Shown here: positions 1 to 64,000 of the stretch, piece by piece
Numbering within the stretch: position 1 is the first letter of the stretch
Layout of the letters: the number at the start of each line of letters is the position of its first letter
Assembly (NCBI GenBank): GCA_943788755.1
Contig: CALSRM010000004.1
Span: forward strand, 124,001-188,000
Length of the DNA stretch: 64,000 nucleotides
Origin: an uncultured Flavobacteriales bacterium
Lineage (GTDB): Bacteria; Bacteroidota; Bacteroidia; Flavobacteriales_D; Parvicellaceae
Direction of reading: 5' to 3'
Notes under the pieces: generated by a model
Seen by the model: the letters and a program-made list of their open reading frames with translations, nothing else
What the model was told of the DNA's origin: nothing
The model's database searches: none
Translations under genes and position numbers: made by a program

Positions 1-17
1 TTTAATTTACAATAACC

Positions 18-118
18 AATCCCTACGCTAGAATTACCTAGATCAGGTTCTTTTCGTCAATCAAACGAAAATGGGTATATTCTCAGCCTTCCGATAATTA
101 TCGGAACGGCACCCCCTT
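18..118 (-). promoter_or_regulatory. TPP (thiamine pyrophosphate) riboswitch
   Basis: Read on the minus strand this holds the conserved THI-box blocks in order: GGGGGTGCC, then GGCTGAGA, ATACCC, GAACCTGATCTAGGTAAT and AGCGTAGGGA. An 18-base palindrome (89-106) forms an arm between the first two blocks. The aptamer faces left, so it controls a gene beyond the left edge, not the three genes to its right, whose transcription runs toward it. TPP binding normally lowers expression of thiamine synthesis or uptake genes; in Bacteroidota the target is often a TonB-dependent thiamine receptor or thiC. The identity of the target is not visible here. Confidence 0.93.
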
Positions 119-163
119 TGAATTATGGCACAAAATTATCTAAATTATAATGTCCAACAATGT

Positions 164-676
164 TTAATTAAAATAATTTGAAAATATTTTCATAACTCTT
201 TCCAAACGCTCTGACTTATTACCTGTTAAAATAATATAAGGAACATCTAATTTTATTATCTCTTGCTCATAAACTGAAAATAATTCATCTCGGTTGTATG
301 GATTCTCTCTTTGACAGTCATCTTTCCAAGGAAAATCTGGAGAGGCTAATAAATATAAATCGGGTAGGTTATTCTTCAGTAATTCTAATATTTCGGAATC
401 ACAACCTCCATACTTATATTCGCTCCATATTTTAATCGTTAATAAGTCAGTATCACAAATTAAATAGGAAGGAGTTTGACTTATGATATCTTTTTCTAAA
501 TCCATCTGCCCTTTTGCAATTTGAATTAAATCATCTTTCTTATATGAACGATCTATTGACGCTATATATTCCCGTGCATATTCTCTGACATGAGGAGTGA
601 ATAAAGACTCAGACAAATGCTTGCTTAAAGTACTTTTACCCGAAGATTCTGGACCCGTTATTACCACCTTCTTCAT
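164..676 (-). CDS. NadR-like P-loop kinase (nicotinamide riboside or thiamine kinase candidate)
   Basis: A 170-residue soluble P-loop protein. It opens with a Walker A motif (GPESSGKST, about residues 8-16), followed by a REYAREY segment and a Walker B-like ICDTDLLT stretch, the pattern of the ribosylnicotinamide kinase domain of NadR. The start ATG overlaps the stop of the upstream transporter gene by 4 bp, so the two are probably translated together. PnuC-type transporters work with a kinase that traps the imported vitamin by phosphorylation. NadR-like homology points to nicotinamide riboside. The TPP riboswitch just downstream and the YkoF-like gene upstream favour thiamine instead. Family assignment is firm; substrate is inferred. 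Confidence 0.75.
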   Translation of the reverse strand: MKKVVITGPESSGKSTLSKHLSESLFTPHVREYAREYIASIDRSYKKDDLIQIAKGQMDLEKDIISQTPSYLICDTDLLTIKIWSEYKYGGCDSEILELLKNNLPDLYLLASPDFPWKDDCQRENPYNRDELFSVYEQEIIKLDVPYIILTGNKSERLERVMKIFSNYFN

Positions 677-1263
677 ACAGTTTCTAATTTATGTCCTTTG
701 CTTTCTTCAATACTTTTCCGCCAAGCAAGATATCCTGCAACAGCAATAAAAGTATATATAAAGTATAAAAAACTAGACATTGTCAATCCTTTATAAAAAT
801 ATAACGGAACTGTAATAATATCTCCTACTATCCAAAATATCCAGTTTTCAATTTTCCGTTTTGCCATCAACCACATTCCTGAAAAGAAGATGGCTGTTGT
901 TAAAGTATCCAAATATGCAGTCCAATTATCAAACTTATCAAAGGCAATATATATGATCCAAATAAAAATGAAAGCCATTATAAAAATAATGCTTGCTATT
1001 ATCTTTTCTTTACTATTCGTTCTGGAAATGTTTAAAAGTGCTTTTCCGTTTGATTTTCTCGTCCATAAATACCATCCGTAAATACTCATTGACACATAAA
1101 ATATATTAATGATAAAATCTCCAAACAACCCCCACTTAATTAATAAGTAAACGAATATAGCGGAGGCGACAATTCCACTTGGATAAACGAGTACATTATT
1201 TTTTTTAGCATACAAAACACTAACTACACCAAAAAACACCGCAGTTAACTCTAAGAAAAACAT
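673..1263 (-). CDS. PnuC-family vitamin transporter (PnuT-like thiamine uptake candidate)
   Basis: A 196-residue integral membrane protein with about seven hydrophobic segments. It carries the WxxYxWxxW-like pattern (YGWYLWTRK) and the late GDxxxxPLYFYKGL and YLAWRKS segments typical of PnuC-family facilitators, which use energy-independent uptake with metabolic trapping. It lies between a YkoF-like thiamine-binding protein and a P-loop kinase, overlapping the latter by 4 bp. In Bacteroidota a PnuC paralogue called PnuT is linked to TPP riboswitches and thought to import thiamine, and the neighbours here fit that. True nicotinamide riboside transport cannot be excluded. Confidence 0.82.
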   Translation of the reverse strand: MFFLELTAVFFGVVSVLYAKKNNVLVYPSGIVASAIFVYLLIKWGLFGDFIINIFYVSMSIYGWYLWTRKSNGKALLNISRTNSKEKIIASIIFIMAFIFIWIIYIAFDKFDNWTAYLDTLTTAIFFSGMWLMAKRKIENWIFWIVGDIITVPLYFYKGLTMSSFLYFIYTFIAVAGYLAWRKSIEESKGHKLETV

Positions 1264-1302
1264 CTAACTTGGTATATGCTAGAATATTGACTAAATAGTG
1301 TT

Positions 1303-1563
1303 TCAAAAAGTTGGTTCATAATCGCTTCGGTCGCTTTTTACAACTTTTAAATTGACAATAATATGTTCTTCATTTTCAAAAGAAGTTTTAATTTCCTTTG
1401 TCAAGAATGACATAACATTATCGTATTCACCGTAAACTTGAGTGCTCAGCGGATTCTCTACAATAGTAAATTCAGAACCTCTTAATCGCTTAATAAAGTC
1501 CTTTATTGGTGGCTCAAAATCAGTTTTTAACGGCATTAAAGTAAGCTCTACTGAGATCTTCAT
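1303..1563 (-). CDS. YkoF/MTH1187-like thiamine-binding protein
   Basis: A compact 86-residue soluble protein with the beta-alpha-beta pattern of the YkoF-related family: an N-terminal strand (KISVELTLMPL), a helix around PPIKDFIKRL, the TQVYGEYDNVM segment and a C-terminal strand. Relatives bind thiamine or its pyrimidine moiety, or act as small ligand carriers. It is the first gene of a leftward run with the PnuC-like transporter (39 bp gap) and the kinase. That grouping, next to a TPP riboswitch, is the main argument for thiamine. Assignment rests on motif recognition, not on a search. Confidence 0.65.
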   Translation of the reverse strand: MKISVELTLMPLKTDFEPPIKDFIKRLRGSEFTIVENPLSTQVYGEYDNVMSFLTKEIKTSFENEEHIIVNLKVVKSDRSDYEPTF

Positions 1564-1660
1564 AGTAGTTTGATTTGGATAACTGTGGCAAATTTAAAGA
1601 AAGAAATCTTTTTATTTTGAACATTTCACTACTTTCGAAGCATAATAAAAATTAGAAGTC

Positions 1661-2434
1661 ATGTCAGAAGCAATGAATCAAGGTAATGTAAAATTATCAA
1701 TTAATGAAAAGGGAATTGCAACAATAGAGTTTTCTCACCCATTGAGTAATTCGTTGCCAGGGAAAATATTAGCAAAATTAGCAGACACAATTACTGAAGC
1801 AGGAGCAAATGATTCCGTAAAAATTATTATTCTAAGATCAGCAGGTGAACGCGCTTTTTGCGGTGGAGCTAGTTTTGATGAATTAATTTCAATAAACAAT
1901 ATTGAAGTAGGAAAAACTTTCTTTTCTGGTTTTGCTAATGTAATTAATGCCGCTCGTAAATGTCCAAAATTGATTATTGGACGTGTTCAAGGAAAAGCTG
2001 TTGGTGGCGGAGTTGGAATGGCTAGTGCTGTTGATTTTTGTTTTGCTACTAAATTTGCATCGGTAAAATTAAGTGAATTGGCCGTAGGTATCGGACCTTT
2101 TGTTGTTGGTCCTGCAGTTGAGCGAAAGATTGGAACATCCGCAATGAGTATGATGGCAATTAATGCAACAGAATGGTACAGTGCAAATTGGGCAAGAGAA
2201 AAAGGACTATATGCAGATGTTTTTGACGATGTAGACAAAATGGATGAAGCAATCGAAACAATTGCAAACAAATTAGCGTCATCAAACCCAGAAGCTATGC
2301 GCATGCTTAAACAAGTTTTTTGGGAAGGAACGGAGCACTGGGACAAGCTTCTTTCAGATAGAGCTGCTATGAGCGGAAAATTAGTTCTTTCTGATTTTAC
2401 TCGAAATGCAATTCAAGCATTTAAGAAAAAATAA
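1661..2434 (+). CDS. enoyl-CoA hydratase/isomerase family protein
   Basis: A 257-residue crotonase-fold protein. The oxyanion-hole segments are visible: ERAFCGGASFDEL around residue 65-80 and GKAVGGGVGMASAVDFCFA around residue 110-128. Length is normal for the family. Members hydrate or isomerise acyl-CoA thioesters in fatty-acid, branched-chain or phenylacetate catabolism; the exact substrate is not fixed by the sequence. It is monocistronic and divergent from the thiamine-related run, with about 100 bp between. A second ATG lies four codons downstream, so the start may be slightly later. Confidence 0.85.
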   Translation: MSEAMNQGNVKLSINEKGIATIEFSHPLSNSLPGKILAKLADTITEAGANDSVKIIILRSAGERAFCGGASFDELISINNIEVGKTFFSGFANVINAARKCPKLIIGRVQGKAVGGGVGMASAVDFCFATKFASVKLSELAVGIGPFVVGPAVERKIGTSAMSMMAINATEWYSANWAREKGLYADVFDDVDKMDEAIETIANKLASSNPEAMRMLKQVFWEGTEHWDKLLSDRAAMSGKLVLSDFTRNAIQAFKKK

Positions 2435-2534
2435 CGCTAAGCAGCCTAATTTTGTCTATTACATCAAATATTTATTGTTTTTTAAAAAATTCAAATAACC
2501 AACTTTTATAAAGCCAATTTTGTTTCTTTGTGGA

Positions 2535-3597
2535 ATGTTAACAACGGAGAACAAAATAGAATTTGTGACGCCAATAATCTCAACTGAGGAGGAACTGAAA
2601 GCACTATTAGATTATTTTAAGTCTAAATCAACATTTATACTTGCAGACGAAAACACAGTTAAGCTTATTTCGGTTATTGCCGATATAAGCCCAATGATTA
2701 AGGATGCCGAAATCATAGAAATTAAAAGTGGGGAGAAAAATAAAAACCTAGAAGTTTGCCATAATATCTGGCAACATTTAAGCAACAACCAATGTAAATC
2801 AAAAAATGCACTTATAATTAATCTTAGGAGGAGGAGTTATTACTGACTTAGGAGGGTTTGTAGCCTCTACATACAAAAGAGGTATTGACTTTTTAAATAT
2901 TCCAACAACATTGCTTGCAATGACGGACGCTGCAATTGGAGGAAAGACAGGGGTGGATTTAGATAACTTTAAGAATCAAGTTGGGATGATCAGCTCGCCA
3001 ATTGGAATTTATTATAACTCGCATTTTCTTTCGACGCTGCCAAAAAATGAGTTAATTTCTGGCTTTGCAGAAGTCTTAAAACATGGTTTAGTAAAAAGCA
3101 AATCCTACTGGAGCAAATGCACAAACATTAGTTTTGATAAATTGAATTGGGAGGAAGTGATCTTAGGTTCTGTAGAAATTAAATGTGACGTTGTTAAAAG
3201 AGACCCAAAGGAGACAGGAGAAAGAAGATTGCTCAATTTCGGACACACCATTGGACATGCAATTGAAACCTTTATGATGAACCAATCAACGCCTATTCTG
3301 CATGGAGAAGCAGTTGCAATTGGAATTATTTGTGAAAGTTATATTAGCACAAAAATCGCCAAATTATCAAAGGCAGAATTAGAAGAAATTACGACCAATA
3401 TTTCGAAGCTATTTCCAAAAATAGAATTGAAAGAGTCTACTTTTTTAACCTTGATAGAACTGATGAGAAACGATAAGAAAAACATTTCAAATGAGATCAA
3501 TTTTTCATTGCTAGACAGTATCGGAAAAGGCATCTTTAACCAAAGTTGTCCTGAAGAAATGATTATAGAAGCTTTATCTTACTATACAGAACGTTAA
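2535..3597 (+). CDS. aroB: 3-dehydroquinate synthase, reading frame broken by +1 frameshift
   Basis: AroB makes 3-dehydroquinate from DAHP, the second shikimate step. The first part (to 2825) covers the N-terminal NAD-binding region. Codons ATT AAT CTT are followed by one surplus A (2826), which sends the frame into AGG AGG AGG and a stop at 2844-2846. Skipping that A restores the family motif GGGVITDLGGFVAS, then PTTLLAMTDAAIGGKTGVD and GHTIGHAIE, in frame to 3597. The repaired protein is about 353 residues, normal for the family. I start at the ATG at 2535 rather than an upstream TTG. aroA follows after 3 bp. No other damage is visible, so this is a recent mutation, a sequence error or a recoding site. 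Confidence 0.88.
2823..2835 (+). other. candidate +1 frameshift site in aroB
   Basis: The sequence is CTT-A-GGAGGAGGA. In frame zero the ribosome meets CTT then three AGG codons and soon a TGA. A one-base forward slip from CUU to UUA, both leucine codons, gives Leu-Gly-Gly-Gly as the family requires. The hexamer CUU AGG is the first six bases of the yeast Ty1 +1 site. The inserted base is not part of a homopolymer. Whether slippage happens is unproven. Confidence 0.45.
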
Positions 3598-3600
3598 TTT

Positions 3601-4830
3601 GTGAAAATTTCAAAACCAAATAGCTGTGAAATAACAGGCATTATTCAACTCGTTTCTTCGAAAAGTGAAAGTAATCGTGCGTTAATAATTCAAGCACTTT
3701 GCGATGAAACAATCACCATCAACAACCTTTCAACTTCTGATGATACCAATACGCTAAAATTATTACTAGATAGTTACACAAAAAATAATGTTCTTAATGC
3801 GCATCATGCAGGTACAACATATAGGTTTTTGGTTGCTTTTTTAAGTTGTCAAATTGGTGAATGGACCTTAACAGGATCGGAACGAATGAAAGAAAGACCT
3901 ATTAAAGTACTGGTTGAAACCCTTAGGAAAAATGGGGCAAATATAAATTACCTAGAGAAAGAGGGCTACCCTCCTCTATTGATAAAAGGATCGAATCTTG
4001 ACCTATCAAATATACAAATTGATGGTAGCATAAGTAGTCAGTACATTTCAGCTCTTTTACTTTTAGGACCATCAATGGAAAAAGCTACTAAAATCTCTTT
4101 TATTGATAGGATTATTTCCAAGCCATATATAAACATGACACTTGCGATAATGAATTATTTTGGAGCAAAAACAAAGTGGGAAAACGGTTCTATTATCATT
4201 GAAAAAACCCCGTATAAAAAGAATAGTTTAAGCATTGAATCAGATTGGAGCGCAGCATCATATTGGTATCAAATAGTTAGTTTAAACAATGATTCATCTG
4301 TAGAAATTGAAGGGCTTAAAAAGCAAAGTTTTCAAGGTGATTCAGAGGTCGCTAATATCTTTAATCAACTTGGCATAGAAACAATATACAAGGAAAATTC
4401 AATTAGCATTTCTAACTGTAACTCTGCTCCTTTAAATAAAATTGAATTAAACTTCAACAATACTCCCGACTTGGCACAAACAATTATTTGCACCTGTGCT
4501 GGACTTGGAATTGAAGCGACGATTTCTGGCTTGGAAACGCTGGTAATTAAAGAAACCAATAGGCTAGAAGCACTTAAGAGTGAATTGCAAAAATTCAGTA
4601 TCAAGCTGGAAATAATCGGAAATCACACACTTTATTTACAAGGTGGACAAATAATTACAAACCCTACCTCAACTGTTGAGACCTACAATGACCACAGAAT
4701 GGCAATGGCTTTCGCTCCTCTTGTTGCAGTAGTAGGCTCTTTTAAAATAAACAATCCTGAAGTTGTCTCTAAATCCTACCCAAATTACTGGGAGGACTTA
4801 AGAAGTGTTGGTTTCATCACTGAAGATTAG
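3601..4830 (+). CDS. aroA: 3-phosphoshikimate 1-carboxyvinyltransferase (EPSP synthase)
   Basis: A 409-residue cytosolic enzyme that adds the enolpyruvyl group of PEP to shikimate-3-phosphate. Visible motifs are SSKSESNRALI (N-terminal phosphate-binding region), STSDDTN, HAGTTYRF, GSERMKERP, DGSISSQYISALL, SDWSAASYW, the PDLAQT segment, KETNRLEAL and YNDHRMAMAFAP near the C-terminus. It is slightly shorter than the usual 425-430 residues. The start is GTG, 3 bp after the aroB stop, with no in-frame ATG at an equivalent place, so the two genes look like one transcript. Its stop codon overlaps the stop of the convergent M1 peptidase gene by 4 bp. Confidence 0.93.
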   Translation: MKISKPNSCEITGIIQLVSSKSESNRALIIQALCDETITINNLSTSDDTNTLKLLLDSYTKNNVLNAHHAGTTYRFLVAFLSCQIGEWTLTGSERMKERPIKVLVETLRKNGANINYLEKEGYPPLLIKGSNLDLSNIQIDGSISSQYISALLLLGPSMEKATKISFIDRIISKPYINMTLAIMNYFGAKTKWENGSIIIEKTPYKKNSLSIESDWSAASYWYQIVSLNNDSSVEIEGLKKQSFQGDSEVANIFNQLGIETIYKENSISISNCNSAPLNKIELNFNNTPDLAQTIICTCAGLGIEATISGLETLVIKETNRLEALKSELQKFSIKLEIIGNHTLYLQGGQIITNPTSTVETYNDHRMAMAFAPLVAVVGSFKINNPEVVSKSYPNYWEDLRSVGFITED

Positions 4831-7238
4831 TTTTTCACCAAAACTTTAGAACCAATAAATTTACCTGAATTCAACACTGAAACTAGATACTGAGCATTTG
4901 GTAAATCAGAAATATCTAGGAAAATTTGGGTTGCTACAGAAATTTTATTTTTCAATAACTTTCCATTCATATCATATATTTCAATTATATATTCCCCAAA
5001 ATTATAATTAGATAAATCAATATTTACTGTCTCTTGAGCTGGATTTGGATAAATATTAAAAAGTTGTTCTACTATTTCTTCTTCGACACCAACATACCCA
5101 TATTCCCAACCAAAAGTATATTCTCCAGGTAATAGGACATCTATATTTATATAGGCATACCCATTTGCTGCTGAGCCCAAAGTATTAATTGAGTATCCGC
5201 TTACTACTTCCCAGTCTGCAGCTGCATTTACTCTATAAAACACTCTTAAACTATCTTCAGTAAACCCAGCTTCCGCTACTAAACTATTATCTAAGTTTCC
5301 GGAACTTGATGTTGTTCCGTTTAAAAATATTCTACCAGATCCTTCGAACCCAACATTTGACAAACCTACAACTCTCCAATACCTTTCTTGCGAAAGAGAA
5401 TACCTATAACTTTTTAAATTGTCTTTAAACGGATCTGGAGCAACCCAGTGATGTTCCAACCTTAAAAAAGCAGAATCCGAAACAGCTGTTGTTGTTACCC
5501 TGAACATTGGATAAGATTTATCCTTGATACCATTAGCATTAATTACGATATTCTCACCTGTCACTGCTTGACTAATTTTATCCAACCCATTTAAGTAAGA
5601 AATCACTGGAGAAAAAGGAACTGTAAATTGAAAGTTATCTGATTGCCCACTCATTATAAAAGAAGCGGTAAACTCCTGCCAATCATCATCCATAAATGTA
5701 ATCTCTAATGGAACATTTGCATAAAAATTAGGAGCAGACTTCAACTTTTGTTTAACAAACACATCAACAGTATAATTCCCTCCAGAGGCAGAAACCAATG
5801 TCGAATCGATACTAAAATGTGGAAACCCTGGAGTAAAAATCCAATCATTAAAAAAGTCGGTTACATCTATTCCGTTTATTGTGTTTAAATGATTCATAAA
5901 ATCAGTAGCATCAACATCTTGATGTACGTTAGCTGCTAAAAACGATTTTAACCCAACGAAGAATAAGGAATCTCCCAAATATCCTCGCAGTGCATGCGCT
6001 ACATCTGCACCTTTGTTATAGGAATGATCGCCATACGTAATTTGATGCGGTACACCACTCAAAGCAAAATATCCGCCATCACTAATATGTGCATGATGCA
6101 AAACATCCTTATGATTTAACTTTATATCATTTATATAAGCATTATAACCATATAAATATTCTAAAAACAATCTCTCTGAATAAGACGCCATCCCTTCATT
6201 AATCCACATATCTTCTGCTGTTCGACATGTCACTAAATTACCCCACCAATGATGCGCTAACTCGTGCGCCATTAATGTTTCGTATGTTAATGCTCCATTA
6301 GCAGTGGATCTGGGATATGCAATAGAAGTTGCATGTTCCATTGCACCCGAATTAAATGGAACTAAATGAAAACCGACTTTATCCCAAAGATAAGGACCAT
6401 AACCTACTTCAAAAGCTTCCATAGCTCCATGAAGGTTTGTAAAAGAAGCTTTAAAATTATTCGTGTCCGCCGGCTCTGAAATTAAAAATACCGGAGTAGT
6501 ATTCGCAGTTACGCTGCTAACGTAATCTTGATAGACATGGGTATAATTACCCACGGCTATACAAGCCAAATAAGTAGGGATTGGAGAATCCATTCTCCAG
6601 GTTCTAACCAGCGAATCTATTCCAACAACTTGATCGTTTACTATATAACCGTTGGCATAAGATGTTTTACCAGCATCTGTTAAAATGGAAAAATCATAGG
6701 TTGCTCTTTCAACAAAATTATCAAAACATGGATGCCATACCCGTCCATAATTATGTGGATCTGCATCAAAACCAACACCTAAATTATATGCATAATTTCC
6801 TTGAAAATACCACCCTCCCCAACCAGATGGATCGCCTTGCGGCGAACCATTATAATAAACTATTACACTACTTGTATCCTCCATATTTAATGCCAATGGC
6901 AAGGTGACAGATAGTAAAGTATCATTATAAGTAGAGGTAAGCAACTGCCCTTGTGATATAATTGAATCGACAGTCATTTGCAATAAATCCAAATCCAAAA
7001 CGGTTACATTATTCTTTAAAGACACGAATTGTATCTCACATGATCCTGTGATTTTTTGATTACCGTAATCTGTAATATCTAAGTAAACATTATAATTAAG
7101 CACATCTATAGTATCACTGCGAGTATTAGACGCTTTTTGGTTTAATTGAGTTCTATGATGTTTGTGATTGCATTTATATTGAGATTTCACAGAAAATAAA
7201 ATCCCGACAAAAACAATGCTCAATAAAATTCTACTCAT
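4827..7238 (-). CDS. secreted M1-family metallopeptidase with T9SS type A sorting domain
   Basis: About 803 residues from the ATG at 7238, which begins a good signal peptide (MSRILLSIVFVGILFSV). The upstream extension to 7307 crosses the promoter -7 element and is rejected. Catalytic features of gluzincin aminopeptidases are present: GAMEH (residues 298-302, with His where most have Asn), HELAHHWWGN (325-334) and the third zinc ligand Glu in WINEGMAS (348), 18 residues after the HExxH. The last 75 residues, from FNIYPNPAQE, form a type IX secretion type A sorting domain ending in KVLVKN. The protein should be exported and released or surface-bound to trim peptides. The gene is convergent with aroA. 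Confidence 0.93.
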   Translation of the reverse strand: MSRILLSIVFVGILFSVKSQYKCNHKHHRTQLNQKASNTRSDTIDVLNYNVYLDITDYGNQKITGSCEIQFVSLKNNVTVLDLDLLQMTVDSIISQGQLLTSTYNDTLLSVTLPLALNMEDTSSVIVYYNGSPQGDPSGWGGWYFQGNYAYNLGVGFDADPHNYGRVWHPCFDNFVERATYDFSILTDAGKTSYANGYIVNDQVVGIDSLVRTWRMDSPIPTYLACIAVGNYTHVYQDYVSSVTANTTPVFLISEPADTNNFKASFTNLHGAMEAFEVGYGPYLWDKVGFHLVPFNSGAMEHATSIAYPRSTANGALTYETLMAHELAHHWWGNLVTCRTAEDMWINEGMASYSERLFLEYLYGYNAYINDIKLNHKDVLHHAHISDGGYFALSGVPHQITYGDHSYNKGADVAHALRGYLGDSLFFVGLKSFLAANVHQDVDATDFMNHLNTINGIDVTDFFNDWIFTPGFPHFSIDSTLVSASGGNYTVDVFVKQKLKSAPNFYANVPLEITFMDDDWQEFTASFIMSGQSDNFQFTVPFSPVISYLNGLDKISQAVTGENIVINANGIKDKSYPMFRVTTTAVSDSAFLRLEHHWVAPDPFKDNLKSYRYSLSQERYWRVVGLSNVGFEGSGRIFLNGTTSSSGNLDNSLVAEAGFTEDSLRVFYRVNAAADWEVVSGYSINTLGSAANGYAYINIDVLLPGEYTFGWEYGYVGVEEEIVEQLFNIYPNPAQETVNIDLSNYNFGEYIIEIYDMNGKLLKNKISVATQIFLDISDLPNAQYLVSVLNSGKFIGSKVLVKN

Positions 7239-7261
7239 AATTACTAAGGTTATAATTACAA

Positions 7262-7269
7262 CAAAGGTA
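7262..7269 (-). promoter_or_regulatory. promoter -7 element for the M1 peptidase gene
   Basis: TACCTTTG on the minus strand matches the Bacteroidota -7 consensus TAnnTTTG exactly. It lies 23 bp before the chosen start at 7238, predicting a short leader. No convincing -33 TTTG was found at the usual 19-21 bp spacing. Confidence 0.5.
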
Positions 7270-7384
7270 TTAAAATTCAGAAAACGCTGTTTTGAAAAAA
7301 ACTTCAACTTACTTTACTGCTGAAAATAGATTCAGTTCAATTCTTTTTGTATTTTTAGAGTTTGCACCTTACAAAACAATTGCA

Positions 7385-8920
7385 ATGAAACCATCAGCAG
7401 AGTTATTTGACCTTGTTAAATCATTAAGTAAATCGGAAAAGAGATTTTTTAAATTATCTTCTTCTTTACAAACAGGTGAAAAAAACTATCTGCAAATTTT
7501 TGATGCCATCGAAAAGCAATCTAGCTATGATGAAGCAGCACTGAAAAAGCAATTTGCCAAAGAGACTTTTGTTAAACATTTCCCTTCTGAAAAAAACCAC
7601 CTTTACAAGACAATTCTTAAAAGTTTACGAGGATTTCATGCGGACAATTCTATAAACTCTGTCTTAAAGCAAGAAATTAAAAACGTTGAAATACTTTACC
7701 ACAAAGCACTTTATAAAGAATGTAAGAAATTCTTAACAAGGGCTAAAAAAGTAGCCAAAGATTATGAAAAATTCTATTATTGGTTTGAACTTATAAATTG
7801 GGAAAAACAATTGATCGAAGAAGAGTATGAAAGAGGAATTTTCACGTACGACCTTAACAAGTTAATTACTGAAGAATTATTAGTAATTGAAAAACTGAGA
7901 AACCTTGCAGAATACCAAATGATCTATTCTCGTATCAATTACATTTTCAGAGGTGGAAGTTTCACCAACAACGAGGAAGAGAAAAAAGAAGTTCAAATCA
8001 TCTCCAACCATCACTTAATTAAAGGAAAAAACACCGCCATTTCAGAAAGGGCAACTTCAATTTGCTATTACATTCAAGGGTTATGTAATATCACAATAAG
8101 AGATTTTCACGCTGCTTTAGAAAAGTTAAACCGTACAAAAACTATTTTAGATAATAACTCCAAAATAAAACAAGACTTAGCTACTAGATATGTCCGTACC
8201 ATGAAAAACTTAATTTTCATGAACATCTCTACGAAAAACCTCGAAAAAGCTCAGGAACTCATCAACGAGATGAAAAAATTACCATCGCAAAAAGGGTTTA
8301 ACACGGTTGATGTAGAGCTTAAAATTTTCACCTTTAGTCATAACACGCAGGTAATGGTCCATGACAGAAGAGGAGAGTTTGCCGAAGCTATCATAACTGT
8401 TGACTCAATGATTGAAGGTTTAAAAAAATATGAGAACAAACTAAGCAAAGAACAGGCAATTCTGTTTTATTATAACATTGCCTACATCCATTTTGGAGTT
8501 GGGAATTTCAAAGAAGCTTTACGATGGATAAACAAGATTTTGAATGACAATGAACAAACTCTGAGGCAAGATGTTTATACATTTTCTAAAATATTCAACC
8601 TTATCATTCATTTTGAATTAGGTAATATCGACTTACTTGAATACACGATTAAATCTACTTCAAGGCATCTAAAAAAAACAAACAAGGACTATTTAGCGCA
8701 AGACTCGATCATCACGTTTATTAAAAAATTAATTAAGCTAGATAAAAAAGAAGATAAATTGCAGCACTTTATCAATGGGAAAAAAGAACTAGAAAACCTA
8801 TTCAAAGATCCTAATGAAAGAATTGTTCAAGAATACTTTGATTTTTTAGCTTGGTACAACAGTAAGATTGACAATACTTCTTTCCCAGAAGCGATTAAAA
8901 AGAAACTGATTTCATCTTAA
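7385..8920 (+). CDS. helical-repeat (TPR-like) protein of unknown function
   Basis: A 511-residue soluble, strongly charged, helical protein. I start at the ATG of MKPSAELFDLVKSL (7385); the frame stays open further upstream but that part runs into the promoter region of the divergent peptidase gene. The N-terminal 120 residues (LSKSEKRFFKL, then a QIFDAIEKQ segment) look like a conserved head domain. The rest has amphipathic helix pairs with alanine and aromatic spacing like tetratricopeptide repeats, for example around residues 290-420. I cannot assign a function. It probably acts in the cytoplasm, as no signal peptide is present. The 3' end overlaps the convergent lipoprotein gene by 26 bp. 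Confidence 0.75.
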   Translation: MKPSAELFDLVKSLSKSEKRFFKLSSSLQTGEKNYLQIFDAIEKQSSYDEAALKKQFAKETFVKHFPSEKNHLYKTILKSLRGFHADNSINSVLKQEIKNVEILYHKALYKECKKFLTRAKKVAKDYEKFYYWFELINWEKQLIEEEYERGIFTYDLNKLITEELLVIEKLRNLAEYQMIYSRINYIFRGGSFTNNEEEKKEVQIISNHHLIKGKNTAISERATSICYYIQGLCNITIRDFHAALEKLNRTKTILDNNSKIKQDLATRYVRTMKNLIFMNISTKNLEKAQELINEMKKLPSQKGFNTVDVELKIFTFSHNTQVMVHDRRGEFAEAIITVDSMIEGLKKYENKLSKEQAILFYYNIAYIHFGVGNFKEALRWINKILNDNEQTLRQDVYTFSKIFNLIIHFELGNIDLLEYTIKSTSRHLKKTNKDYLAQDSIITFIKKLIKLDKKEDKLQHFINGKKELENLFKDPNERIVQEYFDFLAWYNSKIDNTSFPEAIKKKLISS

Positions 8921-9419
8921 AAGTTACAGCTCTTTCTCCTTCTGGTCTTAATCCGCTAATTATAACTTGCAAAGAGTCTTTTGAAGTTTTAAGATACCGG
9001 ATTTTTTGAGGGAAATCATTTACCGGATTTTCAAAAATCGCTTCGTTATCATTCATAAATATTAACGAAAAAGGAATCATCGCTTCGCCTGCGGGACGAG
9101 CAATATATTTTATTTTCCCATTCACTTCTCTAATACAAAGCGCAGATGTAATGGTTGTATCATTTTCCTTAATAGAAATCCCTTTCCCACTAATGGAGTC
9201 TGGATAACATTTCCATTTCTCCATAAAACTAACTTTTGGTGTTCTGAATGAAAACGTAGTTGAATCCAACCAAATCCCTTCAATCCATTTTAGATTTTCG
9301 ATGGAGTATGTTTCATCAGATTCTTGATTTCCTGCAGTAGATTCATTTTTAGCTTCGCCGTTATCCGAACAGCTAACCATAAAAAACACCAGAAGAACAT
9401 AAAAAAGATTATTCATCAT
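8895..9419 (-). CDS. DUF6265-like lipoprotein
   Basis: About 174 residues, starting at ATG 9419 (MMNNLFYVLLVFFMVSCS), where a hydrophobic stretch ends in a lipobox with the acylated cysteine in MVSC. A low-complexity Ser/Glu/Asn linker follows, then a beta-rich domain (LKWIEGIWLD, FMEKWKCYPDSISGKG, ENPVNDFPQKIRY) that resembles the DUF6265 family, whose role is unknown. The start overlaps the end of rlmB by 11 bp, so it is translationally coupled to it. Its last 26 bp overlap the end of the convergent helical-repeat gene. Confidence 0.78.
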   Translation of the reverse strand: MMNNLFYVLLVFFMVSCSDNGEAKNESTAGNQESDETYSIENLKWIEGIWLDSTTFSFRTPKVSFMEKWKCYPDSISGKGISIKENDTTITSALCIREVNGKIKYIARPAGEAMIPFSLIFMNDNEAIFENPVNDFPQKIRYLKTSKDSLQVIISGLRPEGERAVTFKMKSVSF

Positions 9420-10173
9420 TCGCTCTTTGCCTATTGACTTCATACATTACCACTGAAGCTGAAACTGCTACATTTAAAGACTCAATTGTTCCAAACATAG
9501 GAATTTTAACTTTTCCATCGCACATTTTTAAATACTCAGAAGATACTCCATTTTCTTCACTTCCCATTATAACAGCAACTGGACCAGTAAGACTTGTGTT
9601 AGGAAGCAAATCTTCGGTTTTCTCTGTACACCCAAAAACCTTTACGCCATAATCTTTCAAGTATTGAATGACATCCTTTAAGTTATGTTCTTTACAAACT
9701 GGAATTTTATTTAATGCACCTGCTGATGTTTTAACCGCATCTGCACTTACCAAAGCTGATCCTTTGGCAGGGAGTACAATTGCATGAACACCATTGCACT
9801 CTGCGGATCTTGCAATCGCTCCTAGATTTCTAACATCTGTTACTCGATCAAGAATCAAAATAAATGGATCTTCTCCCTTATCGTAAATTTGCGGTAACAC
9901 ATTTTCCACCGAATAATATTCTATTGGAGAGGTAAAAGCAATTGCCCCTTGATGGTTCTTTCGCGTTAAACTGTTTAATTTCTGAATTGGAACTCTTTGC
10001 ACCAGAATATCACGTCCTCTAATTGCGTCTTTCAATTCGTTGTGCAAATCTCCTTGTACTCCCGACTGCATCATAAGTTTATTAATTGTTTTGCCGGCTT
10101 CAATAGCTTCGATAATAGCACGAATGCCAAAAATAAAATACTCATCTTTCTTAATATACTCCATTAAATACAA
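9409..10173 (-). CDS. rlmB: 23S rRNA (guanosine-2'-O-)-methyltransferase RlmB (TrmH/SpoU family)
   Basis: A 254-residue SPOUT methyltransferase. The N-terminal substrate-binding domain begins at YFIFGIRAIIEAIEAGKTI. The three family motifs follow: DRVTDVRNLGAIARSAE (motif 1, about residues 113-129), VIMGSEENGVS (motif 2) and IPMFGTIESLNVAVSASVVMYE (motif 3, forming the knot with bound SAM). Length fits RlmB, which methylates G2251 in the peptidyl-transferase region; other TrmH-type targets cannot be excluded. It starts 2 bp after the upstream GWxTD gene and overlaps the downstream lipoprotein gene, so the three make one leftward transcript. Confidence 0.88.
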   Translation of the reverse strand: MYLMEYIKKDEYFIFGIRAIIEAIEAGKTINKLMMQSGVQGDLHNELKDAIRGRDILVQRVPIQKLNSLTRKNHQGAIAFTSPIEYYSVENVLPQIYDKGEDPFILILDRVTDVRNLGAIARSAECNGVHAIVLPAKGSALVSADAVKTSAGALNKIPVCKEHNLKDVIQYLKDYGVKVFGCTEKTEDLLPNTSLTGPVAVIMGSEENGVSSEYLKMCDGKVKIPMFGTIESLNVAVSASVVMYEVNRQRANDE

Positions 10174-10175
10174 CT

Positions 10176-11459
10176 TTAATTAATCCAATATACACGTCCA
10201 CTCCTCCATGCATCTACTGCACGATACCAGTCTGATCGATAACCAAGACCTCTGTTTAACTTATAATCGTTATTTGTAAATGGATTATTTACTTTATTAA
10301 AAGTAAACCTTAATGAGAGTGTATTCGTTTCTTCACCATAAATCCATGTTTCAGAATCATTTGATTTATTGACAACTTTTGGAGGTCCAAAAATCAAACT
10401 AATCATCCCTCTATCTGTTTTCCAACCTTCTATGTAGCTTGTAAAATATTGATTTGCGGTTTGTACTCTATTGTAATACTTTTTAATTAACTCTCTGCCT
10501 CTCTCTTTACTTCCAGTCTTATTAATCCAAAATTTATCCACACTCTTTTTTAAATCACTACTCAACAAAAAACTATTATACTCATTCTTGGTGCAGATAT
10601 AACGCAATGGATAAAACATATCCTTAGTTGTTTTGATTAACGGAAAGCCTACTTGCTGTCTAAACAATGTAAACCCATTTCTAGACGAAGTGTCCGTTTG
10701 AAACTGAACGAACCCAGAATCCTGAACAGTAAAGTTCATTCTCCCTTCAGCATTCAAAGAATAGACAGCTATGCTGTCTGGGTAATATGTAAAAGGCTTT
10801 GAAATAGCAACACTAAAAGGAGGTGCAGCTAATGGGAATTTCCGATTATAAAACCTTCCTTGAAATTCAGAATTCTTGTTCATTTTTGACTCCACAACAA
10901 ATTCATTGTCATTTACAATGTAGTTAGTAAATAAGGGAACTTCTTCTGGCAGCTTTTTTAATAAAAAGAATTGACTTCCAGAGGTTTTTGTTTTATCTAA
11001 AAGCAAATGGGCTTCATCAACACTACCCCTATTTAAGTCCGTTGTCAGTAGCTTAAGAAAATATTTACCTCCCATCGGAACAGAAATCGAAAAGTTTCCC
11101 AAAATCGATTTGCTAGACCTTTCAACGGTTATGTCTTCTATCATACGAGAAGCACTATCCAAAATAATTTTTGAATCAATTCCACTGTATAATCTATAAT
11201 GAACAAGAACAGAAGCATGATAAGGCTCAGACTTATCTTTTCTTACATAAAGTAACTCTGAAGAATTAATGTTAAAATACACTTGGCTTGAATCATTCTG
11301 ATCGTGATAGACTATATAATTCGGCTGCAATATACTTGTGGTTCCAGAATAGAGGTGAGCATAGTTTACATTATATGGGCTTGTATTACATCTACTAAAA
11401 AAAGAAATGGAAAAAACCAATGGGAAAAACCAACTGTATGACCACTTATTTAAAATCAA
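10176..11459 (-). CDS. GWxTD domain-containing lipoprotein
   Basis: A 427-residue exported protein. The N-terminus has a hydrophobic signal ending in SRCNTS, a probable lipobox with an atypical residue before Cys. The C-terminal third carries the diagnostic GWxTD segment (EGWKTDRGMISLIFGPPK), followed by SETWIYGE and the short strand pattern of this Bacteroidota-enriched domain. The function of GWxTD proteins is unknown. The middle, residues 60-330, is beta-rich. It heads a tightly packed leftward run with rlmB. Confidence 0.85.
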   Translation of the reverse strand: MILNKWSYSWFFPLVFSISFFSRCNTSPYNVNYAHLYSGTTSILQPNYIVYHDQNDSSQVYFNINSSELLYVRKDKSEPYHASVLVHYRLYSGIDSKIILDSASRMIEDITVERSSKSILGNFSISVPMGGKYFLKLLTTDLNRGSVDEAHLLLDKTKTSGSQFFLLKKLPEEVPLFTNYIVNDNEFVVESKMNKNSEFQGRFYNRKFPLAAPPFSVAISKPFTYYPDSIAVYSLNAEGRMNFTVQDSGFVQFQTDTSSRNGFTLFRQQVGFPLIKTTKDMFYPLRYICTKNEYNSFLLSSDLKKSVDKFWINKTGSKERGRELIKKYYNRVQTANQYFTSYIEGWKTDRGMISLIFGPPKVVNKSNDSETWIYGEETNTLSLRFTFNKVNNPFTNNDYKLNRGLGYRSDWYRAVDAWRSGRVYWIN

Positions 11460-11499
11460 TTTCTACTTATTTTAGTCGTCAAAGTTATTGATTTAATTA

Positions 11500-12030
11500 T
11501 CACCTTGTGATAATAGGAGTAATCAATTCGTTACTTATGTTTAAAGCTCTATCAATTAATACTATCTTGTATAAGATGGAATCATTACTTGTCGCCCCAA
11601 AATTGTAATATCTAGGCTCTAAGGTTGTTTTAATCTCCCCTTTTAAAGCTTTGTTCTGTCCTATTGGTGTTATATTTTCAATTCTAAATGCCAACGTAAT
11701 TGGATCAGCTGTAGGAAAATTATTTCCATTGGGATCAGAAGTTCCTCTTACCGTATCCCCATCAACGATTTCGTAATAGTCAAAATACACATTATAATAG
11801 TAGTAGGAGTTTGGTTCAAAAGGAGTTAACGTATCTTCTATATCTAAACCAATATCTCCATCTCCATCGGTAAAACTTATAACAAATATTCCAGAAGAAT
11901 TCTCTTGAGCTTCGAAACTAACGAACTCAATTTTTGGTTCATCAGCAAATTCTTCTGGCTTTAAACAAGATGAAATCAAGAAAGTACCGAGTATTACAAA
12001 TACAACTGTTATTTTTGTGATGAACTTCAT
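11500..12030 (-). CDS. hypothetical lipoprotein
   Basis: A 176-residue protein with a clear type II signal (MKFITKITVVFVILGTFLISSC, Cys at about 22) and then an acidic segment. The FTDGDGDIGLDIEDT stretch resembles a calcium-binding Asp-rich loop and recurs in Bacteroidota lipoproteins of unknown role. The remainder is beta-rich. It lies 40 bp upstream of the GWxTD gene on the same strand and may share its transcript. It overlaps only the rejected upstream extension of the divergent LuxE-like gene. Confidence 0.72.
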   Translation of the reverse strand: MKFITKITVVFVILGTFLISSCLKPEEFADEPKIEFVSFEAQENSSGIFVISFTDGDGDIGLDIEDTLTPFEPNSYYYYNVYFDYYEIVDGDTVRGTSDPNGNNFPTADPITLAFRIENITPIGQNKALKGEIKTTLEPRYYNFGATSNDSILYKIVLIDRALNISNELITPIITR

Positions 12031-12064
12031 ACCGAACTATAAAAGTACAATTTTATTTACAAAC

Positions 12065-13051
12065 ATGTCTAACCTTTCCTTTGATATAAAGACTATTTTC
12101 GATATCAACTCAGACCTTGAGTTTAACGAAAAAGCTTTAAAAATATTTCATTGGCAAGCCAAAAACATTCCTGTTTATAAAGAATATATTTCATCATTAG
12201 AGCTAAAGTCGGGAAACATTAATAAAATTGAAGAAATCCCTTTCCTTCCCATTCAATTTTTTAAATCGCGAGAAGTAATTGAAAAAGCCAATGCTCCCGA
12301 GATAATCTTTAAAAGTAGCGGCACAACCGAAACGGGGAGAAGTCAACACTTTGTGTCAGATTTAAATCTTTATCAGCAATCATTTACAAAAGGGTTCGAA
12401 GCAGCATATGGTGACATTTATAATACTTGCATAATTGCCTTATTACCAAATTACCAAGAGCAAGGTGACTCATCACTAATTTATATGATAGACTCTCTAA
12501 TTGAGCAATCAGGTCATTCAAAAAGTGGATTCTATTTAAATGAAAATAACGCACTTTTGGACACATTGTTAGAATTAAGAAAATCAAAAACTTTACTAAT
12601 TGGAGTGACCTACGCCCTTTTAGACTTCATAGAAAAACAAAAAATAGATTTCAGTAACCTCATCGTTATGGAAACAGGAGGAATGAAAGGTAGGAGAAAA
12701 GAAATAGTTAGAGAAGAACTACACGAAATACTATGTGCAGGCTTTGGGGTATCTAAAATTCACAGTGAATATGGAATGACTGAACTTCTCTCTCAAGCAT
12801 ATTCTTGTGGAAACGGGGTTTTTAATACCCCAGCCTGGATGAAAATTTTAATCCGTGAAATAAATGACCCTTTATCACTTTGCAAGGAAAATAAAACCGG
12901 AGGGGTTAATGTTATTGATTTAGCCAATATAAATAGTTGCTGTTTTATTAGCACTCAAGACCTGGGAAGGGTAATAGGCAACGATCAATTCGAAATTATT
13001 GGTCGGTTCGACAATTCAGACACAAGGGGTTGCAATCTGATGATTGGTTAA
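12065..13051 (+). CDS. LuxE/PaaK-like acyl-protein synthetase
   Basis: About 328 residues from the ATG at 12065 (MSNLSFDIKTIF); an upstream ATG at 12017 would overlap the divergent lipoprotein. The adenylate-forming fold is shown by PFLPIQFFKSREV, FKSSGTTETGRSQH (the Ser/Gly/Thr-rich phosphate loop), METGGMKGRRKEIVREEL, HSEYGMTELLSQAY and LGRVIGNDQFEIIGRFD near the C-terminus. LuxE relatives activate a fatty acid as acyl-AMP and pass it to a cysteine or a partner. No luxC, luxD, luxA or luxB lies nearby, so bioluminescence is not implied. The acyl substrate and acceptor are unknown. Confidence 0.83.
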   Translation: MSNLSFDIKTIFDINSDLEFNEKALKIFHWQAKNIPVYKEYISSLELKSGNINKIEEIPFLPIQFFKSREVIEKANAPEIIFKSSGTTETGRSQHFVSDLNLYQQSFTKGFEAAYGDIYNTCIIALLPNYQEQGDSSLIYMIDSLIEQSGHSKSGFYLNENNALLDTLLELRKSKTLLIGVTYALLDFIEKQKIDFSNLIVMETGGMKGRRKEIVREELHEILCAGFGVSKIHSEYGMTELLSQAYSCGNGVFNTPAWMKILIREINDPLSLCKENKTGGVNVIDLANINSCCFISTQDLGRVIGNDQFEIIGRFDNSDTRGCNLMIG

Positions 13052-13205
13052 TAACCTCTTGAATTCTCTCAATATAAAACCTCTAGAAGGTTTGAATCGG
13101 TAAACTATCCAAAATAATTACTTACATTTACGCACTTAAATTATCAGCAACTTTCTAATACTGAAAAGCGGAACAAAATTTGATAATCCTATAAAAAAAA
13201 TACGC

Positions 13206-13754
13206 ATGAAAAACATAAAATCACTTCTCATTTTATTCACAGTTGCCCTGAGTCTTGGAGCTTGTAAGCAAAAAATATCTTATACCAGAGATGTACTTAA
13301 AAGGTATCATTTGACGGAAAGTGAAATTGATAAGCTACAGTATTATTTAATGAATGATGTGATTATCTTTAATGCATCTAAAGATGGCAGTAGCACCTCT
13401 CTAGTGGATGGCGAAATTGTGGTTAACGAAGAGCAAAGTACAGATAAAATCATCTTTAGGTCTGGTACAAAAGGAATTCTTGAAAAATCTATTTCCGAAA
13501 ATAAAATTGCAATTCGATTCGAAAATGGAGAAGGCAAAACGTTGATTTTTGGGTCCTCATCTATGAAAGGCAGGTATTCGCTTCAAGCTGAAAAATGGAA
13601 CCCAAATGGACAAGGACAAATAACTTATGGCGGAGAAAAATACGTTACATCTAAATACTGTAAAAATGCTTATATCCAAATTAAACTTAGACGTAACAGT
13701 GATAAGAGCAACAGCCAAAGAGTTGTAAAAGGAAAGAAATTGAAAAAAGGGTAA
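13206..13754 (+). CDS. hypothetical lipoprotein
   Basis: A 182-residue protein beginning with a lipoprotein signal (MKNIKSLLILFTVALSLGAC, Cys at residue 20). The mature part starts with a helix (YHLTESEIDKLQYYL), followed by a beta-rich domain with DVIIFNAS, IVVNEEQSTDKIIFRSGTKG and YGGEKYVTS. The tail is very basic (LRRNSDKSNSQRVVKGKKLKKG). I do not recognise a family. It stands alone between the LuxE-like gene and the repeat-rich gap. Confidence 0.72.
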   Translation: MKNIKSLLILFTVALSLGACKQKISYTRDVLKRYHLTESEIDKLQYYLMNDVIIFNASKDGSSTSLVDGEIVVNEEQSTDKIIFRSGTKGILEKSISENKIAIRFENGEGKTLIFGSSSMKGRYSLQAEKWNPNGQGQITYGGEKYVTSKYCKNAYIQIKLRRNSDKSNSQRVVKGKKLKKG

Positions 13755-14010
13755 AGACTAAAAACAATGGATCATGTTAAAAACTATGGGGAGTAAATCA
13801 GTAAATGTCCTCCAGCCAGACGGGCTCATCATTTTGACTTCAATAGCTTTCGCTGAAGGCCTAGTTTGATTTGTGCTACTATTTTCCTTTTGAGAGTTAC
13901 TTTAACTTCCTTCCTGTTATCCCTTGATTTAAAACTGAAAACTGGTTACTGTTTTCGGGTTCCCGGCATTAGGAAATGTTCTTGATAATTTCATCCGCAA
14001 TGAGCGTTAA

Positions 14011-14056
14011 AAATGACAAGCTATTTGAGAGAGGAACGAACGAGTTCTTGTCATTT
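14011..14056. repeat. inverted repeat, 10-bp arms
   Basis: AAATGACAAG (14011-14020) is mirrored exactly by CTTGTCATTT (14047-14056), with a 26-base spacer. It is probably part of a dispersed intergenic element, since the flank contains TCATTTAGCG and GAGGAATAG words of similar character. Confidence 0.6.
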
Positions 14057-14106
14057 AGCGAAGAGGAATAGAAATTACAAGGTTATTTGCGTAGCCTAGA
14101 CTTTTG

Positions 14107-14131
14107 CTTCTTTTCGGCAATGGAAAAGAAG
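14107..14131. repeat. hairpin, 9-bp perfect stem
   Basis: CTTCTTTTC (14107-14115) pairs with GAAAAGAAG (14123-14131) around a 7-base loop, followed by GC-rich sequence. Without a T-run this is a weak terminator candidate. It is more likely a piece of the local repeat cluster. Confidence 0.55.
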
Positions 14132-14364
14132 AGCCCAGCGGCTTGAGCGCTTCGGTGAACTCAGTGGGGCCGAAAACGTCAATATTCCATAAACGGCGAC
14201 ACCTAAATTAGTGTTATAGATACTTCATTCTTCCTGTTTAGATTACAAAATCTTTTTGCTTGAATTTTTCGCTCCCCATAAAAATGAATGTGAGCCAAAA
14301 CAATTCCTCATTTCTCGCTCTCTGTTAACTGCCCATTAAATTCAATAGTACAATGTTAAATATG

Positions 14365-14444
14365 GTCATTTCGACCAGCTTGGAGAAATCTTAGTATAAT
14401 TGAGAATGTAAGTTTAAAGATTTCTCGACTTCGCTCGAAATGAC
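14365..14444. repeat. long inverted repeat, 28-base arms
   Basis: The arms 14365-14392 and 14417-14444 are reverse complements over GTCATTTCGA and GAGAAATCTT, with an unpaired 8-base centre in each arm and a 24-base loop. The right arm ends CGCTCGAAATGAC. It sits just past the 3' end of tyrS and could end its transcript. Similar words occur between genes in other Bacteroidota (from general knowledge). Confidence 0.7.
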
Positions 14445-14451
14445 ATTCAAA

Positions 14452-15732
14452 CTACACGGCTTTTATTATGAAATAATTTTTCTTACCTCTTTGCAAAAGA
14501 ATATAACATCCATCAATTAAGTCTGAAGAACAAATATCTTTTGTCTCAGCTACTTTTTCTTTATTTATAGAAATGGAATTTTCATTTAACGCCCTCCGCG
14601 CTTCTCCTTTTGAGTTTAAAAAACCTGTTTTATCACAAAGAATATCTATTATATTAATTCCTGTTTCTAATTCAGATTTTGAAACTTCTGCTTGCGGAAC
14701 TCCCTCAAAAACGTCCATAAAAATGGCTTCGTTCATTCCTTTTAAAGCTTCAACGGCTTCATCTCCTTTTTTGAATAAAATTTCAGAAGCATCAATTGCA
14801 CTTTTATAATCTTCTTCAGAATGAACTCGAGTTGTAATATCTTTTGCCAGCTCTTTTTGAAGTAAGCGCAAATGTGGCTCTAAGTTATGTTTCGTCTCAA
14901 TTTCTTCAATTTCTTCTTTGGTTTTCAAAGTGAATATTCGAATATACTTAGCCGAATCTTCATCACTCGAATTAATCCAATATTGGTAAAACTTATAAGG
15001 CGAGGTCCTATTTTTATCCAACCAAACGTTACCACCTTCGGACTTCCCAAATTTAGTTCCATCTGCTTTTTTAATTAAAGGTGTAGTAACCGCATAGGCT
15101 TCTCCACCTCCCTTTCTCCTAATTAGTTCGGTTCCCGTTACAATGTTACCCCATTGATCAGAACCCCCTAGCTGGACTTTACAACCTTTATTCTTATTCA
15201 ACCAATAAAAATCATACCCTTGAACTAATTGGTATGAAAACTCTGTAAATGATAAACCTGTTTCTAATCGAGACTTCACAGCGTCTTTTGCCATCATATA
15301 ATTGACAGTAATGTGCTTGCCAATATCACGGATAAAATCTAAGAAGTTCATCTCCTTAAACCAAGTATAATTATTCACCATTTCGGCAGAATTATCACCA
15401 GAATCAAAATCCAAAAACTGCTCTAATTGCTTTTTAACACAAGCTACGTTATGATCTAAAGTACTGCTGTCTAGTAAATTTCTTTCTTGAGATTTACCAG
15501 AAGGATCTCCAACCATACCGGTTGCACCACCAACCAAAGCAAAGGGCTTATGACCAGCACGTTGAAAATGTACCAATGTCATAATCTGTACCAAGCTACC
15601 TATATGTAAAGAATCTGCTGTTGGATCAAACCCAATATAACCAGATGTAATCTCTTTATTCAACGCTTCGTCAGTTCCTGGCATCATGTCGTGAATCATG
15701 CCTCTCCACTTCATTTCTTCTATAAACCCCAT
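14452..15732 (-). CDS. tyrS: tyrosyl-tRNA synthetase
   Basis: Class I aminoacyl-tRNA synthetase of about 426 residues that charges tRNA-Tyr. It shows [18 protein letters not shown] (HIGH box, about residues 35-52), the tyrosine-binding [26 protein letters not shown] region, [13 protein letters not shown] (KMSKS equivalent) and a C-terminal S4-like RNA-binding tail (SISINKEKV). I start at the ATG 15732 ([11 protein letters not shown]). The frame stays open to 15756, but a promoter -7 element lies at 15754-15761. It is monocistronic and flanked by repeat-rich gaps. No T-box leader is present, as expected for this phylum. Confidence 0.95.
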
Positions 15733-15753
15733 ACTCTTTTCGATAATATTAAA

Positions 15754-15761
15754 CAAAGATA
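15754..15761 (-). promoter_or_regulatory. promoter -7 element for tyrS
   Basis: TATCTTTG on the minus strand fits TAnnTTTG. It lies 22 bp before the ATG at 15732 and implies a leader of roughly 15 bases. No -33 TTTG is seen at the standard spacing. Confidence 0.5.
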
Positions 15762-15961
15762 AAATTTTAGTAAAAGTAGTGTGCAGTAATTAAACAAATG
15801 TTTCTCCTACCCAGAATTTTACTTACTAACCGGTAAATATTTGTGTTCAAGAGAAGAATCATTGTAATTCATTACAGAGTCCAATAGATTTATTACATTT
15901 ACGTTAAAGACGTATTGCAGACAACGCACATAATTGATATCGAGTTTCTAGCAACAATTAA

Positions 15962-16111
15962 ATGAATCACAGAATAAAAACAGTCCATCTTCTTTTCGCA
16001 GTCCTAATCTTTAATGTGGCATTCCCTCAACTTAGTCAAAACAAATACCACTTGGATGCTGATCACAAAGAATTCTGTAAAGAAAAATATGGGGATTCTA
16101 GATTTTTTTAA
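15962..16111 (+). CDS. possible small secreted peptide (49 residues)
   Basis: The frame starts MNHRIKTVHLLFAVLIFNVA, a basic then hydrophobic signal-peptide-like N-terminus, with a plausible cleavage before QLSQNKYH. It continues for about 27 polar residues (LDADHKEFCKEKYGDS) to a TAA. It could be a genuine short exported peptide or the 5' stub of a decayed exported protein. No ribosome-binding site is expected in this phylum, so that cannot help. Confidence 0.3.
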   Translation: MNHRIKTVHLLFAVLIFNVAFPQLSQNKYHLDADHKEFCKEKYGDSRFF

Positions 16112-16210
16112 CAGCCCTAAACCAGTATCGAATAATATAATTGAGAAAAATTGACAAATATGAAAGAAATGATCAAATTATTGTTTCCTATGGGTGCAGT
16201 AGCTAATACA

Positions 16211-16251
16211 CTACTGCCACAGTGCTACATAATATATATAGCTTTCAGTAG
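16211..16251 (+). repeat. dispersed hairpin repeat, copy 1
   Basis: The sequence runs CTACTGCCACA-GT-GCTACAT-(10 bases)-GCTTTCAGTAG. It matches, in opposite orientation, the element at 20266-20309, including both flanking arms and the inner GCTACAT and GCTTTC words. An extra GCAGTAG just upstream (16196-16202) can pair with its left arm. Confidence 0.6.
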
Positions 16252-16390
16252 TCAACGAAAGATTAGTGATTTCTTGGACCACCGCCACAATGTTGATTTG
16301 GCTCTTAATAATGAATAAAAACAAAACATAAACTCTTGGCTAGGTTCAAATTTGAAAGTTTATCGTTTTCTATTAATTAGACTCGTTTTT

Positions 16391-18094
16391 ATGATTAAAA
16401 AACATGTAATAAATTCCCTGAAGCAGATCTATGCAGGCAAAATATTTTTAGTTACTGGGGCAATACTAATCACTTTAATAGGTCTAATGATTTGGGCTAG
16501 TAACAAAGGATTAGATATTACAGATGAAAGTTTTTATTTTATTGGATACTATTTTAATATTGAAACAGTATTACCAATTACTTTTTTTCATAAAATACAT
16601 AATGTTTTTTTTGGAAATGAAAACTTAATTTTAGCAAGGTTAACTAGGCTTATTTTAACGTTAACAAGTTCCGGGTTTTTAGGGTATACCAGTTGTAAGT
16701 TTTTTAACTTTAAACATAAAATTGAAGGAACAATATTTATAATAATATTTTCATTTCTGGGATTTTCGTTTTATCCATATGCTATTTCTTACAATAGTTT
16801 GACTATTGTTTTTATGAATTTACTAATTGGGTTGACTTTTATTTATAAGAGCAAACAAACACTGCTTATACCTTTTCTTATCGGCATATTAACAACCTTG
16901 TTACTTCTAACCAAATTTCCAACACTATTTGCCATTTCTCTTTTTATTCTTTTGAATTATGGGATAGTATATAACCGAAAAAAGGTGAAAAATGTAAAAT
17001 TAGGCGTTTTAACTTTGTTGTCTTTTTTAGTTGGTATTATCGTAACTTGTTTCATTGTGTTTGATTCATTAAAAGACTTTAATCATTCCTATGAAAACTT
17101 CACAAAAGGATTATTTCTTGTAAAAGGAAATTATATAAGCTCGACTTTCACAAGTATCTATTATGGCTTTATACACATACTATCCTTCAGTAAAATTTAC
17201 ATTTTAGCGTCAATTCTTATTATTCTATTGATGAATAGAACCAAGTGGAAATATAAAACATTACTTATTATCTATTCCCTTCTTTTTATATATGCTCTTA
17301 TCTTATTCAGAATCAAAATCATTACAGAACCTATTGGACTTTTTATTCCCTACTTTTTAATTTTAGCGATTATTAGTTTTCTCTTTTTTTTATTTAAAAA
17401 ACCATTTAAAAAGCGGGATATTATTTATGCTCTATTTTTTATCACATTGCCATTCTTGATAAGCTTAGGATCGAATAACTCTTTATTCGTTCATTTTATT
17501 TTTGGTGGAAATATTTTAGGTTTAGGCATATACTTATTAATTGAAAGACTTCCTAAAGAGTTCAAAACGGGGGTAATTTGTCTACTCTCAATAACAGTAC
17601 TATTTCAAACTTCACATAACATCATCTATAAACCATATAGACTAAACACTTCTATTTTGGAACAAAACTATACCATAACCGATATTCCAGCTTTAAATAA
17701 TATAAAAGTTGACTCAGCGTTACATGAATTTACACAGAAACTTTCATTCTTACAAAAACACCCTAGTAAAAGGCTATTCCTATTTTCAGACCAGCTTGGT
17801 ATTAGTTTAATTACTGATAAACCTCCGTTTCCATTTTATTGGTTAGAAGAAAGAACATTAAGCGCATTAAAACAAATATTAAACAATACCGAACGAATAA
17901 ACCCAGAAAGTTTACTATTAATTTTTCCAACGAAGATTAAAATTGATAAGAACATTAGAGATTCTTTCTCAAGTGTAAATATTAACTTTCCGAGTGATTA
18001 TGAAATAATAAAAACTATAATTTACAAAGGTGATACTTTAAATATTTACAGTCACTTAATGATTGCTAATCGATTAGACAGAAAAATAAATTAA
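16391..18094 (+). CDS. multi-pass membrane protein, GT-C glycosyltransferase-like
   Basis: About 567 residues from the ATG at 16391 (MIKKHVINSLKQIY); an ATG 39 bp upstream is possible. After one N-terminal membrane segment comes GLDITDESFYF, an acidic first periplasmic loop motif like the Asp-Glu site of GT-C glycosyltransferases (PMT/ArnT type). About ten further hydrophobic segments lie to residue 410, and then a soluble C-terminal region with KRLFLFSDQLG. The family link is tentative. The gene is very AT-rich, stands alone, and has copies of a dispersed hairpin repeat on both sides at a distance. No sugar-biosynthesis neighbours help define a substrate. Confidence 0.6.
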   Translation: MIKKHVINSLKQIYAGKIFLVTGAILITLIGLMIWASNKGLDITDESFYFIGYYFNIETVLPITFFHKIHNVFFGNENLILARLTRLILTLTSSGFLGYTSCKFFNFKHKIEGTIFIIIFSFLGFSFYPYAISYNSLTIVFMNLLIGLTFIYKSKQTLLIPFLIGILTTLLLLTKFPTLFAISLFILLNYGIVYNRKKVKNVKLGVLTLLSFLVGIIVTCFIVFDSLKDFNHSYENFTKGLFLVKGNYISSTFTSIYYGFIHILSFSKIYILASILIILLMNRTKWKYKTLLIIYSLLFIYALILFRIKIITEPIGLFIPYFLILAIISFLFFLFKKPFKKRDIIYALFFITLPFLISLGSNNSLFVHFIFGGNILGLGIYLLIERLPKEFKTGVICLLSITVLFQTSHNIIYKPYRLNTSILEQNYTITDIPALNNIKVDSALHEFTQKLSFLQKHPSKRLFLFSDQLGISLITDKPPFPFYWLEERTLSALKQILNNTERINPESLLLIFPTKIKIDKNIRDSFSSVNINFPSDYEIIKTIIYKGDTLNIYSHLMIANRLDRKIN

Positions 18095-18167
18095 ACAAAA
18101 ACCACAGCAGAATTTACATAAAGTAACCGAAGTTAAAAATCCGTATAAGAAACAGCCCTTTTTCAAC

Positions 18168-18521
18168 CTAATAGCCTGCGCACAACAAGGTTTCTGTAAT
18201 TTCAGGAGCTTGTTTATGCCCAACACCCTTAATGTAATATTGAAATATTTTCTTATTCTCCTTTGCGCACATTTCCAATTTCAATTTTTCTTTATTCTTG
18301 TCTGAAAGTTCGGTCCGGATAACTTGTATTTTTTCAAAAGGGAACCTTTTGTGCACTTCTCTAAAAGCACTGTACAACACTCTGCTCTCTACCTTCCACC
18401 TTTTGCCTGAATTAGAAGAGGATAAAACGCTATTTGCCTTTAAACCTTCTTGATCTATTTGCAATTCTACAACAACGCCTCCACTTGGAGCTTTATGACA
18501 ACTGATTACTTTAATGTACAT
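18168..18521 (-). CDS. hypothetical protein
   Basis: A 117-residue soluble protein that I do not recognise. Strands alternate with one long basic helix (SAFREVHKRFPFEKIQVIRTEL), and the C-terminal part holds several Lys-Glu pairs. There is no signal peptide or membrane segment. It follows the NUDIX gene by 22 bp on the same strand, so the two probably share a transcript. Confidence 0.6.
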   Translation of the reverse strand: MYIKVISCHKAPSGGVVVELQIDQEGLKANSVLSSSNSGKRWKVESRVLYSAFREVHKRFPFEKIQVIRTELSDKNKEKLKLEMCAKENKKIFQYYIKGVGHKQAPEITETLLCAGY

Positions 18522-18543
18522 GCTTACTAATTAGCCTATAAAA

Positions 18544-19158
18544 TTACTCTTTATTATTCTTAAAAGCTCCAATCACGTCTATAATAGAGCCATAAGTATT
18601 TAACATCTTAGACGCTATATCTTCTTGATTTACCCACTGTACATTTGTTATACCTTCTTCTTCTTGAGGCAACAATTCTTCAGCTCCATTATATTGCATT
18701 AAATACCAATGAGTCGGTTTTATACAATTTTCTCCGTACGTATCATAAGTGTGATATGTTACTAATAGATTACTTATTAATGTTGGTTTTCTAATCCCAC
18801 ATTCCTCTTCTACTTCTCGGACAGCAGCAATTTCAATTACTTCTGCATCCTCCACTTTTCCTTTTGGTAAATCCCAAAAACCATTTCTAAAAATAAAAAG
18901 AACTTGATCTTTATTATTAATGACCACACCGCCGGCAGCCTGAACTGTTTTAAATGTGCCAAAAAATAATTCCCATATTGCATCAAAACTGGCTCCTTTC
19001 ACATAAATATTGCTCCCTGAAGAGGAGTGAAGGTCTAAAATTTTTTTTTTCTGAGTCACACTATCACACGAATACACAAATTGAGAATCTAATGTTGAAA
19101 TGTCTTCATCATTTTCAATGAAGAATAGTGGCTTATTCTTGATAAAAACTTTATACAT
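18544..19158 (-). CDS. NUDIX hydrolase
   Basis: A 204-residue protein with a complete NUDIX box, GKVEDAEVIEIAAVREVEEECG at about residues 99-120 (Gx5Ex7REVxEExG), which binds the metal and cleaves nucleoside diphosphates linked to another group. A preceding 75-residue N-terminal extension has no recognised motif. The substrate cannot be read from the box. The start codon is only 8 bp from the start of pyrE on the other strand, so the two promoters must overlap the opposing genes; a link with nucleotide metabolism is possible. Confidence 0.88.
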   Translation of the reverse strand: MYKVFIKNKPLFFIENDEDISTLDSQFVYSCDSVTQKKKILDLHSSSGSNIYVKGASFDAIWELFFGTFKTVQAAGGVVINNKDQVLFIFRNGFWDLPKGKVEDAEVIEIAAVREVEEECGIRKPTLISNLLVTYHTYDTYGENCIKPTHWYLMQYNGAEELLPQEEEGITNVQWVNQEDIASKMLNTYGSIIDVIGAFKNNKE

Positions 19159-19161
19159 TTG
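19154..19161 (+). promoter_or_regulatory. promoter -7 element for pyrE
   Basis: TACATTTG matches TAnnTTTG and ends 5 bp before the pyrE ATG at 19167. The expected start of transcription, 5-7 bp after the element, falls on or next to the ATG, so the message would be leaderless or nearly so. The element also overlaps the first codons of the NUDIX gene. Confidence 0.5.
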
Positions 19162-19166
19162 CAGTC

Positions 19167-19811
19167 ATGTTTAATAATAAAGAATGCGGGTTAAAAGTAG
19201 CAGAATTTTTGTTACAAATCAAGGCGATTAAATTACAGCCTAACAAACCTTTTACGTGGGCATCTGGATGGAACTCACCAATATATTGTGACAATAGAAA
19301 AATATTGTCTTATCCCAAAATAAGAACCTATATAAGGCAGCAATTTGTTGAAATGATTGTAGATACTTACGGTAAGCCGGATGTAATAGCTGGTGTTGCT
19401 ACCGGAGGCATTGCAATTGGTGCATTGGTAGCTGAAGAAATGGGTGTTCCTTTTGTATATGTTCGATCTTCTACCAAAGGCCATGGTCTTCAAAACAAAG
19501 TTGAAGGGGTTTTAGATTCTAGTCAAAATGTTGTAATAGTTGAAGATTTAGTTTCTTCGGGCAAGAGCAGCCTTGATGCTTTAGAAGCTATTAGGGAAAT
19601 TGGATGTAGTGTAAAAGGAATGGCTGCTATCTTTACTTATGGATTTGGCATTGCTCAAGACAATTTTAAAGGGGCTAATTGCAAATTAGCTGCACTAAGT
19701 GACTACACTTGCTTATTAAAACAAGCTACAGCTTCCAATTACATCAATGAAAAAGACATTTCATCTCTTAAAGAATGGAGAACAAGTCCATCTTCTTGGA
19801 AACAGAATTAA
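19167..19811 (+). CDS. pyrE: orotate phosphoribosyltransferase
   Basis: A 214-residue enzyme that joins orotate to PRPP to give OMP in pyrimidine synthesis. It shows FTWASGWNSPIYCDNRKIL near residue 30, the flexible-loop region RSSTKGHGLQNKVEG, and the PRPP-binding signature VVIVEDLVSSGKSSLDAL around residues 118-135. The start at 19167 matches the family N-terminus. It is divergent from the NUDIX gene and followed after 17 bp by a SRPBCC protein that probably shares its transcript. Confidence 0.94.
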   Translation: MFNNKECGLKVAEFLLQIKAIKLQPNKPFTWASGWNSPIYCDNRKILSYPKIRTYIRQQFVEMIVDTYGKPDVIAGVATGGIAIGALVAEEMGVPFVYVRSSTKGHGLQNKVEGVLDSSQNVVIVEDLVSSGKSSLDALEAIREIGCSVKGMAAIFTYGFGIAQDNFKGANCKLAALSDYTCLLKQATASNYINEKDISSLKEWRTSPSSWKQN

Positions 19812-19828
19812 ATGTAGAACTTTACAGT

Positions 19829-20236
19829 ATGACCAAAATAGAAAGTAAAAAAGTAAATGTAGCTTGCAGTGCAGAAGATTGCTATACGTTTCTAACTGAT
19901 TTAAATAACTACGAATTACTTTTACCAAAAGATAAAATTTCTAGCTGGGAATCTGATGAGAAAAAATGTTCATTCAAGATACAAAAGACGTATAAACTAA
20001 CTCTTGTATACAAAAATGGATTACCGCATAATGAAATCCATTTGGTAAGTGGTGAAAATTCTCCATTTTCGTTTTCTCTAAATATTATTCTATCAGAATC
20101 TGATGGCACTTGTGACGCACAACTAGTATGTGAAGCGGATATCAACCCATTCTTGAAAATGATGGTTGAAAAACCATTAAATAACCTTTTTGACTATATG
20201 GCTGACAGATTAGTTAAAGTAAAAGAAGAGGTTTAG
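19829..20236 (+). CDS. SRPBCC-fold protein
   Basis: About 135 residues from the ATG 19829 (MTKIESKKVNVACS), taken as the start because an earlier ATG lies inside pyrE. The pattern of an N-terminal strand, a helix (AEDCYTFLTDLNNYE), the LLPKDKISSWE turn, a run of beta strands and a long C-terminal helix (PLNNLFDYMADRLVKVKEE) fits the START/SRPBCC ligand-binding fold. The ligand is unknown. It follows pyrE closely on the same strand. Confidence 0.7.
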   Translation: MTKIESKKVNVACSAEDCYTFLTDLNNYELLLPKDKISSWESDEKKCSFKIQKTYKLTLVYKNGLPHNEIHLVSGENSPFSFSLNIILSESDGTCDAQLVCEADINPFLKMMVEKPLNNLFDYMADRLVKVKEEV

Positions 20237-20265
20237 CTTTAAAGTAATTACGTATTTGGGTACGG

Positions 20266-20309
20266 CTACTGCCAGAAAGCAAAATACAATGTAGCTTTTG
20301 TGGCAGTAG
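20266..20309 (-). repeat. dispersed hairpin repeat, copy 2
   Basis: The outer arms GCTACTGCCA (20265-20274) and TGGCAGTAGC (20301-20310) pair perfectly over 10 bp, with an inner CAAAA/TTTTG stem. Read on the minus strand it aligns with the copy at 16211-16251: CTACTGCCACA, GCTACAT, GCTTTC and CAGTAG are all shared. It lies between the convergent SRPBCC and birA genes and may also serve as a terminator. Confidence 0.65.
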
Positions 20310-20409
20310 CACTATGTATGGTGAGATTGTCAAAAACTTTCTTACTGAAATTTTTCGCAATGACGTAAATAATAAAATCTCAAGACTCTTTTGACTGAAA
20401 GAAGCTTAC

Positions 20410-21162
20410 CTAAAACTCAAACGCTAATTCCTTAATATCGAAATTAAACAACTGCCCCTCTTTTGTTTCAATTTCTACCTTTCCATTTGAAAGTACGTTT
20501 ACAATTTTCCCTATAATTTTTCCTTGCGACGTTTTATACCTGCGCATTTCATCGATAAACAATAAATTGGTAAGATACTCTTCATGTATTTCAGAAATAC
20601 CTTCTCTTTGAAACCGTAAATAAAAGATTTCGATACTTTTTAGAAGGACTTCTAGTACTGACCTTAACTCTAATTCTTTTTTTAATTCAAGTATCAAGCT
20701 TGTAACTCGTGGCAAATTTTGAAAATTGGTTTGATTCACATTTAATCCAATGCCAATTATTGCATTTTCGAAATTTTTACCTTTAAATTGGTTTTCAATT
20801 AGAATTCCGCAAATTTTCTTTTCCCCAACATAAATGTCATTGGGCCATTTTATAAAAACATCCTCCTCTACCACCGTTTCTAAATATTTACATATTGCTA
20901 GTGAAACTATTTTACTAATTACAAATGCTTCGCTTGGAGAGACTTTTTTAGGTTTAAGCACTAATGAAAAAGTAAGGTTTTTACCAGGTTCCGATGTCCA
21001 CACATTACCTCTTTGGCCCTTTCCTTCACCTTGAAAATGAGCAATTAAAACTGTGCCTTCCAGCACCTCCATTTCTGCAACTAATTTAGAAGCATAATTA
21101 TTTGTTGAATCAACTACGTCCAATTCAATAATACTTTTCCCTATGTACAATGTTTCTAGCAA
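20410..21162 (-). CDS. birA: biotin--[acetyl-CoA-carboxylase] ligase
   Basis: A 250-residue enzyme that activates biotin as biotinyl-AMP and attaches it to the carrier protein of biotin-dependent carboxylases. Visible are VVDSTNNYASKL, the biotin/ATP-binding loop EGKGQRGNVWTSEPGKNLTFS (about residues 46-66) and the IKWPNDIYVGEKKICGILIE catalytic segment (about 104-123), plus a small C-terminal SH3-like domain. There is no N-terminal DNA-binding domain, so it is a ligase only. It is divergent from rsfS, an arrangement common in Bacteroidota. Confidence 0.93.
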   Translation of the reverse strand: MLETLYIGKSIIELDVVDSTNNYASKLVAEMEVLEGTVLIAHFQGEGKGQRGNVWTSEPGKNLTFSLVLKPKKVSPSEAFVISKIVSLAICKYLETVVEEDVFIKWPNDIYVGEKKICGILIENQFKGKNFENAIIGIGLNVNQTNFQNLPRVTSLILELKKELELRSVLEVLLKSIEIFYLRFQREGISEIHEEYLTNLLFIDEMRRYKTSQGKIIGKIVNVLSNGKVEIETKEGQLFNFDIKELAFEF

Positions 21163-21216
21163 TTCTCTATAGCGCTGATAATTCCCTAAAATAAGGGATT
21201 CTAATTAAGAATTATT

Positions 21217-21224
21217 TACTTTTG
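21217..21224 (+). promoter_or_regulatory. promoter -7 element for rsfS
   Basis: TACTTTTG fits TAnnTTTG and lies 24 bp before the ATG at 21249. It overlaps the start codon of the longest possible reading frame (21222), which argues for the shorter protein. Confidence 0.5.
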
Positions 21225-21248
21225 CCGCACAAAAATTTATTTCATTTA

Positions 21249-21626
21249 ATGAAAGTAACTAAAAGTATAAGTTCTAAAGCTTTAAAAGAAGCTATTGTCA
21301 AAGGAATGCAAGAGCTAAATGCACATGACATTGTATGTGTAGACTTACGTAAAATACCGAGTGCAGTAACCGATTTTTTTGTTATTTGTCATGGTAATTC
21401 TTCTACACAAGTTGAAGCAATATCAAGATCAATAGCTGAAACCACTCTAAAAGACATTAATCAAAAGCCCTGGCGTCAAGAAGGTAAAACAAATGCGGAG
21501 TGGATATTATTGGACTATGTGGATGTAGTTGCACATGTCTTTTACAGCGATGCTAGAGAGTTTTACAATATTGAAGGTCTTTGGGGAGATGCTCAAATAG
21601 AAAAGATTGAAGACATTACAATATAA
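21249..21626 (+). CDS. rsfS: ribosomal silencing factor RsfS
   Basis: About 125 residues of the RsfS/Iojap family, which binds ribosomal protein L14 and blocks subunit joining when nutrients are short. Signature stretches are DIVCVDLRKIPSAVTDFFVICHGNS, PWRQEGKTNAEWILLDYVDVVAHVF and REFYNIEGLWGDA near the end. The start at 21249 (MKVTKSIS) follows the promoter element. It begins the rightward run rsfS-ftsH-cdsA-psd. Confidence 0.93.
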   Translation: MKVTKSISSKALKEAIVKGMQELNAHDIVCVDLRKIPSAVTDFFVICHGNSSTQVEAISRSIAETTLKDINQKPWRQEGKTNAEWILLDYVDVVAHVFYSDAREFYNIEGLWGDAQIEKIEDITI

Positions 21627-21684
21627 TTTGGTTTGATTCGTCATAAATAATCAGACGAAACAATATCATTGAAAAAACATTAAA

Positions 21685-23793
21685 ATGGCGAATAAGCAAC
21701 CAAAAAAACCTACAGATAGCAGAGGGAAAAAACCAGCTTTTAACTTTTACTGGATATATGCTATTATAGCCGTCATTCTTATTTCAATCAATCTATTCAA
21801 TTGGGACGGAGGAGTAAGAGAAATAACTCCTCAAAAATTTAAAACTGAAATGTTGGAAAAAGATCAAGTTGCAAAACTTGAGATTGTCAACAAGGAGATT
21901 GTTCGGATTTACATTAAGCAAGAATCATTAAGTAATGATACGCATAAAAAGCTTGATGAAAAAAGCTTGTTTGGAGGTAGTAATAGAGGGCCACATTACT
22001 TCTTTACTATCTTGAATGATGAAAAACTAAAGGATGATATTACCGTTTGGGAAGACCAATACGGTATAGAGGTCAAAGGGACTAAAGAAGAAAACTATGG
22101 AAGAGAACTCTTTAGTTGGCTGATCTTTATTGCAATCATGATTGCCGTTTGGGTGTTCATCATGAAACGCGTTGGTGGTGGTGCTGGAGGTGGCGGAAGT
22201 CAAATATTTAACATTGGAAAATCAAAAGCTCAGGTATTTGGAAAAGGAAAAAGCACCAATGTTAGTTTTAAGGATGTAGCAGGCTTATTAGAAGCTAAGG
22301 AAGAAATACAAGAAATTGTTGAGTTTCTTAAAAAACCAAAAAAATATACTGATTTAGGAGCAAAAATTCCAAAAGGAGCGCTACTAGTAGGCCCTCCTGG
22401 AACAGGTAAAACATTATTAGCTAAAGCTGTAGCTGGGGAAGCTGAAGTTCCATTCTTTTCTCTATCTGGATCCGATTTCGTTGAAATGTTTGTTGGAGTT
22501 GGAGCCTCTAGAGTTAGAGATTTATTCAAACAAGCAAAGGAGAAAGCGCCAAGTATAATCTTTATTGATGAAATTGATGCAATTGGAAGGGCCAGAGGTA
22601 AGAACCCTAACATGGGGTCGAACGATGAGAGAGAAAATACATTAAATCAGCTTTTAACTGAAATGGATGGTTTTGGAACGAACAATGGTGTAATTATTCT
22701 TGCTGCTACCAACAGAGCTGATGTTTTGGATAAAGCACTATTGAGAGCTGGACGTTTTGACAGACAAATTTATGTTGACATGCCGGATTTAAATGAGCGA
22801 AGAGCAATCTTCGATGTTCACTTGGAGCCACTGAAAAAAGTGACAGATCTTGACATTGACTTTTTGGCGAAACAAACACCAGGTTTTAGTGGAGCAGACA
22901 TTGCAAACATTTGTAACGAAGCAGCACTAATTGCTGCTAGATTTGATAAAAAACAAGTTGAAAAACAGGACTTTTTAGATGCAGTTGATCGGATTATTGG
23001 TGGATTAGAAAAGAAAAATAAAATTATTTCCAAAGAAGAAAAGAAAGCAATTGCAATACACGAAGCTGGACATGCTACTGTTAGCTGGATGGTTGAACAT
23101 GCTAATCCACTTGTGAAGGTAACTATAGTTCCAAGAGGGAAAAGTTTAGGTGCTGCCTGGTATTTACCAGAAGAGAGACAAATTACCACTACTGAGCAGC
23201 TACTGGATGAAATGTGTGCTGCTTTAGGAGGTAGAGCAGCGGAATTAGTAACTTTTGGAAAAATTTCTACAGGAGCATTAAGCGATTTAGAAAAAGTAAC
23301 CAAAACAGCTACAGCTATGGTTTCCATTTATGGCTTAAATGAAAAAGTTGGAAACGTATCCTATTACAACTCACAAGGTGATGGTTATGGATTTTCTAAG
23401 CCTTATAGCGATGATACTGCAAAGATCATTGATGATGAAGTCAAGAACTTAATCGAAGAGCAATATCAAAGAGCAATAAAACTCTTAGAAAAAAATAAGG
23501 ATAAACTGAATTTACTTGCAGAGAAGCTATTAGAAAAAGAAGTTATCTTTAAAGACGATTTAGAAGCTGTTTTTGGAAAAAGAGCCTGGAAAGAAAAAGA
23601 AATAACTGAAGAGGTACAGGTAGAAACTGAAGTTAAATCATCGAAAATAACCGAAGAAAACCTAGAAGAAAAAAGTGCAAACATTGAAAAGAAAAAACCT
23701 GCTTCTGTAGCTGATTTTGCTGAGGAAATAAAACCTAAGGGAAATGATTCTGATAATAAAAGTGAATTGAAAACAGAAGAAGAAACGAATTAA
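21685..23793 (+). CDS. ftsH: ATP-dependent zinc metalloprotease FtsH
   Basis: A 702-residue inner-membrane AAA+ protease. It has an N-terminal membrane segment (residues 20-38), a periplasmic domain, a second membrane segment (about 148-162) followed by a glycine-rich hinge, Walker A GPPGTGKT (about 236-243), Walker [12 protein letters not shown], the second region of homology ([18 protein letters not shown]) and the zinc site HEAGH (459-463). It degrades membrane proteins and short-lived regulators. The C-terminal 90 residues are a highly charged Glu/Lys tail without known motif. It lies 58 bp after rsfS and 6 bp before cdsA. Confidence 0.97.
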
Positions 23794-23799
23794 TCAAGT

Positions 23800-24639
23800 T
23801 TGAAAGAATTACTCACAAGAGCAACCACCGGAGCGGTATTTGTTGCGGTATTAATTGGAGCCATTGTCTGGAATAAATATTCCGTGGCATGGCTCTTTTT
23901 CGTTATCTCTATACTTGGCTTGCTTGAGTTTTTCAAGCTGATGGAAAAAGGTGGATTTAAGCCAAAAAAGAGTATCTCATGTATCGTTGGGGGCCTAATT
24001 TATGGAATCATAGTATATTTTAGTTTTGGATATGGCAACTTCTCTTACTTGCTCTTTATCTTTCCTTTATTGGTCTTACTGGTAGTCATTGAACTATTTC
24101 GAAAAAGTAAAACACCGGTATCGAACTTTGCCTTTTCTGTTATGGGGGTAATGTACGTGGTTATCCCATTTTCTATTCTAAATTTTTTCGCTTATAGCTC
24201 TCCATACGATGGTGTTTTGGAGATCGATGACAGATATGATTACGTTTTTCTATTGGGCTTTTTTGTAATACAATGGGCGAGTGATACCGGGGCTTATTTA
24301 GCTGGTTCTGCGATTGGAAAAACAAAATTATTCGAACGTATTTCACCCAACAAAACATGGGAAGGAGCTATTGGGGGAGCTGTTATTGCATTAGCCACAG
24401 GTTATTTATTTGCCTTCTTTACAGAGAGTTCTATTTTGCATTGGATGACTTGCTCATTTTTAATTGTAGTGTTTGGAACATTGGGAGACTTAACCGAATC
24501 CCAGATAAAAAGAAGTACTGGTGTAAAAGACTCAGGTAATATTCTTCCAGGACACGGAGGGATACTAGATCGATTTGACGGAGTATTATTTTCCGCACCA
24601 TTCGTATTAGCATATTTACATTTTGTAGATTTGATATAA
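23800..24639 (+). CDS. cdsA: phosphatidate cytidylyltransferase
   Basis: A 279-residue membrane enzyme that makes CDP-diacylglycerol from phosphatidate and CTP. It has about seven membrane segments and the C-terminal signature around ESQIKRSTGVKDSGNILPGHGGILDRFDG (Lys-Arg, Lys-Asp and two Asp). The only sensible start is the TTG at 23800, 6 bp after the ftsH stop, because the first ATG would cut into the first membrane helices. Together with psd downstream it forms the phosphatidylethanolamine branch of phospholipid synthesis. Confidence 0.93.
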   Translation: MKELLTRATTGAVFVAVLIGAIVWNKYSVAWLFFVISILGLLEFFKLMEKGGFKPKKSISCIVGGLIYGIIVYFSFGYGNFSYLLFIFPLLVLLVVIELFRKSKTPVSNFAFSVMGVMYVVIPFSILNFFAYSSPYDGVLEIDDRYDYVFLLGFFVIQWASDTGAYLAGSAIGKTKLFERISPNKTWEGAIGGAVIALATGYLFAFFTESSILHWMTCSFLIVVFGTLGDLTESQIKRSTGVKDSGNILPGHGGILDRFDGVLFSAPFVLAYLHFVDLI

Positions 24640-24666
24640 GTTAAATATTAAGCTATTAACTAAATC

Positions 24667-25323
24667 ATGAAAATACATAACGAAGGTTTTAAAATTATCA
24701 CACTATTTTTCTTGCTTCTGGTAGGAGTAGATTGTGTACTTATCTATTTCATTCCTATTGCCTGGATATGGTCAATATTGTTAGGCGCCTCTATTATTTT
24801 CTTTTTTCTTATAGTATCCTTTTTTCGAGTCCCAAAAAGAGGTGTAACAATTGATGGCAATAAAATACTTGCCCCCTCAGATGGAAAAGTAGTTGTTATA
24901 GAAGAGGTAATGGAAACTGAATATTTAAATGACAAATATACACAGATCAGCATATTTATGTCCCCTTTAAATGTTCACTGTCAGTGGTACCCAATAAATG
25001 GAATTGTAAAATATTTCAAATATCACCCCGGAAAATATTTAGTCGCGTGGCACCCAAAATCATCTACAGAAAATGAAAGAACCACTATAGTTGTTGAAGA
25101 CACCGAAGGCAGAAAAATTTTATTCAGGCAGATTGCAGGAGCAGTAGCTAGAAGGATTGTTTATTTTGGAAAAGAAGGGGAAGAAGCGCGTCAAGACAAA
25201 GAAGCAGGATTTATAAAGTTTGGTTCTAGAATAGACGTTTTCATCCCTTTAAAAAGTACAATAAATGTTAAAATAGGTGAAAATGTCGTTGGTAGTCAAA
25301 CTGTGTTGGCAAATTTTGATTAA
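24667..25323 (+). CDS. psd: phosphatidylserine decarboxylase, short (archaeal-type) form
   Basis: A 218-residue proenzyme that converts phosphatidylserine to phosphatidylethanolamine. After two membrane segments (residues 10-50) come APSDGKVVVIEE, IFMSPLNVHCQWYPINGIV and the self-cleavage site in EAGFIKFGSRIDVFIP, where the Gly-Ser bond yields the pyruvoyl group. The short length and this FGS site place it in the PSD-A type. It follows cdsA by 27 bp. Confidence 0.93.
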   Translation: MKIHNEGFKIITLFFLLLVGVDCVLIYFIPIAWIWSILLGASIIFFFLIVSFFRVPKRGVTIDGNKILAPSDGKVVVIEEVMETEYLNDKYTQISIFMSPLNVHCQWYPINGIVKYFKYHPGKYLVAWHPKSSTENERTTIVVEDTEGRKILFRQIAGAVARRIVYFGKEGEEARQDKEAGFIKFGSRIDVFIPLKSTINVKIGENVVGSQTVLANFD

Positions 25324-25330
25324 TTTAATG

Positions 25331-25338
25331 TATATTTG
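25331..25338 (+). promoter_or_regulatory. promoter -7 element for the Cys/Lys-rich gene
   Basis: TATATTTG fits TAnnTTTG, with a TTG about 22 bp upstream as a possible -33. It lies 8 bp past the psd stop and 36 bp before the ATG at 25374, so the small gene has its own promoter. Confidence 0.5.
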
Positions 25339-25373
25339 GGAGAATTATTTAAATAAAACATAATATATTATAC

Positions 25374-25610
25374 ATGAAAAAAGTAATTTTATCATTCGGT
25401 CTTGTTGCATTTATGGCGATTGGAACTACTGCTCAAACTATTGCTACTACTGAAGTTGCAAAGAAAGAAACGAAAAAAGCTTGTGCTAAAAAAGCTTGTT
25501 GCAAAAAGAAGGCAGCTACTAATGGAACTGCCGCTACTACTACAACAAAATGTTGCAAGAAGAAAGGTGTAAAGGCTTGCGCCAAAAAGACTGAAACTAG
25601 CTCTAAATAA
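25374..25610 (+). CDS. small exported Cys/Lys-rich protein
   Basis: A 78-residue protein with a signal peptide (MKKVILSFGLVAFMAIGTTAQ, cleavage after about residue 20). The mature part holds six cysteines arranged as AC-AKKACC-KKK and KCC-KKKGVKAC, separated by a Thr/Ala linker, and many lysines. No family is recognised. Paired cysteines in an exported basic peptide suggest metal binding or disulfide cross-linking. It has its own promoter element and an intrinsic terminator, and is followed by another cysteine-rich exported protein with the opposite charge. Confidence 0.65.
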   Translation: MKKVILSFGLVAFMAIGTTAQTIATTEVAKKETKKACAKKACCKKKAATNGTAATTTTKCCKKKGVKACAKKTETSSK

Positions 25611-25623
25611 GACAACCAATATC

Positions 25624-25652
25624 AAAAGCCAAGCTAAAACTTGGCTTTTTTT
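25624..25652 (+). terminator. intrinsic terminator
   Basis: AAAAGCCAAG and CTTGGCTTTTTTT form a stem of about 8 bp around a short loop, followed by seven T. It lies 14 bp after the stop of the Cys/Lys-rich gene, so the downstream lipoprotein gene needs its own promoter or read-through. Confidence 0.85.
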
Positions 25653-25684
25653 AATTATAAAAACAACTATTAGACTAAACAAAA

Positions 25685-26056
25685 ATGAAAAAATTATTAT
25701 TCGGATTCGGAATACTAGTAATGCTGTTTGCCACTGCAACAATTTCTTCTTGTGGAGATGCTGAATCTAACGATGAAAAAACAGAAATGAAAGAAGGTGA
25801 AGACGGAGAAAAGTGCTGTTCTAAAGACAAAGAATGTTCTAAAGAATGTAAAGAAACATGTAAAAAAAACTGTACAGCTGATTGCACTGAAGAAGAATGT
25901 TCTGACGAATGCAAAGCTGCTTGTAAAGCTGAAGGTAAAGCTTGTAATCAGGAAGCGGAACATAAATGTTCGGACATGAAATGTGAAGAAGGAAAATGTG
26001 GGCACGGGAGTGAAGAAGGTGAAACAGAAGAAGAAGGAACCGAAGAAGTTGAATAA
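25685..26056 (+). CDS. cysteine-ladder acidic lipoprotein
   Basis: A 123-residue lipoprotein. The signal ends in a lipobox (TISSCGD, Cys at about 23). The mature chain has 14 further cysteines, most spaced four apart: CC-SKDKEC-SKEC-KETC-KKNC-TADC-TEEEC-SDEC-KAAC, then three Cys in KC/GKC contexts and a CGHG. Such i, i+4 spacing would put the cysteines on one face of a helix. The C-terminus is a run of Glu. No family is recognised; metal capture in the periplasm or at the surface is the natural guess. It has 29 bp between the upstream terminator and its ATG. Confidence 0.7.
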   Translation: MKKLLFGFGILVMLFATATISSCGDAESNDEKTEMKEGEDGEKCCSKDKECSKECKETCKKNCTADCTEEECSDECKAACKAEGKACNQEAEHKCSDMKCEEGKCGHGSEEGETEEEGTEEVE

Positions 26057-26075
26057 ACTACTTTAGATTTATTAT

Positions 26076-26106
26076 AAAAAAGCTCGGTAAATACCGAGCT
26101 TTTTTT
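26076..26106. terminator. bidirectional intrinsic terminator
   Basis: AGCTCGGTA (26081-26089) pairs with TACCGAGCT (26092-26100), with A5-6 before and T6-7 after, so it can end transcription in both directions. It lies between the convergent lipoprotein and hydroxyacyl-CoA dehydrogenase genes. Confidence 0.88.
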
Positions 26107-26127
26107 GTGTCCAATAATTCTTATCTA

Positions 26128-27285
26128 TCAATAAAATGTGTTGCCAGATTTTGCCATTCTTCGAAGCATTGGACTACACCTATAACGATCTTCTAAATAT
26201 TCATTATACAAATCATCCAAGCCATCTACACATTCCTGAATTCCTATTTCATCTGCCCAAGCTAATAACCCTTTAGGATAATTCACTCCTTTTGTCATTG
26301 CTAAATCTATATCTTCTTTGGAAGCTACATTCAGGAACAAAGCATCAGCTGCCTCGTTAATCAACATCACTAGTACTCTCCATACAATTTGATCTCCTAA
26401 ATCTTTATTTTCATTTGCGATAGGCATTTCTCCTCCTTCTGCATAATCATAGTATCCCCTACCCGATTTACGACCGTACCATCCAGCCTCTGAATGTCTT
26501 TTTTGCGTAAATGAAGGTCTGTATCGTTGATCATAATAAAACGCCGCAAATACAGTCTCAGTAACCGTATAGTTTATATCATTCCCTATAAAATCCATTA
26601 GCGTAAATGGGCCCATTCTAAAACCAGCAATTTCTTTCATTGCCCAATCAATAGTAGCAAAATCTGCAATTCCTTCCTCATAAATTCGCAATGCCTCACC
26701 GTAAAATGGACGTGCTACTCTATTCACAATAAATCCTGGAGTGTCTTTTGCTAAAACAGTTATTTTATTCCAACTGTCTACCAAACCTCTAGTTTCTTTG
26801 GTTATTGCATCTGAAGTTTGAATTGCAGGAATAATTTCTACCAATGGCATCAAAGGAGCAGGATTAAAAAAGTGAAGACCTATTACTCTATTTGGATTTT
26901 TACAAGCTGCTGCAATTGCAGCAACAGATAGTGATGAAGTATTAGTGGATAGAATACAATCATCTCCACAAATCTCTTCCAACTGACTAAACACTGATTT
27001 CTTTATCTCTAAGTTCTCGACAATTGCTTCAATAACAATCCTAGACCCTTGCATTTGGTTTAAGCTGGATGCAGGAGTAATTCTATCAAATATTTCAATA
27101 GAAGTAGCCGCATCTATTCTTCCTTTTTCAACCAAACGAGCTAAAATCTTTTGCAATTTTTTCATTGCTTTCTCCAACGCATCTTGATTGGTATCGAATA
27201 GCACAACTTCATGTCCGGCAGCAGCAGCAACTTGCGCAATCCCACTTCCCATCGATCCTGATCCTATAACTCCAACTTTTATCAT
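26128..27285 (-). CDS. 3-hydroxyacyl-CoA dehydrogenase (3-hydroxybutyryl-CoA type)
   Basis: A 385-residue NAD-dependent enzyme oxidising 3-hydroxyacyl-CoA. It has the N-terminal Rossmann loop VGVIGSGSMGSGIAQ (residues 4-18) with the acidic residue of LFDTN, the catalytic region STNTSSLS, NRVIGLHFFNPAPLMPLVEI (His of the catalytic pair) and DTPGFIVNRVARPFYGEA, then two C-terminal helical domains (one around AGFRMGPFTLMDFIG, one around GVNYPKGLLAWAD). Size suits a PaaH-like enzyme of phenylacetate, fatty-acid or butanoate metabolism. It is monocistronic here. Confidence 0.9.
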   Translation of the reverse strand: MIKVGVIGSGSMGSGIAQVAAAAGHEVVLFDTNQDALEKAMKKLQKILARLVEKGRIDAATSIEIFDRITPASSLNQMQGSRIVIEAIVENLEIKKSVFSQLEEICGDDCILSTNTSSLSVAAIAAACKNPNRVIGLHFFNPAPLMPLVEIIPAIQTSDAITKETRGLVDSWNKITVLAKDTPGFIVNRVARPFYGEALRIYEEGIADFATIDWAMKEIAGFRMGPFTLMDFIGNDINYTVTETVFAAFYYDQRYRPSFTQKRHSEAGWYGRKSGRGYYDYAEGGEMPIANENKDLGDQIVWRVLVMLINEAADALFLNVASKEDIDLAMTKGVNYPKGLLAWADEIGIQECVDGLDDLYNEYLEDRYRCSPMLRRMAKSGNTFY

Positions 27286-27371
27286 TCTGTATTTTTCTGT
27301 GAAGATAGAAAATCAGGATAATAAACTTGTGTTTCATTGGCAAAATCCTCTTTTCTAACTTACTTTGCAAC

Positions 27372-28382
27372 ATGAAAATTTCAGCATCCATTTTTTCTGA
27401 TAGTGAGAAAAACATTCTTACTACCATTGATAACTTAAATAGCTATCATGTGGATGTAATCCATGTAGACTGTAAAAACAGGCTATCCATTTTTGATGAT
27501 ATTAAAGTTATTCGTGAGAATTCTAATTTACCAATTGACTTGCACATTATCACCGATAATCCGAAAGCTTATTATGCTGGAATTATTGAATATAATATTG
27601 AATATGTCACATTTCAATACGAAGAATTAAAAGAGAAAATACTTTCTATACCATCGGAATACAAAGGTAAGTTAGGAATTGGAATAACAACTTTTACAGA
27701 CATTTCTATTTTTGAAAACTATAAAGATTCATTTGATTTTATTTTAATGATGGCTACAATTCCTGGCGAAAGTGGCGGGAAATTTGACAAGTCAAACTTT
27801 ACTAAAATTAGAGAATTCAGTCAGCTTTACCCTGAGAAAAAAATTCATGTTGATGGAGGCGTAAACGCAGAAGTTTCATTTATTCTTAGAAATATGGGAG
27901 TTTACCTTTCTGTTTCTGGATCTTATTTATTCAACTCTGTTTCTATTGGATCTGCATTGTTGAACTTAAAACTAAATGAAGTTGAATCACATTTTTTAGT
28001 GAAAGATTTCATGCAAAAAACGGATTCTTCTCCTATAATAAACAGCAAGGATTTGACCTTAGAAAGATTATTACTTACCTTAAAAAAAGGAGCTTTAGGT
28101 TTTGCAATAATTAATGATGAAAATGACAAATTTGCAGGAATAATCGGAAACGCAGATTTGCGAAACGGCTTATTAAAACATGTAAATGATTTGAATAGCT
28201 TGAACATGCAAGAGCTCATAAATCCTAACCCACTAGTGATTAATGAGAATATTAATGTGCATGAAATGCTTCAATTTATTAAAAAACAAACTAAGCCCGT
28301 AATCTATTTACCGGTAGTCAATAACGATAATAAAACGGTAGGGATAGTTAGTTTCCTCAACCTAATCAAAGGAGAATTATGA
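27372..28382 (+). CDS. ribulose-phosphate 3-epimerase-like barrel fused to CBS domains
   Basis: About 336 residues from ATG 27372 (MKISASIF). Residues 1-215 follow the ribulose-phosphate 3-epimerase barrel: IHVDCKN (His31, Asp33), DLHII (His58), FILMMATIPGESGGKFD (for the family VNPGFGGQ), IHVDGGVN (Asp) and SGSYLF (phosphate site). All four metal or acid-base residues appear kept. Residues 225-335 look like a CBS pair (LVKDFMQKTDSSPIINSK, MQELINPNPLVINENINVHEM), which usually senses adenine nucleotides. The stop overlaps the ATG of the DAHP synthase gene by 4 bp. The fusion is unusual; the substrate is unknown. Confidence 0.72.
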   Translation: MKISASIFSDSEKNILTTIDNLNSYHVDVIHVDCKNRLSIFDDIKVIRENSNLPIDLHIITDNPKAYYAGIIEYNIEYVTFQYEELKEKILSIPSEYKGKLGIGITTFTDISIFENYKDSFDFILMMATIPGESGGKFDKSNFTKIREFSQLYPEKKIHVDGGVNAEVSFILRNMGVYLSVSGSYLFNSVSIGSALLNLKLNEVESHFLVKDFMQKTDSSPIINSKDLTLERLLLTLKKGALGFAIINDENDKFAGIIGNADLRNGLLKHVNDLNSLNMQELINPNPLVINENINVHEMLQFIKKQTKPVIYLPVVNNDNKTVGIVSFLNLIKGEL

Positions 28383-29377
28383 TCATACATTTAAAAGAAA
28401 ATATTGACGCAAATAAAGTTGAAGAACTTGCTGCACAAAGCAAATCTATTGCGTTAAAAACAGGTAGCTATGCGCGTTTAATCACTTCTTCAAGCATTAA
28501 AGAACTTCCTTCTTTTTTAGATGATTATACCGATGAGTTCTTTACGATGGATTCAGATATCCAATTAGCTAGTAAAGACTACAAAAGCGATATTAAAGAA
28601 ATAGATTTCGACACTTTTAAAATTGGAGGAACTACCAATAACACTGTTTTGATTGGCGGACCTTGTTCTGTAGAGTCTGAAGAACAAATAAATGCAAGTG
28701 CTGAACATTTAATCTCTATGGGGTTAAAGACGCTGAGAGCTGGCTGTTTCAAGCCTAGAACTACACCTTATTCTTTTCAAGGAATGGGAATGGAAGGCCT
28801 GATGCTATTGGTGAAAATGAGAGAAAAGCATGGTTTAAAAATCGTTACTGAAGTTAGAGATTCCACGCATGTTCAAGCGATTATCGAACACAGTGATGTT
28901 ATCCAAATCGGCGCAAAATCAATGTATGACCACGGTATTTTAAAAGCTTGCGGAAAACAAAACAAACCTGTTCTTTTAAAAAGGGGTTTTGGAACAACTC
29001 TTCAAGAGTTTGTTCAATGTGCTGAATTTATTTTATCATCTGGAAATCCAAATGTTATTCTTTGCGAAAGAGGTTTAAGAACTTTCGAAACAAAGACAAG
29101 ATTTACATTGGACCTTTGTGGTGTTGCATGGTTAAAAGAAAAAACAAACTTGCCACTTATATTAGATCCTAGTCATGCTATGGGTCATGCTTTTGGTGTT
29201 CCTGATTTAGCAAGAGCTTGCACAGCAATGAACATAGACGGGCTATTAGTTGAAATGCACCCAAATCCAAAAGTGGCAAAATCCGACGCAAGTCAACAAT
29301 TGAATTTTGAAGAGTTTAAAGCAATGAGAAACTCTCTTGATCCAATCGCTAATGCAGTTGGAAAAACAATCATATAA
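28379..29377 (+). CDS. aroF: 3-deoxy-7-phosphoheptulonate (DAHP) synthase, AroF type (class I beta)
   Basis: A 332-residue enzyme that condenses PEP and erythrose-4-phosphate as the first shikimate step. The first 70 residues are a ferredoxin-like N-terminal domain. The barrel shows IGGPCSVESEEQ, AGCFKPRTTPYSFQGMG (the KPR(T/S) motif that separates DAHP synthases from the KANR motif of KDO-8-P synthases), QIGAKSMYDHGIL, LLKRGFGTT, GLRTFETKTRFTLDL and DPSHAMGH. It is translationally coupled to the epimerase-CBS gene (4 bp overlap) and the phosphatase gene (1 bp). Confidence 0.92.
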   Translation: MIIHLKENIDANKVEELAAQSKSIALKTGSYARLITSSSIKELPSFLDDYTDEFFTMDSDIQLASKDYKSDIKEIDFDTFKIGGTTNNTVLIGGPCSVESEEQINASAEHLISMGLKTLRAGCFKPRTTPYSFQGMGMEGLMLLVKMREKHGLKIVTEVRDSTHVQAIIEHSDVIQIGAKSMYDHGILKACGKQNKPVLLKRGFGTTLQEFVQCAEFILSSGNPNVILCERGLRTFETKTRFTLDLCGVAWLKEKTNLPLILDPSHAMGHAFGVPDLARACTAMNIDGLLVEMHPNPKVAKSDASQQLNFEEFKAMRNSLDPIANAVGKTII

Positions 29378-29853
29378 TGGCGTTAAGTAAGATAAAATTT
29401 GTTGTTTGTGATGTTGACGGAACATTAACCGATGGAGGCATGTACATCACATCAGAAGGCACTCATTTCAAACGTTTCAATACCAAGGATGGTATGGCCG
29501 TAAAAATGCTTTATCAAAATGGCTATCACGTTGGGTTAATCAGCCACAGTAAGACTACTGAAATGGTTACTGAAAGAGCGAATATGCTTAACATTAAACA
29601 TTGCTATGTTGGTGGTGATGACAAGCTTACTATCCTTAATAAATGGGTTTCTGAATTGGGAATATCTCTGGAAGAAGTAGCCTTTTTAGGAGACGACAAC
29701 AACGACAAAAATGTTATGGAACACGTTGGACTTTCTGCGTGCCCAAGTGATTCTAGCAAAAGAATATTGAATACCGCAGATATTATTCTTGAAAGAAAAG
29801 GCGGCGATGCTTGTTTACGTGAATTTGTTGAAGAACACTTAGGATTGGAATAA
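29377..29853 (+). CDS. HAD-family phosphatase, KdsC-like
   Basis: A 158-residue HAD phosphatase without cap domain. Motif I is VVCDVDGTLTDGGMY (nucleophile Asp, acid Asp two residues on), motif II is the Ser in GLISHSK, and motif III/IV are GGDDKLTIL and FLGDDNNDKNVM. The family includes KdsC (KDO-8-phosphate phosphatase) and the phosphatase domain of sugar-acid cytidylyltransferases. The coupling to a DAHP synthase, not a KDO-8-P synthase, makes the substrate uncertain. Its start overlaps the aroF stop by 1 bp (TAATG). Confidence 0.87.
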   Translation: MALSKIKFVVCDVDGTLTDGGMYITSEGTHFKRFNTKDGMAVKMLYQNGYHVGLISHSKTTEMVTERANMLNIKHCYVGGDDKLTILNKWVSELGISLEEVAFLGDDNNDKNVMEHVGLSACPSDSSKRILNTADIILERKGGDACLREFVEEHLGLE

Positions 29854-29863
29854 GAAATATAAA

Positions 29864-30058
29864 ATGTTTATCGTTTACATCTTTCAAAACAAAAAAAAAC
29901 GTATCACTCAAATTGGATTTACCGAAGACTTAATTGAAACGCATAAACTGCTTGAAAAAAAGTTTAAAACAAAGTTGTCTTTGGTTGGGCAAGAAAAATA
30001 TAAGTCAAAAAAAGATGCAATGATTCGGGTGAAGCAATTGCGTAATAAAGTTAAATAA
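29864..30058 (+). CDS. degenerate GIY-YIG-like small protein
   Basis: A 64-residue basic protein. MFIVYIFQN and IGFTEDLIETHKL resemble the start of a GIY-YIG nuclease domain, and YKSKKDAMIRVKQLRNKVK resembles its end, but the second Tyr of the core (YIG) is Gln-Ile-Gly and the catalytic Arg is not in place. It could be a non-nuclease descendant. It lies 10 bp after the phosphatase gene and converges on ilvA with a single base between the stop codons. Confidence 0.5.
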   Translation: MFIVYIFQNKKKRITQIGFTEDLIETHKLLEKKFKTKLSLVGQEKYKSKKDAMIRVKQLRNKVK

Positions 30059-30059
30059 C

Positions 30060-31310
30060 CTAAACCAAAAATTGGAATAAATCTGGTTTGTCGTTCAAGT
30101 ATTCACCAAAAAAACCCTTTTCTTTCATTCTTTGCTGAAGCGCATCAAGTGTTGAAGAATTTTCAAGCTCTACTCCGACTACAGCTGGTCCCATATTCCG
30201 ATTGTGTTTTTTTGTATACTCAAAATGTGTAATATCGTCATTTGGTCCTAAAATATCTGCTACAAATTCTTTCAATGCCCCTGCTCTTTGCGGAAAACTT
30301 ATTATGAAATAGTGTTTCAAATTTGCATGTAAAAGAGCTCTCTCCTTAATCTCCTCAGTTCGTGTTATATCGTTATTACTACCACTGACCAAGCAGACAA
30401 CATTCTTCCCTTGTATCTCATCTTTAAATTGATTCAGTGCAGCTATAGTAAGTGCCCCTGCCGGCTCCACAACAATTGCATCTTTATTGTACAAATCAAG
30501 TATCGTTTGGCATACTTCCCCTTCTTTTACAATAGCCATGCCTGATAAATACTGCTGACAAAGGTCAAAATTTAAATCCCCTACTCTTTGAACAGAAGCT
30601 CCATCTATAAATTTATCAATGTGATCTAATTTAACATTAACCCCCTTTTCTAAAGAAGTCGACATGGAAGGTGCGCCAAATGGTTCAACTCCTATGACTT
30701 TTGTATTTGGAGATAACTCATTAAAGATGGATGACATGCCAGCAGCAACTCCTCCTCCGCCTACAGGCAAAAACAAATAATCTATTTCTTCTTTTGATTG
30801 CTCTAAAATTTCTAAGGCGATTGTCGCTTGACCTTCAATTACTTTTTCATCATCAAACGGATGCACAAAACTCATCTTATTATCCGCGCAATATTCTTTT
30901 GCAGAAAAGGAAGCATCATCAAATGTGTCGCCAGTTATTACAATTTCTATAAATGCACCACCAAACATTTTAACTTGTTCTATTTTCTGTTTTGGTGTTG
31001 GAGTTGGCATAAAAACTACCCCTTTTACTTTTAGTTTAAAACAAGAGAAAGCAACACCTTGCGCATGATTTCCAGCACTCGCACAAACCACTCCTCGATT
31101 TAATTGATCCTGCGACAAAGAAGCAATTTTATTATAAGCCCCTCGTATTTTATAAGACCTAACCTGTTGTAAATCTTCTCGTTTCAACACTATATTAGAT
31201 GAAAATTTTTGTACTAAATTCTCATTCCGCATCAAGGGTGTTTTTAAGGCAACATCGCTTAAAAGTATTGCAGCCTTTTTAACATTCTCCAAACTAACTT
31301 GAGCTCTCAT
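30060..31310 (-). CDS. ilvA: threonine dehydratase (threonine ammonia-lyase)
   Basis: A 416-residue PLP enzyme that makes 2-oxobutanoate from threonine, the entry to isoleucine synthesis. It shows the PLP lysine in VRSYKIRGAYNKI (about residue 50), SAGNHAQGVAFSC, the glycine loop LPVGGGGVAAG and SGSNNDITRTEEI, then a single short ACT-like regulatory domain (YFIISFPQRAGALKEF). The short form with one ACT-like domain is typical of Bacteroidota. It is the last gene of the leftward ilv operon, 1 bp after ilvC. Confidence 0.93.
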   Translation of the reverse strand: MRAQVSLENVKKAAILLSDVALKTPLMRNENLVQKFSSNIVLKREDLQQVRSYKIRGAYNKIASLSQDQLNRGVVCASAGNHAQGVAFSCFKLKVKGVVFMPTPTPKQKIEQVKMFGGAFIEIVITGDTFDDASFSAKEYCADNKMSFVHPFDDEKVIEGQATIALEILEQSKEEIDYLFLPVGGGGVAAGMSSIFNELSPNTKVIGVEPFGAPSMSTSLEKGVNVKLDHIDKFIDGASVQRVGDLNFDLCQQYLSGMAIVKEGEVCQTILDLYNKDAIVVEPAGALTIAALNQFKDEIQGKNVVCLVSGSNNDITRTEEIKERALLHANLKHYFIISFPQRAGALKEFVADILGPNDDITHFEYTKKHNRNMGPAVVGVELENSSTLDALQQRMKEKGFFGEYLNDKPDLFQFLV

Positions 31311-31311
31311 C

Positions 31312-32790
31312 TTATTCGCTTAGTTCCAACTTTTTCATTTGGGTCATTGACAACCTTAACCTAGCGCCAACTTTTTCGATTGGATGGTTTTTCACCTTAC
31401 TATTTAATTCATCTATACTATCAACGCTAATGTAGCTTGGATTAAAAAATGGCTTACCGACCAGATCTTTATCGACTGAGGCGATAAAATCTTTCAATAA
31501 AGGCTTACATGCATGATTAAACAAATAACATCCGTATTCCGCAGTATCAGATATCACGCGATTCATTTCATACAACTTTTTTCTAGCTATAGTATTGGCA
31601 ATTAATGGTGCTTCATGCAATGATTCATAATAAGCTGATTCCGGCTTTATACCGTTTTCAACCATTGTTTCAAAGGCTAATTCCACTCCGGCTTTAGTAA
31701 ATGCTATCATCAATAAACCATTATCAAAAAACTCCTGATTAGATATGTTTTCTTCAGTCTCGATAGCCTTTTCAAATGCTGTCTCTCCCGTTTCTGCTCT
31801 CCAAGTTAACAACTCAAAATCATTGTTTGCCCAATCCTTCATCATCATCAAAGAGAAATCTCCAGATAAAACATCTTTCATATGTTTTTCAAACAAGGGC
31901 TTCATTAAGGCTTTCAATTCATTTGCCAACTCATTTGTCTTTAACTTAGATGAATCATCTAATCGGTTCATCATTTGCGTTAAACCACCATGCTTCAATT
32001 CTTCCGTTATAGCTTCCCAACCATATTGAACCAATTTAGAAGCATATCCAGCATCTATTCCATTTTCAATCATTTTATCAAAATAAAGAAGTGAGCCCGT
32101 TTGTAAGACACCACAAAGAATAGTCTGCTCTCCCATTAAATCAGATTTAACTTCAGCAACAAAAGATGAATTTAAGACTCCCGCCATATGGCCTCCGGTT
32201 GCAACAGCGTAAGCTTTTGCAATTTCTAAGCCATCACCATTTGGGTTGTTTTCTGGATGAACTGCGATTAATGTAGGGACACCAAAACCTCTTTTATACT
32301 CTTCTCTAACCTCTGAGCCTGGAGATTTTGGTGCCATCATTATCACCGTTAAATCTTCACGAACTTTCATCCCTTCTTCAACAATGTTAAAGCCATGAGA
32401 ATAGGACAAGGTAGCTCCCAATTTCATTAGTGGCATTACTTTACTTACAACATCCGTATGTTGTTTATCTGGAGTCAAGTTGATTACTAAATCCGCAGTT
32501 GGAATCATTTCTTGATACGTTCCTACTTCAAATTTATTCTCAGCCGCATTCAAGTAAGATTGGCGCTTAGTATCGATTGCCTCCTCTCTTAATGCATAAG
32601 CAACATTCAGTCCTGAATCTCTCATATTGAGCCCTTGATTTAATCCTTGAGCTCCACACCCAACAATTACGACCTTTTTATTTTTAAGTTTTTCAACTCC
32701 ATTGACAAATTCAGAGCTATCCATAAAATCGCATTTTCCAAGCTGCAAAAGTTGGTCTTCTCGTGATAGTAAATTGTAATAATTTTCCAT
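31312..32790 (-). CDS. ilvC: ketol-acid reductoisomerase, class II
   Basis: A 492-residue enzyme (long, class II form) that isomerises and reduces acetolactate or acetohydroxybutyrate with NADPH. The nucleotide loop is [21 protein letters not shown] (about 37-57) and the Arg/Ser-rich specificity loop follows ([11 protein letters not shown]). [32 protein letters not shown]-like [14 protein letters not shown] and the duplicated helical domain (AYESLHE-type [13 protein letters not shown]) complete the fold. It lies between ilvN and ilvA. Confidence 0.95.
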
Positions 32791-32803
32791 TGCTTCTATT
32801 TTT

Positions 32804-33337
32804 TTAATCTTGTGTATTTTCTAATTCTTCAACTATTGATTTCAATGTTTTCATGGGCTTGGTAATCGCTACTCTACCCGATCTGACAAACTCCAGCATG
32901 CCATAGGGCTCTAGCTCATCGAAAAGTGCTTGTGTTTCAGCTTTATGACCTGTTTTTTCAATAACCGTAAATGCAGGTTCAACCGACAAAACTCTAGCAT
33001 GGTGAGCTCTCACTATTTTCTCAGCCTCCCCGCCAGATAGCAATACTTCAGTAGGTACTTTGTATAAAGCTATTTCCTGATAAACCACCTCTGAATCCTT
33101 GTGATAAACAGCCTTAACCACCTCAACCTGTTTTTCAAGTTGAAGAACAACCTTCTTAACCATGTCTTCAGCTTCACTTATTACAAGTGTATAGCGATGA
33201 ATATTTGGTATTTCACTTTCTGATGCTGCAATACTCTCAATATTTATTTTTCTTCGAGTAAATATTATTGTTACTCTGTTTAGCATTCCGACTATATCTT
33301 CGGTGAAAACCGATATTGTATATCTTTCTTTTTTCAT
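32804..33337 (-). CDS. ilvN: acetolactate synthase small (regulatory) subunit
   Basis: A 177-residue protein with an N-terminal ACT domain ([31 protein letters not shown]) that binds the feedback inhibitor valine, and a C-terminal domain ([41 protein letters not shown]) that stimulates the large subunit. It begins 1 bp after the ilvB stop and lies 13 bp before ilvC. Confidence 0.94.
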
Positions 33338-33338
33338 T

Positions 33339-35072
33339 TTACTTTAGTCTTATCTCGCTCACTGAAGCTCCCGTTGGCACCATTGGAAAAACATTATTCT
33401 CTTTGCCAACTATTGCCTCTAAAAAATAGGCTCCTTTATGATTTAACATTTCCTCAATTGCATCAGCTAATTCCTCTCGTTTTACTACCTTTTTAGTTGC
33501 TATACCATATCCCGAAACAATCCTCTGAAAATCAGGGTTAACCATAGTTGTTGATGCATATCGTTTTTCAAAAAACATCTCTTGCCATTGCCTAACCATT
33601 CCCAAAAATTCGTTATTCAAGACAACTATTTTAACATCAACCCCATATTGAAACATAGTTCCCAATTCTTGAAGGGTCATCTGAAAACCACCATCACCAA
33701 TAACAGCAACCACTTGTTTATTTGGTTGGCCCATTTTTGCGCCAATAGCAGCTGGCAAACAAAACCCCATAGTTCCTAAACCACCGGAGGTTATCATGGA
33801 TTTCGTTTGTTTGAATTTAAAATATCTGCAAGACATCATTTGATGCTGTCCTACGTCTGTCACTACTATATTATTGTGATCGGACTGAACATTTATTTCA
33901 TTTATTACTTCACCCATTGTCATTTTTTCAGTTGAGGGGTAAAGCTCGTTTTCAATTACTTCCGCATATTCTTCCTTTTCTAATGCTCTAAATTTATTTA
34001 GCCATTCTGAATGGCTATTTTCTTTAACTATTTTAGATAATTCGAATAGCGCTTCTTTGGCGTCCGCAATAACAGGGATATCTGCATGCACATTTTTACT
34101 AACCTCTGACGGATCTATTTCTATATGTATAATTTTTGCTTGCTTTGCATACCTGCTTAAATCGCCTGTTATTCTATCATCGAAACGCATACCAATCGCA
34201 ATCAATACGTCACATTCGTTGGTGAGTTTATTAGGAGCATAATTCCCATGCATACCTAACATCCCAACATTTAAATAGTGATCCGATTCCAGGGCAGATA
34301 GCCCTAATATTGTCCAAGCAGAGGGTATCCCTGTTTTTTCGATAAAAGCTTTAAATTCTTTCTCAGCATCAGACAAGATTATTCCTTGACCAAACAATAT
34401 AAATGGACGTTTAGCGCTATTAATTAAATTAGCTGCTGCTTTTACCGAATCCAAATCTAATTTTGGTTTAGGTTGGTAGCTTCGCATTCCCGTGAATGGA
34501 ACATAGTTAAAATCTACTTTTCCAAACTGTGCATCTTTGGTGATATCCACTAATACCGGTCCCGGCTTACCAGAACGTGCTATGTAAAAAGCCTTTGCTA
34601 TTGCCATTGGTATTTCTTCTGCCCGAGTAACTTGAAAATTCCATTTTGTGACTGGCATTGAAATTCCAACAACATCCGTTTCTTGAAAAGCGTCCGTCCC
34701 TAATAAATGACTAGTAACTTGCCCTGTGATACAAACTAAAGGAGTTGAATCAATTTGCGCATCTGCTATTCCTGTTATCAAGTTGGTTGCTCCGGGGCCT
34801 GAAGTTGCAATACAAACGCCCACTTTTCCTGTTGCTCTTGCATATCCTTGGGCTGCGTGTACCGCCCCTTGTTCATGTCTTGCTAAAACATGTTTCAGCT
34901 CCTGTTCAACATCATATAATGCATCATATACAGGCATAATAGCTCCTCCTGGATATCCAAACATCAAATCTACACCTTCAGCAATTAAAGCTTGAACTAC
35001 TGCTTGTGAACCAGTCATTAATCCTAACTTCGGCATTGTATTTTTAACTTCTAAGGTTTCCATTTTATTCAT
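33339..35072 (-). CDS. ilvB: acetolactate synthase large (catalytic) subunit
   Basis: A thiamine-diphosphate enzyme of about 577 residues making acetolactate and acetohydroxybutyrate. It has VQALIAEGVDLMFGYPGGAIMP with the catalytic Glu in LARHEQGAVHAAQGYARATG, the FAD-binding middle domain, and the ThDP/Mg motif GDGGFQMTLQELGT with NNEFLGMVRQWQ near the C-terminus. I start at ATG 35072 (MNKMETLEV), one base after the ilvD stop; in-frame ATGs at 35084 and 35126 would run into ilvD. Confidence 0.95.
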   Translation of the reverse strand: MNKMETLEVKNTMPKLGLMTGSQAVVQALIAEGVDLMFGYPGGAIMPVYDALYDVEQELKHVLARHEQGAVHAAQGYARATGKVGVCIATSGPGATNLITGIADAQIDSTPLVCITGQVTSHLLGTDAFQETDVVGISMPVTKWNFQVTRAEEIPMAIAKAFYIARSGKPGPVLVDITKDAQFGKVDFNYVPFTGMRSYQPKPKLDLDSVKAAANLINSAKRPFILFGQGIILSDAEKEFKAFIEKTGIPSAWTILGLSALESDHYLNVGMLGMHGNYAPNKLTNECDVLIAIGMRFDDRITGDLSRYAKQAKIIHIEIDPSEVSKNVHADIPVIADAKEALFELSKIVKENSHSEWLNKFRALEKEEYAEVIENELYPSTEKMTMGEVINEINVQSDHNNIVVTDVGQHQMMSCRYFKFKQTKSMITSGGLGTMGFCLPAAIGAKMGQPNKQVVAVIGDGGFQMTLQELGTMFQYGVDVKIVVLNNEFLGMVRQWQEMFFEKRYASTTMVNPDFQRIVSGYGIATKKVVKREELADAIEEMLNHKGAYFLEAIVGKENNVFPMVPTGASVSEIRLK

Positions 35073-35073
35073 T

Positions 35074-36744
35074 TTAAAATTCATCTGTAACGCACCCTTC
35101 AGAGGCACATGAAACGGTTCTAGCATATTTATACATTACTCCTTTATTAAACTTTAATTCAGGAGCTTTCCATTTAAGCTTTCTTATTGCTAATTCTTGA
35201 TTAGAAACGTTCATATCTATTGTGTTTTTAACAGCGTTTATAGTTATGATATCTCCATTTTCTAATAATGCAATAGGACCCCCATCTTGCGCTTCTGGAG
35301 ATACATGTCCAACAACAAAACCGTGCGAACCACCAGAAAATCTACCGTCTGTTATCAAGGCAACATCGTTACCTAGACCAGCACCTATTATGGCAGCAGT
35401 TGGTTTTAACATTTCAGGCATTCCTGGCCCCCCCTTTGGACCTTCATAACGGATTACTACAACATCTCCTTTTTTCACCTCTCCCTTTCGGATTCCATCG
35501 GTAGCTTCATACTCAGAATTAAATACCCGAGCTGGCCCAATGAATTCTAGTCCCTCTTTTCCGGTGATTTTTGCGACAGCTCCTTTTGGAGATATATTCC
35601 CTTTTAAGACACGTAAATGACCAGTTGTTTTTATTGGATTATCTAAACTCCGGATTACTTTTTGACCAATTATTAAACTAGGTACATTTTTTAAATTTTC
35701 TGCTAAAGTTTTACCAGTCACCGTTAAACAATCACCATGCAGCATGTCATTTTCCAACATGAATTTTAATACTGCAGGAATTCCTCCAGCCTGGTGGACA
35801 TTCTCCATTAAAAATTCTCCACTTGGTTTTAAGTCTGCTAAAAATGGCGTAGAATCCGATATCTTTTGAAAATCATCCAATTTAAAATCTACATCGGCAG
35901 CCTTAGCAATTGCAAGAAAATGTAAAACAGCATTTGTAGATCCGCCCAAAACTGTCACGAGTCTTATCGCATTTTCCATTGATTTTCTCGTCACTATGTC
36001 CTTTGGCTTTATATCTTTCTCAAGCAACAAATGCATAGCTTCACCAGCCTTTACACTTTCTGTTTTCTTTTCAAAGCTCAAAGCCGGATTAGAAGAATTG
36101 TAAGGCAATGACATCCCAAGTGCTTCTATTGCTGATGCCATCGTATTTGCAGTATACATACCTCCACAAGCACCAGCTCCAGGACAAGCTTTTTTTATTA
36201 CCTCTTTGTACTCCTTATCATCAATCGTTCCAGCAACTTTTTGACCCCATGCTTCAAATGCTGAAACCACATCCAGTGGTTTATCATTATGACAACCAGA
36301 GGCAATCGTCCCACCATAAACCAATATGCTGGGCCTATTTAACCTCAACATTGCTATTAATGCTCCTGGCATATTCTTGTCACAACCAACTACAGTCACC
36401 AAACCATCATAAGACATAGCCTCGACTACGGTTTCCATAGAATCCGCTATGACATCTCTTGATGGAAGAGAAAATCGCATTCCAGGAGTACCCATTGATA
36501 TACCATCACTAACGCCTATTGTGTTAAAAACCAATCCTACTAAATCTGCATTTTTTGTGCCGTGCTTGACCTTTTGGGCAAGATCGTTCAAATGCATGTT
36601 ACATGGATTACCCTCATACCCTGTGCTAGCAATTCCAACAAATGCTTTAGAAAAATCTTCTTCCGTAAGACCTATTGCATGCAACATTGCCTGAGCCGCT
36701 GGCTGAGAATCATCTTGTGTTACTCTTTTGCTAAACTTATTCAT
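35074..36744 (-). CDS. ilvD: dihydroxy-acid dehydratase
   Basis: A 556-residue iron-sulfur dehydratase that makes the 2-oxo acid precursors of valine and isoleucine. Cluster and active-site cysteines are in [22 protein letters not shown] and [18 protein letters not shown], and the C-terminal part has [23 protein letters not shown]. It follows ilvE by 1 bp and precedes ilvB by 1 bp. Confidence 0.96.
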
Positions 36745-36745
36745 T

Positions 36746-37636
36746 TTATACTAATTCAAATTGTTTGTATTCCTTCTTTCTAACACGGTTTTGATAAGCA
36801 TTTGCCAAATCGAACCCCATGGTGTCTTCCCAATTAAGACTAAACTTGTGATTATCTAAACTCTCTATACCTGCAACTTCAGCTGCAGTTCCTGTAAAGA
36901 AAGCACCATCAGCATCGTGGACTTCTTCCGGAGTGAAAAACTTCTCTTCCAATTCAAAACCTAACTCATCAGCAAGCTCAAATATAGTTTGTCTGGTTAC
37001 TCCATTTAATATATTTCCCACAGGAGCGGTAAAAAGCTTACCATCTTTTTCATAAAAGAAATTTGCGCCCGGCCCCTCAGCAACGTTTTCATGCATATCT
37101 AGCAATAAAGCTTCATCAAATCCTTTTTGTTTTGCTTCAGTAGTTGCTAAAATAGAATTTGTATAGTGCCCTGTCACTTTCGCTTCAACAAAACATGATT
37201 TGGGATTTGGCCTTTGAAAAGAAGAAGTCATTAAACGCAATTGAGAATCGCCCAAATATTTACCCCATTCCCAAGCAGATAGCATAATATGAACATCTGC
37301 GTTTGGCTGCAGCGCCATATTTGCTCCGAGATAAACCAAAGGTCTGATGTAGGCATTATCCAATTTATTCTTTTCTAATAATTCATACGTAAGGTTCGTC
37401 AAATCTTCCACCGAATATTCTAATTGGATGTGCATTTTCTCTGCAGAATAGCGTAACCTTTCATAATGCTCCTTTGCTTTAAAAACTTTTGCTCCATCTT
37501 CTGTTTTATAAGACCTAATTCCTTCAAAAACTCCAGCACCATAATGTAAAGTTTGTGAATAAAGATCCGTAGATGCTGATTTGGCTTTTACCCACTTACC
37601 ATCCAAATAGATTATAGTTTCTTCGTTGTAATACAT
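36746..37636 (-). CDS. ilvE: branched-chain amino-acid aminotransferase
   Basis: A 296-residue fold-type IV PLP enzyme that carries out the last step of valine, leucine and isoleucine synthesis. It shows [14 protein letters not shown] near residue 35, the PLP lysine in [17 protein letters not shown] (about 155-171), [17 protein letters not shown] and [15 protein letters not shown]. It is the first structural gene of the ilv operon. Two leader peptides and two terminators lie in front of it, so its expression should depend on branched-chain aminoacyl-tRNA supply. Confidence 0.95.
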
Positions 37637-37666
37637 TTTGTTTTTGTTTAGTTAATTTTATTCTTC

Positions 37667-37700
37667 AAAAAAAAAGCCTTTCTCTAGAGAGAAAGGCTTT
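37667..37700 (-). terminator. ilv attenuator 2 (terminator upstream of ilvE)
   Basis: On the minus strand AAAGCCTTTCTC and GAGAAAGGCTTT form a stem of 11-13 bp with a tiny loop, followed by nine T. It lies 28 bp after the stop of leader peptide 2 and 30 bp before the ilvE ATG. A GGAAG at 37719-37723 can compete for the CTTTC of the left arm (one G-U pair), a possible but weak antiterminator. Confidence 0.88.
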
Positions 37701-37727
37701 AAATATTTATTCAATATTCTTCCAAAC

Positions 37728-37784
37728 TCACCAAAGTGATGCAGAAATAATAATGACTATAATTATGTTCATTGTTTTGTACAT
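37728..37784 (-). CDS. ilv leader peptide 2 (Ile/Val-rich)
   Basis: An 18-codon frame encoding MYKTMNIIIVIIISASLW. It contains six Ile codons and one Val in a block of seven, plus Leu near the end: the regulated amino acids of the operon downstream. This is the classic design of a transcription-attenuation leader, in which a ribosome stalled for lack of charged tRNA-Ile/Val allows read-through into the structural genes. A perfect -7 element ends 8 bp before the ATG, so the leader message has almost no 5' untranslated part. A TCAC/GTGA mini-hairpin overlaps the stop. Confidence 0.82.
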   Translation of the reverse strand: MYKTMNIIIVIIISASLW

Positions 37785-37792
37785 TTCAATTA

Positions 37793-37800
37793 CAAATTTA
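37793..37800 (-). promoter_or_regulatory. promoter -7 element of ilv leader module 2
   Basis: TAAATTTG on the minus strand matches TAnnTTTG exactly and lies 8 bp before the leader-peptide ATG at 37784. No TTTG is present at the usual -33 distance, so the promoter may be weak or need an activator. Confidence 0.5.
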
Positions 37801-37880
37801 ACTCCTATTTTAACATTTCCCTACACTCATTATTTCAAAAAATAAAAAGTCTGATTTATCCATTCAAGATATTAAGTCAT

Positions 37881-37911
37881 AAAAAAAGCCATCCGATTGG
37901 ATGGCTTTTTT
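37881..37911 (-). terminator. ilv attenuator 1 (upstream terminator)
   Basis: On the minus strand GCCATCC, loop AATC, GGATGGC and seven T make a strong intrinsic terminator, with A-rich sequence on the other side so that it could also work rightward. A GGATG at 37929-37933, directly after the stop of leader peptide 1, can pair perfectly with CATCC (37899-37903) of the left arm. This is the arrangement expected of an antiterminator that a ribosome at the stop codon would mask. Confidence 0.85.
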
Positions 37912-37933
37912 ATAAATATTTATAATATCATCC

Positions 37934-37978
37934 TTATTGCCTGTGATTAATAATTGATATGATGTTTGCGTTTTTCAT
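37934..37978 (-). CDS. ilv leader peptide 1 (Ile-containing)
   Basis: A 14-codon frame encoding MKNANIISIINHRQ, with four Ile codons in six positions. It is preceded by a -33/-7 promoter ending 8 bp before the ATG, and followed by a perfect antiterminator/terminator pair. The module is smaller and less Ile-rich than leader 2, but its layout is the same. It could instead be a chance frame between the end of the 770-residue gene and that gene's terminator. Confidence 0.6.
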   Translation of the reverse strand: MKNANIISIINHRQ

Positions 37979-37986
37979 TTCAGCTA

Positions 37987-38019
37987 AAAATTTAAAACAA
38001 GTTATTTTTACAATCCAAA
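37987..38019 (-). promoter_or_regulatory. promoter (-33 and -7) of ilv leader module 1
   Basis: On the minus strand TTTG (38016-38019) and TAAATTTT (37987-37994) are separated by 21 bp, matching the Bacteroidota layout TTTG-N19-21-TAnnTTTG with one mismatch in the last base. Transcription would begin within a few bases of the ATG of leader peptide 1. Confidence 0.5.
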
Positions 38020-38036
38020 TAAAAATCAATTTCTTT

Positions 38037-40352
38037 TTAAATTCTCATGATAGCGCTGTCTTGCTCCTCTTGCTTTTTAAACTTCTCTAAGAGAAGCTTA
38101 TAGAAATCAATATCATTATGAACAACGTCTGAATACTCAGCATAATCAATGGTTACACTTTTAACATTGACTACACACTTATCCAACTTACGTTTCAACA
38201 AGGACAACATTTTTATTTTGGTCTTCCCTTTAAAATTAAAATAAACAGCACGGATTAATTCCCCCATAAACCTTTCACATATATAGAAAGTTCGAAATGC
38301 ACTCAATAAATCATTTTCCGATAAAGTAGCATATTTATCTTTTAAAGGTTTAGCCACTACGTTTTTTTTTGAAAAGTTTGATTTGACAGGGTCAGTAAAA
38401 GAGCTAACCGTTAAGGCTAAGTTATTTTCTTCCATTCTAAATGATAAGGATGCATGCCTCAGCTCCGTAAACTCTTGTTTCCCTCTTGCTTCCCTCTTTT
38501 CTTCATCAGTATCCCCTGGATAATTATCTAGCTGCTTTACTGAAGATGAAATTAGTACTCCCCGTCTTACTTCACCTATTCCGTTTGCAATTAAATCCAA
38601 GTTAACATCTCCTCCATGAAGATAACTACTGTGTAATTGTTTACTCACTTCATACAATTCAACTGGATTCAATGAAAAATCACCTAATTCAAATTGATCT
38701 GAAGTAAATGCATCATCAAATTCTAAATAAAAGTCATTCGGTAACTTATCTTCTGGCTTCCCTGCTGTAACACCAACTTGTAACTGTACTTCATCTACAT
38801 ATTCACTAGTGGCATCAGTTCCAATCGTAATCACGCGCACCTTAAAATTCTGCGATTTTAATGAATCGGGAATTACAAAATTTTGCGTAAATGCATTAAA
38901 AGTACAGCCATCTGCATACGTGTAAACATAGCCAAACTTTGAATATTTCATCTGAAAATCTCCCATGAACATTTTCAATTCTGTAAGCCTAAATTTAAAC
39001 CGCTTCAACCTTTCTTCTTCAATTGCTAATCCCTGTTTGGATTTTTTCAATTGTTTTTCAATTTGAGGTTTACGATTATACAATGCAGAAAGTCTTTCTT
39101 GTAAAAAACTGGTTTTCTTTTGCGTTTTATTTTGGGCATATCGATTTTCATCTAATTCAAATTCTGTTTCCTTTATTTTCAACAGATTCTCTTCCAAAGC
39201 CTTTTTATAGTGACTTACCCAGTGTTTTAGACCAGCCTCTCCATTAATTTCATTGTCCACAAATGGAATACTTTTAAACTCCAAATTATTGATATTTGTA
39301 TGCAAAGTTTGACCATTTCCAAACGTAGAATCGGGAGAAAGTTCTTTTGATATTTTGGAAGCATAGAGTAAATAAGCTTGTCCCTCTCTAGTTACAACAA
39401 CTGTTGACTGTTGACGAGAATTAAACCCCCACATGCTAAAATGGATATTTGTATAGCCATTTTTCATGGCTTTAAATTCCCTTACAGTAGTTTGGTTTGC
39501 TACAATAGACTGCATATTTTCATTTCCAGAGACTATTTTCGTATCGTAAGTGAATAATCCTACCCCTTTTGGATTACCTAAGCTTTGCTTGTTACCCCTA
39601 ATCAATTCTTTTTCGTGGAGTAATCCTGCTGTTCCACTACCATCTCCCGCAGCCAACAAGATGCTTTTGTAAAAACCACTTTTACCTCCAATTTTTAAAA
39701 AATATTCATACGATTTGTTCTGAATAAAACTTCGAATGGATTCAGAAATGACATTGACTATTTCTTGTTGCTCCACCAGCTTGAAATTCTTAAGCTTATT
39801 TAACTCCTTGACTCTATTATTAAAAATAATATTTGGATCTAGAACATCCATTATCTCAGAAATTGGTATCCGTTTACTATTTTTTATACGAACTGCTTTA
39901 TCCGGAAGGTTGTTGGCTAATTCTCTTAAAAAATGGACATATACGCTATCCGAGATTCCTTCAATTTTTATTTCATCCCTTCTCTTAAGCTCACGATACA
40001 TAGTTTGTAAAGCCATTTTTGTTGCCACTTCAGAAAGTAGTCCTTGCGATGACTTTTTAAGTTCATTAAAATTCACTTCCAACAATGAAGGTTCGTATAT
40101 CAACACTTGCTCTATTGAGTCATAATCAATTATTGAATCACGCAGCTTTTCTCCTTTTCTTTTATATAAAAAATAGATTGTATCTCCTTTGTAATGAAAG
40201 TACTCCCCAATGTTACGATTTAATGCAGGGCTTTTAAGAATCACGTGAAATAAAATCGCTTTTTCTTCAGGCGTAAGCATACTGTTTTGACTCCAAGAAA
40301 AATTTGAGGTTAGCAATAGTAAAAACAATAAATATTTTCTTAATAGTTTCAC
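38037..40352 (-). CDS. large exported protein of unknown function
   Basis: About 771 residues. The GTG at 40352 starts a textbook signal peptide (MKLLRKYLLFLLLLTSNFSWSQ); an ATG nine codons upstream (40379) is the alternative. The mature protein starts with an acidic helical region (LTPEEKAILFHVIL), has a region of turns near residue 240-290 (LLAAGDGSGTAGLLHEKE), a coiled coil of about 80 residues (roughly 385-465, rich in Lys, Glu and Leu) and a beta-rich C-terminal half. There is no T9SS tail. I do not recognise a family. It precedes the ilv leader region on the same strand. The 308 bp upstream of the start to 40660 holds no gene. Confidence 0.7.
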   Translation of the reverse strand: MKLLRKYLLFLLLLTSNFSWSQNSMLTPEEKAILFHVILKSPALNRNIGEYFHYKGDTIYFLYKRKGEKLRDSIIDYDSIEQVLIYEPSLLEVNFNELKKSSQGLLSEVATKMALQTMYRELKRRDEIKIEGISDSVYVHFLRELANNLPDKAVRIKNSKRIPISEIMDVLDPNIIFNNRVKELNKLKNFKLVEQQEIVNVISESIRSFIQNKSYEYFLKIGGKSGFYKSILLAAGDGSGTAGLLHEKELIRGNKQSLGNPKGVGLFTYDTKIVSGNENMQSIVANQTTVREFKAMKNGYTNIHFSMWGFNSRQQSTVVVTREGQAYLLYASKISKELSPDSTFGNGQTLHTNINNLEFKSIPFVDNEINGEAGLKHWVSHYKKALEENLLKIKETEFELDENRYAQNKTQKKTSFLQERLSALYNRKPQIEKQLKKSKQGLAIEEERLKRFKFRLTELKMFMGDFQMKYSKFGYVYTYADGCTFNAFTQNFVIPDSLKSQNFKVRVITIGTDATSEYVDEVQLQVGVTAGKPEDKLPNDFYLEFDDAFTSDQFELGDFSLNPVELYEVSKQLHSSYLHGGDVNLDLIANGIGEVRRGVLISSSVKQLDNYPGDTDEEKREARGKQEFTELRHASLSFRMEENNLALTVSSFTDPVKSNFSKKNVVAKPLKDKYATLSENDLLSAFRTFYICERFMGELIRAVYFNFKGKTKIKMLSLLKRKLDKCVVNVKSVTIDYAEYSDVVHNDIDFYKLLLEKFKKQEEQDSAIMRI

Positions 40353-40660
40353 TTTGCTATTATAACAGAAAAAGGTCAAAAAAGGGACATTTAATAAGAT
40401 ATCTTTGTCAATAATTTTAAACGCGTTAAATGAATTTTGAAGACAACCCTAAAAGCATCAAATTCCATGAGAAAAGTTATTAAGTAGGAACCCCAGATCG
40501 TTTTAAGAATAAAAATTAATGAATGTTTCGGAAGTTGGAAAAAAGTTAAAAAGTCAGCACAAGGAATTCGGAAGGACCTAGATTATAGATTGAGGTTGAC
40601 TGATCGAGTCACTTTTCTTAGTTGAAAAAATTGAAAGGGCAAGGGTAACTTTATGCTTCT

Positions 40661-41863
40661 TTATTCAAAATCTGAATAAAGCAAATACTTCTTTCTCTTA
40701 ATTTTAAAACGCTTCACCTCATCTTGAAAGCTCTCCCAAATTTCATTTGCATCTTTTCCAGTTTCAATCATTTCTCGAATCGTTTTATCTCCGGTCAATA
40801 ATTTAAAAAAACCGTCGTTCCTGAAAAAATCTGCTTTACTCGATGATTCCTGATAAATCGCTACTACCCAATGTAGGTAAAGTTTCCCCAAGCTCCTTAA
40901 GTAGTGTTCTCCAAAGTCTTCCAAATCATATCCATTGCACTTTTCACCTTCCAATTTTGGATGTTTTGCTCCTGGTGTTGGTTTAGGAGTAAACGAAAAA
41001 CCCGTTTCCGAAATTAAGGGTGAGCCGATGAGTTGGAATGGTTTTTTAGTACCTCTTCCAATGCTGACATTCGTTCCCTCAAACAAACATAAAGACGGGT
41101 ACAAATAGATACTAGCCATGTTTGGTAAGTTAGGAGAAGGTTTTATTGGTAATTCGTAAAAGTCTGAATGTTCATAGTTCTGACATTTAACAACCATCAA
41201 GTCACATTGAATACCATTTGCTAACCATTTTTCTCCATTAATCATATGAGCGTATTCCCCAATCGTCATACCGTGAACAATTGGCACTGGGTGCATTCCA
41301 ACAAAGGATTCATTCCCTTTTTTAAGAATTGGTCCATCTACAAAAAACCCATTTGGGTTAGGGCGATCCAGAATAATCATTTTTTTATTCTGTTCTGCGC
41401 ATGCTTCCATTGCGTAATGCATGGTACTTATATACGTGTAAAATCGAGCACCAACATCTTGAATATCGAAGATTACAACATCTACATCCAACAACCTTTC
41501 GACGCTTGGCTTTCTGTTTTTCTTGCCATAAAGGGATAAAATAGGCAAGCCTGTTTTGCTATCTTTTCCATCTGTAACTTTTTCACCTGCATCAGCATTT
41601 CCTCGAAAACCATGCTCAGGAGCAAACACTTTTTTAACATCTATTCCTAATGACAATAGGGTGTCTACCAAGTGAGTTGAACCAACCATTGAAGTTTGAT
41701 TTCCAATAATAGCAACGCGTTTTTCTTGAATAATTGGAAAATATTTATCAAACATTTTACTTCCTACTTGAATAGTAGTTTTATACTGAGCAAGCAGCTG
41801 AAATGAATTCATTACTGCTAGTACTAGTAGTAGACCAAAAACTTTATTAAACTTGTACTTCAT
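40661..41863 (-). CDS. exo-beta-N-acetylmuramidase NamZ-like (DUF1343)
   Basis: A 400-residue exported protein with a signal peptide (residues 1-26). DUF1343 signatures are clear: VAIIGNQTSMVGSTHLVDTLLS, FAPEHGFRGNADAGEKV, LPILSLYGKKNRKPS, FDIQDVGARFYTYISTMHYAMEAC, DRPNPNGFFVDGPIL and the HGMTIGEYAHMINGE segment. Characterised NamZ enzymes remove N-acetylmuramic acid from the non-reducing ends of peptidoglycan fragments, which supports cell-wall recycling. It is divergent from the permease gene with only about 13 bp between start codons. Confidence 0.88.
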   Translation of the reverse strand: MKYKFNKVFGLLLVLAVMNSFQLLAQYKTTIQVGSKMFDKYFPIIQEKRVAIIGNQTSMVGSTHLVDTLLSLGIDVKKVFAPEHGFRGNADAGEKVTDGKDSKTGLPILSLYGKKNRKPSVERLLDVDVVIFDIQDVGARFYTYISTMHYAMEACAEQNKKMIILDRPNPNGFFVDGPILKKGNESFVGMHPVPIVHGMTIGEYAHMINGEKWLANGIQCDLMVVKCQNYEHSDFYELPIKPSPNLPNMASIYLYPSLCLFEGTNVSIGRGTKKPFQLIGSPLISETGFSFTPKPTPGAKHPKLEGEKCNGYDLEDFGEHYLRSLGKLYLHWVVAIYQESSSKADFFRNDGFFKLLTGDKTIREMIETGKDANEIWESFQDEVKRFKIKRKKYLLYSDFE

Positions 41864-41876
41864 TAAATCATATTAT

Positions 41877-43505
41877 TTGAACACTGAGCTATATATTGCA
41901 AAACGCATGCTAAAAGGGAAATCTTCTAACAAGAAAATTTCGCGCCCAATTGTATCTCTTGCAATAATAGGGATTACTTTAGGCATAGCGGTCATGCTCT
42001 TGTCGGTTTCTATCGCAACAGGTTTCCAAAAAGAGATTCGGGATAAAGTTATTGGTTTTGGTTCGCATATTCAAATCACTCCGGAATTTGGCAATCTTTC
42101 TTTTGAATCTACTCCAATGATTGCGGACCAACCTTTTTTGAAAGACATTTCTAATGAAGAAAAGGTAAAGCACATTCAAAACTTCGCCTACAAGCCTGCC
42201 ATAATTCAAACGCGTGGAGATAAGAAAAAAGAAATTCAAGGAGTTATTTTTAAAGGAATAACACAAGATTTTGACCCTTCATTTTTTCAAAAAAATTTAG
42301 TAACCGGTAAAATACCTATTTACACAAACGAAGCAATCAATGATAGTATTTTAATATCCAGTTATGTTGCAAAAAAATTAAAGCTTGAACTCAATGAAAA
42401 AGTAACTACCTATTTCGTAAAAGAGACTGGGCCCAAACAACGTAATCTTATTATTGCAGGGATATACGAAACGGGAATGGAAGATTTCGATAAGCAATTT
42501 GCCATTATTGACATCAATCATATTCGTAAATTAAATGGTTGGGGAATTACTGCAAATTTATTTTTAAAAGATGAATGTAGAAATGGCTTTCCTGTGATTG
42601 AAGCGCAAGTAGTTGGAGGCAATGAAAACTACAGATACAGTTGGAATGGAAGCAGCTATTCTGATGAATACGAGATTATTCTTTGCCCTATAAGAGACAC
42701 TACAATTCAGTTAATAGCGACAGATTTTGCGTCCTATAGTTACTTAGATGAACCGGAGCCAAATTCTGTGCCAGATACTGCTTGGTTATCAATCAAAGTG
42801 GACAATGCGTTTTCTTGCGATTGTTCATCTTCTGATATGGGAATTGATTTTGACATGGTTGATGACAACACACTTAAATATTACTTTAACGGAAATACTA
42901 TTACCACAACGTTAAAAACATCAGGTGGAAGTGCAAAATATTATACAGGCGGGTTTGAAATTCTATTAAAAGAATATCATGATTTGTTTGTCGCAAACGA
43001 TTTAATTGAAAAACACACGACAAGAGAATTTAGTGTTTCAACAATAACGGAACGAAATGAGGAAATATTTAATTGGCTTAATATGCTGGATCTAAATGTT
43101 TATATAATAATTGGATTGATGATTTTAGTTGCAATCATCAATATGACTTCGGCACTATTAGTTATAATTTTAGAAAGAACTCAAATGATAGGTATTCTAA
43201 AAGCTTTAGGACAAGGAAATTGGAGCATCCGAAAAATATTTCTATACAATGGAGGTTACCTCATTACCAAAGGAATGTTGTACGGGAATATAGTAGCAAT
43301 AGGAATGATTGTTCTTCAAAACCAATTTCACATTCTTACCTTACCGCAAGCCAATTACTATGTGAGCGTTGTCCCAATGTCATTTCCGATTACTGCAATT
43401 ATTTTAGTAGATGTTTGTGCATTTGCACTCTGCTTTATAGCTTTGGTTTTACCATCCTATATGATAACGCGGATTAGCCCAGTTAAGGCAATAAAGTTTG
43501 AATAA
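41877..43505 (+). CDS. LolC/E (FtsX-like) ABC transporter permease with extra periplasmic domain
   Basis: About 542 residues. The TTG at 41877 gives MNTELYIAKRML, the usual family N-terminus; an ATG 24 bp upstream is the alternative. It has one membrane helix (SLAIIGITLGIAVMLLSVSIA), a MacB-like periplasmic region, then three C-terminal helices with ERTQMIGILKALG and the ending PVKAIKF, as in permeases that extract lipoproteins from the inner membrane. Between IRKLNGW and TGGFEILLKEYHD, where relatives have a short linker, about 130 residues are inserted (roughly 222-355), including VVGGNENYRYSWNGSS, which resembles SprB/PKD-like repeats. The ATPase subunit is not adjacent. Confidence 0.85.
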   Translation: MNTELYIAKRMLKGKSSNKKISRPIVSLAIIGITLGIAVMLLSVSIATGFQKEIRDKVIGFGSHIQITPEFGNLSFESTPMIADQPFLKDISNEEKVKHIQNFAYKPAIIQTRGDKKKEIQGVIFKGITQDFDPSFFQKNLVTGKIPIYTNEAINDSILISSYVAKKLKLELNEKVTTYFVKETGPKQRNLIIAGIYETGMEDFDKQFAIIDINHIRKLNGWGITANLFLKDECRNGFPVIEAQVVGGNENYRYSWNGSSYSDEYEIILCPIRDTTIQLIATDFASYSYLDEPEPNSVPDTAWLSIKVDNAFSCDCSSSDMGIDFDMVDDNTLKYYFNGNTITTTLKTSGGSAKYYTGGFEILLKEYHDLFVANDLIEKHTTREFSVSTITERNEEIFNWLNMLDLNVYIIIGLMILVAIINMTSALLVIILERTQMIGILKALGQGNWSIRKIFLYNGGYLITKGMLYGNIVAIGMIVLQNQFHILTLPQANYYVSVVPMSFPITAIILVDVCAFALCFIALVLPSYMITRISPVKAIKFE

Positions 43506-43631
43506 GCTATCTTAACGTTATTGCGGAAAACTTTACGAAGTAAATTTTTTAGTAATCTTACCAATCATGATAGGATTGCTTCACTTCATTCACAACGAAG
43601 ATCAATTGGAGTAATGAAGTTTTAAATGGAA

Positions 43632-44273
43632 TTAAAGTTTCCTCGCAATCATTAAGCCATCTCTTATTGGGAATAGAATATTTTCTACTCTAGGGTCATT
43701 ATGAATTTTTTCATTGTATTCTACGATTGCTTTTGTTTCCATATCGCCTTCTTCAACTTTCTGAACTACTTTTCCACTCCACAATACATTATCTGTAATT
43801 ATATAAGCCCCTTTGGGGAGCTTATCAATTACCAAATCGAAATAATTAGAATAATTTGTCTTATCAGCATCAATAAAGACCAAATCAAACGTCTCCTTTA
43901 AAGAAGGAATAATATCGATTGCATTTCCAATTCTAAAATCAATCTTATCGGAAACATTTGCCTTTTCAAAATAAGATAATGCAAAATCTTCTAATTCAGC
44001 ATTTCTATCAATGGTAACCACCTTTCCATCTTCCTTTAGGCCTTCTACCAAACAGATTGCACTGTAACCTGTGTAAGTTCCTATTTCGAGAATGTTAGTT
44101 GGTTGAATCATGTGACACAACATACTTAAAACTCTTCCTTGCAAATGTCCCGAAAGCATTCTTGGTTGCAATATTTGGATATTTGTCTGCCGGTTCAAAT
44201 CATTTAAAACTTTCGTTTCTGATGTAGTATGGGCGACACTATAAGCGTCTATTTCTTTTGGTAAAAAATCCAT
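43632..44273 (-). CDS. SAM-dependent O-methyltransferase (catechol O-methyltransferase type)
   Basis: A 213-residue enzyme. The SAM-binding glycine motif is ILEIGTYTGYSAICLVEG (about 61-78), followed by VTIDRN (acid binding the ribose), FDLVFIDADKTNYSNYFDLV with the metal-binding Asp, and ITDNVLWSGKV. This pattern marks the metal-dependent catechol/caffeoyl-CoA O-methyltransferase group. The acceptor is unknown. It lies 8 bp downstream of the broken M16 peptidase gene on the same strand. Confidence 0.9.
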   Translation of the reverse strand: MDFLPKEIDAYSVAHTTSETKVLNDLNRQTNIQILQPRMLSGHLQGRVLSMLCHMIQPTNILEIGTYTGYSAICLVEGLKEDGKVVTIDRNAELEDFALSYFEKANVSDKIDFRIGNAIDIIPSLKETFDLVFIDADKTNYSNYFDLVIDKLPKGAYIITDNVLWSGKVVQKVEEGDMETKAIVEYNEKIHNDPRVENILFPIRDGLMIARKL

Positions 44274-44281
44274 CTGATAAT

Positions 44282-45509
44282 TTATTTTTTAGGAATAAAT
44301 GAAAGGCTTGAAAATTGATCAATATCCAGCATTTCATTAGCTACTTCCAGTAATGTTTCTGCGCTAACATTATCGATTTTATCGTAAACATCTTCAATGC
44401 TTTCTACCTCATCAAAATACAACATGCTTTTACCTATTGAAAGCATCAGGTTAGAATTATTATCATGTCCAATAGCTATATGCCCTTTCAATTGTTTTTT
44501 TGCTAGAGAAAGCTGCGTTGCACCAATTTCCTTGCTTTTTAAAATATTCAATTCCTTCTTAATCAACTTCATTATTTTGTCAAAATGCTTCGTTTCAGAA
44601 CTGAAAGTAAATATTAAAATTTCCTGTATCGATAAAGGATTGATAATTTGACTCAATGCTATAGGTATAACCATATTTTTCGCGAATATTTAAATTCAAT
44701 CGGTTATTCATTCCACTTCCTCCTAAAATATTTGCTAGTAAAACAAGCACTTTTCTTTTCTCATTTTTAAGAGGGTAAGAAGGTAATCCCATTATGCAGT
44801 GAGCCTGAACCAAATCTTTTTTCAATTCTACATTGTCCTGCTTGAATTTTGAAACCGTATTTAATTTCTCATTTGAAGATATCTTCGGAATAACAACAAG
44901 GTACTTTTGAATTAACTTTTCAAATTTATTATGTGGGATATTACCAACAGAACTAAATACAATTTGAGAAGTATCCAACATTCTTTTCAAGAAACGCTGA
45001 ATGTCTTTTCGTGAGAATTTTTTTACACTTTTTTCAGTCCCTAAAATTGTTCTGCCTAAAGCATGGTTGGGGTACAATATAGTTTCAAAATCTTCAAAAA
45101 GTGTTTCAGAGGGATTATCTGCATAGGAGTGAATTTCATCCGTAATCACCTCTTTCTCTTTGTCAATTTCTTTATCCAAAAACGTTGAATGAAACGTGAT
45201 ATCACAAATTAGTTCAATCGCTCTTTCATAATACTGATTAATAAAAGAAGCATATACACAAAGTTCTTCTTTAGTGGTGTAAGCATTTAACTCACCTCCA
45301 ACTGCATCTAGCCGACTCAAAATATGATACGCTTTTCTTTTCTCTGTACCTTTAAACAAGCAGTGCTCAATCAGATGAGCTATTCCATGCTCGTTTTCTT
45401 TTTCGTTACGAGAACCAAACTTTAGTATTAATCCACAATGAGAAACAGCCACTCCTGGCATATATTGGTGTACTATTTTTATTCCATTTGGAAGAGTATA
45501 GGTTTTCAT
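44282..45509 (-). CDS. M16-family zinc peptidase, reading frame broken by +1 frameshift
   Basis: The first 302 residues (45509 down to 44604) hold the insulinase-type zinc site HLIEH (His45, Glu48, His49) in GIAHLIEHCLFKGT, the later Glu in KEVITDEIHSY, and YGYTYSIESNYQSFIDTGNFNIYF. A surplus C at 44603 then leads to Gln-Phe-stop. Skipping it restores SSETKHFDKIMKLIKKEL and the C-terminal domain down to 44282. The joined protein is about 408 residues, normal for the family, with no other damage. There is no signal peptide, so it is probably cytoplasmic. Mutation, sequence error and recoding are all possible. Confidence 0.85.
44600..44606 (-). other. candidate +1 frameshift site in the M16 peptidase gene
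   Basis: On the minus strand the junction reads TAC TTT C AGT TCT GAA. A one-base slip from UUU to UUC keeps tRNA-Phe paired, and with a better codon match, and gives Phe-Ser-Ser-Glu. The same UUU-C step is used by the influenza PA-X +1 site. The inserted C is not a homopolymer extension. Confidence 0.4.
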
Positions 45510-45609
45510 TTACGCCTAAATTATTTTCTTAATTAATATTAGAGCGCGCAAATGTACAACAGACAATTTTAAAAGAGAAGGTTAATAAGAAAACTAATCT
45601 ACTTTGACA

Positions 45610-47166
45610 TTACAAATTGTCTCGAATTAATATATCATCCGATACTTCATCAGTTGTAATGCCAAATTCTGCATTATTTGTAGAAAAGCCTTCAGCAGAT
45701 ATCTCCATATTAAACTTCATCTCAGGTTTAACTACAAACAAAAACTCTCCTTTATTATTGGGTAAATAGTACCCATAAATCTTTCCAGTCTCTTCAACGA
45801 ATAATGTAATCATTGCCTCAATTGGTTCTTGTGTTTGTGGATCTTTCACCATAAACTTTACTGGAGTTAGAAAACTTTCTTTGTACAATAACTGCGCTTC
45901 GTAGATATCGCTACCTCCATAACCACCTTTGCTAAAACTGGAGTAATAGGCTGTTTTATCATTTTTACCTACAGAAAAATAAATATCATCATCAACACTG
46001 TTAATAGGGTAACCTAAATTCTCAGGAGTTCCCCAACTTCTTTTACCTCGTGACTCAGCATTGTAAATATCATACCCTCCAATTGTTTCATGCCCGTTAG
46101 ATGAAAAGTACAATGTTTGACCATTTGGACTAATGAAAGGTGCTTCCTCATCATATGGTGAATTTATTAGCCCTCCAATATTAAATGGTTTGGCCCAATT
46201 TCCATTAGGAAGTTGTTTAACTTCCCAAATATCTTTCCCGCCAAATCCACCTGGCCGGTTAGATGAAAAATAAATTAACTTGCCTTCAGCAGTAATACAT
46301 GCACTAGATTCTTTATGCTCCGAATTAATTTGCTCGCTAAGCATTACTGGCTTTAACCATGTGCCGTTTTTATTTTCACAAATAAATAAATTTCCATAAT
46401 CCATTCCTTTTCGCGTTCGGTTTACCAATAAAATAGTTCCTAAATCATTCATTCCAACAACTAAATCGTTCATTTCAGTGTTAATTTCAAATCCCATTTT
46501 GTGCACATTAACCCATCTATCACCCTCTCTGTCTGCCATATAAATATCACTTCCGTTTTTATTCTCATCCTCATATATACCAAATCTTCCTGGTCGTTTT
46601 GAGGAAAATACTAGTTTGGATTTATCGGCTGTTATAAATGGAATAACTTCAGAATATTCTGTATTAATAGACGGCCCTAAGTTTTCTATTTTCACAAAAA
46701 CTGGATTGTTAATTGCTATTTCTGCTCTGCTAGCAATATCAACATATCGTTCAAGCTCTTTTTCAATTATCAGCTTATCTTCTTTACTTTTATAAATCTG
46801 ATAATTCTTTATTTCCAGTGAAAATTGTTGGGCAAAATGATATGCTCTGGCTAACCAAAAACAAGCTTCAGTATGCCCAGCAGTCTTAGCCTTTTGAAAG
46901 TATGAAATTGCCTTTTCCTTCTCACCCGGAATATTCAAATAACAAGTTCCGATTCGGAAGTTAATCTGATCATAATCCTCATCCAATAAGTAAATATTAG
47001 CGTATAATGTCAAGGCCATTTCATAATCTTCAGATTCGTAAAAGAAGTTAGCTTCAGACCAGATTCTTTTATGCTTTTTATTGTATGCTTTAGACTGCGC
47101 AGAAAAAGATTGGAGTAAAACAAATAGACCCAGTAAGAATAAAGTGAGTTGCATTCTTATTTTCAT
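45610..47166 (-). CDS. exported TPR and PD40 (WD40-like beta-propeller) protein
   Basis: A 518-residue exported protein with a signal peptide (residues 1-25). Residues 30-140 contain tetratricopeptide-like helices (ANFFYESEDYEMALTLYANIY, FRIGTCYLNIPGEKEKAISYFQKA). Residues 170-430 carry PD40 propeller repeats: LVFSSKRPGRFG, IYFSSNRPGGFGGKDIWEV, LYFSSNGHETIGGYDIY and AYYSSFSKGGYGGSDIYEA. The C-terminus is a carboxypeptidase-regulatory-like beta domain. The order resembles PorE/OmpA-type T9SS-linked proteins but the OmpA peptidoglycan-binding domain is absent. Its exact role is unknown. Confidence 0.82.
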   Translation of the reverse strand: MKIRMQLTLFLLGLFVLLQSFSAQSKAYNKKHKRIWSEANFFYESEDYEMALTLYANIYLLDEDYDQINFRIGTCYLNIPGEKEKAISYFQKAKTAGHTEACFWLARAYHFAQQFSLEIKNYQIYKSKEDKLIIEKELERYVDIASRAEIAINNPVFVKIENLGPSINTEYSEVIPFITADKSKLVFSSKRPGRFGIYEDENKNGSDIYMADREGDRWVNVHKMGFEINTEMNDLVVGMNDLGTILLVNRTRKGMDYGNLFICENKNGTWLKPVMLSEQINSEHKESSACITAEGKLIYFSSNRPGGFGGKDIWEVKQLPNGNWAKPFNIGGLINSPYDEEAPFISPNGQTLYFSSNGHETIGGYDIYNAESRGKRSWGTPENLGYPINSVDDDIYFSVGKNDKTAYYSSFSKGGYGGSDIYEAQLLYKESFLTPVKFMVKDPQTQEPIEAMITLFVEETGKIYGYYLPNNKGEFLFVVKPEMKFNMEISAEGFSTNNAEFGITTDEVSDDILIRDNL

Positions 47167-47746
47167 ACCTGCAAATTATAACAAATAAACTATAACTTGT
47201 TAAAACGTACAATTAACTTACTAACATAAAAATTGGACTATTAGAACGCTAGATTCTTAAAATCTATGTTCCAAATATGTTCATACTAATTTTACAATTG
47301 CCCCTAACCCCAATAATACAAGGGAAAATGCACAAAAAATAACTTGCACTCAAGTCAAATATCTGTTTAGCATCTGAATTAATTTCAGATTGCTTATTAA
47401 ATAAACAGTTGTTCATAAAATATAGACAATGTATTAGTTTAATGTATTACAGAGGAAATTTGAAATAACCTATTTATAAACATCAATTAGGTTACTACCG
47501 AAAATGAATTCTCTTCCAATCGAGAATCACATACTAATTTAAAAACACAATAGAAGAGCCTCTTTATAAGTCCACGCCTCAAGAAACCATTACTAATTAT
47601 CTATTTTCCATGCAAGTTAACTTGATAAGAAGCAACTGCCTAAATTTGACTAATAAGCAATGTAAATAGAAATATTACTTTATTATAAACTATATCCTCA
47701 TTTTAAAAGTCAAAATATAAGTTATTTTTGTGGAAATTTCAGACTA
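47167..47746. other. 580-bp intergenic region
   Basis: No reading frame of note is present on either strand. It is very AT-rich. I see a 7-bp inverted repeat (ATCTGAA 47372-47378 with TTCAGAT 47384-47390) and, at its right end, the -7 element of the reductase gene. It separates divergent genes and must hold the promoter of the TPR-PD40 gene as well. Confidence 0.5.
47723..47730 (+). promoter_or_regulatory. promoter -7 element for the ferredoxin reductase operon
   Basis: TATTTTTG fits TAnnTTTG and ends 16 bp before the ATG at 47747, predicting a leader of about ten bases. Confidence 0.5.
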
Positions 47747-48760
47747 ATGATTGAAACAGATATAATAATAATTGGAGCCGGGCCAGTAGGCTTATTTACC
47801 GTTTTCGAAGCAGGCTTATTAAAATTGCGTTGTCATCTAATTGATGCACTGCCTATACCAGGAGGACAATGCTCTGAAATCTACCCAAAAAAACCAATTT
47901 ATGATATCCCTGGTATTCCTGAAATATTAGCTGGTGACCTAGTAAATAACCTATTGAAGCAAATTGAACCCTTTAAACCTGGATTTACATTAGGAGATCC
48001 AGCTGTTGACATAGAAGAAACAGCAGACAACCAATTTATTGTGACTACCAAAGAAGGAATTAAACATAAAGCTCCTAACATTGCTATTGCAGGTGGCTTA
48101 GGTGTTTTTATTCCAAGAAAACCACCTGTATCTGAGTTAAAACAATTCGAAGGAAAGGGTGTAGAATACATGATTAAAGACCCTGAAGATTATAGAGGTA
48201 AGAATGTCGTAATTAGTGGTGGTGGTGATAGCGCTTTAGACTGGGCTATTTTTTTAGCCGATGGAGTTGCGGAAAAAGTAACCTTAATTCATAGAAGTCA
48301 AAGTTTTAGAGCGCACCCAGACTCTGTTCAAAAGGCCATGGATATGGCTGACTCAGGTAAAATAAATTTGTTGATGGATGCTGAAGTCAAATCCATAGGT
48401 GGTAATGGAAAACTTTCGGATATTCATGTAAAAACAAAAGCTGATGGACCTATTACGTTAGATGCTGACAGCTGGCTTCCATTATTTGGTCTAACCCCTA
48501 GACTAGGTCCAATAGCAAATTGGGGGCTTTTGATAGAAAAAAATGCAATTAGGGTAGACAACTCCACAGATTACACCACTAACAGAGAAGGAATTTATGC
48601 CATTGGAGATGTGAATACTTATCCAGGAAAATTAAAATTAATTCTTTGTGGGTTTCATGAAGCTACATTGATGGTTCAATCGGCATTTAAAAGAATTTAC
48701 CCCGACAAAAAGAATGTATTAAAATATACCACCGTTAGCGGGGTAAACGGGTTTGAATAA
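47747..48760 (+). CDS. ferredoxin--NADP reductase, thioredoxin-reductase-like (type 2)
   Basis: A 337-residue flavoprotein. FAD-binding IIIIGAGPVGLFTVFEAG (residues 6-23), the YumC-type PIPGGQCSEIYPKKPIYDIPGIP segment, the NADPH-binding VVISGGGDSALDWAIFL (about 158-174) and IYAIGDVNTYPGKLKLIL near the end are all present. There is no CxxC redox pair, which separates it from thioredoxin reductase. Its stop overlaps the start of a 2Fe-2S ferredoxin gene by one base (TAATG), so the pair is translated together and ferredoxin is the likely partner. Confidence 0.92.
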   Translation: MIETDIIIIGAGPVGLFTVFEAGLLKLRCHLIDALPIPGGQCSEIYPKKPIYDIPGIPEILAGDLVNNLLKQIEPFKPGFTLGDPAVDIEETADNQFIVTTKEGIKHKAPNIAIAGGLGVFIPRKPPVSELKQFEGKGVEYMIKDPEDYRGKNVVISGGGDSALDWAIFLADGVAEKVTLIHRSQSFRAHPDSVQKAMDMADSGKINLLMDAEVKSIGGNGKLSDIHVKTKADGPITLDADSWLPLFGLTPRLGPIANWGLLIEKNAIRVDNSTDYTTNREGIYAIGDVNTYPGKLKLILCGFHEATLMVQSAFKRIYPDKKNVLKYTTVSGVNGFE

Positions 48761-49107
48761 TGGAAAACTTAATTAATATAACTGTCGTTGATCGTGAAGG
48801 CAAGGAGCATAAACTTGAGGCTCCAACCGACATGAACATGAACATGATGGAGTTATGCAAAAGTTACGAACTACCGGTTGCTGGAACCTGCGGAGGCATG
48901 GCAATGTGTGCATCGTGTCAGATGTATGTTTTGACAGATCACGTGCCGATTGAGCGCAGTTATGATGAACAAGCGATGCTGGATGAGGCCTGGAATGTTG
49001 AGGATAACAGTAGACTTGGTTGTCAAATAAAGCTGAACAATAACCTAGAAGGCCTTAAAGTGCAATTAGCACCCCATGTTGAGGAAAATTCAGATGATGA
49101 CTGGTAG
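48760..49107 (+). CDS. 2Fe-2S ferredoxin (adrenodoxin type)
   Basis: A 115-residue electron carrier. The cluster ligands are the three Cys of GTCGGMAMCASCQMYV (C-x5-C-x2-C, about residues 47-57) and a fourth in RLGCQIKL (about 87). The N-terminal ubiquitin-like fold (INITVVDREGKEHKLEA) and the acidic C-terminus fit the adrenodoxin type. It is coupled to the reductase upstream and could feed low-potential electrons to P450 or iron-sulfur assembly systems. It converges on nadE with one base between the stop codons. Confidence 0.93.
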   Translation: MENLINITVVDREGKEHKLEAPTDMNMNMMELCKSYELPVAGTCGGMAMCASCQMYVLTDHVPIERSYDEQAMLDEAWNVEDNSRLGCQIKLNNNLEGLKVQLAPHVEENSDDDW

Positions 49108-49108
49108 G

Positions 49109-49879
49109 TTACTTTAAACTCTCCGGAATAAGACATACTGGAATTGGTTTCATTTTGTGTTGATTCGCTTTATTTAACTTTCGATAAATTGCCAAAACCT
49201 CCAATTCTCTATTAGAAATAGCATCCTCATCTCCTTCGAATTCCATTGCCCATTCTAATTCTGGATAAGAAGCTCCTATTTGGTCTTCATCGCTTCGATC
49301 ATCGTCCCATAAACCATCGGTAGGTTTAGCTACTTGAATGGATTGAATTATATCCAATTCTTTGGCTAGAGTATATACCTCAGTCTTCATTAAACCTGCA
49401 ATGGGAGATATATCAACTCCTCCATCTCCATATTTTGTAAAAAAACCTACTCCAAAATCTTCTACTTTATTTCCTGTTCCAGCAACCAAGCATCCATAAT
49501 GACCAGCATAAGCATATAAAGTTGTCATTCGCAATCTTGCTCGAACATTAGCCATTGTTAAGTGGTCTTGAATGTCATTTGTTAAATCAGTAGAAATTTG
49601 CTCAAAAGACTTTGTTAAATCAACATTGAAAGAAGTTACATTTTTAAATGTCCTTTCAAGCCATTCGATATGTTCGTTACTTCTCTGACATTGAGATGGA
49701 GGCTGTAATATTGGCATATTTACCACAATTACGTTTTTACCTGTTAAAGCGCACAATGTAGAAGTCACAGCTGAATCGATTCCTCCGGAAACACCAACCA
49801 CAAAACCTTTAGTAAAAGAGGACTCGCTATAATTTTCTAACCAATCGACTATATGTTTAATAACAGCTATTGTATTCAT
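49109..49879 (-). CDS. nadE: NAD+ synthetase (ammonia-dependent)
   Basis: A 256-residue enzyme that amidates nicotinic acid adenine dinucleotide to NAD+. The ATP-pyrophosphatase P-loop is VVGVSGGIDSAVTSTL (about 28-43). Further motifs are VAGTGNKVEDFGVGFFTKYGDGGVDISPI and PTDGLWDDDRSDEDQIG. There is no glutaminase domain, so it uses free ammonia. It lies on the opposite strand close to gldB-gldC, an association seen in other gliding Flavobacteriia (from general knowledge). Confidence 0.94.
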   Translation of the reverse strand: MNTIAVIKHIVDWLENYSESSFTKGFVVGVSGGIDSAVTSTLCALTGKNVIVVNMPILQPPSQCQRSNEHIEWLERTFKNVTSFNVDLTKSFEQISTDLTNDIQDHLTMANVRARLRMTTLYAYAGHYGCLVAGTGNKVEDFGVGFFTKYGDGGVDISPIAGLMKTEVYTLAKELDIIQSIQVAKPTDGLWDDDRSDEDQIGASYPELEWAMEFEGDEDAISNRELEVLAIYRKLNKANQHKMKPIPVCLIPESLK

Positions 49880-49884
49880 TTTTC

Positions 49885-49919
49885 AAAAAAAAGTCCTGAC
49901 TTAAAACTAAAGCCAGGAC
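49885..49919 (-). terminator. intrinsic terminator after the PorT-like gene
   Basis: On the minus strand GTCCTGGCTT and AAGTCAGGAC form a stem of about 10 bp with one mismatch or G-U pair, around a short loop, followed by eight T. It ends the PorT-like transcript just before nadE. Confidence 0.85.
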
Positions 49920-49944
49920 AAAATTATAATTAATTATTAATTGT

Positions 49945-50787
49945 CTAAAATAAAATACCGATTGTTAAACGAATCGCATGTGGAATGTTTTTTTGTGGAG
50001 TGTACGCATTGAAAGTTGGACTAGCCACTAAATTTCCGGTAGCGTCTAAAACATCGGACTCATCAAAATCTACAACATGTTTAGACTCCTTTTTTGTAAT
50101 GCTAGTAAAACCATAATTATAAGCTACGGTAACAAAAGCTGAAGTCGATTCAGCAAATGCATATTCAAAACCTCCTCCAATCGATAAAGACGCTTTCACA
50201 AAAGAAACTTCAGAGTCAATATTTAAGTCCTCTAAAGAACTTACCGTACCACTCAGAGCAACATCATCAGTAGCTCTTGCTTTGGTCTTGATAGATGTCA
50301 ATAAGCCAAATTGACCGTAGTATGTTAAATAGCCTATTTCATTTGTTTTCATTTTCAACATCAATGGGATATTCACATAATTAACCTTATACTGCCTTTT
50401 ATTTAATTGATAGAACAAATAAGGAGCATACGTTGCTGAATCAACTCCTGCCAAATCACTTATTTCAAGGATTGCATCGTCATATACATAATATCCTGTG
50501 GTGTCTTTATCATTACCATTATCCACATAGTTTAACTTAGCACCACTAAAGTCCATTGAAAAACCGGTCGACAACCAGATGTTCTCACCTAACTTAAAGT
50601 CAGTAATCGCTCCTACTCCAAATCCCAACTGAAGGCCTCCATTAGTAAAATCTTTTGCATTATCTGGCTTTAACCAGTTAAATGATGGATCAATTTTCAA
50701 GCCAAAACGAAAATCTTTATCATTTCCTTGCGCACTCAAATTAAGTCCAAATGCTATTAAAATAGCCACTATTATTATCTTTTTCAT
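49945..50787 (-). CDS. outer-membrane beta-barrel protein, PorT-like
   Basis: A 280-residue protein with a cleavable signal (MKKIIIVAILIAFGLNLSAQ). The mature chain alternates aromatic and small residues in amphipathic strands (FRFGLKIDPSFNWLKP, LQLGFGVGAITDFKLG, VNIPLMLKMKTNEIGYLTYYGQFG, LSIGGGFEYAF) and ends in a hydrophobic strand (AIRLTIGILF), as expected for a barrel. The PorT family includes a T9SS component, but many relatives have other or unknown roles. It is divergent from gldB. Confidence 0.78.
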   Translation of the reverse strand: MKKIIIVAILIAFGLNLSAQGNDKDFRFGLKIDPSFNWLKPDNAKDFTNGGLQLGFGVGAITDFKLGENIWLSTGFSMDFSGAKLNYVDNGNDKDTTGYYVYDDAILEISDLAGVDSATYAPYLFYQLNKRQYKVNYVNIPLMLKMKTNEIGYLTYYGQFGLLTSIKTKARATDDVALSGTVSSLEDLNIDSEVSFVKASLSIGGGFEYAFAESTSAFVTVAYNYGFTSITKKESKHVVDFDESDVLDATGNLVASPTFNAYTPQKNIPHAIRLTIGILF

Positions 50788-50909
50788 AAATATTTATTAA
50801 TTATCCAAATACAAACATAATCAATTTTTAATTTCATATGCTTAAGATTGATGCAGAAGTACTTTCTATCGTTATTATTTGTACTAATTTGCACCACCAA
50901 ACAACACGT

Positions 50910-51917
50910 ATGTTAAAAAAGATTCTATTTACACCACTATTATTACTAAGCCTATTTAGCTGCGAACCCGACCCTCTAGATGTTGACACATCCTCTATTG
51001 AGTTGGAAATAAAGGCGAAAAGAATGGAACAAGAGTTATTTCAACCTGAATCAACCAACATCAATGAAATACATGGTCAGTTATTAGGAAAATACGGAGC
51101 ACTATATCAACTATTTTTTGAAAATATGTTAGGAGAAGGTTCTGTTCATGATCCCATGGCATCAAGCTATTTAGAAAAGTTTATTGGAAACAAAGACATG
51201 CAAAACTTTTATCTAGAAATTGACTCAAAGTTTCATGATTTTAGTGCATATGAAAGTGAAATTACAGATGCTTTCAAACATTATAAATACTATTTCCCAG
51301 ATAGTACAATTCCAGAAATTGTAACATTTTACTCTAACTTTAATGCAAATGCATTTCCACTTGAAAACCGATTAGGAATAGGTTTAGACATGTACTTAGG
51401 TGCTGAAAATGAAATTGTAAAAAGCATTCCAACTTCCTCGTTACCGCAATTTATTAAAGATAAAATGGATTCAAAATTTTTAGTTGCTGATGGCCTCAAA
51501 TATTGGCTCTTTAATCGTTTTTTCGAGGAAGACAATCATGATTTCTTAGCAGAAATAATTTCTTCAGGAAAAATCATGTACTTAATGGACGCTATTCTAC
51601 CTAATAAAAGCGATGCAATTAAAATAGGATATACCGAAGAAGAGCTAAACTGGTGCGAAAAGAGTGAAGTTAATATTTGGGAAATATTGATAAATGAAGA
51701 ATTACTTTATTCAAAAGACAGAAAGAAAATTGCTCAATTTACTGTAAATGGACCTTTTACAAAAGGACTCCCAGAAGAATCACCTTCTATGGTTGGTGTT
51801 TGGATAGGATGGCAAATGGTTAGAGATTATGCAGAAGATACCGGCGCAAGTGTATTAGATTTGCTGGCTGAAACAAATTATAGAAAAATATTAAAATCAT
51901 ACAATCCCAATGAGTAA
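50910..51917 (+). CDS. gldB: gliding motility lipoprotein GldB
   Basis: About 335 residues from ATG 50910 (MLKKILFTPLLLLSLFSCEPDP), where the lipobox Cys is in LFSC; a longer frame from 50838 would hide this signal. Family features include the helical body with RMEQELFQ, YYFPDSTIPEIVTFYSNFNANAF, GIGLDMYLG, and a C-terminal FTKGLPEESPSMVGVWIGWQMVRDY. GldB is an essential gliding lipoprotein in Flavobacterium with a possible link to T9SS. Its end overlaps the start of gldC by 8 bp. Confidence 0.93.
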   Translation: MLKKILFTPLLLLSLFSCEPDPLDVDTSSIELEIKAKRMEQELFQPESTNINEIHGQLLGKYGALYQLFFENMLGEGSVHDPMASSYLEKFIGNKDMQNFYLEIDSKFHDFSAYESEITDAFKHYKYYFPDSTIPEIVTFYSNFNANAFPLENRLGIGLDMYLGAENEIVKSIPTSSLPQFIKDKMDSKFLVADGLKYWLFNRFFEEDNHDFLAEIISSGKIMYLMDAILPNKSDAIKIGYTEEELNWCEKSEVNIWEILINEELLYSKDRKKIAQFTVNGPFTKGLPEESPSMVGVWIGWQMVRDYAEDTGASVLDLLAETNYRKILKSYNPNE

Positions 51918-52257
51918 ACAAAACAACATTAATATTACCGTGGACTTAGACGCAAATCAAGTCCCTGAAAAAATAATATGGAATTCAACCGACCTTGATG
52001 GATCTAGAAATGCTAAAGCAATGTTGCTTTCTCTTTGGGACAGCAAGGACATGAACACCATGAACATTGACCTTTGGACAAAAGATATGTCAATTGAAGA
52101 AATGAGTAAATTCTTTTTTCAAACCTATATTACAATGGTTGAAACTTTTGAAAAAGCAACAAATGAAGACCAAATGGCTATGGCTATGAGGGATTTTGCT
52201 GAATTTTTTGGAGAGAAGATGAAGGTTATCCAACCGACTGGAAAGTTTGACAAATAA
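51910..52257 (+). CDS. gldC: gliding motility protein GldC
   Basis: A 115-residue cytoplasmic protein that improves but is not strictly needed for gliding. The family pattern is ITVDLDANQVPEKIIWNSTD, AMLLSLWDSKDMNTMNIDLWTKDMS and the helix EMSKFFFQTYITMVETFEKATN. It overlaps gldB by 8 bp and is clearly co-translated with it. Confidence 0.93.
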   Translation: MSKQNNINITVDLDANQVPEKIIWNSTDLDGSRNAKAMLLSLWDSKDMNTMNIDLWTKDMSIEEMSKFFFQTYITMVETFEKATNEDQMAMAMRDFAEFFGEKMKVIQPTGKFDK

Positions 52258-52351
52258 GAGCCTGCCCATAATGTCCAATATTTTCGTTCTGCTCAGTACA
52301 AAAAATGCTCATTCACTAATGTAAATTGTGCTTTTTTGAACTTTCATATGC

Positions 52352-52382
52352 CTCAAGCTTTAACATTGTGACTCAAGCTTTA
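52352..52382. repeat. pair of 11-bp direct repeats, 20 bp apart
   Basis: CTCAAGCTTTA occurs at 52352-52362 and again at 52372-52382, a spacing of 20 bp or two helical turns, ending 17 bp before the trmB ATG. Each copy contains the palindrome AAGCTT. It may be a regulator site or just a small duplication. Confidence 0.45.
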
Positions 52383-52399
52383 TAAACAAATACTATTAA

Positions 52400-53077
52400 A
52401 TGGGAAAAGATAAGCTAAAGCGATTCGCGGAAATAGAAACATTTAACAATGTTATTCAGCCATCAATGGATGAAGTTCTAAATGGTTTCTATCTAAAGGG
52501 CAATTGGCATAAAGAACATTTTAAAAATGACAACCCTATTGTTTTAGAATTAGGTTGTGGAAAAGGAGAATATACAGTTGGAATGGCTAAAATGTTTCCT
52601 GATAAAAACTTTATCGGAGTTGACATTAAAGGCTCTAGGATGTGGAAAGGAGCTAAAACATCAATCGAGGAAGGCATCAACAACACTGCTTTTTTAAGAT
52701 CCAAAGTTGACTTTATAGAAAAATTATTTGGAGAAGGTGAAGTTTCTGAAATCTGGCTAACCTTTTCAGACCCACAACCTAAAAAACCGAGAAAAAGATT
52801 AACATCACCACTCTTTATCTCCCGTTACTTAAAACTTCTTAAACCTAAAGGAACCATCAATCTCAAATGTGACAGTGATTTACTTTTTGAATATACGCTT
52901 GAACAAATAGAAGAAAACAAATATGAAAAACAAGAGGAATCGTGGGATGTGTATAATGAATTTGTGAACAGAACAGATGAACCAACGAAACAGCTGATGA
53001 ATATTCGCACCTTTTACGAAAGAAAATGGCTTGAAGAAGGAAAGACCATTAAGTATTGCCGTTTCACTATTTCATAG
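52400..53077 (+). CDS. trmB: tRNA (guanine-N7-)-methyltransferase
   Basis: A 225-residue enzyme methylating G46 in the tRNA variable loop. It shows the SAM motif VLELGCGKGEYTVGMAKMFPDKNFIGVDIKG (about 50-80), LRSKVDFIEKLF, the signature IWLTFSDPQPKKPRKRLTSPLF (about 119-140) and SDSDLLFEYTLEQI-like KCDSDLLFEYT. The ATG at 52400 fits the family start. It stands alone after gldC. Confidence 0.94.
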   Translation: MGKDKLKRFAEIETFNNVIQPSMDEVLNGFYLKGNWHKEHFKNDNPIVLELGCGKGEYTVGMAKMFPDKNFIGVDIKGSRMWKGAKTSIEEGINNTAFLRSKVDFIEKLFGEGEVSEIWLTFSDPQPKKPRKRLTSPLFISRYLKLLKPKGTINLKCDSDLLFEYTLEQIEENKYEKQEESWDVYNEFVNRTDEPTKQLMNIRTFYERKWLEEGKTIKYCRFTIS

Positions 53078-53175
53078 GTTTATACAGTCATTTTATCACA
53101 TCCAGATAAACCAATACCATTTTTAAAAATATTCTAACTACATTAGAAGTTATTATTACATAACTATTGTAGTTT

Positions 53176-53991
53176 ATGAAAAAGCTTTTATTGTTTTTAA
53201 TTTATTTTCCAACATTTATTTTTGCCGGAAATGACAACATTCATTTTGGCGGAAGATCAGCGGGAATGGGACATGCTTCCGTTACACTAAGTGACGTATG
53301 GAGTTCTCACCATAATCAAGCTGGGCTTGGATGGTTAACGAAAGCAGAAGCGGGTGTGTTTGCTCAAAACAGATTTCTCGTTAAAGAAATGAATTATATT
53401 GGGTTTGCTTATGCTCACCCGGTAAAGTCCGGTGCTTTTGCTTTGTCATTTACCAATTTTGGTTATTCTCAATATGGAGAAAGCAAACTTGGGCTAGCAT
53501 ATGGCTTGAAATTTAGTGAACGAATTACAGGTGGGGTTCAAATTAATTATCATAATACGCGTATAGGAAACAATTATGGATCGGCATCGGTGCTATCTTC
53601 CGAAATGGGACTGCAGGCAAAACTAACGTCTAAATTAGAATTAGGGTTGCACTTGTTTAACCCAACACAAGCAAAACTAAACGACTTTAACGATGAAAGA
53701 ATTCCCACAATTATGCGCCTTGGAATGGCCTACACTTTTTCTAACAAAGTATTTATCACATTAGAGGCAGAAAAAGATATTGATTTTCCTGCAAATTTTA
53801 AGGCAGGAATTGAATACAAGGCTAATGAAAAGATATATTTAAGAGGTGGTATTGGAGCTAGTCCTACTGCTGCTACTTTTGGTGTCGGAGTGTATCACAA
53901 GGGACTAAAACTTGACCTTGCCTCTTCCTATCACCAAATTTTAGGATTTATTCCAGAGGTTTCTTTGACTTATGTTTTTGAAAAGAATTAA
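53176..53991 (+). CDS. PorV/PorQ-family-like outer-membrane protein
   Basis: A 271-residue protein with a signal peptide (residues 1-17). GGRSAGMGHASVTLSDVWSSHHNQAGLGWL is the family N-terminus, in which a Gly-Met-Gly turn is followed by an Asn-rich helix. The rest is repeated amphipathic beta strands ending FIPEVSLTYVFEKN. PorV and PorQ are FadL-like barrels that shuttle cargo in T9SS, but many members have unknown roles. Its stop overlaps the next ATG by one base, so it is co-translated with the helix-hairpin-helix protein. Confidence 0.72.
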   Translation: MKKLLLFLIYFPTFIFAGNDNIHFGGRSAGMGHASVTLSDVWSSHHNQAGLGWLTKAEAGVFAQNRFLVKEMNYIGFAYAHPVKSGAFALSFTNFGYSQYGESKLGLAYGLKFSERITGGVQINYHNTRIGNNYGSASVLSSEMGLQAKLTSKLELGLHLFNPTQAKLNDFNDERIPTIMRLGMAYTFSNKVFITLEAEKDIDFPANFKAGIEYKANEKIYLRGGIGASPTAATFGVGVYHKGLKLDLASSYHQILGFIPEVSLTYVFEKN

Positions 53992-56171
53992 TGAAGCCTT
54001 TTTTCAAAATATTGCTCCTTTGTGTTTATGTCCTTTTCGTAAATAATGTCTTTTCTCAGAAAGGCCACAAATTAGAATATGAAGCGCAAAAAAGTTTTGT
54101 TATCGAACAAAGTATCGAAATGATTGCTGAAAATTCTGAATCCGAAGACGCGGATTACACAACACTATTTGACTTACTTAGTATTTTCTATGACAAGCCA
54201 ATCAACTTAAATCACAAGGAAATAAAAAGTGATTTACAGCAAATACGACTATTATCTGACTTTCAAATTGACAATTTACTAACGCATATTGAAAGAAATG
54301 GCAAGTTAATGGCTATTTATGAACTACAATCTATCGATGGATTTGATCCGCAAACAATAAGAAACCTTATGCCTTTTGTTGCAGTTACCACTGAGTTTTA
54401 TTCTCCTCATATTTCTATAGACGACATGTTTAAAAGCGCTACAAATGAAGTTTTTATCCGTTATTCTCGGGTTCTGGAAGATCAAGAGGGATTCTACGAC
54501 CAAGATCGGTTGACAGAGTTATATGGCTCTGATACTGCTGCGGATTCTGCATGGAAAGCTAGTCCGAACAGCAGAACATTGGGTTCTCAAGATAAATTAT
54601 ACATGCGTTACCGGTTTAAGTTCTTAACCAATTTAAGTATTGGGTTTACCATGGAAAAAGATGCCGGCGAATCATTTTTTGGCAATAAGAAAGCCGAAAA
54701 ATTATTTGGTATAAAGTCGAAAAAAGGTTTTGATTATTATTCCGCTCACTTTTACATTAAAAATATTGGAAAAATAAAAGCCTTAGCATTAGGAGACTAC
54801 CATGTTCAATTTGGGCAAGGATTAACATTTTGGTCTGGGTTGGCTTTTGGAAAATCAACAAATATTATGTCAACCAAAAGAAATGCATTAGTAATTAGAC
54901 CCTATGCTTCGGTAGATGAAAATCTGTTTTTAAGAGGAGCCGCTGCTACGGTTGGGTTGGGTAAATTTGAATTTACCGCCTTTGGGTCAAGAAAAAAGAT
55001 TGATGCTAACATTAATCACGAAGATACTCTTTCCACTATTGATGGGCCTAGCATCACCTCTTTCCAAGCGACAGGCTTTCACACTACAGTTGGTGAATTA
55101 GAGGATAAAGACGCTATTGAAGAAACACACATGGGAGGCCATGCACGTTTTGTCACTAGAAAACTGAGTGTTGGTGTGACGGGAGCGCATTCTATGTATG
55201 GTGGTAATGTAGAGAGGGCTTTGCAATACTACAATCAATTTGATTTTAATAGCAACCAAAATACTGTTATGGGTGCCGATTATAGTCTCTTGCATCAAAA
55301 CTTTAACTTCTTTGGAGAAGTTTCCAGAAGCGCAAATGGAGGCATGGCTCAATTACATGGAATGCTAGCTTCTTTAGACCCTAAATTGGCATTGTCTGTA
55401 TTGTATCGAAATTATGAAAAGGATTACCAATCATTACTTAGTACCGCCTTTGCTGAAAGCAGCAGGAATGTAAATGAAAAGGGAGTTTTTATAGGTATAG
55501 AAGCGAAGCCAACAAAATATTGGATAGTGACTGCTTATGCAGATCAATTTACTTTTCCTTGGATGCGATTTCAAACCGACCAACCAAATACTGGAGGAGC
55601 AGATTACATTCTGCAAACAAGGTACAAACCGAGCAGAGATTTAGATATGTATGTTAGAGTTAGAAATCGCAACAAACCAAAAAACACAACAGAAGATTTA
55701 GACGACATCGATTTTGCTGTGAGGATTGACCAGTGGAACATTCGGTACAATATCATTTACAAAATATCTGAATCTGTTCGGCTTCGAAATAGAATTGAAT
55801 ACACTACTTACAAACGAGGGGAGAACCAAAGAGAACAAGGGTTTTTAATTTATCAGGATGTAATGTATAAACCTAAATCAAGTCCATTTTCTTTTTCTTT
55901 TCGATATGCATTGTTTGATACAGATTCATATAATTCAAGAATCTATAGTTACGAAAATGATGTGTTATACTTCTTTACCATTCCGGCTTATTCTAATAGA
56001 GGAACTAGAACTTATTTAACGGCTCGGTATAAGGTTAGAAGAGGCATAGACATTTGGTTACGTTGGAGCCAATGGTATTATAACAATGTAAATGTAATTG
56101 GTAGTGGGCAGAGTGAAATTATTGGAAATACGAAGGCCGAAATTCGAGCGCAAGTGAGGTTTAAGTTTTAG
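53991..56171 (+). CDS. exported helix-hairpin-helix / beta-barrel protein
   Basis: A 726-residue exported protein with a signal peptide (residues 1-22). Residues 55-130 form ComEA-like helix-hairpin-helix repeats (INLNHKEIKSDLQQIRLLSDFQIDNLL, LMAIYELQSIDGFDPQTIRNLMPFV). The remaining 550 residues are rich in aromatic, amphipathic strands and end in EIRAQVRFKF, like an outer-membrane barrel. This two-part design is common in Bacteroidota and has no established function. It is coupled to the PorV/PorQ-like gene by a one-base overlap. Confidence 0.75.
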   Translation: MKPFFKILLLCVYVLFVNNVFSQKGHKLEYEAQKSFVIEQSIEMIAENSESEDADYTTLFDLLSIFYDKPINLNHKEIKSDLQQIRLLSDFQIDNLLTHIERNGKLMAIYELQSIDGFDPQTIRNLMPFVAVTTEFYSPHISIDDMFKSATNEVFIRYSRVLEDQEGFYDQDRLTELYGSDTAADSAWKASPNSRTLGSQDKLYMRYRFKFLTNLSIGFTMEKDAGESFFGNKKAEKLFGIKSKKGFDYYSAHFYIKNIGKIKALALGDYHVQFGQGLTFWSGLAFGKSTNIMSTKRNALVIRPYASVDENLFLRGAAATVGLGKFEFTAFGSRKKIDANINHEDTLSTIDGPSITSFQATGFHTTVGELEDKDAIEETHMGGHARFVTRKLSVGVTGAHSMYGGNVERALQYYNQFDFNSNQNTVMGADYSLLHQNFNFFGEVSRSANGGMAQLHGMLASLDPKLALSVLYRNYEKDYQSLLSTAFAESSRNVNEKGVFIGIEAKPTKYWIVTAYADQFTFPWMRFQTDQPNTGGADYILQTRYKPSRDLDMYVRVRNRNKPKNTTEDLDDIDFAVRIDQWNIRYNIIYKISESVRLRNRIEYTTYKRGENQREQGFLIYQDVMYKPKSSPFSFSFRYALFDTDSYNSRIYSYENDVLYFFTIPAYSNRGTRTYLTARYKVRRGIDIWLRWSQWYYNNVNVIGSGQSEIIGNTKAEIRAQVRFKF

Positions 56172-56301
56172 CGCGTGCAGTCAAACCGTTTTTTGGCTTA
56201 TAAAATAAACAGCATATTATGGAATTGAAGGTTTATTGAAAGCTGAAGATATAAAGAAGGAAATCTTTATTAATGAACATTATATGTGGAATTATTAAAT
56301 A

Positions 56302-56337
56302 ATTTGGTGCTAGCGAGATGTCTCACTAGCACCAAAT
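56302..56337. terminator. long palindromic hairpin between convergent genes
   Basis: ATTTGGTGCTAG (56302-56313) pairs perfectly with CTAGCACCAAAT (56326-56337). After one C-A mismatch an inner GAGA/TCTC stem closes on a two-base TG tip. There is no strong T-run on the rightward side and only moderate A/T on the leftward side. It probably ends or stabilises both convergent transcripts. Confidence 0.7.
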
Positions 56338-56341
56338 CACA

Positions 56342-59300
56342 TTATTTTAATAATGTTACGTGCCCAATATACTCATGTGGTTCCTTTGAAGAAGCATCTG
56401 TACAAGTAACTTTCCAAACATAAACATCTTGTTGAGACATGAGACCTTTATATGTGCCATCCCACCCCTCAGAGGAGTAAGAAGTTTCAAAAATTAATTC
56501 TCCCCATCTGTTAAACACCATAAACGAATATTTCAAGGGATCTTCACCTTTTACAATTGGTTTAAATTCGTTATTAATTAAATCACTACCACCTGGTGTG
56601 AATGCATTTGGAACATAAAGGATAAATTCCTCATCGATTAAAACGTTCTGACAAATTGCATCATTACATCCGTCAAGGGTAATAGCTTCTAAACACACTT
56701 CATAAGTTCCAGGATTTGCATTTGGAAAAGTGTACTGAGGATCTTCTACCGTACTTTGGTCTTCTAATCCTCCAACATCAAAAGTCCAATTATATGCATC
56801 CGCATTTGAGCTTAAATTAACGAAATCGATTGTTGGATGCATTACAGTGGTAGGTTGCGGTCCAAATGTAAAGTCAGCGGTAGGGTATGCAAAAACACAA
56901 ACATAATTTGGAATCGTAACCGTTTCAACACATCCTTCTGCAGTAGTTATGGTCAGCGTTACATCCCAGCATCCTGGTTGCGTAAAAACATAAGAGGGAT
57001 TTCCGCATTGCGTACTTGTTCCTCCATCACCAAAATTCCATAAACATGTGGAACCAGTTGGCACCAAATTATCCGTAAAATTAGTTGTAACGGGAGTACA
57101 TCCAGATAATTGGTCGCCCGTAAATGAAATTGCCGGAACTGTATTTACCGTTACAGTCACTTGGTCAGAAATTGGTGGAGTTTGACAGCCGTCTGTAACT
57201 GTTACCGTATAAACTGTTGTTTGCGTAGGAAAAACTGACTGGTTCTGCCCAACACCCAAGCCTTGGTCCCAAGTGTAAGTATAAGGACCTCCATCACCTC
57301 CACTTGCTAATGCTGAAAGGTTTGAAGGTGAACCTTCACAAATTGGAGTATCACCAAATACTGAAAGTGATAAAGAATCATTAACCTGAACTAACACATT
57401 CGTTGCTAGTGAACAACCATTTGCATCTGTTGCAGTAAATGTATATACCTCATCTAGTATAGGTGAAACGTTTCCGTCTTCAGTAGCAAACAGAACTACT
57501 CCTGCGTTATCAGACCATTCATAAGTAAATGGTTGAGTACCACCGGTTACCGTTCCGTCTAAAAAGGAAGAACCACCAATGCAAATTGGGCTAATAGCAG
57601 TTGCAGATACCCCAACAGCTATTGGACTTCCAACCTCTACCAGACTATCTGTTGAACATTCATTCACATCTTGAGCATATACAGTATAAGTTCCTGAACA
57701 TAAATTAGTAAATAATGGACCAGCTACAAAATTAACCCCATCTATACTATATTGAGTAACATTAGTAGCAACAACCTCTAATGAACCATCGCATGCTCCT
57801 GGACAAGATTCATCCACTTCAATTACATCATTAATAACAGCAGCTGCAGGGCCAGCTAAAATAACTGTTTGATTTATAAAACATCCGTTTCCATCTGTAA
57901 CATTTAAATCATATTGACCCGAACATAAATTATCTACAAAAGGAATACTTTGACCCGTTGACCATGTGTAAGTATAGTTCCCATCTCCACCTAATGGTAT
58001 TGAGTTTATGTTTCCATTACATGAACTATTACAAACAGGTTGTACTATGTTTAAAGTCATTGACATCGCTGCGGGCTCCGTAATTGTCTCAATAGACGAC
58101 GCTAGACAGCTATTTGCGTCTTCTACAACTACATCATAATCACCTGCACAAAGGTTTGTAAAGGTATTTCCTAATGAAAAATTAGCCCCATTATCATTAC
58201 TGTATTGCAACGTTCCTGTTCCGCCTAATGCGTTTACTTCAATTTCACCTATACAATCACCATTACAAGATAAATTTATAGGAGCTGTCGTAAATATCAA
58301 TTCAGCTGGATCAATAATCTCGATTGTAGAATAAGCTTCGCAGCCTATGGCATTTGTTACAGCAATCAAATATGTTCCATCTTCAAGACCTAAGAATACG
58401 TTGCTAGGTTGAAATGTTGCACCATTATCTATACTAAACGCTGTTGCCCCTGTGGCATCAATAGAAATTGAACCATCAGAGCCACCATTGCACGATGGAG
58501 CAATTGGGTTGACAGCAATTATTTCTGGTCCACCTTGATCAGAAACTGTAACTGTTCCTGTTACTTCGCAATTAAGGTTATCTAATACAGATATATTGTA
58601 GGTATTAGCTGAAAGTCCAGTAAAAGTTCCTCCAGGTTGATAAGTTACACCTCCATCTGTAGAATATTGATAGGTTGGAATTCCATTATTACCTGTTAAA
58701 GTTATTTCACCATCAGCATTTCCACATGTGGATGATACAACTGTATTCGTGTAATCTACACCTGAAAACTGAACGGTAATATCTTGTGAATCAGTACAAC
58801 CTCCATTATCTTCTGTCCACGTTAACACATAAGGACCAGCTGCTGTAACAGTAGCTGTTGCCGTAGGTGAATTATCATTAGTATTTGAAAATAAGGCAAC
58901 AGACGGACCTGTTGCCGTCCATGTTCCAACACCAAGACTAGGATTTGCATTTAAATCATAACTAAAAGAACAAACGTCATCATCTAATCCAGCATTTGCG
59001 ACAGGTGTTGCTACAAATGGCCCACCAGAGATAGTATGAGTACAACCGTTATCATCTATTACGTCAAAAGAATACATATCTCCTTCGTTCAACCCTGTAT
59101 ACAAGACAGTTCCATTGTTTCCGATTGAGGTTGCAGATAAAGTTGCTGTTGCCGGTAGAACATTTGAAATCGTGAAATTTGTTCCAAAAGCTTCAGGATG
59201 ACCTCCCGTTAACTGAACAACTACATCGGTACAACTTGGTGTTACAGCAGAAGTAATCGGGTTTAACAATGTAACATCAACATCTGCTGAACTAGTACAA

Positions 59301-62300
59301 GCTCCATTAACCTCGGTCCAAGTAAGCGTATAAGTACCTGGATTAGTTGCTGAAACTGTTGCATTTGGATCATTTGTATTTGGCGCAAAACTTACACCTG
59401 CTCCTGACCATGTTCCAGTCCCAACACTTGGAATAGCACCTAAACCATAATTTAAGATACATTCTACAGAACCCACACCGGCATCAGCAACAGGTTGTTC
59501 GACAAATGGTCCTCCAGCAAACTGAATAGGACATCCATTACCATCAGTAATATCAAAAGAATAACTCTGTCCGTTTTGAAGACCAGTAATTACAACATTA
59601 CCTCCATTTGAAACACTTGTTGTATTAAGTACAGCATTAGCGGGTAAAAGGTTAGAAATTGTAAAATTAGTGCCATCAACAGCTGGTAAACCTCCATTAA
59701 TCGTAACCGATACGTCCGCACACGTAATTGACTCACTAAAAGTTATTTCTGGTAAATATTGAACTGGAAATGGTGTTCCCATTTCATAACAAGGAAGTCC
59801 TCCCGTTGAATATGAGTAAAATCCATCCTGTACACTGTAAAATGTAATTGGCACAAAATAAAGTATATTGTCTGTAACAGTAAGTGCAGCACCAGTCACA
59901 GGTTGACTTAATGGAGTATTTATCCAAAAATAATCATTTATATCGTTAAAATTAGGACCATCAATTATTGTAACTAAGCATGGATCATTACCTATCCAAT
60001 CATCAGGAGGGGTATTACTTGGCACTGTAGCCACTGTTGGAGGGCAAGTAAAAACCATCCATGAAATACCTGGATCATATATTATTGGATTTCCGGCGTT
60101 ATCAGTAGCCGGTGAATAATCATTTGGAGGAGTAAAACCAGTAGTTGATAAAATATCAAAATTATCTCCATAACACAATGTGAATAAGCCGTTGTTAGTC
60201 GGTGCTTGACCATTTATCTCTGTATCGAAGCTACCAACTGATGCTGGACAAGAACAATCTACTGGCGCTGTTCCATTAAGTGCAATTGAACAATCCGTAT
60301 CTAAATCAAAAAATGCTGTTACCGTATAATCTAAACCATTTGCAGGGATACCTGTTAATTCCCAAAGTTGAGGACTACTATATGTTCCTGAAGGAAAAGT
60401 AACGTTATAAGTATCTCCGTTGGTAAATACCACTTCAACAATTAAATCAGCACCTGCAGGTGCATCAGTAAACTGTATACCTCCTAACGTACCATCAGTG
60501 AGTGAGAATGTATTTGTTATACCATCGCAAGCCCCTTGAGAAACCGAAAAAGAAGACATAAAACAAACCGGCGTACAATCTGGCGGAGCATTATAAGTTT
60601 GGGTTACTGTACATGCTGTATTATCTGAAAAATAAAACTCTAAATCACATGCTGCACCATCTGGAGTTTGGCCTGTTATTTCAAAACTAACTCCACTCGT
60701 TATAGTTGTAACATCTAATACATCCTGGTTCCCATCACAATCTTCAATAATCAAATTACCGGTTGCGGGTGGGTCAAGAAATGTAACTGTCCCTGATGAT
60801 GTATATGTATTCGTTGCGGGGTCACATGCACTAGTAAGCAAAGTATATCCAATTTGACACTGGGGACAAGTAGGATTTGTTGCTGGAAGAACCGTAACAG
60901 TTATAGTAGTATCATAACTACAACCAAAATCATCCGTTACCGAATAATCATAATCAAAGTCTCCAGCTACTGTAGTATTAATACAAATATTATTACAATC
61001 TCCAGAAGTACTAATAATTCCTGGACCGCTCCATGAGGACCCTCCGCAATTAGCTGCTATTACTGGAGTATAAGTTACAGGGTCTGGATACAATAAAGGA
61101 TCAAAATTAATCGACCATTCAAATACATAGCCATCATCCAAACCTTGATCATCGCATAATTCCAAACTCCACTCTCCATTTAATGGGCAGCCAACCAATC
61201 CTGTTAAAGGATTATCGCTTTCGTATGTGCCCGAGGGTAATGTTGCTGCATTGTTATCATCCCAAGTTCCATTATTAGAAGTGGGGCTCCAAAAATAGTC
61301 ATAACCAACACCTGCTCCAGGATTGGGATCAAATATTGGTTCACCAATAGTAGTAGAAGGGTCAGAATTATAACTTACCAAAATAACAGAATTTCCATTT
61401 GGGCAGATAATACTAATCTGTAAATCTCCTAACCAAGAATGTTCCATATTTACAAAAATATCCTGCAGATCGTTAATGTTAGTCAATGTTTGTCCTGGTG
61501 AAAATGCTACCATAGTTAATGGATTATCAAAGCATTCCCCAACTCCATCAGGAACAAAAGTCGTTCCCGCAAAATTTAGATTTGGATTACCAACATAAGT
61601 AGTTGGGGTAACCAATCCATCTAAACATGCTATTTCATCAATACATATTGAAAAATCTGGTGTAGTACCTGTAAAAGTTGGAACCGTTCCTGCCAATACT
61701 TGAAGATCTATTCTGTTTGTATTTACGCAGCCATTATCATCAGTTACCTCCAACTGAATCCAATAATCTCCAACATCAGAAAATAGATGTGATGGATTCT
61801 CTTGTGTGGATGTAGATCCATCCCCAAAATCCCATAAGTAATCTGTAATTGTGAAACCAGCAGCTGCAGTAGAAGCATCATTAAAATTAACACTTTCTCC
61901 TGGACAAATTTGCAAAGGAGTTCCTCCTGTTATTGTTCCTCCTGCAACTGGTCTATCACAAGGTGTGATGCAACTTATAGATGCATCCCAACCATCTTCG
62001 GTGGATAACCAATCTGATGTAAAAACAAAGGTTAAACATCCTGACACATTTGTGCCAGTAGCCTCAACTGACAAACCATCCAATGAATTACCGGTCTCAA
62101 CCCCCAGCAACGGGGATGCTGTAGAGGGGCCATCATAAATTTCTAAGAAATCAAAACCATCCTCTATTAAGAAGGAAGCAAAGTCAACTTGAATTAACTG
62201 ACCTGCAGCCTGACCTGCAGCATCAGGACAAATTGTAATTGTTTCATTTTCACTATTGCCATAATCATGATTTCCTCCTTGATTTCCTCCAGTATCATAA

Positions 62301-62416
62301 AAATTACCTGTGCAATCATCAATGTCTGCACCATCAATAGTATAATTCTGACTATTAACAGATATACAAGTTAATAATAAGATAATAAAGATACTTCTGG
62401 TTCTAAAAAAACTCAT
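56342..62416 (-). CDS. giant T9SS-secreted multidomain adhesin
   Basis: A 2024-residue protein. In order: a signal peptide (1-22); a CUB-like domain (about 30-150, FLEIYDGPS); a PKD domain (about 160-245, YLWDFGDGSTSTQENPSHLF); a proprotein-convertase P-domain-like region (about 280-440, LGDLQISIICPNG to WSLELCDDQG); Cys-rich modules; a tandem pair of about 165-residue repeats (about 890-1220); SprB-like repeats with SCNGDCIGEI and VCNSSCNGNI; two PKD-like domains; and a C-terminal type B sorting domain (YVPNAFTPGGSDLINNEF to the end). It should be displayed on or released from the cell surface for adhesion or gliding. It starts one base after the small upstream gene. Confidence 0.9.
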   Translation of the reverse strand: MSFFRTRSIFIILLLTCISVNSQNYTIDGADIDDCTGNFYDTGGNQGGNHDYGNSENETITICPDAAGQAAGQLIQVDFASFLIEDGFDFLEIYDGPSTASPLLGVETGNSLDGLSVEATGTNVSGCLTFVFTSDWLSTEDGWDASISCITPCDRPVAGGTITGGTPLQICPGESVNFNDASTAAAGFTITDYLWDFGDGSTSTQENPSHLFSDVGDYWIQLEVTDDNGCVNTNRIDLQVLAGTVPTFTGTTPDFSICIDEIACLDGLVTPTTYVGNPNLNFAGTTFVPDGVGECFDNPLTMVAFSPGQTLTNINDLQDIFVNMEHSWLGDLQISIICPNGNSVILVSYNSDPSTTIGEPIFDPNPGAGVGYDYFWSPTSNNGTWDDNNAATLPSGTYESDNPLTGLVGCPLNGEWSLELCDDQGLDDGYVFEWSINFDPLLYPDPVTYTPVIAANCGGSSWSGPGIISTSGDCNNICINTTVAGDFDYDYSVTDDFGCSYDTTITVTVLPATNPTCPQCQIGYTLLTSACDPATNTYTSSGTVTFLDPPATGNLIIEDCDGNQDVLDVTTITSGVSFEITGQTPDGAACDLEFYFSDNTACTVTQTYNAPPDCTPVCFMSSFSVSQGACDGITNTFSLTDGTLGGIQFTDAPAGADLIVEVVFTNGDTYNVTFPSGTYSSPQLWELTGIPANGLDYTVTAFFDLDTDCSIALNGTAPVDCSCPASVGSFDTEINGQAPTNNGLFTLCYGDNFDILSTTGFTPPNDYSPATDNAGNPIIYDPGISWMVFTCPPTVATVPSNTPPDDWIGNDPCLVTIIDGPNFNDINDYFWINTPLSQPVTGAALTVTDNILYFVPITFYSVQDGFYSYSTGGLPCYEMGTPFPVQYLPEITFSESITCADVSVTINGGLPAVDGTNFTISNLLPANAVLNTTSVSNGGNVVITGLQNGQSYSFDITDGNGCPIQFAGGPFVEQPVADAGVGSVECILNYGLGAIPSVGTGTWSGAGVSFAPNTNDPNATVSATNPGTYTLTWTEVNGACTSSADVDVTLLNPITSAVTPSCTDVVVQLTGGHPEAFGTNFTISNVLPATATLSATSIGNNGTVLYTGLNEGDMYSFDVIDDNGCTHTISGGPFVATPVANAGLDDDVCSFSYDLNANPSLGVGTWTATGPSVALFSNTNDNSPTATATVTAAGPYVLTWTEDNGGCTDSQDITVQFSGVDYTNTVVSSTCGNADGEITLTGNNGIPTYQYSTDGGVTYQPGGTFTGLSANTYNISVLDNLNCEVTGTVTVSDQGGPEIIAVNPIAPSCNGGSDGSISIDATGATAFSIDNGATFQPSNVFLGLEDGTYLIAVTNAIGCEAYSTIEIIDPAELIFTTAPINLSCNGDCIGEIEVNALGGTGTLQYSNDNGANFSLGNTFTNLCAGDYDVVVEDANSCLASSIETITEPAAMSMTLNIVQPVCNSSCNGNINSIPLGGDGNYTYTWSTGQSIPFVDNLCSGQYDLNVTDGNGCFINQTVILAGPAAAVINDVIEVDESCPGACDGSLEVVATNVTQYSIDGVNFVAGPLFTNLCSGTYTVYAQDVNECSTDSLVEVGSPIAVGVSATAISPICIGGSSFLDGTVTGGTQPFTYEWSDNAGVVLFATEDGNVSPILDEVYTFTATDANGCSLATNVLVQVNDSLSLSVFGDTPICEGSPSNLSALASGGDGGPYTYTWDQGLGVGQNQSVFPTQTTVYTVTVTDGCQTPPISDQVTVTVNTVPAISFTGDQLSGCTPVTTNFTDNLVPTGSTCLWNFGDGGTSTQCGNPSYVFTQPGCWDVTLTITTAEGCVETVTIPNYVCVFAYPTADFTFGPQPTTVMHPTIDFVNLSSNADAYNWTFDVGGLEDQSTVEDPQYTFPNANPGTYEVCLEAITLDGCNDAICQNVLIDEEFILYVPNAFTPGGSDLINNEFKPIVKGEDPLKYSFMVFNRWGELIFETSYSSEGWDGTYKGLMSQQDVYVWKVTCTDASSKEPHEYIGHVTLLK
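58760..59740 (-). repeat. tandem ~490-bp coding repeat in the adhesin gene
   Basis: Two consecutive units encode the same frame pattern: Cys-x-Asp-Val near the start, GTNFTISN, LPA, YSFD, DxNGC, GGPFV, PVAxAG, GTW and TWTExxGxCT. The units are clearly related but diverged, so this is an old internal duplication rather than a recent copy. Confidence 0.65.
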
Positions 62417-62417
62417 A

Positions 62418-62858
62418 CTATTTTATTTTAGATTTATTGTATTCCTCAATTAACTCATCATTCGAATAAAACATTAGACAATTTGTAGTTCCATCTATTC
62501 GATAAAATCGTCTTTCATCTTTCTTTGTTTGAAAAGCATATGCTAAAACATTCAATGCATTATTATTGTAGTCAGTTAATGCCGATTCTTCTGTACTTCC
62601 CTTTACTTTCTCTCGGTATTTAACTTCCGATAACATAGGGTAATTATTACCCTCTAATTTACCTGACATATCTACTAACCTATAAGAATGATCTAATTTG
62701 AAAGTTAAAAAATCAATCAACTGAGAATTAGTTGACTTGGATTTCTCAACGTAATCACTGCCATAAATATCTATAACTCTTTGATCTACTGCATCTTGAG
62801 ATTGGCCGACCCCAATCATCGATAGTACAACAAATAGCGAAAGTAAAAATTGTTTCAT
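62418..62858 (-). CDS. small exported protein upstream of the adhesin
   Basis: About 146 residues from ATG 62858 (MKQFLLSLFVVLSMIGVGQSQ), which gives a good signal peptide; the frame is open further upstream but that part lacks any export signal. The mature protein starts QRVIDIYGSDYVEK and contains LIDFLTFKLDHSYRLVDM and a C-terminal RRFYRIDGTTNCLMFYSNDEL. I do not recognise a family. It lies one base before the adhesin and is surely co-transcribed; it may help that protein fold or be exported. The 249 bp upstream, to enolase, shows no further gene. Confidence 0.68.
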   Translation of the reverse strand: MKQFLLSLFVVLSMIGVGQSQDAVDQRVIDIYGSDYVEKSKSTNSQLIDFLTFKLDHSYRLVDMSGKLEGNNYPMLSEVKYREKVKGSTEESALTDYNNNALNVLAYAFQTKKDERRFYRIDGTTNCLMFYSNDELIEEYNKSKIK

Positions 62859-63107
62859 AATAAGAATTTCTTGATTGCCTTTGTAACGACTTTTTAATAA
62901 TTGGTTGCCATAAAAATACCTCTTTTTTTGAAAACTTTTCAATCGACCACGAAAACATTTGACAATGCGAATCTATATATTATTAGGACGAAGTATTATT
63001 TTTAATATTTAAACTGTTGACTGAATTACAGTTTTAATCAAACAACTCAACACAAAATAATAAAGCTCCGAATAAATTTAGAGACTTTGATAAGTACAAT
63101 TGCGGAA

Positions 63108-64000
<893 letters not shown>

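Follow-up and report, generated by a model that had tools for sequence, protein, structure and literature searches.

The window analysed here is a stretch of 64,000 nucleotides from a genome of 3.17 Mb. According to the ORF list, two short cysteine-rich genes, here called P1 and P2, close a plus-strand series ftsH, cdsA, psd, P1, P2 and are followed by a convergent gene on the minus strand. The locus comprises the following features:

21685-23793, plus strand: ftsH, ORF upstream of cdsA
23800-24639, plus strand: cdsA, ORF upstream of psd
24667-25323, plus strand: psd, ORF directly upstream of P1 and anchor gene of the locus
25374-25610, plus strand: P1, 78-residue basic, predicted exported protein with CC pairs, assigned below to the psd+1 Lys/Cys family
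25685-26056, plus strand: P2, ORF of a 123-residue acidic cysteine-rich predicted lipoprotein
25751-25753, plus strand: lipobox cysteine of P2 (residue 23; lipobox ..ISSC)
26128-27285, minus strand: 3-hydroxyacyl-CoA dehydrogenase-like ORF, convergent with P2

The names psd (which we take to be phosphatidylserine decarboxylase), cdsA and ftsH were assigned from the translations, as was the presumed dehydrogenase-like identity of the convergent gene.

P1 starts 50 bases downstream of the psd stop codon. Its signal peptide is MKKVILSFGLVAFMAIGTTA-Q, with the cleavage site placed by eye, and its six cysteines form two CC pairs and two singles. The mature part is strongly basic (17 Lys/Arg, 3 Asp/Glu, pI 9.9). 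P2 contains 15 cysteines, i.e. the lipid-bearing one plus 14 in the rest of the chain; its mature part is acidic (15 Lys/Arg, 34 Asp/Glu, pI 4.4) and very hydrophilic (GRAVY -1.5). Residues 1-14 of P2 match LPAM_1 weakly, below the LPAM_1 cut-off. Cysteine makes up 6 of 78 residues in P1 and 15 of 123 in P2; the 48 mechanical ORFs of at least 150 residues in the window have a median cysteine content of 1% and reach 4.7% at most. This agrees with the sequence-only reading, which had described P1 as a basic 78-residue exported peptide with paired cysteines and P2 as a 123-residue acidic lipoprotein with 14 mature cysteines. The mature P2 begins C-G-D-A-E-S-N-D-E. The minimal surface-lipoprotein signal (LES) of Bacteroidetes, as given in PMC5080379, is K-(D/E)2 or Q-A-(D/E)2; we applied it as a polar or Lys residue and then at least two Asp/Glu directly after the +1 cysteine. 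The acidic start of P2 resembles this export signal as given there, without matching either minimal form.

Compared with the congener G001, dN/dS is 0.27 for P1 and 0.22 for P2 (psd: 0.06), which makes it very likely that both are genuine genes. Of the four genus members, the window genome and G001 have an intact P1; in G002 and G003 the same one-base insertion leads to an early stop, with P2 intact there. About 9% of the aligned positions, gaps counted, differ between G002 and G003 as far as mid-P1 and about 0.4% beyond it. In the alignment of these two loci (L002, L003) the change in divergence falls in the interval 1261-1320, where the P1 frameshift is also located; we read this as a recombination tract or cross-assembly. 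Since the two genomes are divergent before the frameshift and near-identical after it, we count the frameshift once, as an event in a tract that is shared or recombined, or as a shared assembly artefact.

Three further elements concern transcription of the two genes:

25331-25338, plus strand: TATATTTG, which fits the -7 promoter box TAnnTTTG of Bacteroidetes and lies 43 bases ahead of the start codon of P1
25624-25653, plus strand: P1 intrinsic terminator, hairpin 25624-25649 plus T tail, -12.4 kcal/mol, z -4.5
26076-26105, plus strand: P2 terminator, hairpin, -17.1 kcal/mol, z -5.7, between P2 and the convergent gene

The -7 consensus follows PMC7366714. The TATATTTG box is present in all four genomes of the genus. 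A TAnnTTTG box lies within 110 bases upstream of 21 (P1 included) out of 34 genes directly following psd (psd+1 genes), against 3.2 expected from mononucleotide shuffles; these genes are related, partly duplicate and hence non-independent. P1 is probably transcribed from its own promoter after psd. Its terminator lies about 30 bases upstream of the P2 start codon, and hairpin arms and loop are identical in the four genomes. The P2 terminator was found by folding energy and is absent from the pattern-scan list; by eye, the arm changes in G001 retain most of the pairing. A strong terminator had been proposed behind each gene, and both are there as hairpins with T runs. As no TAnnTTTG box was seen by eye in the sequence between the P1 terminator and P2, the latter may depend on read-through.

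A psd profile built from alignment A1 matched in 28 of the 39 genomes of the window's own family (f1), at 29 loci; 28 of these are scorable, and the remaining one breaks off 92 bases past psd. At 26 of the 28 loci, psd is directly followed by a small exported ORF, broken and Cys-less ones counted and one locus (L147) added by hand that the 500-base limit of the script had excluded; at L135 and L139 there is none. Of the 26 ORFs, two are frameshifted and four are Cys-less in the mature part (L131, L132, L143, L144), and 20 of the 28 loci carry an intact ORF with at least two mature cysteines. Family f8 was sampled as the best 30 loci by psd score out of 52 genomes with a match; 29 of these loci are scorable, and 24 of the 29 have a psd+1 ORF, all passing the Lys/Cys filter, as do both loci of family f4. 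The same filter passes none of 26 scorable loci in f9 (four further ones were unscorable) and none of eight in f3; any small signal-like ORF was found at 3/26 and 1/8 loci, respectively, and by eye these are chance-looking. The filters for f1, for f8 and f4, and for f9 and f3 differ slightly in their length and distance limits. For f1, f8 and f4 together, psd is followed by a small exported ORF at 52 of 59 scorable loci, broken and Cys-less ones included. Among 80 named loci seven have a psd+1 gene; two of these are f1 genomes again and one protein is identical to that of an f8 locus. In a control of 106 loci, with three loci left out in which the psd motif was unrecognised, a filter on composition and signal gave 23 matches in the 500 bases that follow psd, among them one P2 and some from duplicate genomes, versus 21 at other places, counted over both strands of 739 kb. 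By eye, the latter look like shadow frames. A second psd of nearly equal score is located at a contig end in G001 (L151, contig C20), which suggests a mixed bin.

The psd+1 genes have a common, order-specific grammar rather than an alignment. In 28 sequences hand-picked for cysteine (19 of the 24 from f8, five near-duplicates being excluded, nine of the 20 Cys-bearing ones from f1, none from f4) CC occurs 42 times versus 12.2 expected from shuffles, CC-x-K 30 versus 4.1 and [SA]CC 31 versus 2.3 times; C-x2-C (5 versus 12.7) and C-x3-C (6 versus 12.4) are depleted. A profile of the 19 mature f8 sequences scores the P1 of the window at 10.9 bits versus at most 6.0 in 200 shuffles, which is weak in absolute terms. 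Six of nine f1 members beat all 200 shuffles of themselves; L137, L130 and L147 are matched by 1, 4 and 2 shuffles, respectively. P2 fails against this profile, which gives no support for P1 and P2 as tandem paralogues. On these features we assign P1 to a psd+1 Lys/Cys family that is defined here and has no existing name: it has the position, the export signal, the Lys content, the CC pairs and a better-than-shuffle score, but not the long Lys run seen in many other members. The dN/dS of mature psd+1 parts ranges from 0 to 0.34 where estimable in pairs of the genera g1, g6 and g9, i.e. purifying selection is strong there. In g3, where most members still have a CC pair, it reaches 0.24-0.91 and in g7 0.83, so that the function looks relaxed in these two genera.

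In all four genomes of genus g2 (G004, G012, G019, G025), one of which is a single contig of 99% completeness, psd was not found. A P2-type gene follows cdsA directly in G004, G019 and G012, and in G010, where psd was likewise not found, a Lys/Cys-type gene does so (L156). Because cysteine-rich exported genes stand directly after cdsA in some genomes in which psd was not found, P1 and P2 seem to be alternative occupants of one site, present together only in this genus. No P1 lies alongside P2 at the g2 locus (G012 has a P1-like gene elsewhere, L020), and in the other genera examined P1-type genes occur without an adjoining P2. The opposite charges of the two proteins had been taken to suggest an interaction; this idea was dropped, as the genes occur apart at the locus and two of the four genus genomes have a frameshifted P1 next to an intact P2.

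A P2 profile matched 11 of the 39 family genomes at E ≤0.01: all four of the own genus, all four of g2 (the G025 match being weak, E 7e-8, with the gene at another site), and weakly G010, G030 (L157) and G028, where those of G010 and G028 are psd+1-type Lys/Cys ORFs. For the alignment we used seven P2 sequences, i.e. those of the window, G001, G002, G003, G004, G019 and G012. Two segments of P2 were considered:

25835-25924, plus strand: C-x3-C ladder (Cys 51-80), lineage-specific in the alignment of seven P2 sequences
25964-26008, plus strand: conserved C-terminal core KCSDMKCEEGKCGHG (residues 94-108) with a single EGKCG, from the same alignment

The 14 cysteines are found at positions 44, 45, 51, 55, 59, 63, 67, 72, 76, 80, 87, 95, 100 and 105. 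They form six i,i+4 pairs, where shuffling the mature chain would give 1.75 (p 0.002) and shuffling only the cysteine-rich core 2.66 (p 0.02); there are no i+2 or i+3 pairs. The C-x3 excess is real but modest. The ladder is kept in G002 and G003 and mostly lost in G001, and the g2 sequences (G004, G019, G012) have different cysteine spacings. Five cysteines (C45, C51, C59, C72, C80) are aligned in all seven sequences with gaps between these columns, so that the spacing varies among the seven; the lipoprotein signal, the cysteine density and the acidity are kept throughout. AlphaFold predicts P2 (single sequence) at a mean pLDDT of 51 with weak short helices at 53-62 and 74-82, and P1 (eight sequences) at 50. 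The sequence-only reading had seen cysteines mainly every four residues, lined up on a helix face, and had named a lack of conserved spacing in orthologues as refuting. The four-residue interval applies to 6 of 13 gaps, the spacing is mostly lost in G001 and g2, which for the ladder is the refuting outcome, and the model shows two weak helices and no confident helix face. With spacing not conserved and model confidence low, the C-x3 helix ladder was rejected as a functional unit. Such pLDDT values would suit proteins that fold once metal is bound and not before; they may also be due to shallow alignments alone.

Neither P1 nor P2 has an accepted match in Pfam, NCBIfam or the PDB sequences; DUF326 we take to be the family of the Csp copper storage proteins. 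Weak matches to a ZIP transporter, mycoplasma lipoprotein signal peptides and a trypanosome surface glycoprotein were judged compositional. Bacterial metallothioneins such as SmtA/BmtA and MymT are likewise small and rich in cysteine. P1 and P2 differ from them in the predicted export and, for P1, in the CC-x-K pattern, and no metallothionein profile in Pfam or NCBIfam matches either protein.

The conserved part of P2 is the C-terminal core. K94, C95, D97, K99, C100, E102, G103, K104, C105, G106 and G108 are invariant in all seven sequences, giving the pattern K-C-x-D-x-K-C-x-E-G-K-C-G-x-G, or C[SA]D(M)KC[GE]EGKCG. EGKCG is described as the hallmark of HvfA/oxazolin precursors in PMC12452194 and PMC12668002. 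According to the latter, gonophorin, a modified EGKCG peptide, bound one or two copper ions when expressed with CuSO4, and modification lowers the mass by 8 Da for two EGKCG repeats, or about 4 Da for each modified cysteine. In genome searches with NF050137 ("HvfA family"), the P2 proteins of the three g2 genomes searched (G004, G012, G019) marginally pass the curated cut-off of 19.5 bits, with 19.9, 21.7 and 22.7 bits; G001 stays under it, and nothing was found in the window's genome, G002 and G003. The two g2 P2 proteins that were scanned singly stay below 19.5 (G004 17.4, G019 7.8 bits). PF05114 (MNIO) was not found in any of 25 family genomes, the own one included; 3 of 40 searched genomes match (G039, G046, G050), all outside the family, as do two control genomes. 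For PF09836 (DUF2063, the partner protein) the result is 0/25 in the family and 2/40 overall (G039 and G050, both outside it). P2 thus resembles the HvfA/oxazolin/Buf_EGKCG proteins (NF050137, NF050188), which are copper-binding RiPP precursors with repeated EGKCG motifs and a thiooxazole or oxazolone-thioamide on cysteine, in being a predicted exported, cysteine-rich, low-complexity protein with an EGKCG motif and in having g2 orthologues that pass NF050137 in the genome search. It differs from them in the single EGKCG, the acidic lipoprotein character, the additional cysteine ladder and a genome without an MNIO or DUF2063 match. Because the two singly scanned proteins remain under the cut-off and MNIO and DUF2063 lack a match, we file P2 as a putative EGKCG-like orphan outside this membership. 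In a genome of family f2 from the same bacterial order (G050, L114, positions 1117-3051) we noticed an hvfABC-like cluster of EGKCG precursor, MNIO and DUF2063, in which the EGKCG gene is directly upstream of the MNIO gene; a second NF050137 match to the precursor was reported with a stop in its stretch. Family f4 has multi-repeat EGKCG proteins above the HvfA cut-off without an MNIO or DUF2063 match (L109 in G052, L110 in G041).

Both proteins are probably loose unfolded sponges for metals or reactive chemicals. Our tentative first choice is that they would act as independent, mostly unfolded envelope buffers of soft metals, most likely Cu(I). Clustered thiolates of both proteins would bind soft metals in the envelope: P1 would do so as a soluble cationic protein with vicinal CC pairs, and P2 as a lipid-anchored acidic protein whose conserved part, the EGKCG-type core, would be used without MNIO modification. 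We infer the location, the thiol state, metal binding and copper as the metal from the sequences. Copper is preferred on account of the EGKCG core of P2; for P1 it is a guess. Metal or thiol capture, close to what was suggested earlier, is still the best reading of the pair; the EGKCG core and the positional family of P1 had been overlooked. In favour of the buffer we count the NF050137 matches of g2, the invariant core of P2, the copper found on gonophorin, the grammar and profile score of the P1 family, the purifying selection in g1, g6 and g9 and the low pLDDT of both models. Against it we count that inspection by eye of the ORFs between 20 and 32 kb of the window showed no metal gene, that the two singly scanned g2 proteins miss the HvfA cut-off, that the P2 of the window has one EGKCG and no NF050137 match, that P1 is frameshifted in G002 and G003, that psd+1 proteins are Cys-less at 4 of 28 f1 loci and that selection looks relaxed in g3 and g7. 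In an oxidising envelope, free thiols may simply end up as disulfides.

A rather unlikely alternative is a redox or sacrificial role, in which exported thiols would scavenge oxidants or electrophiles or cross-link in the envelope, and the cationic run of P1 would bind anionic lipid or LPS close to where the protein acts. It draws on the vicinal CC pairs and Lys runs that recur in the psd+1 family and on the lipid-synthesis neighbours cdsA and psd. However, a promoter box and terminator of its own speak against linking P1 to psd, by eye the ORF list shows no thioredoxin-like or Dsb gene adjoining P1 and P2, and the EGKCG core of P2 points to metal.

That these are fast-evolving low-complexity genes of little function, retained through conserved gene order alone, appears improbable to us. 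Hypervariable mature regions, the loss of cysteines at 4/28 loci, the frameshift in 2/4 genus genomes and the high dN/dS values in g3 and g7 would be expected in that case, but they stand against the low values in g1, g6 and g9, an order-specific motif grammar common to f8 and f1 and the occupancy of 52 out of 59 loci.

Still more improbable is that P1 and P2 are RiPP precursors on whose cysteines an unrecognised enzyme acts, yielding bufferin- or oxazolin-like copper chelators. The EGKCG core and the HvfA-profile matches in the sister genus would suit such a role, and Table 3 of PMC12452194 lists 67 of 2583 complete genomes with Buf_EGKCG precursors and without an MNIO gene, i.e. orphan cases are known but uncommon. 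Modification by an MNIO was rejected on the missing PF05114 and PF09836 matches in the 25 family genomes; both profiles do match elsewhere, and the cluster of G050 has its MNIO beside the EGKCG gene.

A Csp-like copper storage protein, with the C-x3 ladder turned inward in a four-helix bundle, is the least probable reading of P2: CXXXC motifs on one helix of Csp3 bind Cu(I) (PMC5171941), and P2 shares such C-x3-C pairs in excess over shuffles as well as two weak helices, but it has no Pfam family or PDB sequence match, no confident helix bundle and no conserved ladder spacing even within the genus, at a pLDDT of 51 and in a very hydrophilic chain.

Returning to the soft-metal buffer, a wider version of it can be formulated, which we consider doubtful. 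The psd+1 proteins would then be a widespread class of exported, unfolded cationic dithiol proteins (CC-x-K, own TAnnTTTG promoter) acting as MNIO-independent envelope copper buffer of several Bacteroidota families, with an EGKCG lipoprotein doing the same job at the cdsA-psd locus in this and the sister genus, so that one site would have been refilled by unrelated cysteine-rich metal sponges. Exported cysteine-rich metal buffers as such are already known; an MNIO-less EGKCG-like lipoprotein and the psd+1 family would be variants of them for which we found no description in the open-access literature searched, which also yielded no account of a cysteine-rich gene near psd or of cysteine-rich proteins of Flavobacteria; by title, the papers it brought up deal with heavy metals and the rhizosphere. 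If true, several Bacteroidota families own an envelope metal buffer, and a class of tiny proteins is explained whose mature parts align too poorly for sequence families to catch them. EGKCG-type proteins would persist in the absence of the enzyme held to render them functional, a point of relevance to the question of whether metal binding requires the modification.

Cysteine-rich proteins were also noticed at other places. In a genome of g7 whose psd+1 protein is Cys-less (G016, L132), a 201-residue protein at positions 1417-2022 of L016 contains CCK repeats and a His/Asp-rich tail, HDHEDGHEH, and is plausibly metal-binding. Two loci of family f9 (L021 in G056, L025 in G091) encode longer exported proteins in which CC-K motifs recur; these lie away from psd and adjoin a gene that is presumably FAD oxidoreductase-like.

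Follow-up and report, generated by a model that had tools for sequence, protein, structure and literature searches.

Two short leader ORFs, each followed by a terminator, lie in tandem on the minus strand of the window (the whole 64-kb stretch of DNA analyzed), between a gene encoding a 780-aa protein (38037–40379) and ilvE. As judged from sequence, the two modules very probably act as ribosome-mediated transcription attenuators in series that control ilvEDBNCA and sense charged tRNA-Ile and, in module 2, also tRNA-Val. In each module, a promoter-like -7 element is followed by a short ORF and then by a terminator; all elements were found at the positions, and with the sequences, given by an earlier sequence-only reading of this DNA (Table 1).

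The operon, read outward from the leader, has the order ilvE-D-B-N-C-A, and its products make Ile and Val (NCBIfam models over cut-off for ilvD/B/N/C/A: TIGR00110, TIGR00118, TIGR00119, TIGR00465, and TIGR02079, respectively). In the window's genome (G000), leuA does not reach its cut-off anywhere, and homoserine dehydrogenase has no match; hence, the organism may be able to make Ile and Val (with imported Thr), and not Leu or Thr. A close ilvE is absent from 29 of 39 genomes of the family. The minus-strand 780-aa gene, whose stop is at 38037, has no match among NCBIfam models; of the ilvE upstream regions compared, only those of the close relatives L001 and L002 include it.

Table 1. Features of the tandem leader region and the downstream operon.
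Feature	Position	Strand	Basis or remark
P1 -33 element TTTG	38016-38019	-	Sequence; TTG at the same spacing common in relatives
P1 -7 element TAAATTTT	37987-37994	-	One base off TAnnTTTG; L002 has TAAATTTG
Leader ORF 1 MKNANIISIINHRQ	37934-37978	-	ATG at 37978
Antiterminator 1, 5' strand GGATG	37929-37933	-	Pairs with CATCC at 37899-37903; -5.9 kcal/mol
Terminator 1, AAGCCATCC AATC GGATGGCTT and T tract	37881-37910	-	Predicted from sequence and folding
P2 -7 element TAAATTTG	37793-37800	-	L001, L002, and L022 keep TAAATTTG or TAGATTTG
Leader ORF 2 MYKTMNIIIVIIISASLW	37728-37784	-	ATG at 37784; core GTCATTATTATT conserved
Antiterminator 2, 5' strand CTTTGGTGAGTTTGGA	37721-37736	-	Includes stop codon TGA (37728-37730); -10.0 kcal/mol
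Inner A+U helix of antiterminator 2	37701-37719	-	Folding
Terminator 2, AAGCCTTTCTC ... GAGAAAGGCTT and T tract	37667-37700	-	Predicted from sequence and folding
ilvE, first gene of the putatively controlled operon	36746-37636	-	NCBIfam TIGR01122 over cut-off
ilvD, ilvB, ilvN, ilvC, ilvA, rest of the operon downstream	30060-36744	-	NCBIfam over cut-off

Structure of the Modules

Both leaders are rich in Ile codons and so match the product of the downstream genes, as the sequence and the NCBIfam gene identities bear out. Leader 1 contains four Ile and no Val, and leader 2 contains Ile and one Val. An intrinsic terminator, predicted from sequence, stands between each leader ORF and the first gene. 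In both modules the -7 element ends 8 nt upstream of the ATG, in agreement with the previous description. At P1, a spacer of 21 nt separates TTTG from TAAATTTT, while no clear -33 element was found for module 2.

Module 1 looks partly worn: its -7 element is imperfect, and its leader lacks a Val codon and is shortened, being five codons shorter than that of L004 due to an in-frame loss (judged by eye). L001 and L022 have lost the corresponding module by deletion. A second copy of GTCATTATTATT in the genome (L085) sits in unrelated DNA and was dismissed.

Occurrence of the Modules in Bacteroidota

A scripted search for terminators with an Ile/Val-rich ATG frame 15–40 nt before them yielded eight terminators on both strands of the 64 kb, and just the two described here have an Ile/Val-rich ORF. 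A stricter script found 123 modules in 126 ilvE upstream regions of relatives (at least one module in 90 regions, at least two in 31); the reverse strands, the flanking DNA (281 kb with both strands counted), and dinucleotide shuffles yielded none. Ile codons are favored by AT-rich DNA, for which the controls allow; that the two modules of the window are not due to chance was thereby confirmed.

Upstream regions of ilvE were collected from named genomes and from other genomes of the family and order, and 122 regions remained after removal of identical ones and those shorter than 450 nt. One module is found in 55 regions, two in 49, three in four (L035, L042, L047, and L146; L042 and L047 were scored from the listing of modules), and none in 14. 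Thus, the tandem arrangement, initially described as unusual, is not so in Bacteroidota, where 53 of the 122 regions have two or three modules. Since the carriers include isolates (Chryseobacterium, Pontibacter, Gelidibacter, Aureisphaera, Flavobacterium), the arrangement is not a binning artefact. The IlvE tree of 93 sequences requires at least 25 changes in module number, a rough figure, as some 0/1 counts may reflect missed modules; hence, modules are gained and lost. In L035, L042, and L047, modules 2 and 3 resemble recent duplicates. L032, labelled Candidatus Sericytochromatia, has a Bacteroidota-like ilvE, and its contig is probably misbinned.

The expected recurrence of Ile/Val-rich leaders and terminators upstream of ilvE in related Bacteroidota is borne out phylum-wide, with a fixed stop-to-terminator spacing (median 27 nt, 10–90% range 23–31). 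The leaders of 166 modules are Ile/Val-rich and keep their Ile/Val runs, though their sequences differ. In the leaders of the window's clade, GTC accounts for 31 of 50 Val codons (13 of 187 in ilvE), and ATT for 117 of 149 Ile codons (49 of 150 in ilvE); the Fisher p-value is about 1e-15 for each, with relatedness ignored. GTC is a rare codon in ilvE, and its use in the leaders is consistent with selection for codons sensitive to starvation; possibly, the preference for GTC stems instead from a constraint on the RNA sequence.

The motif TAnnTTTG is present 0–45 nt upstream of the start in 58 of 111 first modules (6.2% expected by chance, p = 6e-40), and before 4 of 55 later modules, which is at chance level (p = 0.45). 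Among 56 first-module promoters of relatives, 40 also have a TTG at the -33 distance, for which the background is 0.15. From these sequences, most relatives seem to have one promoter, with the modules in series behind it. The -7 element often ends 4–10 nt upstream of the start codon, so that near-leaderless leader ORFs are common. A second element, before module 2, is seen in all four observed members of the window's genus (the window, L001, L002, and L022). Of the previously proposed two promoters, both -7 elements are present in the window; however, they are not a general trait, P2 being confined to this genus. A clean deletion common to L001 and L022 (read by eye; junction ATAACT/AATCAGAC) has taken out leader 1 and terminator 1 together with the -7 element of P1. 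This leaves P2 as the sole recognizable promoter there, which argues that P2 is functional.

Antiterminator Pairing and Ribosome Position

The 5' strand of the antiterminator overlaps the leader stop codon or closely follows it, and is complementary to the 5' arm of its own terminator. The antiterminators are long hairpins, mostly with an inner A+U helix. Because the phylum-wide alignment of modules is too divergent for a consensus fold, we used arm-swapping tests. For 166 modules, duplexes with the own arm average -13.0 kcal/mol, compared with -8.8 (sd 0.19) for permuted arms, the lowest of 2000 permutations being -9.4; with one module per distinct arm (n = 37), the values are -11.2 and -7.6 (sd 0.38), the lowest of 5000 being -9.0 kcal/mol. 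In tandem pairs, the own arm is preferred by the proximal module in 50 of 52 cases and by the distal one in 39 of 52; hence, cross-talk between tandem modules is limited, not absent. In the clade alignment, the arm and the leader segment of L005 covary (GCUAUCC with GGAUA vs. GCCAUCC with GGAUG); for the same alignment, RNAalifold recovers the terminator, and the antiterminator as a fragment only.

In the window, the own-arm duplexes are weaker (-7.8 and -8.9 kcal/mol). The pairing of GGATG, right after the stop of leader 1, with CATCC of the terminator arm, already suggested from the sequence, was reproduced as a computed antiterminator of -5.9 kcal/mol (z = -1.4); module 2, too, has an antiterminator, which goes beyond the previous account (-10.0 kcal/mol, z = -0.85). 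Both are mutually exclusive with the terminators and are below typical strength, so this feature is weak in the window itself. On the complete RNA of the window modules, the terminator fold is more stable than the antiterminator; hence, the switch relies on cotranscriptional folding. Minimum free energy folds of the window contain no strong hairpin inside the leaders comparable to the enteric 1:2 protector/pause hairpin. The anatomy of the modules, their conservation, and the module-specific pairing are established by these comparisons.

To follow the ribosome, the nascent leader was folded without the 3' arm of the terminator, with the bases covered by the ribosome kept unpaired, under an assumed footprint that extends 12 nt beyond the A-site codon. 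Of 154 modules, 151 have at least five arm bases paired in the antiterminator when the ribosome is at the first Ile/Val codon, 149 when it is at the last one, and 9 when it has reached the stop codon; with a footprint of 10 or 14 nt, the outcome is the same, the numbers being 148 or 147 for the last codon and 26 or 7 for the stop codon (n = 154). In the window, the computed antiterminator of module 1 is kept up to codon 12 and lost from codon 13, and that of module 2 is kept up to codon 14 and lost over codons 15–18. Hence, the regulatory codons end where the ribosome starts invading the antiterminator. The choice of fold by a ribosome standing on the regulatory codons or on the stop codon is thus a computed one, under the assumed footprint.

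Proposed Mechanism and Alternatives

Ribosome-mediated transcription attenuation is by far the best explanation of these data; leader-peptide attenuation, put forward in the sequence-only reading, now draws on phylum-wide Ile/Val leaders, antiterminators specific for their own terminators, and computed folds that depend on ribosome position. RNA polymerase would initiate at P1 or P2, and the ribosome would start the leader almost at the 5' end. With ample Ile- and Val-tRNA, it would reach the stop codon and cover the segment there and beyond, allowing the terminator to form; on stalling among the Ile/Val codons, it would leave the segment free to pair with the 5' arm of the terminator as the antiterminator, and RNA polymerase would read on into the following module and, beyond it, ilvE. 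Transcripts from P1 would face two gates, and those from P2 one. If the read-through of one terminator is r in fed and R in starved cells, two terminators in series would let through r squared and R squared, so that the induction ratio of P1 transcripts, which pass both gates, would be squared. The stalling, the termination, and this multiplying effect of the series are what we infer. More generally, we lean towards a scheme in which branched-chain amino acid synthesis in Bacteroidota is controlled by one to three same-signal attenuators, minimal two-state switches with an antiterminator starting from the stop codon and often near-leaderless, where stacking multiplies the induction and module number is labile.

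Alternatively, the tandem could be not an amplifier but a logic gate, with module 1 sensing Ile alone and module 2 sensing Ile and Val. The different composition of the two leaders in the window agrees with this, and the mgtCBR leader provides a precedent for differing signals (PMC3641672); however, Val is present in the first modules of close relatives, and first and last modules are alike across relatives, the Ile share in the last 16 residues being 29% in the first and 38% in the last of several modules (36% in single modules), and the Val share 0.13 and 0.12. We therefore regard a logic gate as unlikely; the likeness in composition between first and last leaders suits the amplifier role better, as far as can be inferred.

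Slightly less probable still is that module 2 works alone, terminator 1 just ending transcription of the 780-aa gene and leader 1 being a relic. Module 1 does lie between the stop of that gene and P2, and both its promoter and its antiterminator are weaker in the window. It is also lost in L001 and L022. On the other hand, L002–L007 and other relatives keep a module 1 that has the same stem and encodes an Ile/Val leader, while only L001 and L002 have the upstream gene; L001 keeps this gene, yet has lost terminator 1; and the computed switch of module 1 still works in the window.

Control of the terminators by a riboswitch, a T-box, or an RNA-binding regulator, with the ORFs being incidental, is highly improbable: riboswitches also have terminators with alternative folds, but the conserved features here are limited to the Ile/Val codons, the position of the stop codon, and self-complementary arms of widely differing sequence, the gap of about 27 nt leaves little space for an aptamer, and no Rfam 15 family reaches the gathering threshold in the window or in the scanned ilv leader regions of relatives. 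Among known Rfam amino-acid leader families, the best score in the window is that of Phe_leader, 35.9 bits, below the threshold of 55. Matches at a permissive E-value (AT-rich leaders, sRNAs) are sub-threshold and were treated as chance.

Comparison With Known Systems

Enteric ilvGMEDA and ilvBN have leader-peptide attenuators. They share with the attenuators proposed here a short leader ORF rich in branched-chain amino acids, a terminator before the ilv genes, and a fold set by ribosome position; in contrast, Bacteroidota have one to three modules in series, would need only two alternative folds, place the antiterminator strand at the stop codon of the leader, and have leaders with mostly Ile and Val and little Leu. 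In Corynebacterium (Actinobacteria), an upstream ORF rich in branched-chain amino acids likewise controls ilvBNC, but there is a single attenuator, modelled with three hairpins (PMC10272879, PMC11857589); this leader is reportedly made without a ribosome binding site, according to the title of a work cited in PMC11857589. The mgtCBR leader of Salmonella also combines two ORF-based attenuators and was termed a singular example of tandem attenuators; however, its signals are unlike (ATP and proline), (PMC3641672), whereas both ilv modules would sense the operon product, and each has its own intrinsic terminator. The Bacteroid-trp motif (RF01692), named for trp, is a candidate cis-regulatory RNA of Bacteroidetes (PMC2864571), but belongs to another operon and has no match here at the gathering score.

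According to a survey of 2010, leader-peptide systems had been known only in Proteobacteria and Actinobacteria, to which the survey added Firmicutes (PMC2965389); in the open-licence papers searched, we found no description of Bacteroidota ilv leaders. The class of mechanism is already known; provisionally new are the serial same-signal attenuators with the antiterminator at the stop codon and near-leaderless leader ORFs, phylum-wide upstream of ilv in Bacteroidota. This suggests a separate, simpler attenuator design; the stacked like switches constitute a natural test of the effect of stacking on a genetic response, and more than 100 sequences are available to help recognize leader ORFs absent from annotation.

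Single checks upstream of hisG and trpE in G000 identified two further leaders, each downstream of TAnnTTTG. The hisG leader (L148, G000:C1; hisG at L148:1351) encodes MNLKKLHHHHFYNCSQASGK, with four His, after TATAGATTTG, and is followed by the terminator AACCCGTCTGAGTAAATCAGGCGGGTT; the trpE leader (L149, G000:C4) encodes MKNLKSNNYWWSAKHNVSQIG, with Trp-Trp, after TTAACTTTG, and is followed by a terminator. They are predicted to be His and Trp attenuators, respectively, and since they precede hisG and trpE in the same genome, leader-peptide attenuation seems to be a general device in this organism.
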